Positions 1 to 64,000 of a DNA stretch of 64,000 nt are shown piece after piece. Made by a program: the position numbers and the translations under genes. The DNA comes from Xanthomonas sp. GPE 39 (GTDB lineage Bacteria > Pseudomonadota > Gammaproteobacteria > Xanthomonadales > Xanthomonadaceae), in contig NZ_JZHZ01000007.1 in NCBI RefSeq assembly GCF_000963005.1, forward strand, positions 910,025 through 974,024, written 5' to 3'. Below the pieces are notes generated by a model. It ran no database searches, had not been told where the DNA came from, and saw nothing but the letters and a program-made list of their open reading frames with translations. How positions within the stretch are numbered: position 1 is the first letter of the stretch; every line of letters begins with the position of its first letter.

Positions 1-1
1 G

Positions 2-350
2 CTGCTCATGGACACCTCCGAATTAGCCATTTTCCATGGCCTTGAGATGTCTAGGGAACCCTGGGCGTATCATTCAGTCGTTCAATCAGTCTCTCGTAGA
101 GAAAAAGAAGGGCGGAAAAATTATTCAGTGTGGGCGATTAATAAGGCTGTCAAATGGCAATCACATTGGCCCAGGAGTTGGTGAGCAGACATTTGGCGGC
201 TACTGCGTATTGCAAGTTGCAAAGCAACGTCAAGATGTGGTTGTTTGCAAGGATGATATGGTTGGGGATTTTAATATTCAAGCAGTAAAGTCACAGGACA
301 TGTCTGAAAAAAATCTGATTCAATTTACTTACAAGTGTTCAGGGGATTGA
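2..350 (+). pseudogene. Broken small gene upstream of T4SS effector, candidate immunity-gene remnant
   Basis: Two overlapping frames look protein-like but neither is a complete gene. One frame is open from the window edge (ATG at 8) to a TGA at 182-184. The next frame has a TAG at 24-26, an ATG at 36, and runs to a TGA at 348-350, with a convincing C-terminal half (GGYCVLQVAK, then VVVCKDD, ending KCSGD). A frameshift in the A/G-rich stretch around 100-125 would join them, but I cannot fix the point. It lies 30 bases before an effector gene. Xanthomonas T4SS effectors are commonly paired with a small periplasmic immunity protein, so a decayed or window-truncated immunity gene is my inference. 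The stretch is AT-rich like the 5' half of the effector. It could also be an intact gene beginning outside the window. Confidence 0.35.
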
Positions 351-380
351 TCTGCCAAGACTATTGCAAGGGATCTTACT

Positions 381-1706
381 ATGTCGAATAGCGCTACTAT
401 CACTCGCGAACAGCTCCGCACCTTTCTTATTTTTACCGAATTAGGAGGTAATGTAGGCGATTCAAGTCGCTTTTCGTATGCGAAACTCGGTAGTAGCTCA
501 TCTTCTTTTGGTCAATTGCAGTTCGATGTTGATGCAAATCCCGCTGCGCGAGAATTTCTAAGAGATAATGGGTTCACTGAAGCCGATATCACTAAGCTGA
601 GAAATCACGCGCAGCTTTCGGTCGAAGATCAAAATTCGTTAGATTTGAAGTTGCAGGTTATCCATAAGGATAAGATTGATGAATTTACCAATCGACAGTT
701 GGACGTCACGATTGGTCGCGTCGGCGACATCATTGACAATGTTCGTAAGGAAAATCCAAATGCCGCTGATGCCATCAATAAAGATGCAAAATTGCAGCTA
801 GGCATTGCTGACTATGCGAACCAGTTTTCCCCTCGGCATGATGACCAACTTGCTAAGTTTTTGGCGGGTAAACTTGAGCGTGAAATACAGGCAGGTAATC
901 CGCCAACGTTGAATGACTTGCAAAAATTTATCGGTGCCTCACCATATGGCCGTGACTCTGCCAACGCCCGTGGCATTGCAGGCCGTGCAGCACATTTCAA
1001 CGAAGCTATGGCCGAACTCAAGCTTGGTCCTCCTGTAACAAGGCACACTCAGTCAGCACAGCCCCATACCCTCAAACAAGGCATGCACGGCGACGACGTC
1101 AAGCACGTCCAGCAGAAACTGCACGACCTCGGCTATCTGAAGGCTGAGCCGGATGGCCGTTTCGGTTCTGCAACCAAAGCCGCTGCCGAGGACTTTCAGC
1201 GTGCCCAGGGGCTGGTGGTGGACGGCAAACTAGGGCCTGACACGCAGCAGCATCTGGATGCGGCCGTGCGTGACCAGCGCATGCCGGGTTTGGCTCATGA
1301 TCGCGGTGCCCTCTTGCGCGATTTCAGCGACCCCAGCCATCCGCAGAACCCGCTTTACAACACACTCAAGGACGGGTTTCCGCCGGGGACCTCCCCCGAG
1401 TTGCTTACCCAGGCGACGGCGGCCTGTTATATGTCGGGCATCAAGCAGCCCGCTGATCTGGGCAATGTCGTTGGTAGTGGTGGCAGCATCTTGTTCCAGA
1501 CCAACTCGATACACGCCGATAACGCCACGCTCAATACCAATCAACCTGCGCCCAGCGTGCAACACACCATGCAGCAGGTGCAGCAGTTCGAGCAGCAACA
1601 GGCGCAGATTAACGCGCAGCTTCAAGCACAGAACGCGCAGATCAACGCACAAGCCGCGCAGCAGGGGCCGGTCATGGGCGGACCGCCGATGCCAGGTGGG
1701 CGATAA
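381..1706 (+). CDS. Probable type IV secretion antibacterial effector: muramidase-like domain, PG-binding domain, XVIPCD
   Basis: Predicted 441-residue protein delivered to rival bacteria to cut peptidoglycan. The N-terminal 220 residues carry a lysozyme-like signature: Glu20 in FTELGG, followed by SSFGQLQFD at 41-49, resembling the catalytic Glu and S-x-G-x-x-Q pattern of transglycosylase/lysozyme folds. Residues 229-295 are a peptidoglycan-binding type 1 domain (LKQGMHGDDVKHVQQKL, then DGRFGSAT). From 314 (DFSDPSHPQNPLYN) to the Gln-rich tail (QQQAQINAQLQAQNAQ) it resembles the XVIPCD signal that binds VirD4 of the Xanthomonas T4SS. No Sec signal is present, as expected. Base composition is mosaic: bases 421-480 have 23 G+C of 60, bases 1201-1260 have 39 of 60, so the toxin module may be a recent graft on a native delivery tail. 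The exact glycosidase family is not assigned. Confidence 0.72.
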   Translation: MSNSATITREQLRTFLIFTELGGNVGDSSRFSYAKLGSSSSSFGQLQFDVDANPAAREFLRDNGFTEADITKLRNHAQLSVEDQNSLDLKLQVIHKDKIDEFTNRQLDVTIGRVGDIIDNVRKENPNAADAINKDAKLQLGIADYANQFSPRHDDQLAKFLAGKLEREIQAGNPPTLNDLQKFIGASPYGRDSANARGIAGRAAHFNEAMAELKLGPPVTRHTQSAQPHTLKQGMHGDDVKHVQQKLHDLGYLKAEPDGRFGSATKAAAEDFQRAQGLVVDGKLGPDTQQHLDAAVRDQRMPGLAHDRGALLRDFSDPSHPQNPLYNTLKDGFPPGTSPELLTQATAACYMSGIKQPADLGNVVGSGGSILFQTNSIHADNATLNTNQPAPSVQHTMQQVQQFEQQQAQINAQLQAQNAQINAQAAQQGPVMGGPPMPGGR

Positions 1707-1967
1707 CCCATGGCGCTCTTCGATTCCAGGAAGGCGCGTCGGATCGCGCAAATGGGCGTTTTGCTATCACAGCCAGTGGCTATCACAGCGGGACTTTTGC
1801 CGAAACGACTTGCCGACGATGCAGTGTTGCCAGACCGAGCTAGCGCATAGCGTGTCGCATTGGCAGTTCGCCAAGCATAGTGCGACACGTGGTGGCAACC
1901 ATAGCACTCGCACACGACACGATGGAGAAGGTTGAGGGCGGTCGTGTTGTATACGCGAGGTTGTAGG

Positions 1968-3224
1968 TCATCTCTGGCTGGCCGCTGAGGAAGCACGCAT
2001 GCTGATCCGCGCGGCGGCGATCGCCGCGATCCGCGCTTTGGCCAGCGCTTCACCGATCTGCGGGCCACTCAGGCCCTGTGTGGCAAGATCGCGCGCGTTG
2101 ACCGCCAATGCGGCCGCATGCAGACACTGCAGTTCGCGTCCTTGCGGATAGTCGGCATCTTCGCTGCCGAGACGGCCACGCTTGTCGGCCTCGCACACCA
2201 GCGCCAGTTGCGCGATGCGCTCGGGCTTGCGGAAACCGTCGCAGCGTTGCAGCAGTGCGTGCACGGTGCGGTCGCGTAGTTCGGCCAGTCGATGCACGTT
2301 CAAATGCTCGCGACAGGCGATTTCGGCTAGTTGCCGATGTTCCTGCGGGATTTTCAGCCGCTCGCACAGTGCGTGCAGTGGCGCCAACCCGCGTTGTTCG
2401 TGCATGAGGTGGCGAGGCCATTCGCTCGGTGGCGTCAGTGCCTTGCCCAGGTCGTGCGTCAGCGCGGCGAATCCGATCAGCGCATCGCCTGGCGCGAGCC
2501 GCGCGGCCATGTCGCTGACGAGTTCCTGGTGGCGGCCAGTATCGATTTCCGGATGGTATTCGGCACGCTGCGGCACGCCGTAGAGTGCGTCCAGTTCCGG
2601 TAGCACGCAGCGCAACGCTGCGGCTTCGTGCAGGGTGCGCAGGAAGGCGGAAGGTTGTGCCGAGGCGAGGCTGCGTCGCAATTCCTGCCATACCCGTTCG
2701 GGTACCAGTGCTTCCAATTCGCCGCTGCCCGCCATCGCGCGCATCAGCGCCATGGTGTCCGGGGCGATCTGGAAACCGAGCGGCGCCAGCCGCGCCATGA
2801 ACCGTGCCGCGCGCAGCACGCGCAGCGGGTCTTCGCCGAAGGCTGGGCCGACGTGGCGCAGCACGCGGCGTTCGAGGTCGCGCACGCCGCCATAGGGATC
2901 GAGCAGACGTCCGTCTTCTTCGTCGCGGGCGATGGCGTTGATGGTGAAGTCGCGCCGTCGCAGGTCCTCTTCCAGGGTCACCGATGGATCGGCCTGGACC
3001 ACGAAGCCGTGGTAGCCGCGTCCGGATTTACGCTCTGTACGCGCGAGGGCGTACTCCTCGCCACTGTGTGGATGCAGGAAGACCGGGAAATCGCGACCGA
3101 CCTGTTTGTAACCCATACCCAGGAGCTGGTCCGGGGTGGCGCCGATCACCACCCAGTCGCGGTCGCCGGACGGCAGTCCGAGCAGGGCGTCGCGCACCGC
3201 GCCGCCGACGAGATAGGTCTTCAT
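1968..3224 (-). CDS. cca: Multifunctional CCA tRNA nucleotidyltransferase with HD domain
   Basis: Adds or repairs the 3' CCA of tRNAs in the cytoplasm. At 418 residues it matches gammaproteobacterial Cca. The class II nucleotidyltransferase head shows [10 protein letters not shown] from residue 7 and catalytic Asp21/Asp23 in [17 protein letters not shown] and [16 protein letters not shown] follow as the neck region, and the C-terminal part has the HD phosphohydrolase motif LTHDLGKAL. The HD domain in E. coli Cca gives 2',3'-cyclic phosphodiesterase and phosphatase activities, so these are expected here. It begins 67 bases after the stop of slt on the same strand and could be co-transcribed with it. 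The ATG start leaves no N-terminal excess. Confidence 0.96.
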
Positions 3225-3291
3225 GTTGTGCGATGTGCGAGGTGCGGTCCGGGATAGGTGGAATCAGCGCTCGATGCGAGGTCGCCTGGAT

Positions 3292-5250
3292 TCATTGGTG
3301 ATTGCCGGCGTTTGCGCAGACGAATGCCTTGCGCGGTGCGTCGAACTTGCCCAGCATGCGCTCGCTAACGGGCAGCGCATTGCCGTTGAGGCGCCAGTCG
3401 TAGATCACACTGAAGGCGAGGACACGCGCCACGTATTCGCGAGTTTCTTTATAGCTGATTGTCTCGATCCAGAAGTCGGCATCGTAACCGGGACGCTGGG
3501 TTTGCCAGCGTGTCGCGGGGCCAGTGCCGGCGTTGTAAGCGGCGATGGTCAGGTAGGTTTGGCCGTAGCTGTTCAGCAACTGGCGCAGATAAGCGGTGCC
3601 GATGGCGATGTTGATGTCAGGATCGTACAGACTGGCGGCACCGCTGTAGCCGGTCAGGCCGATGGCGCGGGCGATGTTGGCGCCGGTAGCGGGCAGTAAC
3701 TGCATCAGCCCGATGGCGTTGGCCGACGAGCGTGCATTCGGGTTGAAGATGCTTTCGGCACGGATCTCGGCGGCGATCCATGTCGGGTCGATTGCGTTCT
3801 TGCTAGCCTCACGGCGGATACTCGCGTCGTGGTCCAGCGGGAAGCGCAGCAGGTACATGCGTTGTTCTTCCGGATGTTTGCCCAGCGAGAACACCGCGCG
3901 GTCGAACCAACCCGTGTGGCTCGCCACTTCCACCGCTAGCCGCCGTTGCGTGTCGTCGAAACGGCTCAGCGCATCGTTCCATTCGGCGGTTGCCCAGCCG
4001 ATGCGGTCGATCTTGAAGAGTTCCAGCGCTCGGATCATGGCCGGATCGCGTGCCACGGCGGCCTGCGCCTGCGCGTTATCGTTGGGTTCCCACGGACATA
4101 GCGTGTAGGCTTGCTTGAGTCGGTCGGCGGCCATGAAGCCGTGGAAGGTGCTGGACGTTGCGGCCGCGTGGTACAGCCGCTGTGCCTCGGCGGTGTTGCC
4201 GGTTTTTTCAGCGAGCCGTGCCTCGAAATATTGCCAGCGCGAATCGTTGCGCTGCGCCGCCGGCATCTTGCGGATCGCGACCAGTGCCGCTGGCCAGTCG
4301 CCACGCGCCATCGCTTCGCGTGCGCGCCATTCGTACAGGCGCTCGTCGTAGGCCGATTCCGGCACCGCATTGAGCCTGCGCGCCGAATCGGGGCCGTAGG
4401 AGGCCACCGTCCATAGCGCGATCTGGTACAGCACCGCGCCACGTTGCGCCTCGTTGAATTGGAGCGCCTGGGCGAACGAGGGGAGCTGCTGCTCGGCGGC
4501 ATCCGGATCGGTCTTGGCCAGTTTCTCCAGCCCGTCCACGGCGACCTTGCGGCTACGCTCGGTCTTGGGCCAGTTCAGTGCGCGCGGGTGCACGGCATCC
4601 AGAAAGGCGGCGTAATCGTTGGCCAGGCTCAGTTCGGCGGCGGGCAGGCCATGTGCGGCGGCGCGCATGACCGCAGGCTGCTGCGCGTCCGCCGCGGCTT
4701 CCACTCGTTCCCAACGCAGTGCATCGCTGATGCCAGCGTGCGCCTGCAGTGTGTCGAAGACCGTATCGCAGCCATCGGTCGATGACGATTTGATGTTGCT
4801 GCGCCACAACCCCTGCGCCTCCTGGACCCACTGCGCATCGGCATGACCGGTGGCCTGACGCGCGTTGAGTTGCGCACAGCGCAAGCCGAGGTTGTCGGTG
4901 GGCTTCCAGTTTGCCAGCAGCGTTGACCAATCCTGGCGCCGCGCCAGCGCCGCCAGCCATAGCGCTCGGAAACTCTCTGCGACCGGCTGACCGGCGTAGC
5001 GCTTGAGGAAATCCTGCGCCTGTGCATCGGGTACCTGGTCGATTGTGCGGCGCAAGTTGGCGTATTCCAGCCAGCCGTACAGTGGATGCTGTTTGAACGC
5101 GGCGGCCTGGGCGGGATCGAGGTGCCCTTGCTCGGCATCCTCGATTGCCGCGCGTAGTGCCGGACGCTGGGCATCGAGCGATTGGGCGAGAGCGGGCGTG
5201 CTACCGCACAGTGCGGCAGTCAATAGCAGGAGAGAGGTGCGCAGGGTCAT
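3292..5250 (-). CDS. slt: Soluble lytic murein transglycosylase
   Basis: Periplasmic exo-lytic transglycosylase that cleaves the MurNAc-GlcNAc bond of peptidoglycan with 1,6-anhydro product formation. The ATG at 5250 is chosen because it opens directly into a signal peptide (MTLRTSLLLLTAALCGSTP, cleavage near ALAQS); the longer frame to 5334 adds 28 residues with no signal character. The 652-residue length fits the Slt70 family, with a long alpha-helical superhelix (about 25-470) and a C-terminal SLT lysozyme-like domain. The catalytic acid is Glu499 in IRAESIFNPNA, followed by SSANAIGLMQLLPATG. Downstream in this domain, AYNAGTGPATRW is the typical substrate-groove motif. It stands upstream of cca on the same strand. 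Its housekeeping GC contrasts with the cluster that begins 218 bases beyond its start. Confidence 0.93.
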   Translation of the reverse strand: MTLRTSLLLLTAALCGSTPALAQSLDAQRPALRAAIEDAEQGHLDPAQAAAFKQHPLYGWLEYANLRRTIDQVPDAQAQDFLKRYAGQPVAESFRALWLAALARRQDWSTLLANWKPTDNLGLRCAQLNARQATGHADAQWVQEAQGLWRSNIKSSSTDGCDTVFDTLQAHAGISDALRWERVEAAADAQQPAVMRAAAHGLPAAELSLANDYAAFLDAVHPRALNWPKTERSRKVAVDGLEKLAKTDPDAAEQQLPSFAQALQFNEAQRGAVLYQIALWTVASYGPDSARRLNAVPESAYDERLYEWRAREAMARGDWPAALVAIRKMPAAQRNDSRWQYFEARLAEKTGNTAEAQRLYHAAATSSTFHGFMAADRLKQAYTLCPWEPNDNAQAQAAVARDPAMIRALELFKIDRIGWATAEWNDALSRFDDTQRRLAVEVASHTGWFDRAVFSLGKHPEEQRMYLLRFPLDHDASIRREASKNAIDPTWIAAEIRAESIFNPNARSSANAIGLMQLLPATGANIARAIGLTGYSGAASLYDPDINIAIGTAYLRQLLNSYGQTYLTIAAYNAGTGPATRWQTQRPGYDADFWIETISYKETREYVARVLAFSVIYDWRLNGNALPVSERMLGKFDAPRKAFVCANAGNHQ

Positions 5251-5468
5251 GAGCAAGACTATACCGAATGCCGATGAATGGACGTGCCAATGGTGGGCGA
5301 CACGATGACCAGCGAGTCGGCAACCGATGCACAAAATGTCGCGTCAGCATCGACCCGATCTATCGAGAATGACGGTGGTGTGTGATGTATTGCGAATTTC
5401 AATCGAGGTTCCCTGGTATATCGGTGCCGAAAGATGCAGTCAGGGTGTCGTCCGCACTGGGCTTGGCT

Positions 5469-6038
5469 TCACGTGTTGGAGGGTGCCAAGTCGGTCCATT
5501 TTGCCACTGCAATAGCAGCGTCATCTGGCAAGAGATCGGATGTATCGATGCAGAGATGGTTGTCCGCACGGATCGGGACTCTATATGGGCACTGTTGCAG
5601 AATCGCAGCAAGCTGCTCGCAATGGTTGAGCTTTCCGAATGCGCGTCGATCGGGATTCTCTACTCTGTCGATGAGCTGATCGTGACGTGCTTTTAGTTGC
5701 ACAAAATAAGGTGTTGTCAAATATTTTGTGCAGAGAGATTTGAGTGCATCGACATACCAGTCATCATTGGGGCCTTCATAACAAAACGTGGTGACGATGT
5801 TGCGATGCTCGGATTCGAGCAATAAAGAAATCGCGTCGAGTCTCAATCGGCATGCAAACCGCCGGCGAGTCTCGAAGCTGCTATCGGCGCCTAGTAAGGC
5901 GGTGGCGAGATCGTAAGTCAGATGATTATGAAAAAGAGTTGCGGAGAGGTGCTTGGCTACTTCCTTGCCGACAGTTAATTTTCCAACGGCGGGTGGGCCG
6001 TAAAGCATGACGAGTTTTTTGCGGTGGCACAGACTCAT
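5469..6038 (-). CDS. P-loop small-molecule kinase-like protein, last gene of the acquired operon
   Basis: A 189-residue protein with an N-terminal Walker A motif, GPPAVGKLT at residues 14-22, right after a hydrophobic beta strand (KLVMLY), then FHNHLTYDLA. This is the layout of shikimate kinase-like and AAA_18 P-loop kinases, which also include chloramphenicol and hygromycin phosphotransferase-type enzymes. Substrate is unknown. I prefer the ATG at 6038, seven bases after the preceding oxygenase stop; an upstream start at 6077 would overlap that gene. Bases 5701-5760 inside it have only 22 G+C of 60, far below the flanking genes. In the operon it could phosphorylate a pathway intermediate, or protect the producer by phosphorylating the product; both are inference. 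Confidence 0.7.
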   Translation of the reverse strand: MSLCHRKKLVMLYGPPAVGKLTVGKEVAKHLSATLFHNHLTYDLATALLGADSSFETRRRFACRLRLDAISLLLESEHRNIVTTFCYEGPNDDWYVDALKSLCTKYLTTPYFVQLKARHDQLIDRVENPDRRAFGKLNHCEQLAAILQQCPYRVPIRADNHLCIDTSDLLPDDAAIAVAKWTDLAPSNT

Positions 6039-6045
6039 CGTTGTC

Positions 6046-6705
6046 TCACTGGGCGGTTTCTTTCGTCCCTGGTTCATAGTAGGTGACGTTGAGGGTGTTG
6101 CGCGTGAGTCCGCCTGTTGGGGATAGGCGTGTCACTTCATGCCAAGTATCTTCGTAACATCCATCGCGAATTATCAAGGTAGCGTTCCCGATCACGGGAA
6201 CCACGGTGTAGTGAACTTCGTGGTGATCTTGAGGATTGAGAATACGAAGCAATCCACCCCAGTCCAGTTCCCAGCGGGCATTGAAATAGATAATCAGGCG
6301 GAAACCTCGGCGCAACGAAGCATCCACATGTGGCAGGTAGTGCGTGTCTTGGCCTCCCCGAAACGCAACGGCCTCCATCGGGAATTCCGTCAGGTCTGTT
6401 CCGCAGAAATCGGCCATGGACGACCTGAATGCGTCTGACACGAGTTCTTTGCACATTGCGCGCCATGTATCGGACAATGTCGCAGGTTCGTCTACGTCGA
6501 GCGAACCAAGCGGAACCACGGTGCGTCGATAAAAATGTCCGCCGTTGCGTTCGCGGAAGTTGAATCCTTCTGTCGGAAACTCACTTGCCAGTCTGTATGC
6601 TAGCGCGTCGCTATGCCATATTGCCTGCAACTCTCCCCAGTTGAATGGCGTGGAATGGAGTGTTCCTCCTGCAATTTGATCAAGTGCGAAATATTCGGAG
6701 GTCAT
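6046..6705 (-). CDS. 2-oxoglutarate/Fe(II)-dependent oxygenase, prolyl-4-hydroxylase type
   Basis: 219 residues with a jelly-roll core and the iron-binding facial triad: His126-x-Asp128 in YLPHVDAS and the distal His189 in EDTWHEV. Arg202 in TRNTLNVTYY is placed to bind 2-oxoglutarate. The strand RLIIYFNARWE followed by WGGLLRI is characteristic of the P4H-like (2OG-FeII_Oxy) group, where the corresponding region often reads YLN..W....GG.L. The family hydroxylates peptidyl or free amino acids and small metabolites; substrate is not predictable here. It sits between the aminotransferase (25 bases upstream) and the kinase. Possible roles are hydroxylation of an amino-acid scaffold before sulfation or phosphorylation (inference). 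Codon use is AT-shifted relative to chromosome neighbours. Confidence 0.82.
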   Translation of the reverse strand: MTSEYFALDQIAGGTLHSTPFNWGELQAIWHSDALAYRLASEFPTEGFNFRERNGGHFYRRTVVPLGSLDVDEPATLSDTWRAMCKELVSDAFRSSMADFCGTDLTEFPMEAVAFRGGQDTHYLPHVDASLRRGFRLIIYFNARWELDWGGLLRILNPQDHHEVHYTVVPVIGNATLIIRDGCYEDTWHEVTRLSPTGGLTRNTLNVTYYEPGTKETAQ

Positions 6706-6730
6706 GTGTTGCCTCGTGTTAAATAAATAA

Positions 6731-7987
6731 TCAATGGTGCGACGCGTTACTTATCGCGAATGCAAGGTGCTGTGTCAGCTCGTCGATCTCAGTGTCATTG
6801 ATGGTGAAGGGTGGCGCAAGCTTCAGATTTCGATCCGCAGCTCCGATGATTAATCCCTGTCGGCGCGCTTCGTGTTGTACGCGGCCGCATGTTTCTGGTG
6901 AATTGAAAGTGATCGATAGCATCAGGCCTTTTCCTTGTGCGCTCACCACAGTGTCTGTTGTCGGCAAATTTTTGCGAATTTCCTGTAATAAACGCGCTCC
7001 CTTCATCCGGACTTTTTCATAAAATTCTTGTGTGTGCAGGTGGTCGAGAATGAATAAGGCGGCACGGCAGCCTAATAGGTTGCCGGATTGTGTATGTCCA
7101 TGCCGGAAAAGCGGAAAAGGTTGTGATGCGAAGCTTTCGGCAATTTGGGTTGTTGTCATGACGGCGGTGATCGGGAAGCCACCTCCGAGATTCTTACTAA
7201 AAATGACGATATCCGGACTAGCGCCCTGAGAGGCTGACTCGCACAGAACGCCGGTTCTTCCGATGCCACAATAGACTTCGTCGCAAATCAAAGGGATGTC
7301 GTGTGCTCTGGCGAGCGAGGATAGCGCTCGCAAAAAGCCGTGTGGAAATTGCCGTGTTCCCGCCATCGCCATCACCGGCTCGATGATGAGCGCCGCCACG
7401 GTCGATCCGTGTTCGGCAAGAAGCGCCTCCCATGCCGATAAGTCGTCTAGGCTCTGTGGTAGAGGCATCGTCATCGAACAGGTCGAGATAAATGGTAGTG
7501 CGCCTTCGTTGATGAAGGCGCGTCGCGTGGCGACCATCGCCCCGAGCGTGCAGCCATGATAAGCGCCATCAATCGCCACGACTCGCGTCCGCTGTGGCTT
7601 GTTGCGACTGATTTGATAGTGCCATGCCATTTTTAGTGCGGTTTCGACCCCCTCGCTACCACCGCTTACAAGGAATGTATGTGCAAGTCCCGCTGGTGCC
7701 AACGCATCGCCGAGTCGTTCCGCGAGTGCCTCTGGTAGTAATGTGCTTGAGCCGATATTGCACGCGTGGACCAGTGTATCTATCTGCTGTTTGACCACCT
7801 CGATCAGGGCCGGGTGAGAATGACCAAGGCAATGATTATAACTGCCCGATATGCCGTCTAGATAGCGCATGCCCGTCTTGTCGTAGAGATAACTCCCCTG
7901 GCCGCGCACGATTCTAGGTCGGTGATCCTCCGTATTCATGGGCGTATACGGTGGCCAATAGTGGCGTGGTCTAGAGATAGCGCTCAT
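6731..7987 (-). CDS. Class III PLP-dependent aminotransferase, BioA/omega-transaminase-like
   Basis: 418 residues with fold type I aminotransferase landmarks: WPPYTPMN near the N-terminus (like the H-W-x-P-[FY]-T motif of BioA), SGGSEGVETALKMAW for cofactor phosphate contacts, GAYHGCTLGAM, Asp236 in ICDEVYCGIGRTG that contacts the pyridine nitrogen, and Schiff-base Lys265 in FSKNLGGGFP. It should move an amino group between an amino acid or amine and an oxo acid or aldehyde. Genuine bioA lies with bio genes, which are absent here, so a dedicated pathway role is more likely. Its first 17 bases overlap the 3' end of the sulfotransferase gene, implying coupled translation. Substrate unknown. Confidence 0.88.
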   Translation of the reverse strand: MSAISRPRHYWPPYTPMNTEDHRPRIVRGQGSYLYDKTGMRYLDGISGSYNHCLGHSHPALIEVVKQQIDTLVHACNIGSSTLLPEALAERLGDALAPAGLAHTFLVSGGSEGVETALKMAWHYQISRNKPQRTRVVAIDGAYHGCTLGAMVATRRAFINEGALPFISTCSMTMPLPQSLDDLSAWEALLAEHGSTVAALIIEPVMAMAGTRQFPHGFLRALSSLARAHDIPLICDEVYCGIGRTGVLCESASQGASPDIVIFSKNLGGGFPITAVMTTTQIAESFASQPFPLFRHGHTQSGNLLGCRAALFILDHLHTQEFYEKVRMKGARLLQEIRKNLPTTDTVVSAQGKGLMLSITFNSPETCGRVQHEARRQGLIIGAADRNLKLAPPFTINDTEIDELTQHLAFAISNASHH

Positions 7988-9014
7988 ATTGTGTTCCCTG
8001 AAGTTCCAGCTTCAATTGGTCGATATTTTCGATCGTAGACCAGACCGAGGATGTCTCCTTTTTTCCTGTTCCTGGTTCGAGTCTTGCCGCTGAGACATGA
8101 AGGAAGGAAAGTAATTTTTCGTGTACAGATTCTGGTTCGGCGAGTAGGTCTTCGTATTCGATTGACAAGATCTCGTGACAAGCAAAGCGATCATGAAACT
8201 TGGCTAGATTGGCAAGGTCCTGGTCGATAAAGTCTACGAGTTCCCCATGCGGAATGGTGAGTTTGATCTGTTTCCGGAATCTCTTATCGTCACGACCGAC
8301 GTACCAGACCTGATCGAGCAGACTTTTCTTGAGCGACACCAGTCGTTCGAGACGGTTGCGTCGATCCAGCAGGATGATTTTTAGATCCGGCCAGCCAGCC
8401 AGTGTCTCCCAGATATCTGCACCTGCCCACTCTGTGTCGAGATCACGAAAGAGCACGAAGCCGACAGCTTCCACATATTCGAAATACGGTCGAAATAGAT
8501 GTCGCTCAAGAATCCGCTCTGCGCTGGTGTCCTGTACGGAATATGGAAGCAAGTGCTGGCCGAACCGATTGAATGCTTCGCCGTGCATCTCGATACATGG
8601 ATGTGAGCCGAGCAGCGTGCGCAAGAGGTGTGTGCCGGAGCGCGGTGTCGACACGATGGCGAACTTGGTGTACTGCTTCTGTGCGCAGGCGACCTCTTCG
8701 CGCAGGCTGCCGCCCAGCCATTTGTTGTGCTCGGCCTGCGCGACCTGTGCGCGCAGGAGTTCCAGCATCGTGGGCGCGCGATCTGCCAGGCCGAGCATGG
8801 GCGACAATACTTCGTCGCCTCGTAACCCCTGCCGGCTCCAGTTTCTTCCGCCAGCGCGATATTCATGTACGAATTCGGCGATGGCAGAAACCATATCGTC
8901 GTCAATCGCGTGTTTGGCAAGGTCGCTATGAATGCGCGTGGCGAACTCGCGTTCGCTGTAAGACATCCATGCGGACCATTGGGATGTGAGTATCGGTGCT
9001 GTCGTATCCGTCAT
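7971..9014 (-). CDS. PAPS-dependent sulfotransferase with N-terminal helical extension
   Basis: 347 residues. The first ~112 are a predicted helical extension without a recognised domain. The sulfotransferase core starts with FAIVSTPRSGTHLLRTLL; STPRSGT at 122-128 is the 5'-phosphosulfate-binding loop for the sulfuryl donor PAPS. A later helix/strand pair (LKIILLDRRNRLERLVSLKKSLLD, broken here into LKIILLDRRNRLERL and VSLKKSLLD) matches the 3'-phosphate-binding region with its conserved Arg and Ser. It resembles small-molecule Stf0/LPS-type sulfotransferases rather than the ATP-sulfurylase route. It lies 39 bases after the TauD-like gene and overlaps the aminotransferase. No PAPS synthesis genes are nearby, so general sulfur assimilation must supply the donor. 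Acceptor unknown. Confidence 0.85.
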   Translation of the reverse strand: MTDTTAPILTSQWSAWMSYSEREFATRIHSDLAKHAIDDDMVSAIAEFVHEYRAGGRNWSRQGLRGDEVLSPMLGLADRAPTMLELLRAQVAQAEHNKWLGGSLREEVACAQKQYTKFAIVSTPRSGTHLLRTLLGSHPCIEMHGEAFNRFGQHLLPYSVQDTSAERILERHLFRPYFEYVEAVGFVLFRDLDTEWAGADIWETLAGWPDLKIILLDRRNRLERLVSLKKSLLDQVWYVGRDDKRFRKQIKLTIPHGELVDFIDQDLANLAKFHDRFACHEILSIEYEDLLAEPESVHEKLLSFLHVSAARLEPGTGKKETSSVWSTIENIDQLKLELQGTQYERYL

Positions 9015-9053
9015 TTGTGCCGGGTTCGATGTAATGACATGGAAGCCGAAGCG

Positions 9054-9884
9054 CTAGGAAACTTTCTTTGCATGGTGTGCGCACGGTGCTGACAGAAATA
9101 GACCTCGCAATAGAATGCGCGGATTGACAGGGTCGTCGACATAGGCCTTCCGCCCGTGTGAAAGCTGATCGTTGCGTATGATCAATGCCTGCCCTCTTTG
9201 CAGGGTAAAGCTCAGCGTATACCCGCTATCCGGCTCGGCAAGTCGGGTCAAGTAAGCCACAGCATCGAGCACTCGAGGTTCCACGCGGCGCGAATAGTCC
9301 CAGTCCGCAGTCACGTCGATGGTGAAGCCGCCAACGATTCCACCGTCTTCTGCGCTGAGAAATACCGGCCCGATGTGCTCATATTGTCTGTCAAGGCGCG
9401 GATCGGTCGATCTGCGTCGGAACACCTTGGGCGCTAGCAGGCACTGGGCGAGTTCTGGGTGATGCCTGGAAAGCGCATGAAATGCCGCCAGGCTATCGAA
9501 CAGCGTCGATTCGCCACCGCCAAGCGCATGCTGCTTGCAGAGTAGAATCGACGTCTTGATCGTACCAATAGGCAAGTAGGAACCATCGGTATGCAACGCC
9601 GCCCCCGATGTGCCGTTGAATACATCGTGTTGACCGCTGGTTAAACCACCGACCTGGTTGATGCCAGACGTCGACATGCCTTCCATGTGCATGCGGCGGT
9701 TGAAATCGGACTGATACATCGGCCCGAGATGATAGAGCGTCGCCATCCGCTCGAAGTCTGATGCATCGAATCGCCATTCGTCCTGGACGATAGCGAACCC
9801 GTACTTGTCGATATCGCGCATGACGGCCTGTGTGTCGCTCGCATCGAGCACCTGCGCGGACCAACCGTGGAAACGGCTTTGCAT
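9054..9884 (-). CDS. TauD/TfdA-like 2OG-Fe(II) dioxygenase, first gene of the operon
   Basis: 276 residues with the TauD-type facial triad: His98-Thr-Asp100 in AALHTDGSY and distal His243 in NDQLSHGRKAY, then Arg256 to bind the 2-oxoglutarate carboxylate. The spacing between the motifs (about 143 residues) fits the clavaminate synthase/TauD fold, which includes amino-acid hydroxylases of natural-product clusters and sulfonate dioxygenases. An AGAGG sequence about 11 bases before the ATG is a likely ribosome binding site. It is the promoter-proximal gene; the AT-rich gap before it (9885-10431) probably holds the operon promoter. With a sulfotransferase next door, the enzyme could act on a sulfated or sulfonated molecule or on a free amino acid; the sequence does not decide. 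Confidence 0.83.
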   Translation of the reverse strand: MQSRFHGWSAQVLDASDTQAVMRDIDKYGFAIVQDEWRFDASDFERMATLYHLGPMYQSDFNRRMHMEGMSTSGINQVGGLTSGQHDVFNGTSGAALHTDGSYLPIGTIKTSILLCKQHALGGGESTLFDSLAAFHALSRHHPELAQCLLAPKVFRRRSTDPRLDRQYEHIGPVFLSAEDGGIVGGFTIDVTADWDYSRRVEPRVLDAVAYLTRLAEPDSGYTLSFTLQRGQALIIRNDQLSHGRKAYVDDPVNPRILLRGLFLSAPCAHHAKKVS

Positions 9885-10431
9885 GCTCTACCTCTGGCGA
9901 AGTAAAATTTTAATCCTGAAATTTTTCTGGGAAACGCATGCGACAGAGTTTCATAGGAAAGCCAGGTGATCATCGCCTTCTGGCTTCGCAGAACGCATAA
10001 AATTTGGCGTTTTTACATCACTAATAATAAAAATGAAATTTTTTGTTCGTGCAACAAATTTTCAGTGATTCAGATCAACAAATTATGGTTGATTGATTTC
10101 TCTGTGTTCGACACGAAGAGCGCGATTACAACTTTCAGATCGTTGTATTTTGCCAATGAAGCAATAGCTCTTTAGCTTGCACGTACGCTCTATCATGTAC
10201 GTAAAGAAATCAGCATGCCGTGATGTTCTCCCCATTCCGGTTCGCAGTCCAATTTTCGCGTAGGACTGACGATGGCACCGTTGCCTTTGCTACGGGATGC
10301 GGGGTCTTTTCGTTAGGTGGGTGTCGTGTGTTGGTGCTTGCGTGTCGTTCATGATTTGATTACAACGCATCTATGCCCGCGCGGTACAGGGGGCGCAACG
10401 ACTGGCCCACATCCTTTCCGGAGAGAGACGG
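9885..10431. other. AT-rich divergent intergenic region between the acquired operon and the TonB receptor
   Basis: No convincing gene: the open frames inside (for example 9966-10175 on +) have no recognisable protein character. The stretch from about 9900 to 10200 is strongly AT-rich, unlike either flank, and separates divergent genes, so it should hold both promoters. An inverted repeat ACGTAC at 10181-10186 and GTACGT at 10197-10202, with a 10-base spacer, could be an operator. From about 10230 to the receptor start the composition returns to high GC, which may mark the edge of the imported segment. Confidence 0.5.
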
Positions 10432-13317
10432 ATGAACGTCCTGCACCGTCATCGTTTGGTTTTCGTAGTTTCTTCGACCTTGCTCGCAGGTGCCCCAGCG
10501 TTGGCCGGAGCACAGCAGGGCGCGGCGACCGCTTCCGCGACGACCACCACGCTGGATGGCGTTCAGGTCACCGGAACGCGCATCCGCCGCGCCGAAGTGG
10601 AAGGCCAGGTACCAGTGCAGCGCCTGAGCCGTGCCGATATCGAGCGTACTGGCCTGACCTCCATCGGCGATGTGTTGCAGCAACTCACCGCCTCCGGCTC
10701 GGCGTTGAATGCCAAGTTCAACTCCTCCGGCAACCAGGGCTTTCCGCCCGACGGCAGCGGCGTTGGGGCTGGCTCGGCTCAGGTGGACCTGCGCCATCTC
10801 GGCGCCAAGCGCGTGTTGGTGCTGGTCGATGGCATGCGGTGGGTCAACGAGTCCTCCGCATCGGGGGTGGGCGCGGCGACCGATCTCAATACCATTCCGT
10901 TGGCGATCGTCGAGCGTATCGAGGTGCTGGAGGATGGTGCTTCCTCGCTGTATGGCTCCGACGCGATTGCCGGTGTGGTCAACATCATCACCCGGCGCAG
11001 TTTCGAGGGCGGCCAGGTGACGCTGAGCGATGGTCTGTACGACAAGGGCGATGGCGCGAACAAGGGCGTGGATCTGGCTTGGGGCCATAGCAACGAGCGC
11101 GCCAGCGTGTTCGTCGGTGCCAGCGATACCAAGCAGGATCCGATCTATGCACGTGATCGCGCGCAGTCGTCGTATCCGGTTCCCGGTACCGGGGTGAGCT
11201 TCGGTAGCTCGGCCATACCCGATGGGCGTTTCATCTTCATCGATCCCAATACCGGCGCCCAGCAGGATCTGACACCGAATCATGGTGTCGCCTCGCCCCG
11301 TTACGACGGCAGCCCCGGCTGCAGCCGTCGCGACGATTATCATTGTTTCAGCACCGCCGACCGCTACAACTTCGCCCCCTCCAACCTGCTGCTGACGCCT
11401 TCGGAGCGCAAGGGCGTGTATGGTCAGTTGCGTTTCTTCTTCAACGATGAGATGCAGTGGTATCTGAAACTGCTGGAAAATCGGCGGACATCGACCAATC
11501 AGGCCGCGCCGGAGCCGATTTTTCTGGGGCCAGGCGCCGGCACCGGAAATCCGCTGGCCGATAATGTGTCCGTTTCTGCGGCCAATCCATATAACCCGTT
11601 TGGCTTCGCGCTGGATCCGGCGCGTAATCTGATCATGATTGCGCGTCGGCCGGTGGAGGGCGGCATGCGTGTGTTCGAGCAGCGCGTGGATACGCATTAC
11701 ATCGGGACCGGCCTGATCGGTAGTTTTCAAGGCGCTGATCGGACCTGGTTCTGGGATGTCAACGGCACCTACAGCAAGAATCACGCCGAGCAGACCAACC
11801 ATGGCAGTTACAACATCTACAACATCAACGTGGCGTTGGGTGATCCGGCTGCATGCGCGGCGGTGCCCGGTTGTGTGCCGCTGAATCTCTTCGGCGGTGC
11901 TGGCAGTATCACGCCAAGTATGTTGCGCTGGATTCAGCCGGTGCTGCACGATCGCAGTCAGAACGTACTGACCCAGTTCACCAGCAACCTCAGTAGCGAT
12001 CTGTTCCGACTCCCCGCAGGTGCGGTGTCCTTCGCCACCGGGATCGAATATCGCAGGTACGAGGGCTGGTATCAGCCCGATCCATTGACCGTGATCGGCC
12101 ATTACAACGGGGTGCCGTCGTTGCCGACCCAGGGCAGTTACGATGTCAAAGAGGCTTACCTCGAACTGAGCGTGCCGATTTTCGCCGACTCGCCGCTGGG
12201 CGATAAACTGGATCTCAGCCTGGCAGGGCGTTATTCGGATTATTCCACCTTCGGTAGCGAATTCACGCCGAAGTACGGCCTGCGCTGGCAGGTGTCGCCG
12301 GATTTCGTGCTGCGTACCGGCTATGCCGAAGGCTTTCGTGCCCCTAGCATTGGCGAGTTGTATGGCTCGGCCGCGCGTGCGGACCTGACGCTCTCCGACC
12401 CGTGTTCGGTTGGCCTGGGCGGTACCGCGCCGCGCGGCAGTGCGTCCCATTGCGCCGCGCTTGGTGCGCCGGCCGGTTATCAGCAGGCCAATGCGCAGAT
12501 CTCGGTGACCACCGGCGGCAACCGGGCGCTGAAGCCTGAGAAGGCGCGCAGCTTCAGTGCGGGCTTCGTGTGGAGCCCATGGTTCGCCAGTAGCGTGCCG
12601 TGGTCGGACCACTTCGATATCGATGTCACCTTCTACCGTCATGACATCGATGGCGCGATCCAGGCGATCAATGCGCAATCCCAGCTCGATGCGTGCGTGC
12701 AGACGCTCTCGCCCATCTACTGTCAAGGTATCACCCGCGCCGCCACGGGCGTCATCAACGGTTTCAATAACCGCCTGACCAATCTTGGCGCGATCAAGAC
12801 CGACGGTTGGGATGTGGGCATGTTCTGGAGCTCGCCGGAAACGGCGCGCGGACGCTTCAAGCTGCGCTGGCAGAATACGTTCGTTACCCGCTACGTCGCC
12901 ACGGGGGCTGCCGGCCAAGTGCAACCGCAACGCCCCGGCGTGGAGGTGGTGGACAGCGCCATCCCGGAGTGGACCAGCACCATGACGCTGGATTGGACGC
13001 GTGGACGCTGGAATGCGTCATGGACGCTGCGGCATCTGTCCGCACTGACCGAGCAGTGCGGCGACGCGGTTGCATTTGCAGTGTGCAGTCATCAGGTCGC
13101 CGGGACCAACACGCTGGCGGCGATCACCTATCACGACGCGCAGGTGGGCTACCGCTTCGATTGGCTCAAGGGGATGACTGTCAGCGGCGGCGTCAACAAT
13201 GTGTTCGACAAGAATCCGCCGATCTGTTTGTCGTGTTCGCTCAATGGCTACGATGCCTCGACCTATGGGATTCCCGGCGGTCGTTATCTGTATGCGCGCG
13301 TGGATGTGAAGTTTTAG
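10432..13317 (+). CDS. TonB-dependent outer membrane receptor
   Basis: 961-residue outer membrane transporter. A signal peptide occupies about residues 1-27 ([14 protein letters not shown]), followed by a short linker and a TonB-box-like start of the plug ([14 protein letters not shown]). The plug domain shows [33 protein letters not shown] and [23 protein letters not shown], typical of the family. The barrel ends in an aromatic-terminated strand, [10 protein letters not shown], as expected for BamA-dependent assembly. Several pairs of cysteines ([23 protein letters not shown]) suggest disulfide-linked extracellular loops. The subfamily resembles the large Xanthomonas/Caulobacter receptors for carbohydrate or peptide ligands, not a clear siderophore receptor. 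It is divergent from the sulfotransferase operon across a 547-base gap; a functional link to that operon is speculative. Confidence 0.93.
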
Positions 13318-13393
13318 GGCGATATCGTGTGCGCGGGCCAGTGCATGATGCAATGGCCTCGATGACGGCACGACGTGCGTGCTGCGCGAGCGG

Positions 13394-14161
13394 TCAACGC
13401 AGCAGCGCTTGCGGCACTTCGATTTCGGTGGTCAGTGCCAGGTGGTCTGAGAAGGCGGCGGGTACGGCGCGATGGGCGCTGCAGCGCAGGCCGTCGCTGA
13501 CCAGGATGTGGTCGATGGCCCGCTGCGGGCGCCAACTGGGGAAGGTGGGCACCACGCAAGCCGGTGGTTGCAGCCGGGTGCGCTGGTACAACAACTGCAT
13601 TTCCGGGCGGTCGGCGAGGCAGTTGAAATCGCCCATCAAGATGGCGTTGGGATGATCGGCGAGCAGGTCCGCAATAAATGCCAATTGCACCGTGCGCGAG
13701 GTTGCGCCCAGCGACAGGTGCGCCACCGCGATCGCCAGGCCCTCGTTGCCGTCGCCGAACTTGGCCAGCAGCACGCCACGGCCACCGAGGCGGCCTGGCA
13801 GGGCATGGCTTTGCACCTCCAGCGGCTCCAGCCGGCTGAGCAGGCCGTTGGCGCTGGAGGCCACGCCGCCCACGCGCCGGTTCGGTTGGTGGCTCCAGTA
13901 ATGGAAACCAGCGCGCTCGGCCAGGTAGTGGGTCTGGTTGGTGAAGCCCGAGCGCAGACTGCCAGGATCGCTTTCCTGCAAGCCGACGATGTCGTGGGCG
14001 CTGGCCAATTGCGCGATCGTGTCCAGACTGCTGCGCTTGCTCCCGGCCGGCAACGCATGCGACCAACTGCGAGTCACATAGTCGCTGTAGCGGCGCGTGC
14101 TGGAACCGGCCTGGATATTGGCGGTCAGCACGCGCAGTGTGCGAGTGGCGGGAGTGGTCAC
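13394..14161 (-). CDS. Endonuclease/exonuclease/phosphatase (EEP) family protein
   Basis: About 255 residues with the Mg-dependent EEP hydrolase fold: LRVLTANIQAG at the start, IVGLQESD (metal-ligand Glu), LAIAVAHLSLGATSRTVQL, ILMGDFN (Asp-Phe-Asn signature), AIDHILVSDG and the terminal FSDHLALTTEIE (catalytic His). Such proteins cleave phosphodiester bonds in nucleic acids, phospholipids or phosphoinositides; the substrate is not evident. I favour the GTG at 14161, 26 bases after the DsbA stop; a longer frame to 14206 overlaps that gene and adds low-complexity residues. No signal peptide is visible, so it is probably cytoplasmic. It is the last gene of a same-strand run containing cytochrome c4 and two DsbA proteins. 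Confidence 0.85.
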   Translation of the reverse strand: MTTPATRTLRVLTANIQAGSSTRRYSDYVTRSWSHALPAGSKRSSLDTIAQLASAHDIVGLQESDPGSLRSGFTNQTHYLAERAGFHYWSHQPNRRVGGVASSANGLLSRLEPLEVQSHALPGRLGGRGVLLAKFGDGNEGLAIAVAHLSLGATSRTVQLAFIADLLADHPNAILMGDFNCLADRPEMQLLYQRTRLQPPACVVPTFPSWRPQRAIDHILVSDGLRCSAHRAVPAAFSDHLALTTEIEVPQALLR

Positions 14162-14186
14162 GTCGTTGCGGCTCGACGCACAGTGT

Positions 14187-15017
14187 CTACTTGGACAGCG
14201 CCGCACGTTCGCGCGCGATCAATTGATCGGCGATGTGCAGCATGTCGTTGTAGTTTTTGCCTTTGATCAAATATTTGCCATCCACAATCAGCGACGGCGT
14301 GCCGGTGATGCCGCTGCGGGTCGCGAATTGCTTGGCGCGATTGGTCTTTGTTGCCACCGCGAAGCTGCTCATGGTGTCGGCGAATTGCTTCGGATCCACG
14401 CCGTACTTGGCGTAGAAATTGGCGATGTCCTGCACCGAGTCATGGCCGCGCTCGCCCTTGAGTGTCGAGTCGACGTGGATGGCCTTGTACAAGGCGTCGT
14501 GGGTCTTTTCCTGCACGCCCAGCGCTTCGGCGGCGTAGAACGCACGCGCGTAGTCGTCCCAGGTGCCGCCGAACATCGCCGGGACGTAGATGAAGTGCAC
14601 GTCCGACGGCAGGCCGGCTTTCCATGGGCCGATCAACGGCTGAAAGCCTGCGCAGGCAGGGCACACATAGCCGAAGACTTCGGCGACTTCGACCTTGCCG
14701 TTGGTCGGCTGGAACGGTTGGCCGCCGGGGATGTCGATGTAGTCGGTGCCGGCGACCGGCTCCGGACCGTTGGGCTTCTTCGCCGCAGTTGGCGCGGCTG
14801 CGGGGGGAGCGTCGCTTTCGGCCGCTGGCGGCGTGCTCGCGTCGGCCGGTGCTGGCGTCGGCGCGGTTTCGGTGGGCGCGGCGGTGGCGGTGCTGTTGTC
14901 GCTGGCCGCTGCCGTTGCGGTAGTGGGGGCGACGGTTTCGGTGGTGCCGTCCTTGGCCTTGCAGGCCACCAGAATCGGCAGCAGGGCCATCAGGATCAGG
15001 GCGAAGCGGGTCTTCAT
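14187..15017 (-). CDS. dsbA: Lipoprotein thiol:disulfide interchange protein, DsbA type with CPAC site
   Basis: 276-residue periplasmic disulfide oxidoreductase. The ATG at 15017 is followed by a lipoprotein signal, LLPILVACK, with lipidation Cys19. An Ala/Pro/Thr-rich tether spans about 25-80, then a DsbA-like thioredoxin domain. The active site is Cys119-Pro-Ala-Cys122, an unusual dipeptide compared with CPHC of classical DsbA, which should alter its redox potential. The cis-Pro loop is ITGTPSLIVDGKY. The longer frame to 15737 runs through the neighbouring dsbA gene in the wrong frame and is not real. It lies 104 bases after the second dsbA on the same strand. Tandem DsbA genes of this kind are known from Xylella and Xanthomonas. 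Confidence 0.9.
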   Translation of the reverse strand: MKTRFALILMALLPILVACKAKDGTTETVAPTTATAAASDNSTATAAPTETAPTPAPADASTPPAAESDAPPAAAPTAAKKPNGPEPVAGTDYIDIPGGQPFQPTNGKVEVAEVFGYVCPACAGFQPLIGPWKAGLPSDVHFIYVPAMFGGTWDDYARAFYAAEALGVQEKTHDALYKAIHVDSTLKGERGHDSVQDIANFYAKYGVDPKQFADTMSSFAVATKTNRAKQFATRSGITGTPSLIVDGKYLIKGKNYNDMLHIADQLIARERAALSK

Positions 15018-15121
15018 CGGCGACATCTCCAGCAGGATAGGGGGCATGCGCCGGACCCGCAGCAAACGCGGGCCGGCAGTGCCGCCATGATGCCATGCCG
15101 GGGATCGAGGACTGTGGCTGC

Positions 15122-15763
15122 TTACTTGCCGGCGCGCGCGCGCGCGACAAGGGCGTCGGTGATACGCAGCATGTCTTCGAAGTTTCTGCCCTTGACCAGA
15201 TACTTGCCGTTGACCACCAGTGCGGGGGTGCCGGCGATGTCGCTGCGGATGGCGAAGTCGCGCGCGGCCTTTACTTGTGCGGCCACTTGCGGGCTTTCGT
15301 AGGCGGCGATGAAGTCGTGCGGCTTCACGCCGTAGGCGGCATAGAACGTGGCCAGTTCCTGCGGTGCGACGTTCTGCGTCGGCACGCTGTGCTTGTCGTG
15401 GATCGCCTCGAACATGGCGTGGTGGCTGCGGCTCTGCACGCCCAATTGCTGTGCGGCATAGAAGGCGCTGGCGAAGCTGTCCCAGAAACCGCCGAACGCG
15501 GCCGGGACAAGGGTCACACGCACGTCCTTGCCCTGCTTGGCGGTCCACTCCTCGAACATTGGTTCGAAATGCGCGCAATGCGGGCAGGTGTAGCCGAACA
15601 GTTCCACCACTTCGATTTTGCCAGCCAGTGGTGCGAACGGCTTGGGGTCGGCGATCACGGTGTAGTCCTGGCCTTCCACCAGCGCCGCTGGCTTGGGTTG
15701 CGCGAAGGCGCTGAGCGGCAGCAGGGCAAGCAGGCACAACAGCGGGTGGAACAGTCGTTTCAT
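15122..15763 (-). CDS. dsbA: Periplasmic thiol:disulfide interchange protein DsbA
   Basis: 213 residues introducing disulfide bonds in exported proteins. It starts at the ATG at 15763 with a Sec signal (LLCLLALLPLSAFA, cleaved before QPKPA). The active site is Cys60-Pro-His-Cys63 in GYTCPHCAHF, the canonical DsbA dipeptide. The helical insertion contains AAFGGFWDSFASAFYAAQQLGV and the cis-Pro loop is IAGTPALVVNGKY. It is strongly similar across its length to the lipid-anchored paralogue immediately downstream, so the pair arose by duplication. It follows the cytochrome c4 gene by 85 bases; respiratory and disulfide-forming functions share quinone-linked electron flow, but DsbB is not in this window. 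Confidence 0.94.
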   Translation of the reverse strand: MKRLFHPLLCLLALLPLSAFAQPKPAALVEGQDYTVIADPKPFAPLAGKIEVVELFGYTCPHCAHFEPMFEEWTAKQGKDVRVTLVPAAFGGFWDSFASAFYAAQQLGVQSRSHHAMFEAIHDKHSVPTQNVAPQELATFYAAYGVKPHDFIAAYESPQVAAQVKAARDFAIRSDIAGTPALVVNGKYLVKGRNFEDMLRITDALVARARAGK

Positions 15764-15848
15764 GCGATCTCCAATGGGCAAAAACGAACGCCGGTCATCG
15801 GGACCGGCGCGAGGCTGGGACGGGGTGGGTGCCGCCATGGCGGCGCGG

Positions 15849-16670
15849 TCAGGATTGTTGCGCAGGTGCTCCCTGTTGGGGCATGGACGGTGCAGGTTTG
15901 GCCGGCGTGGCGGCGGCATCGTCGGCATGGTCGTGCAGACCCTGCAGATAGCTGCCGAGCGCTTTGATCTCCTGGTCGGTCAGCGGTTTGGCGACCTGCG
16001 CCATGATCTTGAACAGCGTTGGGTCGCGTTCCTGGGTGGTGCCGGCCTGGTATTCCTGCAGACGTCGCGCCACGTAGTCGGCGCGTTGACCGGCCAGATG
16101 CGGATACGCCGGGCCGGGATTGCCGGCGCCGGTCGGGCCATGGCAAGCCATGCACGCGGGAATGCCGCGTGTGGGGTCGCCACCACGGTACAACTGCTGG
16201 CCGACCTCGTAGAACTTCATGCCCGCGTAAGGCCCTTCGGCGATCACCGCATCGTCGGCGATGCCGGCACCGGCCTTTTGCGTGGCGAAGTAGGCACCGA
16301 TGTCGCGCATATCCTGCGGGCTGAGTGCCTGCACGAACGGCACCATTGCCGCGACTGCGCCACTGGTGCGTTCGCCGTGCGCGATCAGCGCCATCTGCCG
16401 CGCGCTGTAGCGTTCCATCTGGCCGGCGATGCGTGGATACATGGCCAGCGAGGGGTTGCCGTCTGGCCCGTGGCAGGCGGCACAGTTGGCGGCCTTGGCC
16501 TGGCCGGCCTTGGCATCGCCCCAGGCGACCTTGCCGACATCGCTTTCCAGCGGCATGGTGCGCACCGGCGCGTTGTCGGGGATGGGCACCACCGCGGTCT
16601 GCGCGAACGCGACAGCGGCGGCGATGGAAACGGCTAGACCGGCAAAGGCAAGAACGCGAGCGTGGCGCAT
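15849..16670 (-). CDS. Di-haem cytochrome c4
   Basis: 273-residue periplasmic electron carrier. A signal peptide (VLAFAGLAVSIAAAVAFAQ) precedes two cytochrome c domains with haem sites Cys63-Ala-Ala-Cys66-His67 and Cys173-Met-Ala-Cys176-His177. Each half repeats the class I layout, with MVPFVQALSPQDMRDIGAYFA and MAQVAKPLTDQEIKALGSYLQ as the conserved C-terminal helix of each domain. A Met residue lies before each helix at the usual sixth-ligand position (AMVPF, IMAQV). Cytochrome c4 usually feeds cbb3 or other terminal oxidases. A tail of about 25 residues rich in Ala and Pro follows the second domain. It is divergent from engB, with 129 bases between start codons for both promoters. Confidence 0.92.
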   Translation of the reverse strand: MRHARVLAFAGLAVSIAAAVAFAQTAVVPIPDNAPVRTMPLESDVGKVAWGDAKAGQAKAANCAACHGPDGNPSLAMYPRIAGQMERYSARQMALIAHGERTSGAVAAMVPFVQALSPQDMRDIGAYFATQKAGAGIADDAVIAEGPYAGMKFYEVGQQLYRGGDPTRGIPACMACHGPTGAGNPGPAYPHLAGQRADYVARRLQEYQAGTTQERDPTLFKIMAQVAKPLTDQEIKALGSYLQGLHDHADDAAATPAKPAPSMPQQGAPAQQS

Positions 16671-16799
16671 TGCTGAAGCTCCGTATGACCCGACCCCGCG
16701 GCTGCCGAGGCGGCGACCGCATTCGCGCGATTATCCTCGCGCCACTGCCCAGTGGTCAACGCAGCCCGCCTTGGCGGGCAGACGTGCGATCCTAGTGGC

Positions 16800-17423
16800 A
16801 TGTCGCTGATCCTCGAACGTGCTCACTATCTGCTTTCCGCCCACAACGCCCGCCAGTTGCCCGATGACGACGGCTGGGAAGTGGCATTCGCCGGTCGTTC
16901 CAACGCGGGAAAATCCAGCGCGTTGAACGCGCTCACCCGGCAGAACGCGCTGGCCCGTGTCTCCAAGACGCCTGGACGCACCCAGCAACTGGTGTTCTTC
17001 CAGGTGCAGCCGGAGCGTTATCTGGTCGATCTTCCAGGCTACGGCTATGCCAAGGTGCCGCAGGAACTGCAGGCGCACTGGCAGTCGTTCATCGATGCGT
17101 ATTTCCGCACGCGCCAGGCTTTGCGTGGATTGGTGGTGGTGATGGACATCCGGCATCCGCTCAAGGATTACGACCGGCAAATGCTGCGCTATGCCGTGCA
17201 ACGCGGCTTGCCGGCGCATGCGCTGCTGACCAAGGCCGATAAGCTCGGCCGTGGTCAGCAGGCGCAAGCGTTGCAGCAGGTGCGCAAGGAACTGCTCATG
17301 GCGTTCGGCGATACGGTCGGTGTGCAGACTTTTTCCGGCGCCAGTCGCCAGGGCGTGGACGAGGCGCGCGCCATCGTCGGCGATTGGTTGGGGCTGGAGG
17401 CTGCGCCGTCCGTCGTGCCTTGA
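16800..17423 (+). CDS. engB: Ribosome biogenesis GTP-binding protein YihA/YsxC (EngB)
   Basis: 207-residue essential GTPase of the TrmE-Era-EngA superfamily acting in large ribosomal subunit assembly. The ATG at 16800 gives the normal EngB N-terminus; a longer frame from 16752 adds 16 residues without homology character. Motifs in order: G1 GRSNAGKSS, G2 SKTPGRTQ, G3 DLPGYGYA, G4 TKADKLGRG, and a G5-like SGASRQG. KDYDRQML between G3 and G4 is typical of the family. It is transcribed away from cytochrome c4, an arrangement widely seen in gammaproteobacteria where yihA neighbours cytochrome c and dsbA genes. Confidence 0.95.
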   Translation: MSLILERAHYLLSAHNARQLPDDDGWEVAFAGRSNAGKSSALNALTRQNALARVSKTPGRTQQLVFFQVQPERYLVDLPGYGYAKVPQELQAHWQSFIDAYFRTRQALRGLVVVMDIRHPLKDYDRQMLRYAVQRGLPAHALLTKADKLGRGQQAQALQQVRKELLMAFGDTVGVQTFSGASRQGVDEARAIVGDWLGLEAAPSVVP

Positions 17424-17613
17424 GCTGCGCGCTCGAACTGCTGGCGCTGTGCCCATTGCCGTCTTCAGGTGGTGGATGGCGGGCGAGGTGTCAGGCGATC
17501 ACCGATAACCTTGCGCATGCCACCGCTGTGCGAGAGTCGCTGCCCATGCAGTGTGATCGTTGTCGGGCATGGTCAGTGGTGCGGACATAGCCGAATGCGC
17601 GCGCTAGCCGCGT

Positions 17614-18309
17614 TCAGACATGTACGCCGAACAGGTGCCCGATCGCGCCAGTGGTCAGCATCGCCAGTGTTCCCCAGAACAGCACGCGTGCCGCGCCGCG
17701 CGCGTCTGACGCACCACCGGCACGAGCGGCCAGCGCGCCGGTCAGCGACAGTCCAGCCAGGGTTGCCACGCCGGTGACCCAGAGTTGCTCCCCGGTCGGT
17801 GCCAGCCAGGCCGCGACGACCGGCAGCGCCGCGCCAGCGCAAAATGCCGCCGCCGAGGCGGCCGAGGCCTGCAATGGGCGGGCGCGCAGGCTTTCGGTGA
17901 TGCCGAGTTCGTCGCGCGCATGCGCGCCCAGCGCATCGTGTGCGGTCAATTGTTCGGCAACCTGGCGCGCCAACGCCGGGTCCAGTCCGCGCTGGCGGTA
18001 GATCGCGGTGAGCTCTTCCAGTTCGCTTTGCGGATCTTCGTGTAGTTCGCGGCGTTCCTGCGCCAGGTCCGCGTGTTCGGTGTCCGCCTGCGACTGCACC
18101 GAGACGTACTCGCCAGCGGCCATCGACATCGCGCCAGCGACCAGACCGGCGATGCCGGTGGTCAGCACGGTGGTGGTGGAGGCGCCGCTACTGGCGACGC
18201 CAACCACCAGGCCGGCCACGGAGAGAATGCCGTCGTTGGCACCGAGCACGGCTGCGCGCAGCCAGCCGGCGCGGTCGGAGCGGTGTCGTTCTGAGTGGGC
18301 GGGGCGCAT
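17614..18309 (-). CDS. VIT/CCC1 family iron or manganese transporter-like membrane protein
   Basis: 231 residues, about five membrane helices. The first two helices carry the family signature: LRAAVLGANDGILSVAGLVVG, with the conserved Gly-Ala-Asn-Asp-Gly turn, and AGLVAGAMSMAAGEYVSVQSQ with the Met-rich metal path and Glu. A cytoplasmic insertion (ERRELHEDPQSELEELTAIY) holds the acidic metal-binding helices; the last three helices form the C-terminal half. VIT1/CCC1 proteins export or sequester Fe2+ or Mn2+ by proton exchange. The ATG at 18309 is chosen over a TTG at 18336 because it opens at a typical basic N-terminus and has CAGGTG upstream. It is convergent with engB, separated by 190 bases. 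Confidence 0.85.
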   Translation of the reverse strand: MRPAHSERHRSDRAGWLRAAVLGANDGILSVAGLVVGVASSGASTTTVLTTGIAGLVAGAMSMAAGEYVSVQSQADTEHADLAQERRELHEDPQSELEELTAIYRQRGLDPALARQVAEQLTAHDALGAHARDELGITESLRARPLQASAASAAAFCAGAALPVVAAWLAPTGEQLWVTGVATLAGLSLTGALAARAGGASDARGAARVLFWGTLAMLTTGAIGHLFGVHV

Positions 18310-18531
18310 TGCGACACCTGTTGCGAAATAGGTCAAGATGGCAGCTTAGCCGAGTCGATCGCGGGGCTTGTGGCTGCGTCTCACTCTCGACGCCGCCAGC
18401 ATGGCGGCCATGGAATACTGCGTTACCGCCCGTCGTGATGTGCGCGATGTCGTCGGCAGTCTACAGTGCCGGCCTTGCGATGGCGGTGGATGACCCCCAC
18501 ATTCCTCCCTCTTTTCGTGCGAGTGCTGCCC

Positions 18532-19896
18532 TTGTCGAGCCCCAGTCACGTTGCCGAGACACCGATCACCGACCGCGCCGAACTGGTTCAGGTGTTGGCC
18601 TCCGGAGAAAAGCACCAGGCGCAGTGGCGCATCGGCACCGAACACGAGAAATTCGGTTTCCGCCTGGACGATCTGCGGCCGCCGACGTTCGACGGCGAGC
18701 GCGGGATCGAAGCCTTGCTGCTCGGTCTCACCCAATTCGGCTGGGAGCCGGTGCGCGAAGCTGGACGTACCATCGCCCTGTTGCGCGATGGAGCTTCGGT
18801 GACGTTGGAGCCGGCCGGGCAGTTGGAACTGTCCGGCGCGCCGCTGCAGACCATCCATGAGACCTGCGTGGAAGTGGGCAGCCACCTCAACGAGGTCAAG
18901 CAGGTGGCCGATCAATTGGGCCTGGGCTTTCTCGGCATGGGTTTCCAGCCGAAATGGCGCCGCGACGACATGCCGTGGATGCCCAAGGGCCGCTACAAGA
19001 TCATGCAGGCGTACATGCCCAAGGTCGGCGGGCTTGGCTTGGACATGATGACCCGCACCTGCACGGTCCAGGTCAACCTGGACTATGCCAGCGAAGCGGA
19101 CATGATCAAGAAATTCCGTGTCTCGCTCGCGCTGCAGCCGATTGCCACCGCGCTGTTCGCCGATTCGCCATTCACCGAAGGCAAGCCCAACGGCTACCTC
19201 AGCTACCGCTCGCACATCTGGACCGATACCGACGCCGGCCGCACCGGCATGCTCGATTTCGTCTTCGAAGATGGCTTCGGTTACGAGCGCTATGTCGATT
19301 ACCTGCTGGACGTGCCGATGTATTTCTCTTATCGCGACGGCACCTATATCGATGCCAGCGGGCAGAGCTTTCGCGATTTCATGCGTGGCGCGTTGCCGGC
19401 GCTGCCCGGTGCGTTGCCGACCCTGCGCGATTGGTCCGATCACATGACCACGGCGTTTCCGGAAGTGCGGTTGAAGAAATATCTGGAAATGCGCGGCGCC
19501 GACGCCGGGCCATGGGGGCGGCTGTGCGCACTGTCGGCGTTCTGGGTCGGCCTGCTGTACGACGACGCGGCGCTGGATGCTGCCTGGGACTTGGTCAAGG
19601 ATTTCAGCCTGAGCGAACGCCACGCCCTGCGCGACGGCGTGCCGCGCCACGCCCTGAAGTTGCCGTTCCGTCATGGCAGCGTGCAGGATCTCGCCACCGA
19701 AGCGGTGAAAATCGCCCTGGCTGGATTGCGTCGCCGTGCATGCTTGAATCGCGATGGCCAGGACGAATCACGCTTCCTCGAACCGCTGGTGGAGATCCTG
19801 CACGATGGCGAGACTGCCGCCGAGCGTAAGCTGGCGCTGTACCACGGTGCCTGGCAGGGCGATATCGATAGGGTATTCGGCGAGTTCGCTTACTGA
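18532..19896 (+). CDS. gshA: Glutamate-cysteine ligase, plant/alphaproteobacterial type
   Basis: First enzyme of glutathione synthesis, joining glutamate to cysteine with ATP. The recognisable protein begins [18 protein letters not shown]; a TTG at 18532 in front of this gives 454 residues, the usual length in this group, though an ATG at 18490 or GTG at 18466 could be used. Landmarks are [62 protein letters not shown] and [14 protein letters not shown]. It is the same family as plant GSH1, common in Xanthomonadaceae and unlike enterobacterial GshA. Glutathione made here supports the FrmA/FrmB formaldehyde route 3-5 kb downstream. gshB is not in the window. Confidence 0.93.
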
Positions 19897-20199
19897 GGTG
19901 GACGCGTCGCCGAGCCAGGCCCTAGCCCTTCCATCGACGGCATCGCGCAATGGAATCGCCGCCAGCCCTGCTGCCGATGCACCTGATGTATCGGCGCAGC
20001 GCTGGGCTTTCCTGCACAGCATCGCGACGCCGACGTTCTATCTGCTGCGTGGCAGCACCAGCCTCGAGACGTTCGCTGGTTGGCCCAATCCCGATGGACT
20101 GGCGAGGATGAAGGCGGCATTGCAGCGGGAAAGCGCGGCAGAACACGGCAATCAGCAACGACGTTAGGCGGGTCAGCTGCGTCCGTCTTGTTTGCGGAT
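19897..20199. other. Non-coding gap after gshA
   Basis: About 300 bases between convergent gshA and the sensor kinase gene. The open frames here (for example the + frame ending at 20167 and the - frame from 20233 to 19922) show no motif or plausible start, and I do not accept them as genes. I see no clear terminator hairpin. Confidence 0.4.
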
Positions 20200-21678
20200 T
20201 CATGTGCTCGCTTGGCAAGGCAGTGTCACGCACACCCGCAAGCCGCCTTCGGGACGATTGTTCAGCTCGATTACACCGCCGTGTGCGAGCACCGTGCTGT
20301 GCGCCACTGACAGGCCAAGGCCGATGCCGCCGGTGTCGCGATTGCGCGAGTTTTCGCCGCGGAAGAACGGCAGAAACAATTTCTCGCGTTGCGTTGGATC
20401 AATGCCGGGACCATCGTCGTCGATCCACAGCACGCACTCGTTGGCTTCGCGCCGCAGGTGCACGCGCGCGCGCTTGCCGTACTTCAAGGCGTTTTGCACC
20501 AGGTTCATCACCATGCGCCGCAGTGATAGCGGGTCGCCGTCGAGGGTGATGGCCTGGCCGGCGTGCAGGCTGACGTCGGCGCCGGTGTCGCTGGCATCGT
20601 CCACCACGCTTTCTACGAGAAGGCGAAAATCCAGCGGAGAGCGGGGAGTGCGATGGTTATCGTTGTGGATGAAGTTCAGTGCGGCGGAAATCATTGCTTT
20701 CATCTCGTCGATGTCGGCCATGGTTTTGTCGCGCAACGGTGGCTGCAGGCTCTCCAGACGGAACGCCAAGCGCGCCAGTGGTGTGCGCAGGTCGTGGGCG
20801 ATCGCGGCGACCATGTGCGTGCGTTCGTTGATGAGGCGGTTCAGGCGGGCTTGCATCGCGTTGAACGAGTCGGCGGCTTGCACGATCTCGCTGGGGCCGC
20901 TGCGCTGTAGTGGTTGTGCGTTGGGATTGCGGCCCAGACGGTCGGCGGCTTCGGCAAAGCGCCGGATCGGCGCCGACAGCGCCCGCGAGAACCACCAGGC
21001 CAGCGGTAGCATCGCCAACATGCCGGCCAAGAGCAGCATCGCCACCTTGCTCTTGAATTCGCGGGAAAAGCGTTGCGGCGGTGACATCACGCTGCGCCAA
21101 CTGCCATCGGGTTGGTGTAGCGCGGCGGTGAAGCCATCCAGCAGCGGCACCTCTGGGGCGAAGCCATGTTCGCGCCAGCCCATGGCGCGCATCGTTGCGT
21201 CGAAGGCGTTGCTGCGGGTCGTATCCCTGGGCGCGGTGTGCGGTGGTGTGGCATCGACCACAACGTGCAAGGAGGGCGTGTCTGCGCTTTGGTCCGATGC
21301 TGCAGAGGCGGGTTGCGGTGGTAGCTCCCCCAGCCGGAAGCGCAGGCGGTCGAGGCGACCGTCGCTATTGCGGTAGAAGCGTACTTCTTCCTGCTCCACT
21401 GCCAGCCAATGCGCTATCAGGCGTTCGGCCATGCCATCGCGGACTTGATCCGGGGCCGGCAATGGCGCGCGCGCAGAGTCCTGGACTTTCAGCGTCTGCG
21501 TGCGTGCGGGCATCCGGGTACTGAGCAGCGCGATCACTTCCGGTGGATGCACCGGCATCTCGTAGACCGGTGTGCGCAAAACCAGGGCGATGCCGATCAG
21601 TTGTGCCGCCAGCAACGCCACGATGAGCAACAGGAAGGTGCGTGCGAAAATCGGCAAGCCGCGCTTGGACGCGCTCAC
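20200..21678 (-). CDS. EnvZ-type sensor histidine kinase
   Basis: 492-residue inner membrane kinase. One helix near the N-terminus (FLLLIVALLAAQLIGIALVL), a periplasmic sensor region of roughly 190 residues rich in Pro and charged residues, and a second helix (VAMLLLAGMLAMLPLAWWF). HAMP follows (RALSAPIRRFAEAADRLG), then the phosphoacceptor box MVAAIAHDLRTPLARL, N box MNLVQNALKYG, G1 DDDGPGID and G2 TGGIGLGLSVAHSTV. It starts with GTG whose bases overlap the TGA of the response regulator (GTGA), so the two are co-translated. No signal is evident from sequence; the closest architecture is EnvZ/CpxA-like. Confidence 0.9.
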   Translation of the reverse strand: MSASKRGLPIFARTFLLLIVALLAAQLIGIALVLRTPVYEMPVHPPEVIALLSTRMPARTQTLKVQDSARAPLPAPDQVRDGMAERLIAHWLAVEQEEVRFYRNSDGRLDRLRFRLGELPPQPASAASDQSADTPSLHVVVDATPPHTAPRDTTRSNAFDATMRAMGWREHGFAPEVPLLDGFTAALHQPDGSWRSVMSPPQRFSREFKSKVAMLLLAGMLAMLPLAWWFSRALSAPIRRFAEAADRLGRNPNAQPLQRSGPSEIVQAADSFNAMQARLNRLINERTHMVAAIAHDLRTPLARLAFRLESLQPPLRDKTMADIDEMKAMISAALNFIHNDNHRTPRSPLDFRLLVESVVDDASDTGADVSLHAGQAITLDGDPLSLRRMVMNLVQNALKYGKRARVHLRREANECVLWIDDDGPGIDPTQREKLFLPFFRGENSRNRDTGGIGLGLSVAHSTVLAHGGVIELNNRPEGGLRVCVTLPCQAST

Positions 21679-22385
21679 AGGCGGGCGACGCTCGGCAACA
21701 GCATGTAGCCTTCGTTGCGCACGGTGCGGATCAATTCGGTCTGCACGCGCTCGTTGATCTTGCGGCGTAGACGGCTGATCTGGCTGTCAATGGCGCGATC
21801 GTAGACCTCGGTGTCGCGCCCGCGCGCGTAGTCGAGCAATTGATCGCGGCTGAGGACACGTTGCGGGTGTTCGACGAAGGTGCGCAGCAGGGCGAACTCG
21901 CCGTCGGAGAGATTGATGAAGATGCCAGTGGGGTCACGCAGATCGCGACGGATCACGTCCAGCCGCCAGCCAGCGAATTCGTAGACGTTGCCGCGCGCTT
22001 CCGGCGGCAGCATCGTGGCTTGACTGCGGCGTAGTAGGGCGCGCACGCGTGCCAGCAGTTCGCGTGGATTGCAGGGTTTGGCCAGGTAATCGTCGGCACC
22101 CACTTCCAGGCCGATGATGCGGTCGGTGTCGCTACCCAGTGCGCTGAGCATGATGACGGCGGGTGCGCCGCGCTCGCTGGCGAGTTGGCGCGCTGCGCTG
22201 AGCCCGTCTTCGCCGGGCATCATCACGTCCAGAACGATTAGGTCCGGTTGCCGTTCGGCCATCAATTGGCGCATTTGCGCCACTGTCTCGGCGGACTCTA
22301 CTTGATAGCCGTGTTCGCTCAGGAACTCGCTGATGAGTCGGCGCAGGTCCGGGTCGTCGTCAACGACCAGGATGAAGGATTTCAT
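21675..22385 (-). CDS. OmpR-family response regulator
   Basis: 236 residues. The receiver domain has acidic pocket VVDDDPDLR, phosphoacceptor Asp53 in LIVLDVMMPGEDGL, Ser in IMLSALG and Lys in YLAKPCNPRELLARV. A winged-helix DNA-binding domain follows, with LSDGEFALLRTFVEHPQRVLSRDQLLD and the recognition region YDRAIDSQISRLRRKI, ending RNEGYMLLP. It is transcribed before, and overlaps by 4 bases, its partner sensor kinase. A GTG six bases upstream (22391) is an alternative start. Regulated genes are unknown; the start region faces the decayed frmR and frmA genes across about 260 bases. Confidence 0.92.
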   Translation of the reverse strand: MKSFILVVDDDPDLRRLISEFLSEHGYQVESAETVAQMRQLMAERQPDLIVLDVMMPGEDGLSAARQLASERGAPAVIMLSALGSDTDRIIGLEVGADDYLAKPCNPRELLARVRALLRRSQATMLPPEARGNVYEFAGWRLDVIRRDLRDPTGIFINLSDGEFALLRTFVEHPQRVLSRDQLLDYARGRDTEVYDRAIDSQISRLRRKINERVQTELIRTVRNEGYMLLPSVARL

Positions 22386-22654
22386 GTCCACGATCTTGAG
22401 GGAGGGTCATAAGGTATTCGGTCAGTCTAGACGTGGTGACGGCTGTCTGGAACTGGTGCGGCCAGCGTCTGTTCACCGATCTCCGGCCAGGGTATGGTCG
22501 TCGGATCATCATAGGCTGCGGTTTCATGGCGGTTTTTGTCTGCTGCACGCGCGATGCAGGGCAGGCCGGTCGGCACGGTGTGGACACGGTTCGCCGTTCC
22601 TTTTTGCCGGTCGTGCAGATATTATCTTTAACATATGTTTCAACCTCCAATCGC

Positions 22655-24065
<1,411 letters not shown>

Positions 24066-24143
24066 TCGACGGTTCGTTGCGTTGCGGTGTCGTGCATGCG
24101 CTACGTCGCACGCAGGTAGTTTCCAAACACAGGAGTCACTTTG

Positions 24144-24974
24144 ATGGAGCGTATCGAACACCATGCCTGTCACGGTGGTTGGCAGGACGTCTATCGTCAC
24201 CATTCCACGGCCCTCGGCTGCACCATGCACATCGCGGTGTATCTGCCGCCGCAGGCAGAGCACGCAGCGTTGCCGGTGTTGTACTGGCTCAGTGGATTGA
24301 CCTGCACCGAGCAGAATTTCATCATCAAGTGCGGTGCGCAGCGTTATGCCGCCGAGCATGGGGTGATCCTGGTCGCACCCGATACCAGTCCGCGCGGCGA
24401 TGACGTCGCCGATGCCGATGGCTATGACTTGGGCATCGGTGCAGGTTTCTATGTCAACGCCACGCGCGCGCCGTGGGCCACGCATTACCGCATGTACGAC
24501 TACGTGGTGGAGGAATTGCCGGCGTTGGTCGAAGCGCAGTTTCCGCACAATGGTCGCCGTGCGATCAGCGGCCATTCGATGGGAGGGCATGGCGCACTGG
24601 TGGTCGCGCTGAAGAATCCAGGTCGCTTCCGCAGCGTGTCGGCGTTCGCGCCGATCGTTGCGCCGACGCAAGTGCCTTGGGGTGAGAAAGCCTTTACCGC
24701 GTATTTGGGCGAGGATCGCACGCAGTGGTCGGCGTATGACGCCAGCGCACTGATCCGCACGGCTCGGGAGCATCTGCCGATGCTGATCGACCAGGGCGGT
24801 GACGATGCGTTCCTGGAGGCGCAACTGCGGCCGCAGTTACTGCAGGATGCGGCCGATGCCGCTGGTTATCCGCTGACCTTGCGCCTGCAGCCCGGTTACG
24901 ACCACAGTTACTACTTCGTCGGCAGCTTCATCGGCGAGCACATCGCCTTCCACGCGCGCGCGCTGCGCGACTGA
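24144..24974 (+). CDS. frmB: S-formylglutathione hydrolase
   Basis: 276-residue alpha/beta hydrolase completing formaldehyde detoxification by hydrolysing S-formylglutathione to formate and glutathione. It begins at ATG 24144 after AGGAGTCAC. Nucleophile Ser145 is in [13 protein letters not shown]; the acid is in [12 protein letters not shown] and the catalytic His in [28 protein letters not shown] and [13 protein letters not shown] are conserved in the esterase D family. Downstream of frmA on the same strand with a 78-base spacer, it forms the conserved frmAB pair. Confidence 0.95.
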
Positions 24975-25107
24975 GCGCAGCGAGAGGGGGCGTCGGGGCT
25001 GGTTGGTGGTGTGCGGTCAGCCTTGGGTGGGCGCAGGCAAATCCCATGCTCGGGCATCGACTGTGCGGCTGCCTCACGCGCGTTGTGCGTGAGAGTGTTG
25101 TGCTCTC

Positions 25108-25446
25108 TCAGCGCACGTCGTGCAGTTCCCAGAAGCTGCCGGCAAGCAAGCGCATGCGCTGCCTCAGGATGTCGCCGGGGATGCTGGTCGTGACGGACAG
25201 GTCAATGCGCAGGTCGTTCTGCCTGCCGGTGACGCGTGCATTGGGATCGGTGATGGCCTGGGCTGGATCCACCTCGTCCGGATCTGGCTGCAACGCGTGC
25301 CAGCGCTCACACCAGCCTGGGTCGCGCAGGGCGGTTTGCAATTGTTCGGCGAAGGCGTCGGCGCCATGTGCGGTGAAACTCAGCGACGGTTGGCTGCCGC
25401 GCGCACGGGAGGGATCGGGCAGGCTGATCGAATAGGTGACGGTCAT
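25108..25446 (-). CDS. Conserved hypothetical protein, Xanthomonad type
   Basis: A 112-residue, soluble, acidic-basic mixed protein starting at ATG 25446 (MTVTYSISLPDPSRARG). It contains FTAHGADAFAEQLQTALRD, PDPDEVDPAQAI and ends with GSFWELHDVR. No domain is recognised, no signal peptide or membrane helix is present. The third-position GC bias matches neighbours, and the frame on the opposite strand has less natural composition, so I accept it as a gene. It is convergent with frmB. Function unknown. Confidence 0.6.
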   Translation of the reverse strand: MTVTYSISLPDPSRARGSQPSLSFTAHGADAFAEQLQTALRDPGWCERWHALQPDPDEVDPAQAITDPNARVTGRQNDLRIDLSVTTSIPGDILRQRMRLLAGSFWELHDVR

Positions 25447-25783
25447 AGATGTTTTTCCGTGATGCAAGGCCAAGCAGCCTAGCAGAGCGAGACTACCATC
25501 CGGTGTGCAGTGAGGCCGCCTCGTCACTAGCGCAACCAGCCCATCGACGATCTTATATCGATGCTGGATGGGCACATGGCAGTGGTCCGCTCGGTAGACA
25601 ATACACGTTGTCGGAGGTTGCTAATGGCCTGGAAGTGAGTGTTCGCGCACGCTTGATACTGTGCCGAGCTAGCACTATTGCCGTTCGTGCATTACTCAGA
25701 TGTTCTTTTCATAGCTCAATCTGCGGACATCTTGTTAGCGTCGGTTAAGACAGCGAATGGCTGTTTCCCTAAGGAAAATTCCG
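25447..25783. other. Upstream region of the GH12 glucanase gene
   Basis: About 340 bases with no convincing gene between divergent genes. It is somewhat richer in A+T toward 25640-25740. AAGGAAA at 25771-25777 is the probable ribosome binding site of the glucanase gene. I looked for a TTCG-type PIP box and a TGTGA-N6-TCACA Clp site and found no good match. Confidence 0.4.
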
Positions 25784-27052
25784 ATGCACAACATCAAGAT
25801 GGTCGCGGGTGTCCCGCGTAAGACGCGCCGTCCCTTGCAGACACTGCTCGCGCTGGCGTGTATGGCCGCCGCGCCCCTGGTTATGGCTGGGCCGAATAAG
25901 GTCTATGGAAGCCATTACGCATGGGTCAACGATTTCGGCGATCCGAACCACGGCATGCAAGGCACGTTTGGTACCGGCACCACGCCGGAATTGAATGTGT
26001 CTTTCAACTATCCCAGCAACGACCTGCATGGTTATCCAGCCATTCTGCGCGGCTACCACTACGGTTGGAATCCGGCCAACGATAATCTGTTTCCCGCCCA
26101 GGTGTCCTCGCTGACATCGATCCCGGTCCAGTTCTCCTACAGTGCTGGCGGCACTGACATGCACGGCGACTTTGCCTACGACATATTCTTCCGCCGCGAC
26201 GCGAACAAGGACGTGCCACAACTGGAATTGATGATCTGGGGCGGAAATAACTCCTATCCGGTGGGTCAGCCCACCGCCACCAACGTAATCACCGCTGGCG
26301 GCTATACCTTCGATTTGTGGGAGGGTGATAACGCCGGTGCCGGCTATTACGTTTATACCTTTATCCCGCACGGCACTGCTGGCCAGGCCAATCTGCCGAC
26401 CAGCGGTAGCCTCAATGTTGACGTGAAGCAATTCCTCAATTGGTTGCAGGCTAATCGTAGTCAGGATGGTCGCTACAGCGATTCGCTGTACCTGCATGTG
26501 GTTGAAACTGGCTTCGAAGTAGTGCGCGGCAAAGGTTGGATCGATATCACGGCGAACATCGACGCGAAGACTGGCGGTACCAGTGGCGGCGGCGCCAGCG
26601 GTGGCGGCACCAGCGGCGGTGGCACCAGCGGTGGTGGCACCAGTGGCGGCGGCACCAGCGGCGGTGGCACCAGCGGCGGTGGCACCAGCGGCGGTGGCAC
26701 CAGCGGCGGTGGCACCAGCGGCGGTGGCACCAGCGGTGGTGGCACCAGTGGTGGCGGCACCAGCGGTGGCGGCACCAGCGGTGGTGGCTCCACGAGCAGC
26801 CCGAGCTTCAGCACACGTACCATTGTCGACAGCGACTGGCATGCCGGCTATTGCGAGCACGTGCAGGTGACCAATACCGGTACCAGCGCAGGCAACTGGT
26901 CAATCAGCCAGCCGATCAGCGGCACGATCAACAGCCTGTGGAATGCGATTTGGACGCAGTCCGGCAGCACGCTCAGCGCTGCGGGTATGGATTGGAACAA
27001 GACTCTCGCGCCTGGTGCCATGGCCGAGTTCGGCTTCTGCGCCAGCCGTTGA
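25784..27052 (+). CDS. Secreted GH12 endoglucanase/xyloglucanase with Gly-rich linker and CBM2
   Basis: 422 residues. A twin-basic N-terminus and hydrophobic stretch (LLALACMAAAPLVMA) form the signal peptide. Residues about 37-262 resemble glycoside hydrolase family 12: SHYAWVNDFG near the start, nucleophile candidate Glu148 in QLELMIWGG and acid/base candidate Glu245 in ETGFEVVRG, matching the family G-[TF]-E motif. Residues 266-335 are fourteen five-residue units (T/A)SGGG. Residues 339-422 are a family 2 carbohydrate-binding module with Cys19 and Cys81 of the module positioned to pair and exposed Trp residues. It should cleave beta-1,4-glucan or xyloglucan in plant walls outside the cell. 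ATG 25784 is preferred to 25757 because of AAGGA eight bases before it. The CBM2 is 66/84 identical to that of the beta-helix protein at 36195-38261. Confidence 0.85.
   Translation: MHNIKMVAGVPRKTRRPLQTLLALACMAAAPLVMAGPNKVYGSHYAWVNDFGDPNHGMQGTFGTGTTPELNVSFNYPSNDLHGYPAILRGYHYGWNPANDNLFPAQVSSLTSIPVQFSYSAGGTDMHGDFAYDIFFRRDANKDVPQLELMIWGGNNSYPVGQPTATNVITAGGYTFDLWEGDNAGAGYYVYTFIPHGTAGQANLPTSGSLNVDVKQFLNWLQANRSQDGRYSDSLYLHVVETGFEVVRGKGWIDITANIDAKTGGTSGGGASGGGTSGGGTSGGGTSGGGTSGGGTSGGGTSGGGTSGGGTSGGGTSGGGTSGGGTSGGGTSGGGSTSSPSFSTRTIVDSDWHAGYCEHVQVTNTGTSAGNWSISQPISGTINSLWNAIWTQSGSTLSAAGMDWNKTLAPGAMAEFGFCASR
26579..26788 (+). repeat. In-frame 15-bp minisatellite, 14 units, encoding (T/A)SGGG linker
   Basis: Fourteen consecutive 15-base units of the form ACC-AGY-GGY-GGY-GGC, the second starting GCC. 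Units differ only at silent third positions apart from that Thr to Ala change. Because 15 is a multiple of three, gain or loss of units changes linker length without frameshift. Confidence 0.95.
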
Positions 27053-27114
27053 GATCACGAGGTCTGAATAACCCAGCAAATCACTATTGGGCTGGGTTGT
27101 TCAAACGATGAGGG

Positions 27115-27157
27115 TATGCCTGGATGAGCGTTCTCGGTCGTCCAGGCATATTTCTTT
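27115..27157 (+). terminator. Rho-independent terminator after the GH12 gene
   Basis: Perfect inverted repeat TATGCCTGGA at 27115-27124 and TCCAGGCATA at 27141-27150, followed by TTTCTTT. A second, smaller hairpin, AACCCAGC at 27070-27077 with GCTGGGTT at 27091-27098, precedes it. Both lie between the convergent GH12 and PL4 genes. Confidence 0.75.
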
Positions 27158-27226
27158 GCAATGCACTGCATCACCCAGGTTGCAAGGACGTTCCCGCATC
27201 CGTGCAACCTTCAAGGCACGATCAGC

Positions 27227-28846
27227 TTATGGCGCGATCAGTTGCACGCTGTCGAAGACGACAGCCGGACCGAGAAAGCCATTGTCCGGCGAGCCGGAGA
27301 TGGTATCGATGTCCAGCCAATTGAGGCCGGCCTGCAAGGCCGTGGCCGGGATGTCGACAAGGTACAGGGTATTGTTCCCGCGATAGGTGCCGCGGGTAAT
27401 GCCGCGGCTGTCCGGTTGATTGGGTCGCGCTGGTGCCGGGCCAATCCATTGGCTGTTCACGCTCACTTGCGGGCGCGCACCGGCTTGTGTCAGTGGGACG
27501 AACATCCGCAAGCGATAGTCGCTGACTTGGTCGGCGCCGAGGACGAACTCAATGCGCGTGGGCGTGTTGACGCCGTGCCATTGCACCGCAGGAAAATCCT
27601 CAAGCGCGCTGGTTCCCACACGGTAGGTCAGCGGCCCCCAAGGTGCCATGGCCTGGTCGGAGGGATGCATCGTGGGCAACAGGCTTGCGTTGAGAAAACC
27701 GCTGGGAGTGCCGTCGGGCACGCCGATCTGCCACTGTACCTGGCCCTGCAGCGGCACCGCTTGCAATGCGGTCTGCGTGGTGGTGCCGGCATCGACTTCG
27801 AGTGTGTCCTGCGCAACTTCGAGTTCGTTTTGGTAGAGCGTGATGCGATAGTGTCCAGGAAGCACGCTGGCGATCTGGAATTGTCCTGTCGAGTCCGCGC
27901 TTGCCCAGTACTGCGCCTGGTCGTTGCTCAGGCCGACGACGGCCGGTTGCCCGTTTGCTACGCCCGAGACCTGACCGGATACCGCGCCGCGGCCGGTGTT
28001 GTCCACGAAGCCTTTTAGTTTCAGCGTCGCATCGACGAAGCTGAGATCGGTCGCCGCGTCTGGCGCTGGGCCACCGTCGGTGAACAGCAGGGCATACACG
28101 CCATGCAGACCGCCGCGATAGGACTCGGTCTGGGTGTGGTTGGAAAACATGTAGTTGTACAACTCGTGGGTGACCACAGTCTTTTGCGTGGCGATGTCTT
28201 TGAAGAATGGGCCACCGGAGCTGTATTCGCGGTTCCCCATCCACATGCGAACGGCCACGTTCGTGCCGCTCACGCCATGGATGCTGTCGTCGATTGCACG
28301 CCGCGCAGAATAGAACTTGGAACTGGTGCGGCCGTTGGGAAGCAAAAACACGTCCTTGGCTTCAATCGCAGTGCCGACGTTGGAGTCCGGTTCGCGGTCG
28401 GCGTTCGGCAGCAGGTTGACATTGAGCCGTGTGACGAAGCGCAATTCGCCGATTGGCAGCAAGGTGGGCGCATAGGTGGCCATGTAAATCGCATTGCGGC
28501 CTTTGTGCGCCATGTAGTAATGGGTCAGATCGCCGGCTTGAGCCGAGATGACGATGGTGTCGCCCACGGTGCGCGCCACCACGGTCGCTGTGCCGAGTCC
28601 CGAGGCAATCTGCGAACCCTTGGGCTCGGTACTCTGCAACTCGGTGCCGCGATAGCGCATCGACACCAGGTCGCCATTGCTGTCATCCACGCTGAACACC
28701 AGATTGGCGCCGCTATCGACGGTGAAGCGCCCGCCGCTGTGGCTGAGGCCGAAGGTTCCATTCTGTGCCACAGCAGGCAGTGCGCTGCCCACTGCGAGAC
28801 AAAACAAGATCATGGAAAAAAAGGTGCGCACGCAGGCATTTCTCAT
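27227..28846 (-). CDS. Secreted rhamnogalacturonan lyase, polysaccharide lyase family 4
   Basis: 539 residues with a Sec signal (MILFCLAVGSALPAVAQ). The N-terminal beta-sandwich catalytic domain (about 30-270) includes GRFTVDSGANLVFSVDDSNG, THYYMAHKGRNAIYMATY, WMGNREYSSGGPFF and HELYNYMFSNHTQTE, all typical of PL4 RG lyases. A fibronectin III-like domain follows (RGAVSGQVSGV, then GQFQIASVLPGHYRITLYQ), and a C-terminal jelly-roll carbohydrate-binding domain ends in VVFDSVQLIAP. It cleaves the rhamnose-galacturonic acid backbone of pectin RG-I by beta-elimination. It is convergent with the GH12 glucanase, so both are likely secreted plant wall enzymes. The 200 bases upstream contain AGGTG at 28879-28883 and CACCT at 28891-28895, a possible small operator. 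Confidence 0.88.
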   Translation of the reverse strand: MRNACVRTFFSMILFCLAVGSALPAVAQNGTFGLSHSGGRFTVDSGANLVFSVDDSNGDLVSMRYRGTELQSTEPKGSQIASGLGTATVVARTVGDTIVISAQAGDLTHYYMAHKGRNAIYMATYAPTLLPIGELRFVTRLNVNLLPNADREPDSNVGTAIEAKDVFLLPNGRTSSKFYSARRAIDDSIHGVSGTNVAVRMWMGNREYSSGGPFFKDIATQKTVVTHELYNYMFSNHTQTESYRGGLHGVYALLFTDGGPAPDAATDLSFVDATLKLKGFVDNTGRGAVSGQVSGVANGQPAVVGLSNDQAQYWASADSTGQFQIASVLPGHYRITLYQNELEVAQDTLEVDAGTTTQTALQAVPLQGQVQWQIGVPDGTPSGFLNASLLPTMHPSDQAMAPWGPLTYRVGTSALEDFPAVQWHGVNTPTRIEFVLGADQVSDYRLRMFVPLTQAGARPQVSVNSQWIGPAPARPNQPDSRGITRGTYRGNNTLYLVDIPATALQAGLNWLDIDTISGSPDNGFLGPAVVFDSVQLIAP

Positions 28847-29044
28847 GGGATGTGGGTCTTTAATTAATTTACAAAATCAGGTGTGGATATCACCTTGACA
28901 TCGACATGTTCCGCTTCAGTTACAAGTCGCCACGCGGTCCATGCTCTGTTTCCTACCGTGTCGACGTTGACGCTGGCCGGCTCTGCACTGCATCGCGACG
29001 TGGGATCTGCTATGCAACTGTATTGAAGCCAGAGAGACGCCGCG

Positions 29045-29590
29045 ATGAGCGAAATCACCCCGCAGGCTGTCGTGGATTTCTGGCGTAGTGCTGGCCGTGA
29101 GCGCTGGTTCGCCGTCAACGAATCCTTCGACGCCAATGTCCGCCAACACTTGCTGGACACCCACCATGCCGCTGCGCGCGGCGAATATGCGGGGTGGATG
29201 GGCGATGCCGAAGGTGCACTGGCGCTGTTGCTGTTGCTCGATCAAGTGCCGCGCAACGTGTTCCGTGGCAGTGCGCATGCTTACGCCACCGACGGGCTGG
29301 CCTGCTATTACGCGCATCAGGCGTTGGTGGACGGGTTCGATCGGCAGACGGATACGACGTTGCGGATGTTTTTTTATCTGCCTTACACGCATACCGAGGA
29401 TGTCGCGTTGCAACGCCAGGCGGTGGAATTGTTCAGCGCGCTTGCCGATGCCCAGGCGCTGCAATGGGCGGTGATGCACGAGGACGTGATCCAGCGTTTC
29501 GGTCGTTTTCCGCATCGCAATGCGGCGTTGGGACGGCAAACCACGCAGGAGGAGAACGATTTTCTGCAGGTCGACGCGGGCATCGGCTGA
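29045..29590 (+). CDS. DUF924 family protein
   Basis: 181 residues with the DUF924/YmdB-unrelated helical-repeat pattern: AVVDFWRSAGRERWFAVNESFD at the start (split as AVVDFWRSAGRERW and FAVNESFD), LLLLDQVPRNVFRG, AYATDGLA, FFYLPYTHTED and FGRFPHRNAALGR. These motifs are conserved through the family, which has a TPR-like fold and no established biochemical function. No signal peptide. The ATG at 29045 is preceded by AGAGACGCCGCG, a moderate ribosome binding site. It stands alone between PL4 and a convergent glutaredoxin fusion. Confidence 0.88.
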   Translation: MSEITPQAVVDFWRSAGRERWFAVNESFDANVRQHLLDTHHAAARGEYAGWMGDAEGALALLLLLDQVPRNVFRGSAHAYATDGLACYYAHQALVDGFDRQTDTTLRMFFYLPYTHTEDVALQRQAVELFSALADAQALQWAVMHEDVIQRFGRFPHRNAALGRQTTQEENDFLQVDAGIG

Positions 29591-29632
29591 CTGGCCAAAC
29601 GCGTCTGCGCACCGAAGGCAATCAGCGTGCGT

Positions 29633-29685
29633 CATCCACTGCGCCGTGGCGATGCACGCGGTGCATTGCCATGGCGCAGTGGATG
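29633..29685. repeat. Long intergenic hairpin, 24-base arms
   Basis: The left arm 29633-29656 begins CATCCACTGCGCC and the right arm 29662-29685 ends GGCGCAGTGGATG; they pair over 24 positions with two G-T type mismatches around a 5-base loop (CGCGG). It lies between convergent genes. There is no T-run on either side, so it may be a bidirectional transcript-end structure or a REP-like palindromic unit. Confidence 0.75.
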
Positions 29686-29765
29686 GATCGGTGTATGCGT
29701 GGCTGCACGAGCGCATGATCTTGCGCCTGCCCGTTGAGCGGATTATGGCCGCGTGCGTGAACGGC

Positions 29766-30692
29766 TCAATACTTCGGCACGCTGCCGTCCACTTGGTCTG
29801 TCCAGGCGTCGATGCCGCCGATCACGTTGTGTACCCGAGTGAAGCCGAGCGCGCGGAAGCGTTCGGCTGCCTGTGCACTGCGCCCGCCGCGATGACATAA
29901 GAACGCCAGCGCGGTGTCCTTCGGTAGGGCTTCCAATTGCGCGCGCTGCTCGCCGTCCAGTGAGCGGAATGCCACATTCACCGCGGCGACCGCGCGCTCC
30001 TCCGGCGGACGCACGTCCACCAGGATCAGGTTGCCGGCGCGGACCTGGTCGTCGGCGTCGCGCGGGCTGATGTCCTGTACCGGCTTGGGCGCGTTGGGGT
30101 TGTCGATGGCCAGGCCGCGCCCGCGCAGGTCGTCCACCCAGTCGATGGTGATGCCGTCGGCGCGGCGTGCGCTGCCCAGGTCGAACTGCACGCGCAGGCC
30201 GTTGGATTCGGCGGCAATGGCGTTGGGATCGGTCGGCGCAAGCTGGAAGTTCGGCTGGAACTGCGCATCGATCGCCAATGCCAGGCTGGCGCCTGGGGCG
30301 TCGGCCAGCGCGCCGCGCAGCATGTCGGCGGCGGCGTCGGTGATGGTGATCGTCGGCGGCGTGCGATCCGGGGCTGGCACGCCCAACAACTCGCTCAGTT
30401 CGCCATTGCCGGCCATTTGCAGAATGATGTCGCTGCCGCCGATCAACTCCCCGTCCACGTACAACTGCGGGATCGTCGGCCAGTCGCCGTAGACCTTGAT
30501 GCCCTCGCGGATGTCCTGGTCGGCCAGTACGTTGACGTGGGCGAAGTCGACGCCGAGGTCGTTCAGCGCGCCCACCGCTTTGGCGGAAAACCCGCACTGC
30601 GGCATGCCCGGCTGACCTTTCATGAACAGCACGACGCGGTTGGAGCTAAGCAGCGTTTCGATGCGCGAGCGCAGGGCGGGATCCAGGGACAT
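29766..30692 (-). CDS. Monothiol glutaredoxin - HesB/IscA-like - rhodanese three-domain fusion
   Basis: 308 residues. Residues 1-105 are a class II monothiol glutaredoxin with Cys33-Gly-Phe-Ser36 (CGFS), GDWPTIPQLYVDGELIGGSD and a glutathione pocket, as in Grx4/GrxD, which carries [2Fe-2S] clusters. Residues 112-205 follow the HesB/IscA A-type carrier pattern (ITITDAAADMLRGAL, then ITIDWVDDLRGRGLAIDNPN) but have none of the three cluster-binding cysteines. Residues 212-308 are a rhodanese domain with active Cys266 in FLCHRGGRS. The combination suggests a role in iron-sulfur or persulfide handling in the cytoplasm. The middle domain may be structural only. It is divergent from the deacetylase gene by about 60 bases. 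Confidence 0.88.
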   Translation of the reverse strand: MSLDPALRSRIETLLSSNRVVLFMKGQPGMPQCGFSAKAVGALNDLGVDFAHVNVLADQDIREGIKVYGDWPTIPQLYVDGELIGGSDIILQMAGNGELSELLGVPAPDRTPPTITITDAAADMLRGALADAPGASLALAIDAQFQPNFQLAPTDPNAIAAESNGLRVQFDLGSARRADGITIDWVDDLRGRGLAIDNPNAPKPVQDISPRDADDQVRAGNLILVDVRPPEERAVAAVNVAFRSLDGEQRAQLEALPKDTALAFLCHRGGRSAQAAERFRALGFTRVHNVIGGIDAWTDQVDGSVPKY

Positions 30693-30751
30693 GGCAGGTA
30701 TTCGGTGGCGAAGTCAGGCCGGACATTCTACGCCGCATGGCATCATGGGGC

Positions 30752-31585
30752 ATGACAGTTCCGGAAACGCTGCATCGTATCCCGCCTCATCCGCACCGCT
30801 GGCTGCTCTGGGCGTTGGCCTCGCAGGCACTGGTCGCGGCGCTCTGGTGGGCGTGTGGCTGGCGCATCGGCCTGCCGGTGTTGCTGCTGTCGCATGCGGC
30901 GTTTTTGCTGCCGGTCTTCCTGCCACGGGCGTGGCTGTACGCGCCGGTGCTCGATCGTCTGCCCGGCAGCGCCCCCCGGGTATGGCTGACGATCGACGAC
31001 GGTCCGTCCGAGGACACCGTGGCGATCCTGGAGCTGCTCGACCGCTATCAGGCCAAGGCCACCTTCTTTTTGGTCGGCGCGCGCGCTGCCGCGCGTCCGC
31101 AGTTGGTGCGCGAGATCGTGCGCCGTGGCCATGGCATCGGCAACCACAGTCACACTCATCCACATGCCTGGTTCTGGGCGTTGGGGCCGCAGCGCATGGC
31201 GCGCGAGATCGATCAGGCCCAGCAAACCTTGACCAGCATCGCCGGTGTTGCGCCGTGCTGGTACCGCTCGGTGGTGGGCATGACCAACCCCTTTGTCGCC
31301 GCACCGCTGCGCCGTCATGGCCTGACCCGGGTGGCCTGGAACGTGCGCGGCTTCGATGGCGTGCGCTGCGACCCTGCGGCGACCGTGGCGCGCATCGTCC
31401 GCAAGCTGACTCCAGGCGCGATTGTGTTACTGCATGAAGGTGCGGCGCACGGGCACAACCCGGTGATCGTAGAGGGCGTGCTACAGGCGCTGCACGCACG
31501 CGGGCTTTGCGCCGAGGTGCCTGATGCCGGCACCGCGCAGGTGACAGCCCATCGCAGCGAAGAACCGCCTGTCGATCAGCCGTGA
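30752..31585 (+). CDS. Polysaccharide deacetylase (NodB/CE4 family), membrane-anchored
   Basis: About 277 residues. Two N-terminal hydrophobic segments (WLLWALASQALVAALWWACG and LPVLLLSHAAFLLPVFL) anchor it in the inner membrane. The NodB domain shows motif 1 LTIDDGPSED with the catalytic base and metal Asp, motif 2 NHSHTHPH with the metal His pair, and a later LLHEGAAHGHN containing the catalytic His region. The family removes N- or O-acetyl groups from GlcNAc polymers, peptidoglycan or other glycans; Xanthomonas homologues have no firm substrate. I chose ATG 30752; an in-frame ATG at 30737 is equally possible. Confidence 0.85.
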   Translation: MTVPETLHRIPPHPHRWLLWALASQALVAALWWACGWRIGLPVLLLSHAAFLLPVFLPRAWLYAPVLDRLPGSAPRVWLTIDDGPSEDTVAILELLDRYQAKATFFLVGARAAARPQLVREIVRRGHGIGNHSHTHPHAWFWALGPQRMAREIDQAQQTLTSIAGVAPCWYRSVVGMTNPFVAAPLRRHGLTRVAWNVRGFDGVRCDPAATVARIVRKLTPGAIVLLHEGAAHGHNPVIVEGVLQALHARGLCAEVPDAGTAQVTAHRSEEPPVDQP

Positions 31586-31678
31586 TGCGCGATGCCGAAC
31601 CATCGGAACCAGGAGTGACGTGGTGTTGCGCGGGTGTTGTTTGCCAGCAGGCGTCGCGTGCGGGTTAGGGCGTGCCGG

Positions 31679-32322
31679 TCAGGCCAGGGCCGCGTATGCC
31701 GCAGGTAACACGCGCTCGGTCCAACGCGCATACATCGCCGCCGACGGGTGCAGTCTGTCGGCGGCCAGCATCGCCGCTTCGCCGCCGCCATCGCGGCTGA
31801 TCGGGGTGATATCGACGAAACCAATTGCATGCGCGGCGCAACACTCTTGGGCGGTCGCGTTGAAGGCGTCGATCTGGATGCTGATCTGTATTGGGTCGTA
31901 CTTGGGCGGTTGTGCGAGTGGGCTCAAGCCCCAGTCCGGGATCGAGACCATCAGCACTCGCCGCGATTGCGTGCCGGCAAAATCGATTGCGCGTTGTAGC
32001 AGTGAGTTGAGCTGCGCACGGTACTCCTGCAGTGGGTGGCCGTGATATTGATCGTTGACCCCGATCAGTAGCGTCACCAGTGCGAACGGTCCCTGTGGCG
32101 CGGCCTCGTCGATGGCGGTGCGAGTTGGTTGGTGCTCCAGCCGGTGGTGGCGATGATCTGCGGATCGCTCAAGTCCACCCCGCGCGTGCGCAGCGCGGCG
32201 GCCAGTTGCATTGGCCAACTTTCTTCCACGGTCAGGCTCTGGCCGATGCTGTAGCAGTCGCCAAGCGCCTGGTAGCGTGGTGGGTCCGGCACCGGCGTGT
32301 TGGTCTTTGCTTTGCGTGGCAT
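31679..32322 (-). pseudogene. Frameshifted SGNH/GDSL hydrolase with altered nucleophile
   Basis: Reading on the minus strand, ATG 32322 opens PPRYQALGDCYSIGQSL and IIATTGWSTNQL, the start of an SGNH hydrolase, but the frame ends at 32074 in unrelated sequence. The rest of the protein (TAIDEAAPQGPFALVTLLIG, VNDQYHGHPL, LMVSIPDWGLSPLA, ADRLHPSAAMY with the catalytic Asp-x-x-His) continues in another frame to 31679. The frames meet at about 32118-32124, consistent with loss of one base after NQL. In addition the GDS nucleophile motif reads G-D-C at residues 21-23, replacing the catalytic Ser with Cys. The ATG overlaps the TGA of the aminotransferase gene, so it was once co-translated with it. 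Confidence 0.82.
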
Positions 32323-33596
32323 CAGCGCACAGCGCTGCGCGGTTTCAGCGGCACCACCTTGGTGGCGGCTTCGGCACGCCGCGTCAGCACTCGGTCGATG
32401 CGTGCGAACACCTCGCGCATCGTCGCCGCTTCCGGCAACAGGGTGACGCGGAAGTGGTTGTGGTAAGGCACGTTGAAGCTGGAGCCCGGGACCACCAAGA
32501 CGCCCTCTTCGTTCATCAATTCCAGCGCGAAGGCGTGGTCGTCGAATCCGCGCGCGGCTGCGCCGACCACGGCTGGAAACGCGTACAGCGCGCCGGCCGG
32601 TTGCACCAGCGACAAGTGTTCGCTGGCCGCGCAGGCGTCGATCACCGCGCGACGGGTTTCGTACAGACGGCCGCCGGGTGTGCACAGCGGGGAGATGGTA
32701 TCCGGGCCGTTGACTGCGGCGTCGATGGCGAATTGACCAGGCACGTTCGCGCACAGGCGCAGCGCGCCGAGCAGGTCCATGGCATTGCGGAACTCGCCGA
32801 TGCGCTCGGTGGCACCGGAGAGCAGCGCCCAACCGACCCGCCAGCCGCAGGCGCGGTGCACCTTGCTCAGGCCGCCGAAACTAACGCAGGGATGCTCCCC
32901 GGCCAGGGGCGCGACCGGGACGAAGTCGGCGCCGTCGTACAACACTTGGTCGTAGATTTCGTCGACCATCAACAGCAGGTTGTGCTTGACCGCGATAGCG
33001 ACGATCTTCTCCAGCAGGGCGCGCGAATAGCTGGCGCCACTGGGATTGTTCGGGTTGATCAGCACGATGGCACGGGTGCGCGAGGACACCAGTGTTTCGA
33101 TCTCCACCGGATCGGGCTGGAAGCCATTCTCCGGCGCGCAGCGGTAGTACACCGGGCGACCGTCGTTGAGGATGGTGGCGGCTGACCAGAGTGGATAGTC
33201 AGGCGACGGCACCAGCACTTCGTCGCCTGGGTTGAGCAGGGCGCGCAGGGAGAGGTCGATCAGTTCGCTGACCCCGTTGCCGATGAAAATGCGCTCCGGA
33301 TGGGCATCCGGATGCTGGCGTCGGGCGTAGGCCGCGGCGATTGCCTCGCGTGCCTCCGGCATGCCTTGTTGGTGAGTGTAGGGGTCGGTGCGTCCCATGT
33401 CGTCGGCGATCGCGCGCTGCAGATGGTCCGGTGCGCGGAAACCGAATGCGCCGGGATTGCCGATATTGAGCTTGATCAGCTTGCGCCCCTGCGCCTCCAG
33501 GTCACGGGCGCGCCGGGCCAGTTCTCCGCGGATTTCATAGCGGACTTCAGACAGACGTTCGCGAATCGCGAGCGGCTTGATCGGCGGTGTAGGCAT
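32322..33596 (-). CDS. alaA: Glutamate-pyruvate aminotransferase AlaA-like
   Basis: 424-residue class I/II PLP enzyme that forms alanine from pyruvate and glutamate. Landmarks are KLIKLNIGNPGAFGFRAPDH, YTHQQGMPEAREAIAA, GNGVSELIDLSLRALL for cofactor phosphate contacts, VPSPDYPLW, INPNNPSGASYS, MVDEIYDQVLYDG and the Schiff-base Lys in SFGGLSKVHRACGWRVGW. The substrate carboxylate Arg is in YHNHFRVTLLP. This is the YfbQ/AlaA lineage, annotated as alanine aminotransferase in E. coli. It overlaps a decayed SGNH gene by an ATGA junction and is divergent from rsgA across 89 bases. Confidence 0.93.
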   Translation of the reverse strand: MPTPPIKPLAIRERLSEVRYEIRGELARRARDLEAQGRKLIKLNIGNPGAFGFRAPDHLQRAIADDMGRTDPYTHQQGMPEAREAIAAAYARRQHPDAHPERIFIGNGVSELIDLSLRALLNPGDEVLVPSPDYPLWSAATILNDGRPVYYRCAPENGFQPDPVEIETLVSSRTRAIVLINPNNPSGASYSRALLEKIVAIAVKHNLLLMVDEIYDQVLYDGADFVPVAPLAGEHPCVSFGGLSKVHRACGWRVGWALLSGATERIGEFRNAMDLLGALRLCANVPGQFAIDAAVNGPDTISPLCTPGGRLYETRRAVIDACAASEHLSLVQPAGALYAFPAVVGAAARGFDDHAFALELMNEEGVLVVPGSSFNVPYHNHFRVTLLPEAATMREVFARIDRVLTRRAEAATKVVPLKPRSAVR

Positions 33597-33685
33597 CGCA
33601 TTAGCCGGTGGAGCGTGGAACTGGCATGGTAGCGGAAATGCGATAGAACCACCGGGACCGCATCGGCAGCGTCTAGAATCCGCAC

Positions 33686-34798
33686 ATGAGTCTGCCCCAG
33701 ATCGATTTCGCTGCGTTGCGCCCCATCGGCTGGCCCTGGCCCGGATCGCCTGAGGAGCCGGCCTGGCTGGCGCAGTTCGATGCCTATCCGCAAGCGCGGC
33801 CGGCGCGGGTGGTGGAGCAGCATCGCACCGGCTATGTGGTCGCCGATGCGGTGGACACCGCCTTCAAAGTGGAGTCGCTGCCGGATTGGCAACGGCCACG
33901 CTTCCCCAGCCATGAGCGCGCCGCGGTCGGCGACTGGGTTCTGCTGGATGGCACGCGCATTGTCGCGCTGCTGCCACGGCGCACCGCGATCAAGCGCGGC
34001 GCTGCTGGTGAGCATTACCATCAGCAGGTCATTGCGGCCAATATCGATACGGTGTTCATCGTCTGTGGCCTGGATGCGGATTTCAATCCGCGCCGCATCG
34101 AGCGCTATCTGCTGCTGGTCGGCGGTGGCGGTGCCGCGCCGGTGGTGGTGCTGACCAAGGCCGATCTCACCGAGTACGCCGACGATGCCCTGGCGGTGCT
34201 GGAGGAGCTGGCCGCGCAGTCGATCCCGCTGCTGACGGTCAATGCGAAGCAAACTGAAAGCGTCGCCGCGCTGCGGCCCTGGCTGCGACCGGGGCAGACC
34301 GTGGTGCTGGTGGGGTCGTCTGGCGCGGGCAAGTCCACCTTGACCAATACCTTGCTCGGTGTGCAGAAGATGCGCACCGCTGCGGTACGCGAGCGCGATT
34401 CGCGTGGCCGCCACACCACCACGCACCGCGCGTTGTTGCCATTGCCCTCTGGTGCCTGCCTGATCGATACGCCGGGCATGCGCGAGCTCAAGCCCACTGG
34501 CGAGGAAGACCTGGCCGAAGGCGCTTTCGCCGATATCGAGGCATTGGCGGCGCAATGCCGGTTCAACGATTGCGCACACCAGGCTGAGCCGGGCTGCGCG
34601 GTGCAGGCCGCGATCGAGCGCGGTGAGATCGACGCCGCGCGTCTGGCCAATTACCTCAAGCTGCGCGAGGAAGTCGCCGGTGCCGCTGGCAAGCTGGCGC
34701 AGCGGAAGGCGCAGAACGCCACGACCGGCCGCGCCGGCCATTCGTCCTCCGGCAAGCCGGGCGGCAAGCGCCAGCCGCCACGCAGCCTGCGTCGCTGA
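33686..34798 (+). CDS. rsgA: Ribosome small subunit-dependent GTPase A
   Basis: 370-residue circularly permuted GTPase that checks late 30S maturation. An N-terminal OB-fold (about 40-110) precedes the permuted G domain: G4 LTKADL, G5-like VNAKQTES, G1 GSSGAGKSTLTN, G2 around GRHTTTH and G3 DTPGMREL. The C-terminal zinc module is CRFNDCAHQAEPGC. A basic tail (GKPGGKRQPPRSLRR) probably contacts rRNA. The N-terminal Trp/Pro-rich leader is longer than in E. coli but usual in Xanthomonas. The ATG 33686 has the ORF's only good start. Confidence 0.95.
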   Translation: MSLPQIDFAALRPIGWPWPGSPEEPAWLAQFDAYPQARPARVVEQHRTGYVVADAVDTAFKVESLPDWQRPRFPSHERAAVGDWVLLDGTRIVALLPRRTAIKRGAAGEHYHQQVIAANIDTVFIVCGLDADFNPRRIERYLLLVGGGGAAPVVVLTKADLTEYADDALAVLEELAAQSIPLLTVNAKQTESVAALRPWLRPGQTVVLVGSSGAGKSTLTNTLLGVQKMRTAAVRERDSRGRHTTTHRALLPLPSGACLIDTPGMRELKPTGEEDLAEGAFADIEALAAQCRFNDCAHQAEPGCAVQAAIERGEIDAARLANYLKLREEVAGAAGKLAQRKAQNATTGRAGHSSSGKPGGKRQPPRSLRR

Positions 34799-34816
34799 GC
34801 GAGATCGGATTCTGCG

Positions 34817-36055
34817 ATGGCGGTGGTACCTGCCGAGATCCGCCATCACACCAAGCTGGACGCGCGCATGGTCAAGGCGGTGCGCGGCATTCGTCTACTG
34901 GCACTGACGAGCTGGCCGTTGGCGCTGCAGGCGTCGTTTCTGCAAAGTGTGGCGCGCGGTCAGCCGCAACTGCCGCAGGTGCAGTATCCGCGCCTGGACT
35001 TGACCGACACACGTCGCGAGTTGGCCGCCATCGCACAGGCGTGCGATCCAACGCATCCGCTTGGTGTCTATCTGCAGGCGTCGGTGCACAGTTGGGATCT
35101 GGCTGCGGCGTTGCTGGAGTCGCTGGGGACATCGGCGGTGGGGACGTATTCGGCGCAGTTGTTCGGCGTCCCGGAAGATCCGATGCCCGGACAAGGGGCG
35201 ACCATGCGCGAGGCGGCCAGTCATTTCATTCATATCGCTCAGGAACTGGACGGTGAGCTGCTTTCGGCCGAAGAGCAGGTGCCGGTGTCGGCCACCGCGT
35301 TGCATTTGTTGTTGCAGCGCGACCTGGATGCCTTTTTCGGTAAGCGGGTGATCGCGGTCGAATTGGATCCGGACTTGCCATCCAAGGCCGCAGCGGGAGC
35401 CCGCCGCATCCGCCTGCGCGCCGGTGCGACGTTCAGCGATTACGACCGGGCGCAGTTGTTCCACCACGAGGCCTTGGTGCATTCGCTGACCGCGCTCAAT
35501 GGCCGCGCACAGGTGCATCTGCGAAGTCTTGCGCTGTCCTCGCCACGAGTGACGGCGACCCAGGAAGGTCTGGCGACTTTCGCCGAGCAGATCACCGGCA
35601 GTATCGACATCGTGCGCATGAAGCGGATCAGTATGCGTATCGAGGCGATCGCACTGGCACGCGATGGTGCCGACTTTATCGAGGTGTTCCGTTACTTCGA
35701 TGCGGCCGGACAGTCCCCGATGGAGAGTTTTTCATCGACCCAGCGCGTGTTTCGTGGTGTGCCGACCAGCGGTGGCGTTGCGTTCACCAAGGACACGGTG
35801 TATCTGCGTGGGTTGGCGTCGGTGCACACGTTTTTCCGCCAAGCTTTGCAGCGTGACCGCCTGTCGCTATGCCGTGGGTTGTTCGCTGGCAAGATGACGC
35901 TGGAAGATGCGGTCGGATTCGCACCGCTGTTCGAATCCGGCATTGTGCTGCCGCCGCGTTGGTTGCCGCCGTGGATGGCGCGGGTCAGAGGACTAACTGG
36001 GATGTTGGCGTTTTCGCTGTTCGCCAACCGTATCCGCATGGATGGGCTGGATTGA
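34817..36055 (+). CDS. QEGLA-motif protein (DUF1704 family), gluzincin-like
   Basis: 412 residues. The family, sometimes annotated as flavohemoglobin expression-modulating, is identified by TQEGLATFAEQITGSID, and by FHHEALVHSLTALNG, which resembles an H-E-x-x-H metal site except that the second His lies within HHEALVHS. DUF1704 proteins are related to tyrosine carboxypeptidase MATCAP/KIAA0895, where H-E-x-x-x-H plus the Glu of QEG bind zinc, so a metallocarboxypeptidase function is plausible. The N-terminal part is helical; the end is PRWLPPWMARVRGLTG. It starts 18 bases after rsgA and is probably co-transcribed. Confidence 0.8.
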   Translation: MAVVPAEIRHHTKLDARMVKAVRGIRLLALTSWPLALQASFLQSVARGQPQLPQVQYPRLDLTDTRRELAAIAQACDPTHPLGVYLQASVHSWDLAAALLESLGTSAVGTYSAQLFGVPEDPMPGQGATMREAASHFIHIAQELDGELLSAEEQVPVSATALHLLLQRDLDAFFGKRVIAVELDPDLPSKAAAGARRIRLRAGATFSDYDRAQLFHHEALVHSLTALNGRAQVHLRSLALSSPRVTATQEGLATFAEQITGSIDIVRMKRISMRIEAIALARDGADFIEVFRYFDAAGQSPMESFSSTQRVFRGVPTSGGVAFTKDTVYLRGLASVHTFFRQALQRDRLSLCRGLFAGKMTLEDAVGFAPLFESGIVLPPRWLPPWMARVRGLTGMLAFSLFANRIRMDGLD

Positions 36056-36116
36056 GTGGCATCGCCCCGTGTTTGCCGATCGCCAATGGTTCGCGTGTGG
36101 TGATGCCTTAAAGCAC

Positions 36117-36146
36117 GAACGGCAGCGTCAAGCGACACTGCCGTTC
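36117..36146. terminator. Hairpin between convergent QEGLA and CBM2 genes
   Basis: GAACGGCAG at 36117-36125 pairs perfectly with CTGCCGTTC at 36138-36146 around a 12-base loop. It sits between the stops of two convergent genes (36055 and 36195). No strong T-run follows on either strand, so termination is likely but not certain. Confidence 0.55.
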
Positions 36147-36194
36147 CTGCTCACCGCGCATGGCGTGGTGATGGTGTGACATAACCCGACCAGA

Positions 36195-38261
36195 TTAACG
36201 GCTGGCGCAGAAACCGAACTCGGCCATGGCACCGGGTGCCAAGGTCTTGTTCCAATCCATGCCCGTGGCGCTGAGCGTGCTGCCGGACTGCGTCCACGCT
36301 GCATTCCATAGGTTGTTGATCGTGCCGCTGACCGTCTGTGTGACTGCCCAATTGCCGGGAGTGGTGCCGGTATTGGTGACTTGCACGCGGTCGCAATGAC
36401 CGGTCTGCCAAGTGCTGTCAACGATGATATGAGTGCTGAAGCTGGGGCTGCCGGTGGAGCCGCCACCGCCTGTGGAGCTGCCACCACCGGTCGAGCCGCC
36501 ACCGCCTGCAGAGCTGCCACCACCTGTCGAGCCGCTACCGCCTGCGGAGCTGCCACCGCCTGTCGAGCCGCTACCGCCTGTCGAGCCGCTACCGCCCGCG
36601 GAGCTACCACCACCGGTCGAGCCACCACCACCTGCTGAACCACCAGCGCCAGTGGAACCGCCACTGCTAGATTTTGCATTGATCTCCACTGCGCCGAGAT
36701 CGCATAGCGAGGGATGTCGAGCGTAGCCGCGCTGATCGATTTCGCGGCAGTTCATGCCGGAGGCGTATGCAGGGCTATTTGCAGCAGGAAGCATGGTCAG
36801 GGTTGGACCACCATTGTTGTTAGGAGCGGACAGTAATGGATCTGCTGATTTGACCGAGCCAGATTTCAAGCAACTGAAGGGCCAGACTGCACCTTTCCCT
36901 GAGTGTTCAATGATGTTGTCGCCGCTGTTGTTCTGGCTGCTGCAGAACGAGCGTTCGGTCTTTGAGGTGAAGATACTGTTGTGAATGTCGAATCTGTCGC
37001 CGAACAGCGCTGGTCCCTGCGAATTTTCCGCGAAGGTGACATTGTTGAAGCGCACCGTGACATTGCCTTGATCGCCAACCGATGACGGCCACCCGGTATG
37101 TTGGATGACAGCGCCGACGTTCGATGCGGAGTTGCCATAAAATGTGCTGTTGCTGATGTCACACGCACCGTAGCAGTCCATATATAACGCACCGGCATTG
37201 CCATTGGCTGCCTTATTCGAAATAAAACTCGATTCGGCGACGTTGATGATGCCCGGTGTTGTCATGGTCGAACCCGAATGCGAAGCATCGGTGAACCCAA
37301 GGCTGATGCGGCCAGCGCCGCCAAGGCCGCTGGTCGCGACGTTGTTGGCGAATGTTGAATATTTCACGTCAATCGTGTCTGGCGCGTATGCCCAGAGTGT
37401 CACCCCTCCGGAGCCATTGGCGGCGACATTGTTATTGATCACTGTGCCGCAGAGCGACAAGGTGCCGCCGCTCCCCACTCCCCCGTGGATATACCCGTTA
37501 AGTGATGCGCCATCGGTGTCGATGGCGCCGCCACCGCCAAACTCACCGGCATCGGGAAAGCCCTGCGGAGGGTTGATTGCCTGATTTCCCACGAAATCCG
37601 TGTTGACGATCGTCAGGCGGCTGAGTTGGGTGTACAGCGCGCCGCCAAGCCATGAGGAGTTCTTGTAGAAGGAGCTTCCCACGATGGTGACATCCGCGTC
37701 GCTACCGGCAAACAGGGCGCCACCGCCGATGCTGCTGCGGTTGGAGAGAAACTGGCTGTTGATGATTTCCAGCTTGCTTTGGTAGCCGATTTTGATCGCG
37801 CCGCCACCCCAGGTGCCTGGGTCATAGGAGGTGTTTGACGGTGGTTGTACGGAGCTGCCGTTTTGAAGCTGTATGTTGCGCACCGAGAGTGCGCTCCATG
37901 AATTCACCAGGAAAATGCGTGTGGATTGCTGGCCATCCAGGATGATTTGGCCTTGCCCATCGATCACAGTCGGATTTCTTGAGTCGATCGTGATCGACTG
38001 GGTGACTGGAATGGTGAGTGGTTGTGTGCCGCAATTGAAGGTGACGTAGCCGCCCTGTGCGACAGCATTGGAAAGCGCTGTTGCGGTACAACTGGCTGGC
38101 GTGCCATTGCCAACGACCTTTGTCGCGCTTGGGGTTGGCCATTGTTGCGGAATAGCGCATTGTGGCACCGAGGGCGCGGCGGCAATTGCAGTTGCAGTGG
38201 TCATAATGGCAAAAATGCCAACTGCATTTGCTTTGGCTTTAAGTCTTGGAGTCGCGATCAT
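36195..38261 (-). CDS. Secreted right-handed beta-helix protein with choice-of-anchor Q region, linker and CBM2
   Basis: 688 residues with a signal peptide ending near AIAAA (residue 28). Residues about 60-460 are a parallel beta-helix built of short imperfect repeats such as NSQFLSNRSSIGGGALFAG and NSTFYGNSASN, as in pectin-active and adhesion proteins. Residues near 480-520 match a choice-of-anchor Q tail (LSAPNNNGGPTLTMLP, DQRGYARHPSLCDLGAVEI). A Gly/Ser/Thr linker (about 532-604) leads to a CBM2 (605-688) ending MAEFGFCASR. The helix lacks a clear polygalacturonase or pectate lyase catalytic motif, so enzymatic activity is open; it could bind cellulose and act as a lyase, esterase or adhesin. 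The start codon ATG 38261 is followed by a basic segment suited to a signal peptide. Confidence 0.78.
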   Translation of the reverse strand: MIATPRLKAKANAVGIFAIMTTATAIAAAPSVPQCAIPQQWPTPSATKVVGNGTPASCTATALSNAVAQGGYVTFNCGTQPLTIPVTQSITIDSRNPTVIDGQGQIILDGQQSTRIFLVNSWSALSVRNIQLQNGSSVQPPSNTSYDPGTWGGGAIKIGYQSKLEIINSQFLSNRSSIGGGALFAGSDADVTIVGSSFYKNSSWLGGALYTQLSRLTIVNTDFVGNQAINPPQGFPDAGEFGGGGAIDTDGASLNGYIHGGVGSGGTLSLCGTVINNNVAANGSGGVTLWAYAPDTIDVKYSTFANNVATSGLGGAGRISLGFTDASHSGSTMTTPGIINVAESSFISNKAANGNAGALYMDCYGACDISNSTFYGNSASNVGAVIQHTGWPSSVGDQGNVTVRFNNVTFAENSQGPALFGDRFDIHNSIFTSKTERSFCSSQNNSGDNIIEHSGKGAVWPFSCLKSGSVKSADPLLSAPNNNGGPTLTMLPAANSPAYASGMNCREIDQRGYARHPSLCDLGAVEINAKSSSGGSTGAGGSAGGGGSTGGGSSAGGSGSTGGSGSTGGGSSAGGSGSTGGGSSAGGGGSTGGGSSTGGGGSTGSPSFSTHIIVDSTWQTGHCDRVQVTNTGTTPGNWAVTQTVSGTINNLWNAAWTQSGSTLSATGMDWNKTLAPGAMAEFGFCASR
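36450..36669 (-). repeat. Imperfect GGGST/GGSGS linker repeats in the beta-helix protein
   Basis: Codes on the minus strand for about 73 residues made of GSTGGGSSAG-like blocks. The DNA units are less regular than the 15-bp array in the GH12 gene, so it seems older or more diverged. Confidence 0.85.
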
Positions 38262-38628
38262 GATGATGTTCCGTGATGACGGAGTGCAATGTGACGAATT
38301 GCACTATTTGAATTCGTGTGCGTTTGAAGAAACTTCCCATTACAACAGGGAGCACACGTTGGCTGATACGAGATATTAGGTTGACTTAATCCATGGCGAC
38401 TTGAACGTAAGTTCCAAATCATGGATGTGAGCGAGTGGCGGGTCTGCAAGTGTCTACCGCTCGCGATAGGCTTTCTGGTCTGAGGTGGCTGCTCCAGCAG
38501 GATCAAGAGTCCTTTCTGCCGCGTCCACTGGCCTTGCTCCGGATGCTCGGCCTTATCGAGTGTGAGTTGGGTCGGTTTCTTTGCGGTGGAGTTACGCTCG
38601 TCTCGCTAACCGGCAAATCTGCACGCGT
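38262..38628. other. AT-richer upstream region of the beta-helix CBM2 gene
   Basis: Around 370 bases without a convincing gene; short frames such as 38435-38692 (+) and 38258-38506 (-) show no motif. TGTGA at 38290-38294, six bases, then GCACT at 38301-38305 matches 8 of 10 positions of a CRP/Clp site (TGTGA-N6-TCACA). Clp activates plant wall enzymes in Xanthomonas, so the site is a tentative operator. Confidence 0.35.
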
Positions 38629-39159
38629 TCAGTCGTCGGCCAATCGTGCCCAGCGCTCGTGGTCGCGCCAGATTCCGCCGATACGCATGTAACGTGGTGA
38701 ATAGCCTTCGCAACGAAAACCGGCGCGCTTTACCAGCGCCAGCGAGCGAGTGTTGTCCGGCTGGATATTGGCCTCTACCCGGTGCAATCCCAGTTCGGTG
38801 AACGCATAGGCCACGCACAGGCGCAGCGCATGGGTCATCAGCCCACGGCCTTCGCAACCGGCCATCGCGTGATAGCCCAAATAGGCGCTCTGGAAACAGC
38901 CGCCGACCACCTGGCCGAAAGTGAACAGCCCTGCCAGCGCGTCGCTACTGCGCTCGCGCGCGAGCAGCGCGATGTTGCTGCCGTCCAGGGTTTGGGCATA
39001 CCAGGCTTCGAAACCAGGCACGTCGGTGAACGGATACGCCCAAGGATGATGCAGGGCGATGCTGGTGCGATGCGCTTGGATCAGTGCGATGCCGTCGCGC
39101 TTGCGTACCCGCTTCAGCGACACGGCCTCATGCGCAGCCTGGCTCGCGCTCTGGCCCAT
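38629..39159 (-). CDS. RimJ/RimL-type GNAT N-acetyltransferase
   Basis: 176 residues of the ribosomal-protein-alanine acetyltransferase subgroup. Typical parts are VSLKRVRKRDGIALIQAHR, GLFTFGQVVGGCFQSAYLGY, MAGCEGRGLMTHALRLCVAYAF (the acetyl-CoA loop reads G-C-E-G-R-G-L), LGLHRVEANIQPDNTRSLAL and KRAGFRCEGYSPRYMRIGG. Substrate may be an N-terminal Ser/Ala of a ribosomal protein or another acceptor. It begins 4 bases after the stop of the upstream hypothetical gene (39164), so the two form an operon. Confidence 0.88.
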   Translation of the reverse strand: MGQSASQAAHEAVSLKRVRKRDGIALIQAHRTSIALHHPWAYPFTDVPGFEAWYAQTLDGSNIALLARERSSDALAGLFTFGQVVGGCFQSAYLGYHAMAGCEGRGLMTHALRLCVAYAFTELGLHRVEANIQPDNTRSLALVKRAGFRCEGYSPRYMRIGGIWRDHERWARLADD

Positions 39160-39163
39160 GGAG

Positions 39164-39580
39164 TCAGGCCGGCGGGACCGCTGCGCCGCTATCGTCGCGA
39201 CGCATGATCTGGGTGTGACGTGCTTTGAATTCCTCGAAGCTCAGGCCCTGTGCCAGCGCATCGGCGTGCGCGGCGTCCTTCAGTGCATCCGAGTACATCA
39301 AGCGTACCGGTGTGCCGGTGCGTTCGTGCATTTCCGCTGCCTGCATGATTAGTGACAGCACCTGCGCCGCACTCTCGCTCTGTCCGGCGATGCGTCCGTC
39401 CATGCCCAGCACCCATTCGCCGTCGCGGCGCACGATTCCGGCCAGGAGCGTGCGTTGCTGATCGCGCAGTTCCGCGTGTGCCTCGATCTGCGGGCTCAGG
39501 GTGGCAACCTCGGCACGGTGGCGCAGGCGTTCGGCCAATTTTTTGCGTAGGTCGCGGCGCTGCTTGGACTGGATGGACAT
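39164..39580 (-). CDS. Conserved hypothetical protein, basic N-terminus
   Basis: 138 residues beginning MSIQSKQRRDLRKKLAERLR. The body includes ELRDQQRTLLAGIVRRDGEW, VLGMDGRIAGQSESAAQVLS and EMHERTGTPVRLMYSDALKD. A basic helical start followed by a mixed domain; no signal, no membrane helix, no recognised motif. It lies 4 bases before a GNAT gene and 53 after the MFS stop, all on the minus strand, suggesting one transcript. Function unknown. Confidence 0.65.
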   Translation of the reverse strand: MSIQSKQRRDLRKKLAERLRHRAEVATLSPQIEAHAELRDQQRTLLAGIVRRDGEWVLGMDGRIAGQSESAAQVLSLIMQAAEMHERTGTPVRLMYSDALKDAAHADALAQGLSFEEFKARHTQIMRRDDSGAAVPPA

Positions 39581-39633
39581 GCGATTCCCTCAACGGTGAC
39601 CCGAGGACGATAGCCGAACCACGCCTTCGTTGC

Positions 39634-40884
39634 TCATAGAGGGTCTGTCGGTTCCAGTAACGGCATCTGCGTTTCCGGCTTCGGCAGGGGCGTGCCGCTG
39701 CGCCGATCCCGATACCAGAATGCCCATCCAAGCAGGAAAAACCCGCCCGAACCCAGCGCTAGATGCAATGGGTGGCCACTGAGCAACGGCGCCAATATCC
39801 CCGCCACTGCCACACTCACCATGAGTTGCATGAATGCTTGTAGCGACGAGGCCAGTCCGCGCTGGCGTGGATACATGTCCAGCACGGCGAGCCCAAGGAT
39901 TGGGAAGATCAACGCCATGCCCAAGCCACCGCCGAAAATCGGCAACACCGCCCATGGCAGCGCGATCTGTGGTGCCAGCGCGGTATAGGCGATGTTGCCA
40001 GCCACCGAGACACCACAACAGATGAAGCCGATGCGGACCTGGCGTAATGGCCCGAGTTGGCCGGCCATGCGTCCGGAGAGAAATGCACCCAGGGTCATGC
40101 CGCCGATGGTGGGCATGAACAGCCAGGCAAAATCCTGCGCGCTCATGCCGAGCAGGTCGATGACGAACGCTGGCGCCGAGGCGATGTACAGGAACACCCC
40201 GGCGGAGTTGAACGCACCGGCGGCGGCCAGGCGTTGGAAACGTGGGTTGAACGCGATGCTGAGGTAATTGCGCAGGAGCGTGCGCGGTGCCAATGGCGTG
40301 CGTATCTGCGCTGGATGGGTTTCCGGTAGCCAGCGCAGCGTGGCGAGCAACAGCAGCGAAGAAAACCCGACCAGCCACCAGAAGATCATTGGCCAGTCGT
40401 GGCCACTGCTCAGAATCCAGCCGCCGATAATCGGTGCGATGGCCGGGGCGATACCGAACAGCATCGACACGTGGCTCATGAGCCGTTGGGCATCGTCGCC
40501 CTGGAACAGATCGCGGATCACCGCGCGGCCAACGATCATGCCGACGCCGGCGGAGATGCCCTGTAGCGCCCGGAATGTCAGCAGGGTCGGCAAGTCGCGC
40601 GATAGCGCACAACCGACCGAGGCCAGAATGAAGACCGCCAACCCACCGACGATGACCCGCCGGCGTCCCCAGGCATCTGACAGCGGTCCGTGCGCCAGGC
40701 CCATCAGCGCATAGGCCAGCAGGTACACGCTGACCGTCTGCTGGATTGCCACGGGATCCTCGTGCAGGCGCTGCGCCAGTTGCGGGAACGCCGGGAAAAT
40801 GGTGTCGATCGAGAACGGGCCGAACATCGTCAGTCCAGCCAGCAGCAAGGTCATGCGGCGGGTGGACACGTTCGTGAGGGACAT
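39634..40884 (-). CDS. Bcr/CflA family multidrug MFS transporter
   Basis: 416-residue inner membrane exporter with 12 predicted helices. The DHA1 signature in loop 2-3 is GPLSDAWGRRRVIVGG, motif B is near LTFRALQGISAGVGMIVGRA, and motif C-like G-I-A-P-A-I-A-P-I-I-G-G-W follows in helix 5, all typical of Bcr/CflA proton-driven drug efflux. The start ATG 40884 opens MSLTNVSTRRMTLLLAG; a longer frame to 40911 adds nine residues. It is divergent from the glycine riboswitch-gcvP unit, with about 190 bases between start and riboswitch. Confidence 0.9.
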   Translation of the reverse strand: MSLTNVSTRRMTLLLAGLTMFGPFSIDTIFPAFPQLAQRLHEDPVAIQQTVSVYLLAYALMGLAHGPLSDAWGRRRVIVGGLAVFILASVGCALSRDLPTLLTFRALQGISAGVGMIVGRAVIRDLFQGDDAQRLMSHVSMLFGIAPAIAPIIGGWILSSGHDWPMIFWWLVGFSSLLLLATLRWLPETHPAQIRTPLAPRTLLRNYLSIAFNPRFQRLAAAGAFNSAGVFLYIASAPAFVIDLLGMSAQDFAWLFMPTIGGMTLGAFLSGRMAGQLGPLRQVRIGFICCGVSVAGNIAYTALAPQIALPWAVLPIFGGGLGMALIFPILGLAVLDMYPRQRGLASSLQAFMQLMVSVAVAGILAPLLSGHPLHLALGSGGFFLLGWAFWYRDRRSGTPLPKPETQMPLLEPTDPL

Positions 40885-41059
40885 TCGGACATCCTGATAA
40901 ATCGGTCGCACACACGACCATCCAGTCCGGCAATGGACAGGCGTGGGAGAATAGGGTGTGGCTATGATACGCGCCAGCAGCGTCGCTGCACACAGACTAC
41001 GTTGCCTATTCAGCCTGATATTGCTCGATTCCAGCGGCCGTGGACGGTGCTGGCTGCGC

Positions 41060-41065
41060 TATAAT
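41060..41065 (+). promoter_or_regulatory. -10 element of the gcvP transcript
   Basis: Consensus TATAAT just upstream of the riboswitch, placing the transcript start near 41072. I do not see a good -35 at 16-18 bases; TGGACG at 41041-41046 is too close. Confidence 0.6.
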
Positions 41066-41077
41066 TAATCTGCAATA

Positions 41078-41252
41078 TGGTGGGAGAAGCGGGGCAACCC
41101 GCTGCCGAAGGCGCAACGCCCGTAATCGCTCAGGCCCGATACCACCCGCACCAAGACTCTGGAGAGACCGGTCAAACCCGGCGCCGAAGGGGCACGAAGC
41201 GCAGCGCGATGCACAGCGGCTTCCAAACTCTCAGGCAAAAGGACAGAGGGGC
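41078..41252 (+). promoter_or_regulatory. Tandem glycine riboswitch controlling gcvP
   Basis: Two successive glycine aptamers. The first (about 41079-41147) has TGGGAGAAGC, CTGCCGAAGGCGCAACGCC and CTCAGGCCCGATACCA. The second (about 41155-41250) has CTCTGGAGAGACCGG, GCGCCGAAGGGGCACGAAG and the 3' signature AAACTCTCAGGCAAAAGGAC AGAG (written with a break). GCCGAAGG and CTCAGGC are the conserved glycine-pocket elements. Glycine binding activates gcv genes in other bacteria, so the switch should turn on gcvP when glycine is abundant. About 100 bases separate it from the gcvP start. Confidence 0.93.
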
Positions 41253-41354
41253 ACATTTGGGAGGCGCGCGCTTCTCGTCGGCCAACCGCCTCGGCGGTCG
41301 TGCCGCAGCATACGCGCGCCTGCTTCTCGTGCCTTCCTCTGCCGGACTCTCTCC

Positions 41355-44258
41355 ATGTCTCACACCTCTTCGCTGCGCGATCTCGAACACCACTCGGCTT
41401 TCATCGAGCGCCATATTGGCCCGAACGATGCCGAGATCGCGCAGATGCTGCGCACAGTCGGCCACGACTCGCTGGATGCGCTCACCGATGCCATCGTGCC
41501 TGGCAGCATCAAATCGCCGGCTGCGTTGGCGTTGCCCGAGGCGATCACCGAAGAGGAGGCACTGGCCAAAATTCGCGCCATTGCCGATAAAAACAGTGTG
41601 TTCCGCACCTTTATCGGCCAGGGCTATTACGGCACCCACACGCCGAAGGTGATTCTACGCAACATTCTCGAAAACCCGGCTTGGTACACCGCCTACACCC
41701 CGTATCAGGCAGAGATTTCGCAGGGCCGCATGGAAGCGCTGATCAACTTCCAGACCATGTGCGCCGACCTCACCGGCATGGAGATCGCCAATGCCTCGCT
41801 GCTGGACGAGGCTACCGCCGCCGCCGAGGCGATGACCCTGGCCAAGCGTTCGGCCAAGGCCAAGTCGGATATCTTCTTCGTCCACGATGCGGTGCATCCG
41901 CAGACCCTGGAACTGCTGCGCACCCGCGCCGAGCCGCTGGGGATCGTGCTGCGCGTGGGGACACCTGAGGAAGCGCTGCAGGCCGAATGCTTCGGCGTGC
42001 TGTTGCAGTATCCGGATAGCTTTGGCCGGCTCCATTTCGACTCGGTCGACGCGCACGCCGCACTGGCCGCCGCCGTGCATGCGCGTGGCGGTCTGGTCGC
42101 CGTGGCCACCGACCTGCTCGCGCTGACGCTGATTGCCGCACCTGGCGAATGGGGCGCGGACATCGTGGTCGGCAATTCGCAGCGTTTCGGCGTGCCGTTC
42201 GGCTTCGGCGGTCCGCACGCGGCGTTCATGGCCTGCCGCGACGCATACAAGCGCTCGATGCCGGGGCGTTTGATCGGCGTGTCGATCGACGCGGCGGGCA
42301 ACCCCGCCTATCGCCTCACCTTGCAGACTCGCGAACAGCACATCCGTCGCGAGAAGGCCACCTCCAACATCTGCACCGCGCAGGTACTGCTGGCGGTGAT
42401 GGCGTCGATGTACGCGGTTTACCATGGCCCCGAGGGTCTGGTCCGCATCGCGCGGCGCACCCACCGCCTGGCTGCGATCCTGGCTGCTGCGCTGCGCGGC
42501 GCCGGCGTTGCCGTTGGCGCGCGCTTCTTCGATACCCTGCACGTCACCGGCGTGGATGCGCAGACGCTGCATGCCAAGGCGCATGCGGCCGGGATCAACC
42601 TGCGTGCGATCGACAGCGCCTCGTTGAGCATCAGCCTGGACGAGACCACGACGCGCGCCGATGTGGTCGCGCTGGCGCAGTTGTTCGGTGTGCAGGCCGA
42701 CGTCGATGCGCTCGACGCGATCACTGTCGACGCGCTGCCGGCGCAATTGCAGCGTCGTAGCGCGTTTCTGCAGCATCCGGTGTTCAACACCCATCACAGC
42801 GAGCACGAATTGCTGCGCTACATGCGCGCGCTGGCCGACAAGGATCTAGCGATGGATCGCACGATGATCCCGCTGGGCAGTTGCACGATGAAGCTCAACG
42901 CCACTGCCGAGATGATCCCGGTGACCTGGCCGCAGTTCGGCGCGATCCATCCGCTGGCACCAGCCGCACAGAGCGCCGGTTACGCACAGTTGATCGACGA
43001 ACTGGAAGCGATGCTGGTCGAGTGTACGGGCTATGACGCGGTCAGTCTGCAGCCCAATTCCGGCGCGCAGGGCGAGTACGCCGGCCTGCTGGCGATCCGC
43101 GCCTATCACCGCGCACGCGGCGAAGGCCATCGCGATATCTGCCTGATTCCCGAATCGGCGCACGGCACCAACCCGGCGTCGGCGCAGATGTGCGGCATGA
43201 GCGTGGTGGTGACCAAGTGCGACGGTAACGGCAACGTCGATATCGAAGACATCCGCGCCAAGGCGGCGAAGTATTCCCAGCGTCTGGCCGCGTTGATGAT
43301 TACTTATCCCTCCACCCATGGCGTGTTCGAGGAAGACGTGGTGGCGATTTGCGAGGCCGTGCATGCCCACGGCGGACAGGTCTACACCGATGGTGCCAAC
43401 ATGAACGCGCTGGTCGGCGTCGCCAAACCCGGCAAGTGGGGCTCGGACGTGTCGCATCTGAACCTGCACAAGACCTTCTGCATTCCGCATGGCGGCGGTG
43501 GCCCGGGCGTCGGTCCCTGCGCGGTGAAAGCGCATCTGGCACCTTATTTGCCCAAGACGTTGCCCAATGCCGGCGAAGAGCAAAAAGTTGCCGAAGAGGG
43601 TGGCGTGGGCATGGTCAGCGCTGCCAGTTTCGGCAGTGCTTCGATCCTGCCGATCAGTTGGATGTACATCACCATGATGGGCCGCACCGGCTTGCGCAAG
43701 GCCACTCAGGTCGCGCTGCTCAACGCCAACTACATTGCCAAGCGTCTGGCTCCGTACTACAAAACCCTGTACACCGGCCGCAACGGGTTGGTCGCACATG
43801 AGTGCATTCTCGACGTGCGCCCGCTGGAGAAAACCAGCGGTATCGGCGCGGAGGACATCGCCAAGCGTCTGATCGATTTTGGCTTCCATGCCCCGACGCT
43901 GAGCTTTCCGGTTGCCGGCACGTTGATGGTGGAGCCGACCGAGAGCGAATCGCAGCACGAGTTGGACCGCTTCATCGAGGCGATGATCCAGATCCGCGAG
44001 GAGATCGCCGCGATCGAAGACGGCCGCCTGGACCGCGAAGACAACCCGCTCAAGCACGCCCCGCACACCGCCGCGCAGGTCACCGCCAGCGAATGGACCT
44101 ATGCCTATCCGCGCGAGCTGGCAGCGTTCCCGCTGCCGAGCCTGAAGCAACAGAAGTATTGGCCGCCGGTGGCACGCGTGGACAACGTCTACGGCGATAA
44201 GAACGTGATGTGCGCCTGCATCCCGGTGGAGGCATACAAGGAAGACGTGTTGGTCTGA
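41355..44258 (+). CDS. gcvP: Glycine dehydrogenase (decarboxylating), P protein of glycine cleavage
   Basis: 967 residues: the single-chain P protein that decarboxylates glycine and passes the methylamine to lipoyl-GcvH. ATG 41355 opens [19 protein letters not shown], the usual start; the long frame from 41040 runs through the riboswitch and is not real. The N-terminal half ([32 protein letters not shown]-like [15 protein letters not shown]) is PLP-free; the C-terminal half binds PLP through Lys706 in [30 protein letters not shown] and [10 protein letters not shown] are conserved. gcvT and gcvH are not adjacent, so the riboswitch controls gcvP alone here. Confidence 0.97.
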
Positions 44259-44288
44259 ACCGCGAGCATCCTCCCGCGCTCGCATCTC

Positions 44289-44310
44289 CCGGCCTCTTCT
44301 GCGAGGCCGG
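44289..44310 (+). terminator. Hairpin downstream of gcvP
   Basis: CCGGCCTC at 44289-44296 and GAGGCCGG at 44303-44310 form a perfect 8-bp stem with a 6-base loop, 30 bases after the gcvP stop. No T-run follows, so it may act with Rho or only stabilise the 3' end. Confidence 0.5.
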
Positions 44311-44475
44311 TGGGGAACCCGAGTGAAGTCGGCTTTCCAGCGCCTGGCCATATGAGGCTGGATCCCCCATGCCACCCAAAGGGCGGATGGGCTCGGGGCG
44401 GTCCCATGGAAATGAATTCTGGTGAAATTTTCATCACACCGTTTGACACTCTTGTTTCACAGGGCGGTATCGACC

Positions 44476-44521
44476 TTATCCACAACGTTATGCAAAAGTC
44501 ATCCACACCCCCTGTGGACAA
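44476..44521 (+). other. Cluster of three DnaA-box-like 9-mers next to AT-rich DNA
   Basis: TTATCCACA at 44476-44484 is a perfect consensus DnaA box. TCATCCACA at 44499-44507 and TGTGGACAA at 44513-44521 (reverse strand TTGTCCACA) each differ at one position. An AT-rich stretch follows at about 44565-44600. dnaA itself is not in the window. Confidence 0.6.
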
Positions 44522-45180
44522 CGTCTAAGCGACCGAGTGGCATCGAAAAGAACATCAAGCCATTGATATAAAAGATAATTTTATGTTAAAAACTTGGAAA
44601 GAGTGATGGCGTTTCCACGCCGTCGGTAGGCGGCGGCATCAGCCGAGGAAAAACTTATCCCGTGCTGAGTTGGCACTCCCTACATCGGATGCGGGTGAAG
44701 GGTGTGTGAATTCTTGACGTGCCCGTCACCTCTGCTGGCATAAGGTCACGGGCTTGCATTGCGCTTTCGGTGCACAGCGACCATCGCGAGCGATGCTTTC
44801 CGCTTTCATGCTGCGCAGTTGCGTATCTGTTTCGATCCTATACGTCTGCCTGGCCTGCGCAAGGCGACCGCGCGTGTCCGTTCGCGCAGTTGCGCCGGTC
44901 GCAGTGCTCCTCCACCGGGGAGGCTAGCGCGCCCGTATGATAGGGAAAGCCACTCGTCGCCTGGTTTAGATCGCTCCCGTTTGGCTGAAAATTCGAGCGA
45001 CGTGCAGACCGGGATCTTGTTGCAATGCCGGCGTGGGTAGATCCGAAGTGTAAGTGGCCATGGCGAGCCGTGCAGACACGCGCGTCCAGTCGTCCGGTAA
45101 GCGGCGCACAGTGTCTCCCCCATGTGCTGCCGCGTGCGCTGCTGCATTACCATGCCGCGTGACCCACAGCGAGCCATGCC

Positions 45181-45531
45181 ATGCCCGATAGCCTTCGCGA
45201 TCTGCAGACCGCCCAGCGTGCTTTCGCCGACGCTCGCGATTGGGGCCAGTTCCACAGTCCGCGTAATCTGGCTGCGGCTCTGTCTGTGGAAGCGGCGGAG
45301 TTGCTCGAACATTTCCAGTGGCTGGACGACACGCAGAGTCGACATTTGTCCGACGACAAGAAAGCGCAGGTGGGCAGCGAGATCGCCGACGTGCTGCTTT
45401 ATCTGCTGCAATTGTGCGACAAACTCGGCATCGATCCGATCGATGCGGCGCAGCGCAAGATGCAGGTGAACGCGGCTAAATATCCGGTGGAGCGGGCCAA
45501 GGGCCGTATCACCAAGTACACCGAGCTGTGA
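45181..45531 (+). CDS. MazG-like nucleotide pyrophosphohydrolase
   Basis: 116-residue all-alpha NTP pyrophosphatase. Metal ligands form the family pattern Glu37-x-x-Glu40 in SVEAAELLEHFQW and Glu67-x-x-Asp70 in SEIADVLLYLLQL. The single MazG domain and RNLAAALSVEAAEL resemble the RS21-C6/dCTPase subgroup, which hydrolyses (modified) dNTPs and cleans the nucleotide pool. It starts at ATG 45181 and ends RITKYTEL. It stands alone between the long non-coding region and a small membrane-protein gene. Confidence 0.9.
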   Translation: MPDSLRDLQTAQRAFADARDWGQFHSPRNLAAALSVEAAELLEHFQWLDDTQSRHLSDDKKAQVGSEIADVLLYLLQLCDKLGIDPIDAAQRKMQVNAAKYPVERAKGRITKYTEL

Positions 45532-45721
45532 ATATGCTGATGCCGTCATGCGGCAAACAGATGTCGGCGTTGTTGAGCAGTCCGGCAATGGCCGCTGGCT
45601 CATGCGCTGACCATGCAGATAGCGTGCAGGTACAAGATGACGTTTCGCCCGCATCGGGTTAACGTTGCGCTTGGCACAATGATGGCGTGACTCCACGCCT
45701 ACCCCAGCATCGACCCGACGC

Positions 45722-46000
45722 ATGAACGCAACGCCCAAGACGACGCCTGACATGAATAAAACCCTCCGTCCCGTCCACGATGTCGATCGCACACCCGCCA
45801 GCGCCAAGCCGACGACCCGCAGTCAGTCGGTAGCGTCTCACGCGGTGTTTCAATCACCGCTTTCCGCAGGCGATACGGACAACGCGCACGTGCAGTTGCG
45901 CGCGCAGCGTGCGCGACGGATGGCTCAACTGACCGCGATCGGCAGCGTTGCCGCGTTGGCGACGGTTGCTTTGATCGCATGGCGTCGTATGCGCCGCTAG
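45722..46000 (+). CDS. Small hypothetical protein with C-terminal membrane helix
   Basis: 92 residues. The first 65 are polar and low in structure (Thr, Ser, Ala, Arg rich), followed by one hydrophobic helix, LTAIGSVAALATVALIAW, ending RRMRR on the cytoplasmic side. It looks like a tail-anchored inner membrane protein. The reading frame begins at ATG 45722; a second Met at residue 11 is possible. No homologous domain is recognised. It could be a lineage-specific gene; the composition of its first half gives limited support. Confidence 0.5.
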   Translation: MNATPKTTPDMNKTLRPVHDVDRTPASAKPTTRSQSVASHAVFQSPLSAGDTDNAHVQLRAQRARRMAQLTAIGSVAALATVALIAWRRMRR

Positions 46001-46024
46001 CAGCGCACGGGAAAGCTTGCAGGC

Positions 46025-46035
46025 GGGGGGGGGGG
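46025..46035 (+). repeat. Homopolymer tract of 11 G
   Basis: An uninterrupted run of eleven G lies between two convergent genes, outside any coding sequence. Such tracts slip during replication and are also prone to sequencing error. Confidence 0.9.
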
Positions 46036-46133
46036 CGCGCACGAGGGATCGGAATCGTCAAGATTTCCGAGCAATCTTGGGTGTTGGATGAAGCGTTGTC
46101 TACGCAATGAATGGGGGGAGTTGCCGCTGTGTT

Positions 46134-48098
46134 TCAGCGAGCTGCCGCTGTCGATGTGTCCCAGCCGCACAGATGTCCCTGGTTCTGTTGCTTGAGCCAC
46201 TCCTGCATCGGCGCGAAGTATTCCAGTAGCGGGCCGGCATCCAGGCGCTCGTTGCCGGTGAGTTCCTTGAGCGTGGTCTGCCAGGGTTGGCTCGCGCCAC
46301 GTTGCAGCATCGACCAGAATTTCTGTCCGGCTTCCTTGTTGCCGTAAAAGGTGCAGGCGTAAAGCGGGCCTTTGTAGCCGGCCGCATCGCACAGACTCTT
46401 GTAGAACTGGAATTGCAAAATGTGCGAGAGGAAGTAGCGTGTGTACGGCGTATTCGCTGCAACGTGGTATTTGGCGCCTGGGTCGAAGAACGCCTCGTCG
46501 CGCGGCGTAACCGGGGCCACGCCCTGGTATTTGGCCTTCAGTTGCCACCATGCTTGGTTGTAGCGCTCCGGTCTGATCGAACCGTCGAACACGCCCCAGC
46601 GCCAGCGGTCGATCATCAGCCCGAACGGCAGGAACGCCACTTTGTTCAATGCCATACGCATCTGTGTATTGATCAGCGCCTCGCGGCTGACTTGCGGCGT
46701 CTCGGCCATGCCGATGGAGTGCAGGTACTGCGGCGTCAGCGCCAGCACGATGGTGTCGCCGATGGCCTCGTGAAAGCCATCGTTGGCGCCGCTCTGGAAC
46801 AGTGGCGGCAGCGTGTCGTAGGCCAGGTTGTAATAGACATGCCCCAGTTCGTGGTAGATGGTGGCGAAGTTTTCTTCATCCGGTTTGATGCACATTTTGG
46901 CGCGCACGTCGCCGGCCATGTCCATGTTCCATGCACTGGCATGGCAGTCCACATCGCGATCCAGTGGCTTGATGAACTGGCTGCGGCTCCAGTAGCTATC
47001 GGGTAGCTTGGGCATCGCCAGAGAGGTGTAAAAGTCCTGTGCGCGCTCGGTCATCTGCTTGGCGCTGAGCAACTGCGCTTCACGTTGTGCCATGAACCGT
47101 GCTTCGGGCGAGGTGTCGCCTTGACGCCGCGCCAGTGCCGCGCTCAGGTCGCTCTGGTATTGCCGCTCCAGCGCATCGGTGATGTCGAGATTGCTCGCAT
47201 CAGGGTAGGGCTGCAACAGATCCCAGCGATTGCTCCAGTCCTGCTGCCACATGTTGCCAAGCAGGTGGGCCGGCAGCAGTCCGCCTGCGACTTCGCCCTT
47301 GTCCTTGCCGTATTCGGCGTCGAGCTTGCTGCGCGCGTAGCAATGCAATTGTTCGTACAGTGGTTTGACTTGAGCCCATAGCCTGTCGGTCTCGGCGATG
47401 AGTTGCGCTGGCGGCATGTCGTAGCCGCTGCGCCACATCGCGCCAGTGTCGGCATAGCCCATCTCGCGTGCGCCTTCGTTGACCAGTTCGACCAAGCGCG
47501 GGTAGTCCTGGCGCAGCGGTTGTGCGGTGGCGTGCCAGCTTTGCCAGGCGTCCAGTTGCTGGTCGTAGTCGCGACTGCGACGCAGCACGTCCTCCAATTC
47601 GTCCAAGCGTCGGCAGTGGCGCGCATCGCCTTCACCGCTGCAGGATGTGGCCACCGCATAGGCGCCTTCCATCTTTGCGGCCAGCGCGGTGAGTTCTGTC
47701 AGCTTGGCCGGGTCGCGCGGCGCTGGCATCGTGGTCATCTGCTTGAGCAGTCGCAGCGCACGTGCGCTATCGGCCGACATCGGTTGGCCCTGGTAGCGTT
47801 TGGCCTGAGCGATCCAGCCGTTGAGCGTGCTCAACCAGCGTGCGTTGGCTTCGGACGCCAGTCGCTGTGTGTCGGCGTTGATGTAGGTGGCAGACAGCCA
47901 TTGTGCCCTGGTCAGTTCCGGGAGCAGTTTGCTGCGGTACTCCTCGTTGATGCGGGCCACGAATTGGTCTGCACTTTCGCCGATGGCATGTGGCGTGGCG
48001 GGTGCGACGCTCTCGGGTGCGGCATCCTTGCGGCACGCGGACAAGCACAGCAGGCTCGCGCCGATGCACAGCGCGAGCAGCGGGAGGCGGTGGTTCAC
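46134..48098 (-). CDS. M2 family peptidyl-dipeptidase, ACE-like lipoprotein
   Basis: 654-residue zinc dipeptidase related to angiotensin-converting enzyme, releasing C-terminal dipeptides. The GTG at 48098 is preferred to a TTG at 48122 because AAGGA lies seven bases before it and it opens directly into a lipoprotein signal (LLALCIGASLLCLSAC). The zinc motif is His416-Glu-Leu-Gly-His420 in IYHELGHVYYN, with the third ligand Glu in FHEAIGDTI. SATYINADTQ and DCHASAWNMD are conserved M2 segments. Substrate-anchoring residues lie in RYFLSHILQFQFY. The Xanthomonas homologue XcACE is an established bacterial member. Anchoring to the outer membrane or periplasm is expected. Physiological substrate unknown. 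Confidence 0.93.
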   Translation of the reverse strand: MNHRLPLLALCIGASLLCLSACRKDAAPESVAPATPHAIGESADQFVARINEEYRSKLLPELTRAQWLSATYINADTQRLASEANARWLSTLNGWIAQAKRYQGQPMSADSARALRLLKQMTTMPAPRDPAKLTELTALAAKMEGAYAVATSCSGEGDARHCRRLDELEDVLRRSRDYDQQLDAWQSWHATAQPLRQDYPRLVELVNEGAREMGYADTGAMWRSGYDMPPAQLIAETDRLWAQVKPLYEQLHCYARSKLDAEYGKDKGEVAGGLLPAHLLGNMWQQDWSNRWDLLQPYPDASNLDITDALERQYQSDLSAALARRQGDTSPEARFMAQREAQLLSAKQMTERAQDFYTSLAMPKLPDSYWSRSQFIKPLDRDVDCHASAWNMDMAGDVRAKMCIKPDEENFATIYHELGHVYYNLAYDTLPPLFQSGANDGFHEAIGDTIVLALTPQYLHSIGMAETPQVSREALINTQMRMALNKVAFLPFGLMIDRWRWGVFDGSIRPERYNQAWWQLKAKYQGVAPVTPRDEAFFDPGAKYHVAANTPYTRYFLSHILQFQFYKSLCDAAGYKGPLYACTFYGNKEAGQKFWSMLQRGASQPWQTTLKELTGNERLDAGPLLEYFAPMQEWLKQQNQGHLCGWDTSTAAAR

Positions 48099-48244
48099 GG
48101 CGAATCCTTGGGCGGTGTACAAGGAAGGCTAGTGGGCCGTCAGCTAGGCTGCAAGCGCGGCGTTGCGGTGGGCCGCGCGCGGTGCGCACGATGGCGACGT
48201 CGGGAATCGCGCGATCGCGTGGTGGGTCACGATCGCGCTGGCGA

Positions 48245-49903
48245 TTAGTGCGGTTTGGTGCAGGATGCGAATAGGTCGCGCGAGCGGTCGTAGACCGAGG
48301 TCTTGACTTGCATCAGGCCCAGCACCGAAGAGAACAAGTTGTCTTGATCGGCGTATTGACGCGACCGGGCTTGCAGGCAGGCCAGATCCAGGCCGCGCGC
48401 ATTGGCGAAACCCGGCGAAAACCACATCACCATCGGCACATGGGTCTGCTCCTGCGGCGCGATCGCATAAGGTACCCCGTGCAGATACAGGCCTTTTTCG
48501 CCCAGCGACTCGCCGTGGTCGGAAAGATAGATCATGGCGGTGTCGTAGTCGGGCATCGCTTGTAGCGTATCCACGGTGCGTGCCAGTAGATGGTCGGTGT
48601 ACAGCAGCGAGTTGTCGTAGGCGTTGGCGATCAGGTCGCGGCTGCAGTTGCCCAGGTCGGCGGTGTCGCAGGTCGGGGTGAAGTGACGGAACGTCGCCGG
48701 GTAACGCTCGAAATAGCTGGGGCCGTGGCTGCCGAGCTGATGCAGTACCACCACGCGGTCGCCGGGTTTGGCACGCACCTGGGCGGCCAGGTCTTTCAAC
48801 ATGATCTCGTCCATGCAGCGTCCGTCCTTGCATAGCTGTGGATCCTTGGCGTCGTCCATGCTCTGTAATGCCAGGCCGTCGCACACGCCTTTGCAGCCGG
48901 ATTGGTTGTCGCGCCACAAGGTGCTGATGCCGGCGTGTTCGAGCACGTGCAGCAACGATTGGTGCTTGCGAATCGTGCTCTCGTTGTAGTCGTGGCGGCC
49001 GAATGGGGAGAACATGCACGGTACCGAGACTTCCGTACTGGTGCCGCACGAGTGCATGTCGGGGAAGTTGATCACTCCCAGCTTGGCTTGTTCGGGCGTG
49101 GTCTGGCGGGCGTAGCTGTTGAGCCCCCAGTTTTGTGCGCGCGCGGTTTCACCCAGCACCACCACCAGTAGCCGCGGCTTGCTGCCGGGTGCGCGCGTGG
49201 TGGCCTTGGCATCGTGCTCCAGCGGCAGTTTGGCGGCCTTGTGAGTGGGGCCGTCGGATTTGAAGTTCTGCCGCAGTGCGACCAGGTAGTTGATCGGAGT
49301 GGCGAGGTAGCGGATCTCGCGATGGTTGCGCATCATCGCCGACAGGTCCTGAAACGACAGCATCGCGCCAATGCCGCCCAGCGCCAGCATGCCCAGCAGG
49401 AAGCCGGCGCGGATCGCCACTGCTTTGAGCGGTGAGCGCCGGATCAGGCGTACCCGCCACAGCACCAGGATCGGCAGCGCAGCGTAGAACAGCAGCGGCG
49501 CGATCAGCGTCGGCGTCATCAGTTCGCGCGACTCTTTGTGGTCGGTGGCCAGGACGTTGCGCAGCATGTCCGCGTCCAGATAGACGCTGTAGCTGTTCAT
49601 GTAATGCGCAGCGAACGCGGTACTGATCAGCAGGACGGTCAGGATCGGCTTGGCAATACCGCGCCATAGCAGCAAGCCCAGGAGCAGCCCATGCACCGAC
49701 AGCAGCAGCAGGAACAGTGACAGTGCCAGCTTCAGGTCGCCGGAGTGGCCATTCATCGCGCTGCGCCAGAACATGCCATTGCAGGCCAAGGCGAAGAACG
49801 CGCTGGCCGTCAGTGCCAGCATTTCGTTGCTCAGTTGGGGGCGCCAGGCCCATCCGCGCTTGGAGCCGAGAGGAGGGTGTTGCCGGGGAAAGGACGGGCT
49901 CAT
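48245..49903 (-). CDS. eptA: Lipid A phosphoethanolamine transferase (EptA/PmrC family)
   Basis: 552 residues. Five N-terminal membrane helices precede a periplasmic alkaline-phosphatase-fold domain. The catalytic Thr is in SYARQTTPEQ, the zinc-site Glu in VVLGETARAQNW, with DHGESLGE and HVPMVMWFSP further on. Cysteine pairs (DMHSCGTSTEVSVPC, SGCKGVC) match the disulfides of the family. It moves phosphoethanolamine from phosphatidylethanolamine to lipid A phosphates, lowering charge and polymyxin susceptibility. The ATG at 49903 overlaps the TGA of the PAP2 gene (ATGA), which rules out the longer frame to 50026. With the PAP2 phosphatase it forms a two-gene operon facing a PmrAB-like system. 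Confidence 0.93.
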   Translation of the reverse strand: MSPSFPRQHPPLGSKRGWAWRPQLSNEMLALTASAFFALACNGMFWRSAMNGHSGDLKLALSLFLLLLSVHGLLLGLLLWRGIAKPILTVLLISTAFAAHYMNSYSVYLDADMLRNVLATDHKESRELMTPTLIAPLLFYAALPILVLWRVRLIRRSPLKAVAIRAGFLLGMLALGGIGAMLSFQDLSAMMRNHREIRYLATPINYLVALRQNFKSDGPTHKAAKLPLEHDAKATTRAPGSKPRLLVVVLGETARAQNWGLNSYARQTTPEQAKLGVINFPDMHSCGTSTEVSVPCMFSPFGRHDYNESTIRKHQSLLHVLEHAGISTLWRDNQSGCKGVCDGLALQSMDDAKDPQLCKDGRCMDEIMLKDLAAQVRAKPGDRVVVLHQLGSHGPSYFERYPATFRHFTPTCDTADLGNCSRDLIANAYDNSLLYTDHLLARTVDTLQAMPDYDTAMIYLSDHGESLGEKGLYLHGVPYAIAPQEQTHVPMVMWFSPGFANARGLDLACLQARSRQYADQDNLFSSVLGLMQVKTSVYDRSRDLFASCTKPH

Positions 49904-50685
49904 GCAGTGGGCTTTTCCGCATCGTTTGAAGAGGTGGGGCAGGCTTGTTGCGGCGGCGATGTGTGCGGCCACAGCAAAACACGGTACAGCACCAGCGCCA
50001 CGCCCCAGCACAGTGCCAGCGTCCACAGGTCATGCGACATGAAGTGCGCTCCGCGCAGTTGCTGGCCGATGCCAAATAGCAGCCCGGCGCCGAGTCCCAG
50101 GGCCAGCGCTGGCCAGCGCCAGGAGGGCTTCAGGGCCAACGCGACGAAGTACAGTGCGATCCAGGCATAACCGGCGCTGGCGTGTCCGGCAGGAAAGCAT
50201 ACCCCGCGCGGCATGCCGGCAGGACGTGGTTCGAACAGGCCGATGAACATGTGTTCACCGCCGTAGCGGGTCAGGTCCCATGGGCAATCCATGTTGGTGA
50301 GCGACTTCAGCAGGGAGATCACGCCGGTACCCAGCCCCACCGCCAGTAGCAGGTACAGCAGCGGCCAGCGGTAGCGCCGGCGGTCAGGATGGCGCCAGGC
50401 CCACAGCGTCAGCACGGCGGTCATCGCCCAGGCCACGCAACTGAGCAATTTGCCATCGTGATGGATCACGCTGCGGGTCAGCACCACATCGCGCAGCGCC
50501 CATTGGCCACCTTCCGAGCGGTAGATCAGGTCGGCGATCCAGAAATCCCCACCCAGCCTCATCAGCACGGCGCTCATCAGTAGCACCATGGTCAGAGGGA
50601 TCAGCGCATGCCACAGATAGAAGTGCCGATGTGCAGCGCAGCCGGTTACCGTTGCGGCGGACGAGTGCGGGGGCGGGCTGGACAT
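49900..50685 (-). CDS. PAP2 superfamily membrane phosphatase
   Basis: About 261 residues with six predicted helices. PAP2 motifs: KSLTNMDCPWDLTRYG (motif 1, Lys and Asp/Arg), CFPAGHASAGYAW (motif 2, catalytic His) and RGAHFMSHDLW (motif 3, nucleophile His). It is probably a lipid A or undecaprenyl pyrophosphate phosphatase; location with eptA suggests it removes a lipid A phosphate or prepares it for modification. Start ATG 50685 is chosen because an upstream ATG at 50724 would place the phased repeats at 50738-50770 within the untranslated leader directly before it; either start is possible. Confidence 0.85.
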   Translation of the reverse strand: MSSPPPHSSAATVTGCAAHRHFYLWHALIPLTMVLLMSAVLMRLGGDFWIADLIYRSEGGQWALRDVVLTRSVIHHDGKLLSCVAWAMTAVLTLWAWRHPDRRRYRWPLLYLLLAVGLGTGVISLLKSLTNMDCPWDLTRYGGEHMFIGLFEPRPAGMPRGVCFPAGHASAGYAWIALYFVALALKPSWRWPALALGLGAGLLFGIGQQLRGAHFMSHDLWTLALCWGVALVLYRVLLWPHTSPPQQACPTSSNDAEKPTA

Positions 50686-50737
50686 GAGCGGCAACCGTGG
50701 CCGGTGATGGTCGGGTGAAGGCATGTTGGTGTTGCAA

Positions 50738-50770
50738 ATGTCGGATACATGTCGGAATAGTGTCGAAGAG
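50738..50770. promoter_or_regulatory. Three direct repeats, 11-bp period, between lipid A genes and regulator
   Basis: TGTCGG at 50739-50744, TGTCGG at 50750-50755 and TGTCGA at 50761-50766, each separated by 5 bases, give exact 11-bp spacing. OmpR-family regulators such as PmrA bind half-sites with this 6+5 layout. The array sits before the PAP2-eptA operon and may be the operator for the divergent response regulator. Confidence 0.6.
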
Positions 50771-50979
50771 GGCTTGTCTTCGGTTGCACCAGTCCGGGCG
50801 TGCGAGCGTCGGGGCGAATCTTTCAGGGGCCTTCGGGTCGATGGTGCGCTGACGTGGCGTAGTCCGGATATCGTGCCATGATGCTAAGGGTTTTCCATCG
50901 ATACAGCGCCCTTTCTGACGGGGTTCCGACATGGATCCGTTAGCATGGAGTGCTCTGTCCTCCGTAATGCGAGCGTCCC

Positions 50980-51681
50980 ATGCGGCTGTTAGTGATAGAA
51001 GACAACCGAAATCTGGTTGCGAACCTGTTCGACTACTTCGAAGCGCGCGGCCATACCCTGGATGCGGCACCGGACGGCGTGACCGGGCTGCATCTGGCGA
51101 CGACGCAACAGTATGACGCGCTCATTTTGGACTGGATGCTGCCGCGCCTGGATGGACAGCAAGTGCTGCGCGTGCTGCGCGAGGAGCACCAGACCAACTT
51201 ACCGGTGATCATGCTGACCGCACGCGACGAATTACCGGACAAGATCGCCGGGTTCCGTGCTGGTGCCGACGACTACCTGACCAAGCCGTTCGCGTTGCCG
51301 GAACTAGAGGTTCGGCTTGAGGCGTTGCTGGTGCGAGCCAGTGGCCGCGGCCGCAGCAAGGTGTTGCGTGTGGCCGACCTGCAACTGGATATGGCGACGC
51401 TGGAGGTCACGCGTGGCGGGCGCATCCTGCATCTGTATCCGGCCTGCCGTAAGTTGCTGGAAGTGCTGATGCAGGCCAGTCCAGCGGCGGTCACCCGCGA
51501 TCGCCTGGAGCATGCACTGTGGGGGGATGAGCCGCCGGACGGCGATATGCTGCGCTCGCATATCTACGACCTGCGCCGTAGCATCGACGGCCCGTTCGCA
51601 GTCAAGCTGATTCATACCCTGCCGCGCATCGGCTACCGTCTGGCGCTGGTGGAATCCAACGAAGACGAGCATGCCGCTTAG
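50980..51681 (+). CDS. OmpR/PmrA-like response regulator
   Basis: 233 residues. Receiver domain with acidic residues LLVIEDNRNL, phosphoacceptor Asp51 in ALILDWMLPRLDG, Thr in MLTARDELPDK and Lys in YLTKPFALPELEVRL. The winged helix follows: LQLDMATLEVTRGGR, RKLLEVLMQASPAAVTRDRL, then LRSHIYDLRRSIDGPF and TLPRIGYRLAL. It overlaps the kinase gene by 11 bases. Divergent to PAP2-eptA, it is well placed to control lipid A modification, as PmrA does. The name PmrA is not certain. Confidence 0.92.
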   Translation: MRLLVIEDNRNLVANLFDYFEARGHTLDAAPDGVTGLHLATTQQYDALILDWMLPRLDGQQVLRVLREEHQTNLPVIMLTARDELPDKIAGFRAGADDYLTKPFALPELEVRLEALLVRASGRGRSKVLRVADLQLDMATLEVTRGGRILHLYPACRKLLEVLMQASPAAVTRDRLEHALWGDEPPDGDMLRSHIYDLRRSIDGPFAVKLIHTLPRIGYRLALVESNEDEHAA

Positions 51682-52981
51682 GGCAGGGTTGCGACAGCGG
51701 CTGACGCTGTGGTTGATTGGGTATGCGGCGCTGCTCTCGTTGACGGTGTTCGTGCATGGCTACATCGTCAACGCGCAGGCAGAGAAACTGACCTGGCGCT
51801 CGCTGCTGACGTTGGAGCTGGAATATTTCCTGGAGCGCAGTGCCAGCGATCCGCATTACCGCTGGATCGATACCCGTACCGTGAGCCTGTACGGCAACCC
51901 AGGCGGCGCGCCGTTGCCGCCGGCGGTGGCGGCGCTAGGACCGGGCTTGCACGACGAAGTGCCACTCGCTGGCAGCGAAAAGGTGGTGCTGGTGCGTGAC
52001 GTGCGCGGTCGCCGCTTGGCACTGGTGCTGGATATCAGCGAATTGCACGACCACGAGGACGATCTGGCGCTGTGGATGCTGGTGTCCAATGCGTTGGCGA
52101 TCCTGCTGCTTGGTGGACTGGTGCTTTGGGGCATCGGCCGGGTGGTGCAGCCGCTGACCGACATGGCGCAACGCATCGGTCGTCTGCGTCCGGATCGTCC
52201 TGGTCAGCGTATCGCCGTGCATCCGCGCGCCAGCGCCGAGCAGGTGGTGATTGCCGATGCGTTGAACGACTATCTTGCGCGCAACGACCTGTTCGTCGCG
52301 CGTGAGCGCGCTTTCATCGACAGCACCAGCCACGAGTTACGCACGCCGATAGCCGTGATCGGAGGCGCTGCCGAACTGGCGCTGGAACAGCACGACGTCC
52401 CTCCAGGCGTGCGCAACCAGTTGCTGCGCATTCGCCGCGCCGCCAGCGGCGTCGGTCAGTTGATCTCGCTGCTGCTGATGTTGGCCAAGGATCCGGCGCG
52501 ACTGGCAAGCGGCAACGATCTGGTGCGTCTGGATCAGTTGCTGCCGGACATTGTCGACGACCACCGTCACCTGTGCGCCGATAAGCGTCTGGAACTGGCG
52601 CTGGCGCCATTGCCACCGTGCGAGGTGCTGATTCCGCTGGCCATCGTGCAGGTGGCGATCGGCAACCTGTTACGCAACGCAATCGAGAACAGCGACCAAG
52701 GCCAAATCCAGATCGGGATGCTGTCGCCCGGTGTTGTTTGTATCGACGATCCAGGCCATGGGATGAGCCCGGAAGAGATCAGCGCGATCTACACTCGCAT
52801 GGCCCGTGGTGGTAGCCGCGATGGCAGCGGCATCGGCTTGGACTTGATCGCGCGCCTGTGCGAACACCTGGGCTGGGCGCTGCACTTGGATTCGCTGGCC
52901 GGTACCGGTACTCGCGCTACCCTGGATCTGAGCAGCGCGTTGAAATCCACGCGCCAGGGCGTGCCCACCTTGCCCGAGTAG
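51671..52981 (+). CDS. Sensor histidine kinase, partner of the PmrA-like regulator
   Basis: 436 residues. Helix 1 (LTLWLIGYAALLSLTVFVHGY), a periplasmic domain of about 95 residues, helix 2 (LVSNALAILLLGGLVLWGIG), then HAMP. The phosphoacceptor box is FIDSTSHELRTPIAVI; ATP-binding elements are IGNLLRNAIENS (N), DDPGHGMSP (G1) and GSGIGLDLIARLC (G2). The first catalytic segment is shorter than average but complete. The HELRTP His identifies a class I kinase. It follows its regulator with an 11-base overlap. The periplasmic sensor region carries no obvious metal motif, so the signal cannot be named. Confidence 0.9.
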   Translation: MPLRAGLRQRLTLWLIGYAALLSLTVFVHGYIVNAQAEKLTWRSLLTLELEYFLERSASDPHYRWIDTRTVSLYGNPGGAPLPPAVAALGPGLHDEVPLAGSEKVVLVRDVRGRRLALVLDISELHDHEDDLALWMLVSNALAILLLGGLVLWGIGRVVQPLTDMAQRIGRLRPDRPGQRIAVHPRASAEQVVIADALNDYLARNDLFVARERAFIDSTSHELRTPIAVIGGAAELALEQHDVPPGVRNQLLRIRRAASGVGQLISLLLMLAKDPARLASGNDLVRLDQLLPDIVDDHRHLCADKRLELALAPLPPCEVLIPLAIVQVAIGNLLRNAIENSDQGQIQIGMLSPGVVCIDDPGHGMSPEEISAIYTRMARGGSRDGSGIGLDLIARLCEHLGWALHLDSLAGTGTRATLDLSSALKSTRQGVPTLPE

Positions 52982-53291
52982 GTAGCGTTGGGCTTGCCGG
53001 CGCGCAGGGCCGATACGACCACGCTGCATCGCGCATTCGCCAGCGCGGTGTTGAATTTGCCCGCGCACGCAACGGCGCGCGAGTTGCTTGAATGATGCGC
53101 TGTGGTCGCAGGCATAGCGCCTGTGTCATGTAAATGAAAACGTGCAGTGATATCACAGAATTTTTCTACATAATCGAGACGGATGCCGAGCGTGTGATTT
53201 TTCGCGTGAAATCCACGCGGTAAACGCCAGTCGCCTGTTGCGTGCAACGTCGTATGCTATTTTCACATTGATCACTACAAGGCTATCGGGC
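52982..53291. other. Intergenic region before the neprosin-like gene
   Basis: About 310 bases with no gene. It becomes AT-richer after 53120. GGGCATGAAAAC marks the start of the next gene. I see no certain promoter, though the AT-rich part near 53150-53180 is a good candidate location. Confidence 0.4.
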
Positions 53292-54800
53292 ATGAAAACA
53301 AATGCTTGTGCGCAAGTGCATGGGTGGGGAGTGCGTGTCGGCATGCAGGCCGTTGCTTTGCTGCTGATCGGAGCTGGTACTGCCGTGGCATCGTCGGCGG
53401 ATGCGGCAGTGCCGACGCTGACCGATGCTGCCGCGCGCGACGTTGATCGCGTGATGCCGCCGTTGCTAGCGACACCGGCACATGTGCAGGTGCGCCAAGC
53501 GCTCTCGGCCACGGCAACGCAGGTGGATGGATTCGTCAGCCCAGCGTTTCCCCGAGTGACCAGTGAATTCGCGCGCTTTCGCGAACGCGATGCGGCGTTG
53601 ACCCCGGAACAGATTCCGGCCTCGCTCAGACGCGCCGATTCGGCTGCGTTCGCACAGATGCAGCGTTATCTCTACAACCGTTATAACGGCGTCACCGTGG
53701 TGCGTACCTTGTTCGTGGACGGGCATCTGTTCGATTGCATCCCGTTGTCGCAGCAACCGGGATTGCGCGGCGTCGCGCGGGTGGCGTTGCCGCCGTCGCG
53801 TGTTGGAGGGCTCGATGGCGCCTTGCGTAAGCCCTCGCCGAGCGACGCGGCGACCCGCTGCAATGCCGGCACGGTGCCGCTGGAGCGCCTGGGCATTGAG
53901 GATCTGGCGAAGGCCACTAGTCTGCGCGAGTTCCTTGGTAAGCCGCCGACCCGTGGTGATCGCGCCGGCACGATCACCGCAGCGGCAGCTTCCAACGGCC
54001 ACCATTACGCTTCCATGTTTGCCGATACCGAAGGTGCCCCGATCAATGGCGCGGGGGCGGATCTCAATATCTGGACGCCGGTGTTTAGGTCGAGCAACGA
54101 CTACATGTCGATCAGCCAAATATGGATCTATGGTCAAAGCGATGCGCAACAGCAGCAGACCTTGGAAGTGGGTTGGCAGTTGCGGCCCTCGTATCGGGAT
54201 TGGGGCAACAAGTCGATCACTTTCATTTATTCCACGCAGGACGGCTACGCCACGACCGGTTGCCACAATCTGGAGTGCGGCGATTTCGTGCAGGTGGTTT
54301 CGGACAATGTGCTGGGCACGCCATATGCGGCGGACCGGTACAGCGTCAGTGGCGGCAAACAGGGGCTGATGAGCGTGCAGTACCAGCGCGATTCCGGCGG
54401 CAATTGGTGGCTGATGCTGGATGGGACCTGGATCGGCTACTACAAGGCCAGCCTATATTCCGGCGATCTGGCCCAGGGTAGTGCGGCGGTGGGTTTCTCG
54501 GCAGGTGGCGAAATCTACGCGAACGATCTGACTCCCAGCACTCCGATGGGCAGCGGCGCGTTCGCTGCTGGCGGCTATCGCAAAGCCGCTTTCCAGGCCA
54601 ATCATTTTTACCTCGACGACAACTTGGACGCGCATGCGGTCACCAATTTGTCCGCCTATTCGTTGGATTCTCCCACCTGCTATACGTTGGCATTGGCAGG
54701 TATGAGCGGGCCGGTGATGAGGGGGGTGAGCAGCATTCGCCTGGCACCGGAAATGCGCAGCGGCGGTTTCTATTTCGGCGGGCCAGGTTGCACGCGCTGA
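53292..54800 (+). CDS. Secreted neprosin-family (DUF239) protein
   Basis: 502 residues with a signal peptide (LLLIGAGTAVASSADA). The C-terminal half is a neprosin domain: HHYASMF, ISQIWIYG, TLEVGWQLRPSYRDW, GYATTGCHNLECGDFVQV, AVGFSAGGEIYAN and TPMGSGAFAAGGYRKAAF. Neprosin is a glutamic prolyl endopeptidase of pitcher plants; its two catalytic Glu positions correspond to Glu292 and Glu407 here, both present. A secreted glutamic peptidase, possibly cutting proline-rich plant wall proteins, is therefore likely. ATG 53292 is chosen over 53238 because it leads directly into the signal sequence. Cysteines in CHNLEC and near SPTCYTL may form disulfides. Confidence 0.82.
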   Translation: MKTNACAQVHGWGVRVGMQAVALLLIGAGTAVASSADAAVPTLTDAAARDVDRVMPPLLATPAHVQVRQALSATATQVDGFVSPAFPRVTSEFARFRERDAALTPEQIPASLRRADSAAFAQMQRYLYNRYNGVTVVRTLFVDGHLFDCIPLSQQPGLRGVARVALPPSRVGGLDGALRKPSPSDAATRCNAGTVPLERLGIEDLAKATSLREFLGKPPTRGDRAGTITAAAASNGHHYASMFADTEGAPINGAGADLNIWTPVFRSSNDYMSISQIWIYGQSDAQQQQTLEVGWQLRPSYRDWGNKSITFIYSTQDGYATTGCHNLECGDFVQVVSDNVLGTPYAADRYSVSGGKQGLMSVQYQRDSGGNWWLMLDGTWIGYYKASLYSGDLAQGSAAVGFSAGGEIYANDLTPSTPMGSGAFAAGGYRKAAFQANHFYLDDNLDAHAVTNLSAYSLDSPTCYTLALAGMSGPVMRGVSSIRLAPEMRSGGFYFGGPGCTR

Positions 54801-54930
54801 TGCGTGTCCGCCCGAGTGGGAGTTGGCGCGTCGATGTAGACCCGCCGACTCAGCGTGGGCGAAGTGTGTGGCCGATGCCGACAGCGGTGCAATCCCGGTA
54901 TTCGCAAGCGCTGCGGTTTGTTGCAGGCAC

Positions 54931-55404
54931 TTATTCCGGCAGTAGCCCGCGCTGCGCCAGCCAGATGCGTGCGTCCTCAGCATCGTGCTCGAACCAGGCT
55001 TGGGTGGAACCGAGCCGATAGGTGTAGCCCCAGGCATCCATATCGGCCATCAGCCGCGCACGGCCGACGCCGGGCAGTGTGTCGGCCAGCAGAATCTGCA
55101 GATAGCAGGTGGCGTCCTCTTCCTCCACCGAGTCGGTGGCGTCGGTATGCACTTGCGCGCGGCGTTGCGGTGGCAGCACGATCAGGTGGCAGGCCTCGTG
55201 CAGCAACGAATGCACCGGTGTGTCGTCGCGCACGTACACGTTGCTGGCGATCACGCCGGCTTCCGGTTCGCCCCAGTAACTGCCGGGAATGCTGGTGCCT
55301 TCGGCGACATGGTGCAGTTCCAATGCGTAGCGAGCCAGCAGCGCGCGTGGCGCTTCCAGACCGATTGCGCCGACTGTCAGAATTTCGCTGATCAATGCGG
55401 TCAT
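54931..55404 (-). CDS. Conserved hypothetical protein with HExxH motif
   Basis: 157 residues from ATG 55404. HSLLHEACHLIVLP holds the zinc-peptidase-like H-E-A-C-H signature; the segment EEEDATCYLQILLAD 35-40 residues further on could supply a third ligand Glu. The remainder (SIPGSYWGEPEAGVIASNVY, GYTYRLGSTQAWFEHDAEDA) is soluble. It may be a small metallopeptidase or a metal-binding relic; no family name is recognised with confidence. It stands upstream of a short gap before minE on the same strand, with no obvious operon link. Confidence 0.72.
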   Translation of the reverse strand: MTALISEILTVGAIGLEAPRALLARYALELHHVAEGTSIPGSYWGEPEAGVIASNVYVRDDTPVHSLLHEACHLIVLPPQRRAQVHTDATDSVEEEDATCYLQILLADTLPGVGRARLMADMDAWGYTYRLGSTQAWFEHDAEDARIWLAQRGLLPE

Positions 55405-55528
55405 GGCGGTATCGGTCTGCATTGGCGGTTGACGTGCAGAAAAGGTCGAATGCAGAGCAAGCCACTCTCGTCAGACGCGGACCGCAGACGGTGCCGCGCC
55501 CGTGCTCATGGCTGCGCCGCAGTGCCGA

Positions 55529-55792
55529 TCAGGGCGCCGGCCCCTCCGGCAGGGCGACGGAAATATCCAGGACGTCGTGTTCGCCGTCCTTGACCAGATC
55601 CACCTTGACCGCGTCGGCGTCGATATTCACGTACTTCTTGATCACTTCCAGCAACTCGCGTTGCAACAGCGGCAGATAGTCCGGGCCGCCGCGTTGGTTG
55701 CGTTCCTGGGCGATGATGATCTGCAGGCGGTTCTTCGCGGTCTCGGCGGTGTTCTTTTTAGCCTTGAGAAAATCGAGTAGTCCCATGCTCAT
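55529..55792 (-). CDS. minE: Cell division topological specificity factor MinE
   Basis: 87 residues that stimulate MinD ATPase and set Min oscillation. [20 protein letters not shown] is the membrane and MinD-contact helix; [12 protein letters not shown] and [20 protein letters not shown] belong to the anti-MinCD and dimerisation regions. Its ATG (55792) overlaps the TGA of minD by ATGA, coupling translation. It is the last gene of the minCDE operon. Confidence 0.97.
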
Positions 55793-56598
55793 CCTCCGAA
55801 CAGCTTGTTGAAGAAGCCCTTCTTCTCCACGGAGATGAAACGCATCGGACGTTCTTCGCCGAGAATCCGCGCGACCGCGTCGTCGTAGGCCTGTCCGGCC
55901 GGGGACTCGCCATCCAGGATCACCGGCTCGCCCTTGTTGGAGGCGTTGAGCACGTCGCCGGACTCGGGGATCACGCCGATCGCCTTCAATCCCAGGACCT
56001 CCTGCACATCGGTGATGCTGAGCATTTCTCCGCCCTGCACCCGTGTGGGGCTGTAGCGGGTCAGCAACAAGAACGCAGGCAGGCTCTTGCCGCTCTCGGC
56101 CTTGTGGGTCTTGGAGTCGAGCAGGCCCAGGATACGGTCGGAGTCGCGCACCGACGACACCTCAGGATTGACCACCACCACCGCGCGGTCGGCGAAATAC
56201 ATCGCCAGGAACGCGCCTTTCTCGATTCCGGCGGGCGAGTCGCAGACGATGTAGTCGAAGCCGTCGGCGGCCAGATCCTTGAGCACCTTCTCCACGCCGT
56301 CCTGGGTCAGCGCATCCTTGTCGCGGGTCTGCGAAGCCGCCAGCACGAACAAGTTGTCGAAGCGCTTGTCCTTGATCAGTGCCTGCTTCAACGTGGCCTC
56401 GTTGTGCACCACGTTGACGAAGTCGTACACCACGCGACGCTCGCAGCCCATGATCAGGTCGAGGTTGCGCAAGCCCACGTCGAAGTCGATCACGGCGACT
56501 TTCTTGCCGCGCCGCGCAAGTCCGCACGCCAGACTGGCGCTGGTGGTGGTCTTGCCGACGCCGCCCTTGCCGGAGGTGACTACGATAATTTCAGCCAA
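55789..56598 (-). CDS. minD: Septum site-determining ATPase MinD
   Basis: 269-residue membrane-associated ATPase that recruits MinC and is released by MinE. The deviant Walker A is [11 protein letters not shown] with Lys11 and Lys16; switch I/II regions are [11 protein letters not shown] and [13 protein letters not shown]. The C-terminal amphipathic membrane-targeting helix ends [11 protein letters not shown]. It begins 37 bases after minC and overlaps minE. Sequence is typical of proteobacterial MinD with no anomalies. Confidence 0.98.
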
Positions 56599-56634
56599 AG
56601 GAATGTCTCCTGATATGTGCGTTGTAGGGCCGCG

Positions 56635-57387
56635 TCAATCTTGCGCGGCAATTTTGATTTCGTCCTGTTCCAGCCAGACCTGTACGGCTTTGCCGCGCAG
56701 TTCCTTGGGAACATCGTCCAGTACCTTGTAATTGCCCGCAATGGCGACCAGTTCGGCGCGGAAATCGCGGCAGAAGATCCGAGCCTCGGTGTTGCCTTGC
56801 GCGCCCGCAAGTGCGCGGCCGCGCAGGCTGCCATAGATGTGGATGCTGCCATCGGAGATCACCTCGGCGCCCGCACCGACCGTCGCCATCACGGTCAGAT
56901 CGCAATTCTCCGCATAGAGCTGCTGGCCCGAACGCACGGCCGTCTTCTGCATGCGCCCTGGTTGTGCTCGCGCCACCGGTGCGGGCGGTGGAGGCGGCGG
57001 TGAGACCGGCGCTGCGGCGACGGCAGGCGGACCGCCGTCGATGCGCTCGTATTGCGCCCGGAATTTGGCCAGCAGCGGCAGGCTTAACGCCTCCGATAGC
57101 GCTTCGATCTCGCGGGTGCCGTAGGCCAGCGCTACCGGCAACACGCCGGCCTCGCGTAGCCCGTCCAGCAGCGCTTGCGCGGTGGCCACGTCTGGCGCTT
57201 GGGCCAGTCCGCCGAAATCGATGATGACGGCGGCGCGGCCGAACAGTTTGGGTGCGCGCTGCACCCGTTCGCGCATTTCTTGGCTCAGGCGCATCACGTC
57301 CAACGTGCGCACGCGCAGGTTGGCGATACCGACCTGGCCAATTTTGAGTTCGCCGGCCTGCTCGAAATCCGGATTCACCGACGACAT
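56635..57387 (-). CDS. minC: Septum site-determining protein MinC
   Basis: 250 residues inhibiting FtsZ ring assembly away from mid-cell. The N-terminal domain (about 1-110; QVGIANLRVRTLDVM, AVIIDFGGLAQAP) contacts FtsZ. A Pro/Ala linker follows (AAPVSPPPPPPAPVARA). The C-terminal beta-helix includes AEVISDGSIHIYGSLRGRAL and NTEARIFCRDFRAEL and binds MinD. The ATG at 57387 starts MSSVNPDFEQ; the longer frame is excluded by the adjacent GNAT stop, two bases upstream. It begins the Min block of a GNAT-minCDE operon. Confidence 0.95.
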   Translation of the reverse strand: MSSVNPDFEQAGELKIGQVGIANLRVRTLDVMRLSQEMRERVQRAPKLFGRAAVIIDFGGLAQAPDVATAQALLDGLREAGVLPVALAYGTREIEALSEALSLPLLAKFRAQYERIDGGPPAVAAAPVSPPPPPPAPVARAQPGRMQKTAVRSGQQLYAENCDLTVMATVGAGAEVISDGSIHIYGSLRGRALAGAQGNTEARIFCRDFRAELVAIAGNYKVLDDVPKELRGKAVQVWLEQDEIKIAAQD

Positions 57388-57389
57388 GC

Positions 57390-57983
57390 TCAGCTTCCCG
57401 TCGGGCGTTGTGCCCGCTGCAGGCGGTGAGCGTGGCCGGCCCAGGGGAGTTCGGGCAGCGTTTCGCCATAGGTCTCGCGGACCCAGGTGTAGCTGCACAG
57501 GTCCTTCAATAGCATGCTTGTACGCACCTCCACTTCGTTCATGGTGTTTTGGCCGACTTCGCGAAAACCGAAGCTGCCATGGAATAGCAGCGCCGCATCG
57601 GCGCCGTGGTCGAGGAAAACCTCGCATGCCAATTGCGGGTAGCGCAATTCGGCGTAGCTCTGTACGTCGGCATAGAACGCCCGGCCGACGCCGCCGCCGC
57701 GGCGGCGGCTGGCCACCACGATGCGGTCGATATAGAAAAAGCGCTGGTGGCGTTCGCGGAACCAGGCGAAATTGCTGCTGTCGTGGTCGCTATCGCTGCC
57801 GAAGCCGACCAGAAAACCGGCCAGGTTGCCGTCGTGCTCGGCGATGCGGAAGTATTCGGCAGTGTCGTAGAAGTGACGCAGCTTGGTCGAATCCAGGGGC
57901 AGAATCGCCAGTCCGGCGTTGTTGTTCAGGGCCAGGACGGAATCGAGCTCGTGCTCGCGCACGTCGCGGATGACGATCGACAT
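57390..57983 (-). CDS. GNAT family acetyltransferase upstream of minC
   Basis: 197 residues starting at ATG 57983 (MSIVIRDVREHELDS). The GNAT core shows GNLAGFLVGFGSDSDHD, FFYIDRIVVASRRRGGGVGR with the acetyl-CoA loop R-R-G-G-G-V-G-R, and LFHGSFGFREVG. Substrate not predictable. The stop TGA lies two bases before the minC ATG, so translation is coupled. A much longer frame to 58892 is an artefact opposite the kinase gene. Its co-operonic position with min genes is unusual compared with E. coli but is often seen in Xanthomonas. Confidence 0.88.
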   Translation of the reverse strand: MSIVIRDVREHELDSVLALNNNAGLAILPLDSTKLRHFYDTAEYFRIAEHDGNLAGFLVGFGSDSDHDSSNFAWFRERHQRFFYIDRIVVASRRRGGGVGRAFYADVQSYAELRYPQLACEVFLDHGADAALLFHGSFGFREVGQNTMNEVEVRTSMLLKDLCSYTWVRETYGETLPELPWAGHAHRLQRAQRPTGS

Positions 57984-58124
57984 TGGGACTCCGTTGCGGA
58001 TACGCGGGCGGCCCGTGCAGGTCGCCAGCGCGTGAGTATCGCACGCGCGAACCGATGCGGCGAGCCGCGAGGGCATGACTTCCGTGGGAGTGCAATGCGT
58101 GCCGTTCATTCCTAAGATGCGTAG

Positions 58125-59324
58125 ATGTTGGGAAACCTCAGTCATACCCGCGTCTTGCGCTATGCAGGCCTGTTCACCTGGGCCATCATCGCCATGCCGC
58201 TGGTCTACAGCTATCTGGTGCCGATCAAAGATGGGGTCCAGCCGGCCGTTCACGAGGCGCGCTGGGTGTTCGCGGCTTACCTCGGGTTCGGGATCAGCTA
58301 TTTCTGGCTCACCCGCGGGCTGAGCAGCGGCGGGTACAGTCGCTGGTATGACCGGTTGATCCTGCTGCTGTTGACCGGTTTCGCGCTTGCCGTGAGCTAC
58401 TTCAACGGCTCGGGCCTGGGCAGCATCCTGATGATGGTCACCGCCGGGGTGATCCCGTGGATGTTGCCGGCGCGCATCGGTGTGGTCTGGCTGCTGTTGA
58501 GTCAGTTGGCGGTGTTGCCGGTGTACCACTTGATCATGCAGTTCCCGCTGTTCGACTCGCTGATGCAGTCGCTGTTGTACGGCGGTTTTTGTATGTTCAT
58601 TTTTGTCACTGGCTTGGTCGCGCGGCAGCAGACCCAGGCGCGTGAGGAGCAGCGTCAGCTCAACGCCGAACTGCGTGCGACCCGCGCGCTGCTGGCCGAA
58701 AGCGCCCGTATCAACGAGCGCACCCGCATCTCCCGCGAGCTGCACGATCTGCTCGGTCACCACTTGACCGCGCTGAGCCTGAATCTGGAGGTGGCCGGTC
58801 ACATCACCGAGGGGCGTGCCCAGGAACATGTGCAACAGGCGCACACTCTGGCCAAGCTGCTGTTGACCGACGTGCGCGAGGCGGTCAGCCAACTGCGCGA
58901 CAGTGGTGCGATCGATCTGGCCGCAGCGTTGCGGCCGTTGGCGGAGCGGTTGCCGGCGCTACAGATTCACCTGCAGGTGCAAGAGCCGTTAACGGTGGAG
59001 GATCCCGAGCGCGCGCACGTTCTGTTGCGTTGTACTCAGGAGATCATCACCAATGCGGTGCGCCACGCGCGGGCCCATAACCTGTGGATTCAGGTGCGTC
59101 GCGATGGCCCGCATGTGGTCATCCATGCCCATGACGATGGACGCGGTTGCCAGACGTTGTTGCCCGGTAATGGCTTGCGCGGCATGCGCGAACGCTTGAG
59201 CCAGTACGGCGGCGACTTGGATATCGAGACGTCCTCGGGCGCGGGTTTCCGCTTGCGTGCCGTGGTTCCGGTGGGTGTCACGCTCGCGCTGCTGTTGCCC
59301 GTGGTTCTGCCAGGAGTGTTGTGA
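58125..59324 (+). CDS. DesK-like sensor histidine kinase (HisKA_3)
   Basis: 399 residues. Five or six predicted membrane helices fill the first 165 residues, including a Trp/Tyr-rich segment (WAIIAMPLVYSYLV). A coiled linker (REEQRQLNAELRATRALL) leads to the HisKA_3 phosphoacceptor in RISRELHDLLGHHLTALSL. The HATPase part has CTQEIITNAVRHARA, DDGRGC and GLRGMRERLSQYGG. The architecture is that of DesK/LiaS kinases that sense membrane state. The last residues form a hydrophobic tail (GVTLALLLPVVLPGVL), an odd feature that may insert in the membrane. It is divergent from the GNAT-min operon and coupled to the LuxR-type regulator. Confidence 0.88.
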   Translation: MLGNLSHTRVLRYAGLFTWAIIAMPLVYSYLVPIKDGVQPAVHEARWVFAAYLGFGISYFWLTRGLSSGGYSRWYDRLILLLLTGFALAVSYFNGSGLGSILMMVTAGVIPWMLPARIGVVWLLLSQLAVLPVYHLIMQFPLFDSLMQSLLYGGFCMFIFVTGLVARQQTQAREEQRQLNAELRATRALLAESARINERTRISRELHDLLGHHLTALSLNLEVAGHITEGRAQEHVQQAHTLAKLLLTDVREAVSQLRDSGAIDLAAALRPLAERLPALQIHLQVQEPLTVEDPERAHVLLRCTQEIITNAVRHARAHNLWIQVRRDGPHVVIHAHDDGRGCQTLLPGNGLRGMRERLSQYGGDLDIETSSGAGFRLRAVVPVGVTLALLLPVVLPGVL

Positions 59325-59965
59325 TGATTCGTGTGTGTCTGGTCGATGATCAAACCCTCGTGCGGCAGGGGATCCGCTCGCTGCTCGCGCTCGATGGCGG
59401 CATTGAGGTTGTGGCCGAGGCCGGGGACGGTCGTCAGGCGGTGGATCTGATTCCGCAGGTCAGTCCCGATGTGGTGCTGATGGATATGCGCATGCCGGCG
59501 ATGTCCGGGCTGGAGGCGCTGCAGTTGCTGTCGCGTGCCGGGGCGCTGCCGCCGACCATTATTTTGACCACCTTCGACGACGATCAGTTGGTGCTGGCTG
59601 GGCTGAAGGCCGGTGCCAAGGGCTATTTGCTCAAAGATGTCTCGCTGGAGCAACTGGTCGGCGCGATCCGCACCGTGGCCGCTGGCGGATCGTTGGTGCA
59701 GCCGGTGGTGACTCAGCGCCTGCTGTCTGGCTTGGAGCACATGCGCAATGACTTCGTGAGCCTGGATCGTCCGGACCCACTGACCGACCGCGAGACCGAG
59801 ATCCTGCGGTTGATGGCCAGCGGATTCTCCAACAAGGAGATCGCCAATTCATTGGGCGTGGCCGAAGGCACGATCAAAAACCATGTCTCTAACATTCTCT
59901 CCAAGCTCGGCGTGCGCGATCGCACCCGGGCCGTGCTGAAAGCGTTCGAGTTGCAGTTGGTCTGA
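59324..59965 (+). CDS. NarL/DesR-type LuxR response regulator
   Basis: 213 residues. Receiver domain with VCLVDDQTLVRQG, phosphoacceptor Asp54 in VVLMDMRMPAMSG, TTFDDDQL and the Lys in YLLKDVSLEQLVGAI. The LuxR helix-turn-helix is LTDRETEILRLMASGFSN, KEIANSLGVAEGTIKNHV. The ATG at 59324 overlaps the kinase TGA (TGATG); a GTG at 59321 is possible. It likely controls membrane-lipid or stress genes, judging from the partner kinase type. Targets are not visible. Confidence 0.93.
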   Translation: MIRVCLVDDQTLVRQGIRSLLALDGGIEVVAEAGDGRQAVDLIPQVSPDVVLMDMRMPAMSGLEALQLLSRAGALPPTIILTTFDDDQLVLAGLKAGAKGYLLKDVSLEQLVGAIRTVAAGGSLVQPVVTQRLLSGLEHMRNDFVSLDRPDPLTDRETEILRLMASGFSNKEIANSLGVAEGTIKNHVSNILSKLGVRDRTRAVLKAFELQLV

Positions 59966-60359
59966 GCGCTGTTAAGGCGAACGGGTGCCGATATGTCGGG
60001 TTCAGGTGTGTCGGCGGGGCGTCCTCACGCTGCCGTTTTCAGTCCTTGTCCAGTGGATTGGTCTGTCGTGAGAGCGTTGATCTTGTCGGCATTGGGGCAT
60101 GCGGCCACGTTGTCAGTGCCTGGCTTTACGTGCCGCTGCGCGTCACTGCCCAGCGCCGCGTCGGTTGCACTGGTCTTGTCACGCGTGCCAGTGCCATACG
60201 CGTCGCTGCGTGCCAGCGCCGAGGGGCGGCTGCGGCAGTGGATGGCGTGTCATTCCGTGATGGGCTGACCACGGGGAGAGCGAAGCCTGCTAGGATAAGA
60301 GCTTCGCTTCATCAACCCGCATCAACCTGGCCGTGGGATCGGCCCCGGAGACCTGCTGA
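59966..60359. other. Non-coding region before the SRPBCC protein gene
   Basis: About 390 bases. Frames such as 59993-60268 show no protein character. Near the end, CTAGGATAAGAG around 60290-60300 could include a -10 for the next gene, and GGAG at about 60347 is its likely ribosome binding site. Otherwise I see nothing to report. Confidence 0.4.
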
Positions 60360-61544
60360 ATGACCCGTATTATCGAATTCTTGATCGCCCTGGGGATCGT
60401 GGCTGGCCTGTTCGTTATCCTTGGCTTGATGCTGCCTTCGGAGCGTCACATGTCCGAAAGCGTCGAGACCAATCGGCGTATGACCATTGTCTATGACACC
60501 GTGAACAGTCTGCGTCGGTTCAAGGACTGGAATCCTCTGTTGCTGCGTGACCCGCACGTCGATCTGAAGCTGTCCGGCCCGGAATCGGGCGTCGGTGCGC
60601 GTCTGGATTACACCTCCAAGGAGGGATACATCGGCAAGGGAAGCTGGACCATCACCTCGACCGAGAAGGATAAGGACGTCGTCATCGCCATCGATGACGA
60701 GAGCAAGGGCAAGGACAAGACCACGACCTTCAAGCTGGAATCGACCGGCAAGAACGGTCGTAACGTGAAGATTACCCAGGACTACTCGGTGCGGTACGGC
60801 TGGGACCTGCTGGGCCGTTACGCCGGTCTGTATGTGAGTCGTCACGTTGGCGACGATATCAAGCTGGGTCTGTCGCGCCTGACCAACGTGCTGGCCAGCG
60901 TGCCGAACGTGGACTATCGCTCTGAAGACACCCCGCTGACGGATCTGAAGGTCGTTGACGTTCCCGCCGAGGATCTGCTGGTGGTCAACGCGGGCAACAT
61001 CGACCGCGACAACGACTCCATCAAGAAGTCCATCAAGGACAACCAGGAGTGGATCAAGCGCGTGATCGAGGCCAATGGCCTGGAAGCGGCGGGTCCGTTG
61101 CGCATCGTCACCACCGACTTCGGTTCCGAAAAGTACGCTTTCGACGTCGCCCAGCCGGTGCGCAAGCGTGCTGGCGGCGCGTCCAAGTCCGACAAGTCCG
61201 AAGACAAGAAGTCCGAAGACAAAAAGAAGGACGAAGCGAAGAAAGACGATGCGCCCGCCGCGCCGGTCGATGCGACCCCGGTCGCCGCCGTCGGCGACCC
61301 GCTGAAGGTGACCATCCCGCAGGGGGCTCCGGTGACCTATACGCGCACCCAAGCGCACCGCTCCGCGTTCGCCAGCTATGTCGGCCACATGGCCGGCCTG
61401 GATACGGCACGTAATGCGGTTCGTGCCTGGGCTGCGACCAGCGGTTACGAAGTAACCGACCGTCCATACGAAGTCTGGAAGGGTGGTGTGGATAAGGCGT
61501 TCACGCCGGATGGCAGTTACGACATCTACTGGGCAATCAAGTAA
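60360..61544 (+). CDS. SRPBCC/polyketide cyclase-like protein with membrane anchor and GyrI-like tail
   Basis: 394 residues. One N-terminal helix (IIEFLIALGIVAGLFVILGL) anchors it in the inner membrane. Residues about 35-180 have the START/SRPBCC pattern (VNSLRRFKDWNPLLLRDP, KEGYIGKGSWTITSTEKD), a lipid or hydrophobic ligand fold. A later region (KVVDVPAEDLLVV, then APVTYTRTQAHRSAFASYVG, DIYWAIK) is reminiscent of GyrI-like effector-binding domains. Between them lies a Lys/Asp/Ser-rich linker (KSDKSEDKKSEDKKKDEAKK) that looks flexible. Function unknown; periplasmic lipid handling is a possibility. The gene ends just before a perfect terminator. Confidence 0.75.
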   Translation: MTRIIEFLIALGIVAGLFVILGLMLPSERHMSESVETNRRMTIVYDTVNSLRRFKDWNPLLLRDPHVDLKLSGPESGVGARLDYTSKEGYIGKGSWTITSTEKDKDVVIAIDDESKGKDKTTTFKLESTGKNGRNVKITQDYSVRYGWDLLGRYAGLYVSRHVGDDIKLGLSRLTNVLASVPNVDYRSEDTPLTDLKVVDVPAEDLLVVNAGNIDRDNDSIKKSIKDNQEWIKRVIEANGLEAAGPLRIVTTDFGSEKYAFDVAQPVRKRAGGASKSDKSEDKKSEDKKKDEAKKDDAPAAPVDATPVAAVGDPLKVTIPQGAPVTYTRTQAHRSAFASYVGHMAGLDTARNAVRAWAATSGYEVTDRPYEVWKGGVDKAFTPDGSYDIYWAIK

Positions 61545-61574
61545 GTCCCGAACGGATGCAATGAGTGAACCCGG

Positions 61575-61604
61575 AACGCGCCGCATTTTGCGGCGCGTTC
61601 TGTT
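61575..61604 (+). terminator. Rho-independent terminator after the SRPBCC gene
   Basis: AACGCGCCGCA at 61575-61585 and TGCGGCGCGTT at 61589-61599 form a perfect 11-bp stem with a TTT loop, followed by CTGTTT. Confidence 0.8.
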
Positions 61605-61649
61605 TATGGGCTGCTGCAAATGCTTGCTCCAGCCTGGAGGCAAATGTCC

Positions 61650-62021
61650 ATGCTGACTTTCGATCACCGCTCGCGCGGCCCATATTGGCTATCCAGCGTC
61701 GGCGCGCTGTTGGCGGCCGTTGCCATCGGCCTGTCCGCTTACGCCGCACATGCGGTCCTCGCGCCGCTGGCGCAATCGCATCTGCAGACGGCGGCGTTGT
61801 ATGCCTTTGGTCACGGGTTGGCGTTGGCGGCGCTGGGCCGCCGCAGTGGGCGGATGCTCGCGCGTGTCGCGCTCTGCCTGTTACTGCTGGGAACTGTGCT
61901 GTTCTCGGGGAGCTTGGTCGGCAATGCGCTGGCCCAATGGTCGACGCGGTTGGCGCCGATCGGTGGCGTCACCCTGATGCTGGGCTGGCTGCTGTGGGCG
62001 ATGGATGCGCTGCGCCGCTGA
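61650..62021 (+). CDS. DUF423 family membrane protein
   Basis: 123 residues with four predicted membrane helices. The pattern is that of YgdD/DUF423 proteins: LLAAVAIGLSAYAAHAVLAPL (split by the family's GA-x-H turn), LQTAALYAFGHGLALAAL, LLLLGTVLFSGSLVGNALA and APIGGVTLMLGWLLWAMDAL. The internal Gly/His turns are well conserved. GGAGG at 61636-61640 is nine bases before ATG 61650, which settles the start (a Met at 61644 is too close). Function unknown. It is convergent with the VanY-like gene. Confidence 0.88.
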   Translation: MLTFDHRSRGPYWLSSVGALLAAVAIGLSAYAAHAVLAPLAQSHLQTAALYAFGHGLALAALGRRSGRMLARVALCLLLLGTVLFSGSLVGNALAQWSTRLAPIGGVTLMLGWLLWAMDALRR

Positions 62022-62119
62022 GGCGTCTCGGTCTTGTGACCTCGAACATGGCGTCTGTCTTGCCTGAGATGCCACTGCCGTCTAGTGTCCGTTGCGTCGC
62101 AGGGGCGTTGCGCTCTCGC

Positions 62120-62932
62120 TTAGGCGGATGCCGTGTCCTGCCAGCACCAATGCCAGGGTTCGTAGACGATGCCGTGTGGATTATCGCGCGGATAGCTCAT
62201 TCGGTAGCCGAAGGCGCTGGCATGCGCGCGCAGCCAGGCGAAGGCCTGGGTATGTTCGAAGCTTTCCTCGGCTGGTGGTTCGCCCGGTGTACCGATGTCC
62301 AGCGCATGGCCGCTGTGGTGTTCGCTGAAACCGGGAGCGGCGTTGACCGCGAGAATCTCCGTCAGGCTCAGTCCGCGCTCGGCCTTGCGCGCGAAGATGC
62401 CGAGTTGGTAGTCGTGACTGCGATAGCCGGAAATCGCCTCCAGCACCACGCCATCGCGTGCGGCGGCATGGCGCATGGCTCGCCACGCGCGTGCCGCACC
62501 CGCGCTCAGCCAGAGTGGTCGCGCATAGCGGTCGCGGCCAGCGGTGTGCAGGCTACTCGGTTCCGGTTGCAGTGCCAGCCCGGTGCGCTGCGCATAGTCC
62601 TCGGCCGCTAGACCAAGCACGGCCAGACGTTGTTGCAGCGCGGTCAGCGGCAGCCACGCTGTCTCCGCGGTGATCGGCCTGCGCGGTACGGGGTGCGCAT
62701 CGAGACGATCCAGCGCCGCTTCGATGCCGGGCTCGTGCATCAAGCGTGGTACCAGCGCCCGGAGCGCATGTGCGGTTGCCGTCGCCAGATAGCGGCCGTC
62801 GCGCTTGCGTCGCAGCAGCCAGATCGCCTGTGCGAGCTGGCGTGCATCGGCGTTGCCGCGCGCACGCAGCAGCGCGGCCGGCAGCAGTTCGATGGTGTCG
62901 GTGTTGAGCAATAAGGTCGGGGTCGCGCGCAT
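62120..62932 (-). CDS. D-alanyl-D-alanine carboxypeptidase VanY-like (M15B)
   Basis: 270 residues from ATG 62932 (MRATPTLLLNTD); a longer frame to 63031 adds 33 low-quality residues. The M15 zinc peptidase domain is in the second half: SGYRSHDYQ, the zinc triad and catalytic region SEHHSGHALDIG and EPWHWCW. The family trims pentapeptide stems of peptidoglycan at D-Ala-D-Ala. I see no signal peptide, so either a different start is used or it acts on cytoplasmic or recycled muropeptides. The N-terminal 100 residues are helical, of unknown role. Confidence 0.85.
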   Translation of the reverse strand: MRATPTLLLNTDTIELLPAALLRARGNADARQLAQAIWLLRRKRDGRYLATATAHALRALVPRLMHEPGIEAALDRLDAHPVPRRPITAETAWLPLTALQQRLAVLGLAAEDYAQRTGLALQPEPSSLHTAGRDRYARPLWLSAGAARAWRAMRHAAARDGVVLEAISGYRSHDYQLGIFARKAERGLSLTEILAVNAAPGFSEHHSGHALDIGTPGEPPAEESFEHTQAFAWLRAHASAFGYRMSYPRDNPHGIVYEPWHWCWQDTASA

Positions 62933-63074
62933 CGGCACAGAGTAGAGCCAAGCCGTGTGCAGGGCCAGTTGGCGCTGCCGATGGTTCGGTGTTGTCGGTT
63001 GTCGTGGCGCGTTCAGCGGCACGCGTAGCAACCCTTGCTTGCCTCATTGACGCATGTCGCCTGACGCGGACGCA

Positions 63075-63701
63075 TTAGCCGTTGAAGATATGCACCGGCG
63101 TGGCGAAGCCGTCCAGATGATGGGTGCCGGTAGGGATATCGCTGCGATACATGCCAGGCGTCTGCACGATGCAACGCTTGCCCACACGCACGCCTGCGGC
63201 GATGGCGACCTGTCGTCCCAGGGTTGCTTGGCTGCCGATGTTGGCCTCGGCACCGACGAATGCGCCAGGGTCGATCCATACGCCGTTACCGACCTTGACG
63301 CCATGTTCCAGCACTGCCGCTGTGCCGATCCAGCTATTGAAGCCAATGTCACAGTGTGGGCCGACGATCGCGCCGACGCCGATCATGCCGTTTTCGCCGA
63401 TCCTTGCACTGGCGGCCACATACGCGCCAGGGCAGATCAGCGGTGGCATTTTGAAGCTGCGCGCCTTGAGTTCGCCCATCAGTTCTTGGCGGCGCAGATT
63501 GAGGAACTGCGCGTCCCAGGCGACGAAGGCAGTGGCACCGTTGCCAGGCACGGCGCGCAGGGTGTCCAGGTCGAAGCGGTAGTCCTTGCCTTGCGCGATC
63601 TCCACCGGGTGCAGCACGGTGTCCGGTGCCGCCTCGGCCCATGCCGCCAGTGCCCAGCGCAGCAACGCACCGCTGCCGAGCACGTATTTTTCACAGGACA
63701 T
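63075..63701 (-). CDS. NeuD-like sugar O-acyltransferase (left-handed beta-helix)
   Basis: 208 residues. The N-terminal part (MSCEKYVLGSGALLRWALAA) resembles the short nucleotide-binding domain of NeuD/PglD proteins. The C-terminal part is a hexapeptide-repeat beta-helix: CPGAYVAASARIGENGMIG, VGAIVGPHCDIGFNSWIG, EHGVKVGNGVWIDPGAFVG and so on. These proteins acetylate sugars or amino-sugars in polysaccharide or natural-product synthesis. The start ATG 63701 lies inside the 3' end of the neighbouring oxygenase gene (11-base overlap), so they are translationally linked. The acyl acceptor is unknown. Confidence 0.85.
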   Translation of the reverse strand: MSCEKYVLGSGALLRWALAAWAEAAPDTVLHPVEIAQGKDYRFDLDTLRAVPGNGATAFVAWDAQFLNLRRQELMGELKARSFKMPPLICPGAYVAASARIGENGMIGVGAIVGPHCDIGFNSWIGTAAVLEHGVKVGNGVWIDPGAFVGAEANIGSQATLGRQVAIAAGVRVGKRCIVQTPGMYRSDIPTGTHHLDGFATPVHIFNG

Positions 63702-64000
63702 GCCGTCCCTCCATGACATCCATGTACCAACGTTCGACCTGCATGTTGAGGTGATCGTAGTCGCCCAACACGGCACGTGGCGTGTCTGCGCGCAGTCCCG
63801 ATTGCACTTGTTCCATCACCTCGATGTCCTCGCGCAATACTTTCTCGGCGCCTTGCAGATGTCCCAGCAGCACTGCGTCGGAACCGGAGTAGCGACATTT
63901 CTTGCGTGCGGTGACGTAGTAAACGATCAGGTCGGTGCGTTGCGCGGAGACCGGCTGGTGGTGCTCGATGATGAAGGAGTAACCACCGGATCCCGATGCG
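63691..64000 (-). CDS. Aromatic ring-hydroxylating (Rieske-type) oxygenase alpha subunit, C-terminal part
   Basis: Only the last 102 residues are inside the window; the gene continues beyond base 64000. The visible part includes YSFIIEHHQPVSAQRTDLIV, a strand-rich segment, then EKVLREDIEVMEQVQSGLRA, the late helix typical of Rieske non-haem oxygenase alpha subunits (E-D-x-x-x-x-E-x-x-Q-x-G-L), and ends MDVMEGRHVL. The Rieske centre and iron-binding triad lie outside, so the assignment rests on this helix. The stop at 63691 overlaps the acyltransferase start, suggesting a common pathway that probably continues leftward of the next window. Confidence 0.55.
   Translation of the reverse strand, partial: ASGSGGYSFIIEHHQPVSAQRTDLIVYYVTARKKCRYSGSDAVLLGHLQGAEKVLREDIEVMEQVQSGLRADTPRAVLGDYDHLNMQVERWYMDVMEGRHVL

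What the first reader, a model, noticed from the sequence alone, without database searches (positions are those of the whole stretch)
5469..9884. Uncharacterised acquired operon: two 2OG-Fe oxygenases, sulfotransferase, class III aminotransferase, P-loop kinase
Five genes on one strand, several overlapping or within a few tens of bases, all with intact catalytic motifs (HxD...H triads in both oxygenases, PAPS loop STPRSGT, Schiff-base Lys265, Walker A GPPAVGKLT). Base composition is markedly lower than both flanks (22 G+C of 60 in bases 5701-5760) and an AT-rich gap sits at the promoter end. No NRPS, PKS or biosynthetic class gene is present, so standard cluster detectors may miss it. The set could build a hydroxylated, aminated, sulfated and/or phosphorylated small molecule, perhaps from a free amino acid. 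I do not recognise it as a described pathway. The kinase may be a biosynthetic or self-protection enzyme.
Basis: partly seen in the sequence, partly recalled or inferred. Interest (0 to 1): 0.85.

Follow-up and report, generated by a model that had tools for sequence, protein, structure and literature searches.

The report
Mobile five-enzyme operon of plant pathogens
A bacterium related to Xanthomonas albilineans carries an acquired five-enzyme operon that is the same set found beside a virulence gene on Pseudomonas syringae plasmids, and probably makes a still unidentified sulfated small molecule.

Summary
The five genes are real, intact and operon-like (gaps 39, -17, 25, -32 bp), in an insert of about 5 kb whose G+C (0.529) is the lowest of any 5040-bp window sampled in 100-bp steps. 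In 18 of 20 genus genomes the same site is empty, so acquisition is shown. It is not undescribed: the same five genes in the same order lie downstream of avrD on P. syringae plasmids; by gene order they are PSPPH_A0110-A0106, which Mucyn et al. 2014 (passages read) found HrpL-regulated. Deleting A0107 lowered growth on bean, and the authors noted relatives in Xanthomonas. Added here: the set is a separable cassette. None of 7 cluster-bearing Xanthomonas genomes has avrD, against 2 of 2 positive controls. It sits at several different sites, is conserved (dN/dS 0.07-0.23), and lives here in a genome where no injectisome SctV was found. The sulfotransferase is collinear with the nodulation sulfotransferase HsnD/NodH. 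Best reading: a mobile pathway to a hydroxylated, aminated, sulfated small molecule acting in or on plants. Substrate and product are unknown. New member of a known kind.

The parts
9054..9884 (-). gene 1: TauD/TfdA-type 2OG-Fe(II) dioxygenase, 276 aa (HTD...H intact)
   Evidence: PF02668 4.7e-29; H98, D100, H243 invariant in 7 aligned rows
7971..9014 (-). gene 2: PAPS sulfotransferase, 347 aa; N-terminal ~110 aa extension plus NodH/HsnD-collinear domain 118-347
   Evidence: PF13469 5.9e-13; 25.6-31.4% to the listed non-Pseudomonas plasmid sulfotransferases, HsnD among them; alignment
6731..7987 (-). gene 3: class III PLP aminotransferase, 418 aa, Schiff-base Lys265
   Evidence: PF00202 2e-83; K265 and D236 invariant in 8 aligned rows
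6046..6705 (-). gene 4: prolyl-4-hydroxylase-like 2OG-Fe(II) oxygenase, 219 aa; counterpart of PSPPH_A0107 by gene order
   Evidence: PF13640 2.1e-07; H126, D128, H189 invariant in 8 aligned rows
5469..6077 (-). gene 5: small P-loop kinase, 202 aa, Walker A GPPAVGKLT
   Evidence: sub-threshold AAA_18; Walker A invariant in 8 aligned rows; kinase fold in a medium-confidence model
9885..10333 (.). AT-rich leader between the operon and the homologous TonB-side flank; presumed promoter region
   Evidence: GC 0.448 in 9751-10250; no PIP or hrp box found; no sigma-70-like site
5294..10333 (.). approximate limits of the inserted DNA: homology to empty-site genomes ends at 5285-5299 on the left and resumes at 10333-10336 on the right
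   Evidence: BLASTN of window flanks against 8 of the 18 empty-site intergenic regions; empty site in 18 of 20 genus genomes
3292..5334 (-). left neighbour: soluble lytic transglycosylase (core gene at the insertion site)
   Evidence: PF01464 4.3e-28; present in 20 of 20 genus genomes
10432..13317 (+). right neighbour: TonB-dependent receptor (core gene at the insertion site)
   Evidence: PF00593 1.8e-45; next to the transglycosylase in 18 of 18 empty-site genomes

Best explanation
The five genes are one co-transcribed, horizontally moving cassette, orthologous to the module that lies downstream of avrD on P. syringae virulence plasmids (PSPPH_A0110-A0106). It most likely encodes a short pathway from a soluble primary metabolite to a small, polar, sulfated compound that promotes growth in plants. 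Proposed chemistry: the TauD-type and P4H-like oxygenases each oxidise a C-H bond or an alcohol; the aminotransferase converts a carbonyl to an amine; the NodH-type sulfotransferase places a sulfate from PAPS on a hydroxyl; the small kinase phosphorylates an intermediate, or the finished compound to keep it harmless inside the cell. The pathway does not need AvrD, and in this genome it persists without a detected injectisome. Shown: the genes, operon layout, intact motifs, synteny, acquisition, purifying selection, absence of avrD from the Xanthomonas carriers. Shown by others in P. syringae: HrpL control and reduced bean growth of an A0107 mutant. Inferred: co-transcription here, order of steps, substrate, product, role in this organism.
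For: All five genes in the same order in 6 of 6 other Xanthomonas genomes and 5 of 6 Pseudomonas loci. 0 internal stops in 45 genes and dN/dS 0.074-0.234 in 36 of 40 comparisons, the other 4 having saturated dS. Empty site in 18 of 20 genus genomes. Low G+C. AvrD in 0 of 20 genus genomes (no positive control of its own) and in 0 of 6 cluster-bearing Xanthomonas genomes against 2 of 2 positive controls. 3 of 14 plasmid records with a full-length sulfotransferase match have no avrD match, one of them inspected. Strong sulfotransferase matches: 4 of 247 family genomes, 1 of 398 genomes of the genus of L031's Pseudomonas, that one being L031's own genome. Mucyn et al. 2014, passages.
Against: No product, substrate or activity was found for any of the five. 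Nothing was measured in the window's organism. Neither of the two regulatory sequences sought (PIP box, hrp box) is upstream here. No transporter lies within the five genes, so export is unexplained. In the passages I read, only one of these five genes (A0107) had a mutant, the effect was called slight, and the authors report a conflict with earlier work that saw no growth defect of an avrD replacement. One carrier plasmid comes from a soil isolate (Pseudomonas sp. KBS0707). The kinase family is unnamed, and the P4H-like protein could not be modelled (pLDDT 36).
Confidence: 0.66

Rival explanations
1. The five enzymes tailor syringolide, the AvrD product, so the cassette is the second half of a syringolide-type pathway and the window copy is a remnant that has lost its substrate.
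For: In the four plasmid records opened first the cluster genes follow avrD and a histidine phosphatase; 11 of 14 plasmid records with a full-length sulfotransferase match also have avrD.
Against: AvrD was not found in 7 of 7 cluster-bearing Xanthomonas genomes although all five genes are under purifying selection, which a remnant would not be. 6 of 17 Pseudomonas plasmid records with avrD lack a full-length sulfotransferase match. Mucyn et al. state that avrD alone in E. coli yields syringolides.
Confidence: 0.1
2. The sulfotransferase and partners decorate a larger signal, such as a glycan, lipopolysaccharide fragment or peptide, in the way NodH sulfates Nod factor, so the product is a modified envelope or signal molecule and not a free small metabolite.
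For: The sulfotransferase domain is collinear with HsnD/NodH; 89 of the 97 non-Pseudomonas plasmid records with a match are from Sinorhizobium, Rhizobium, Mesorhizobium or Ensifer; the P4H-like enzyme has a weak match to the peptide oxygenase YhhC (20 bits against a cut-off of 150).
Against: No glycosyltransferase, acyltransferase or precursor peptide among the conserved five; the YhhC match is far below its cut-off; 26-31% identity does not fix a substrate.
Confidence: 0.16
3. The genes are co-transferred but serve separate primary or catabolic pathways, for example sulfur, amine or amino-acid use in the plant, and not biosynthesis of a bioactive compound.
For: TauD-family and class III aminotransferase enzymes often act in catabolism (general knowledge); no export or resistance gene is in the set.
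Against: Overlapping genes and strict five-gene synteny across two families; a PAPS-using sulfotransferase adds sulfate at an energy cost and does not fit sulfur scavenging (general knowledge); carriers found are Xanthomonas and the P. syringae group, with one soil isolate.
Confidence: 0.08

Closest known systems
avrD-linked operon PSPPH_A0112-A0106 of Pseudomonas savastanoi pv. phaseolicola 1448A (Mucyn et al. 2014, PMC3879358; passages read)
   Same: The five genes PSPPH_A0110-A0106 match the window operon in order, and the window proteins are 57-69% identical to the 1448A plasmid copies (L020).
   Different: In P. syringae the set follows avrD and a histidine phosphatase, with an hrp box upstream of avrD in 5 of 5 loci; the window copy is chromosomal, has neither gene beside it and no hrp box.
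   Same: All five genes, same order, no avrD found.
   Different: The CFBP2523 copy occupies the same site; G186 has its copy near an integrase-like ORF, LMG 31884 near XopH and AvrBs1-family effector genes, arboricola between two identical IS3 copies.
NodH/HsnD nodulation sulfotransferase
   Same: Collinear catalytic domain with the PAPS loop and a conserved downstream Glu.
   Different: About 26-31% identity over roughly two thirds of the protein; a ~110-residue N-terminal extension.
AvrD/syringolide pathway
   Same: Neighbour on P. syringae plasmids.
   Different: AvrD not found in any of 7 cluster-bearing Xanthomonas genomes.

Membership tests
PSPPH_A0110-A0106 module (avrD-linked HrpL operon) | the five genes in fixed order and one orientation | tested here: met
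   tblastn of all five window proteins on P. syringae and Xanthomonas loci; annotated order
PSPPH_A0110-A0106 module (avrD-linked HrpL operon) | avrD and histidine phosphatase upstream | tested here: not met
   AvrD 0 of 1 own genome, 0 of 20 genus, 0 of 6 cluster-bearing Xanthomonas with 2 of 2 positive controls; no phosphatase match in the fetched Xanthomonas loci. So the window is filed under the five-gene module, not under the avrD operon.
PSPPH_A0110-A0106 module (avrD-linked HrpL operon) | hrp box promoter | tested here: not met
   recalled consensus GGAAC[CTA]-N15-17-CCAC found upstream of avrD in 5 of 5 P. syringae loci, in 0 of 7 Xanthomonas upstream regions of 600 bp
PSPPH_A0110-A0106 module (avrD-linked HrpL operon) | contribution to growth in plants | not testable with these tools
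   published for A0107 and avrD mutants of 1448A (passages)
HrpX/PIP-box regulon of Xanthomonas | TTCGB-N15-TTCGB upstream (recalled consensus) | tested here: not met
   none in 600 bp upstream in the window; present at -233 in 2 of 7 Xanthomonas loci (L027, L029); L023 has one N8-spaced variant at -253
TauD/TfdA 2OG dioxygenase | PF02668 above cut-off and HxD...H ligands | tested here: met
   102.5 bits against 27; ligands invariant
P4H-like 2OG oxygenase | 2OG-FeII_Oxy_3 above cut-off and HxD...H ligands | tested here: met
   32.2 bits against 27; ligands invariant
class III aminotransferase | Aminotran_3 above cut-off and PLP lysine | tested here: met
   280.8 bits against 30.5; K265 invariant; no NCBIfam cut-off reached among the 25 families shown of 69, so no specific reaction
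PAPS sulfotransferase, NodH-like | Sulfotransfer_3 above cut-off, PAPS loop, collinearity with NodH | tested here: met
   50 bits against 27; alignment with one HsnD
NodH (Nod-factor sulfotransferase proper) | nod gene context and Nod-factor acceptor | not tested
   no search for nod genes was made; the acceptor cannot be tested here
small-molecule P-loop kinase (shikimate/gluconate kinase-like fold) | Walker A and kinase fold | tested here: inconclusive
   Walker A invariant; top fold rows are a putative kinase (2rhm), shikimate and gluconate kinases, with adenylate and APS kinases close behind, but model pLDDT is 63 and AAA_18 is below cut-off
syringolide biosynthesis | AvrD | tested here: not met

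The most novel reading that the evidence does not exclude
A self-sufficient, mobile five-enzyme pathway, with a NodH-type sulfotransferase at its core, makes a diffusible sulfated plant-active compound. It circulates among unrelated plant pathogens, in places near type III effector genes and insertion sequences, is plugged into whatever virulence promoter is at hand, and works even in a Xanthomonas relative in which no injectisome was detected; its product would be an undescribed class of bacterial signal or phytotoxin.
Probability: 0.33. Interest if true: 0.78.

Novelty: new member of a known kind. Interest (0 to 1): 0.5.

Why it matters
A virulence-associated gene set has been in print since 2014, and my searches found no product for it. 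Showing that its core is a five-gene unit independent of avrD narrows the question to five enzymes and one metabolite, and points to paired genomes (with and without, same site) in which to look. If the product is a sulfated plant-active compound, it would be a shared chemical tool of several crop pathogens that sequence-based cluster finders may miss, since the five genes include no NRPS or PKS gene.

Tried and rejected
Rejected: chance neighbours (five-gene synteny in 6 of 6 other Xanthomonas genomes and 5 of 6 Pseudomonas loci); decaying remnant (no stops, dN/dS 0.07-0.23); syringolide tailoring as the main reading (avrD absence); phage origin, weakly (no match to the sulfotransferase in 50,697 phage records; the other four were not searched there); anti-phage defence (PADLOC gave only a generic 2OG model at 29 bits and a DolB match at 17 bits over 34 residues).

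Led nowhere: seven distant plasmid relatives of single genes were opened (Jeotgalibacillus, Vibrio parahaemolyticus, Streptomyces, Priestia, Mesorhizobium, Nostoc, Vibrio campbellii). None showed a second gene of the set by annotation, though the Streptomyces one has a clavaminate-synthase-type oxygenase and the Mesorhizobium one a class I/II aminotransferase nearby, and the two Vibrio records and the Jeotgalibacillus one are annotated mostly as hypothetical or not at all. The class-wide stray hit G491 is a different sulfotransferase next to an ORF that looks like a glycosyltransferase by eye. Papers: listings; passages of PMC3879358, PMC1557829, PMC2856684, PMC3639832, PMC3071791 and PMC12448352. 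None of these names a product of the five genes; subscription journals are mostly not in that library. PMC3639832 lists A0109 as lower at 18 than at 28 degrees (ratio 0.49). PDB identifiers 9ei6, 9ei7, 9blq and 7n7v gave no relevant paper. The paper's statement that Acidovorax, Pectobacterium and Ralstonia also have relatives was not confirmed here: the genome-contig scan used two N-terminal patterns and returned only Xanthomonas and Pseudomonas, and two Ralstonia accessions were not held. The structure of the P4H-like protein failed (pLDDT 36). Fold lists for the kinase include adenylate and APS kinases and tunicamycin resistance protein and do not choose between them. Promoter-like and terminator-like sites were no commoner than in shuffles.
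Full report
WHAT IS THERE. The gaps are 39, -17, 25 and -32 bp, which fits one transcript. Pfam supports the first four above the curated cut-off; the kinase has only a sub-threshold AAA_18 match. The metal ligands, the PAPS loop, Lys265 and the Walker A motif are present and invariant among the aligned orthologs.

WHERE IT CAME FROM. The insert (about 5294-10333) has G+C 0.529 against 0.628 for the rest of the window, and no other 5040-bp stretch sampled in 100-bp steps is lower. All 20 genus genomes searched have the left neighbour, the lytic transglycosylase. In 18 of those 20 the TonB receptor follows it directly; only the window genome and G214 carry the operon between the two. BLAST of the window flanks against eight of the 18 empty sites gives the limits, 5285-5299 and 10333-10336. 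G186 has an empty site here but carries the operon elsewhere. The two species that share the site differ by about the same synonymous distance in the operon (dS 0.37-0.54) as in the three flanking genes (dS 0.34-0.44), which suggests arrival before they split.

WHAT IT IS RELATED TO. tblastn of the sulfotransferase against 72,556 plasmid records finds 14 with full-length matches, all Pseudomonas. In the three intact records opened first the order is avrD, histidine phosphatase, then the same five genes; in a fourth the aminotransferase is cut and IS91 genes follow. This is the operon of Mucyn et al. 2014 (PMC3879358; passages read). There it is HrpL-regulated in P. savastanoi pv. phaseolicola 1448A, deletion of avrD or of PSPPH_A0107 reduced growth on bean (slightly, and in conflict with an earlier avrD result that the authors discuss), a secondary metabolite was suggested, and relatives in Xanthomonas, Acidovorax, Pectobacterium and Ralstonia were mentioned. 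I equate A0107 with the P4H-like gene by gene order and product names; the plasmid table gives only newer tags. A 2010 paper on P. syringae pv. aesculi lists A0110-A0106 in a presence/absence table (PMC2856684; one passage).

THE CASSETTE IS SEPARABLE FROM avrD. In named genomes the set occurs in X. albilineans, X. axonopodis, Xanthomonas sp. LMG 31884, X. vasicola and X. arboricola, beside two Pseudomonas (7 loci). With the window genome and G186 that makes seven Xanthomonas genomes, all with five genes in order; of six Pseudomonas loci, five have all five. AvrD (PF05655) was found in 0 of 20 genus genomes (which has no positive control of its own) and in 0 of 6 cluster-bearing Xanthomonas genomes, while two of two positive controls rang; G214, the seventh carrier, is covered. 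On plasmids, 11 of the 14 full-length records also have avrD and 3 do not; 6 of 17 Pseudomonas records with avrD lack a full-length sulfotransferase match. In one record without avrD an IS3 transposase lies upstream instead. Surroundings differ: XopH and AvrBs1-family genes in LMG 31884, two identical 1197-bp IS3 copies in X. arboricola, an integrase-like ORF with a 192-bp repeat in G186. The gene set is rare: strong sulfotransferase matches in 4 of 247 family genomes (12 further genomes have weak matches, E 1.9e-9 or worse), 3 of 20 genus genomes and 1 of 398 genomes of the genus of L031's Pseudomonas, that one being L031's own genome. In a draw of 369 class genomes the TauD query matched the window's own genome only, and the sulfotransferase query matched that and one stray sulfotransferase in a different setting. 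The carriers named are plant pathogens except one soil isolate, Pseudomonas sp. KBS0707.

IT IS MAINTAINED. Across nine loci, none of the 45 genes has an internal stop, and dN/dS of the window gene against the others is 0.074-0.234 in the 36 comparisons where dS was not saturated; 4 were saturated. For the three flanking genes against CFBP2523 it is 0.06-0.14. In one P. syringae locus (L031) the start of the P4H-like gene as I cut it is not a start codon, so that start is uncertain. The window genome's single match to the SctV/HrcV model is FlhA, below the SctV cut-off, while 4 of 20 genus genomes (G214, G186, G202, G613) exceed it. So no injectisome was found here; one marker and a 99.9% complete assembly leave some doubt.

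REGULATION. An hrp box lies upstream of avrD in 5 of 5 P. syringae loci. A PIP-like box lies at -233 in two of seven Xanthomonas loci (L027, L029), whose upstream regions resemble each other; the other five, the window included, have none with that spacing, and L023 has an N8-spaced variant (both consensus patterns recalled). The pattern scan found no sigma-70-like site in the leader. Control in this organism is therefore unknown.

HOW IT MOST LIKELY WORKS. Two oxygenases, an aminotransferase, a sulfotransferase and a kinase, with no assembly-line enzyme among them, suggest stepwise modification of a soluble metabolite. The sulfotransferase domain (118-347) is collinear with HsnD/NodH, so sulfation of a hydroxyl on a polar, perhaps sugar-like acceptor is the most concrete lead; identity is only about 26-31%. 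The kinase model (pLDDT 63) resembles small-molecule kinases such as shikimate and gluconate kinase, and also adenylate and APS kinases; biosynthetic, protective and PAPS-supplying roles all stay open. The histidine phosphatase of P. syringae gave no match in the fetched Xanthomonas loci and probably belongs with AvrD; that is inference. Order of steps, substrate and product are inferred or unknown.

VERDICT. The claim of an undescribed operon is only partly right. The advance is that the unit is a five-gene cassette, mobile, conserved, free of avrD, and present in a Xanthomonas relative without a detected injectisome. I file it as a new member of the PSPPH_A0110-A0106 module, not of the avrD operon.

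Noticed in passing
window 381-1706: 441-aa protein with a peptidoglycan-binding domain (PF01471) in a low-G+C left edge (0.42-0.46), Gln-rich C-terminus; resembles Xanthomonas type IV secretion effectors from recall only.
   Followed up: partly
L023 5613-12502: In G186 the operon lies beside an integron-integrase-like ORF below the family cut-off and between two 94.8% identical 192-bp repeats whose sequence looks like an ilvD 3' end (recall).
   Followed up: partly
L029 6955-8151 and 13576-14772: Two 100% identical 1197-bp IS3-type copies in direct orientation flank the operon in X. arboricola pv. juglandis, a composite-transposon-like layout.
   Followed up: partly
L027 14663-17005 and 6763-7830: In Xanthomonas sp. 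LMG 31884 the operon is followed by XopH and AvrBs1-family genes; a XopE-like ORF below the family cut-off lies upstream.
   Followed up: no
L021 9998-10402: On P. amygdali pv. morsprunorum plasmid NZ_CP026559 the aminotransferase match stops after about 134 residues and IS91 genes follow.
   Followed up: no
G000 whole genome: The 3.53-Mb window genome has flagellar FlhA but no SctV/HrcV above cut-off, unlike its close relative G214, which has one.
   Followed up: partly
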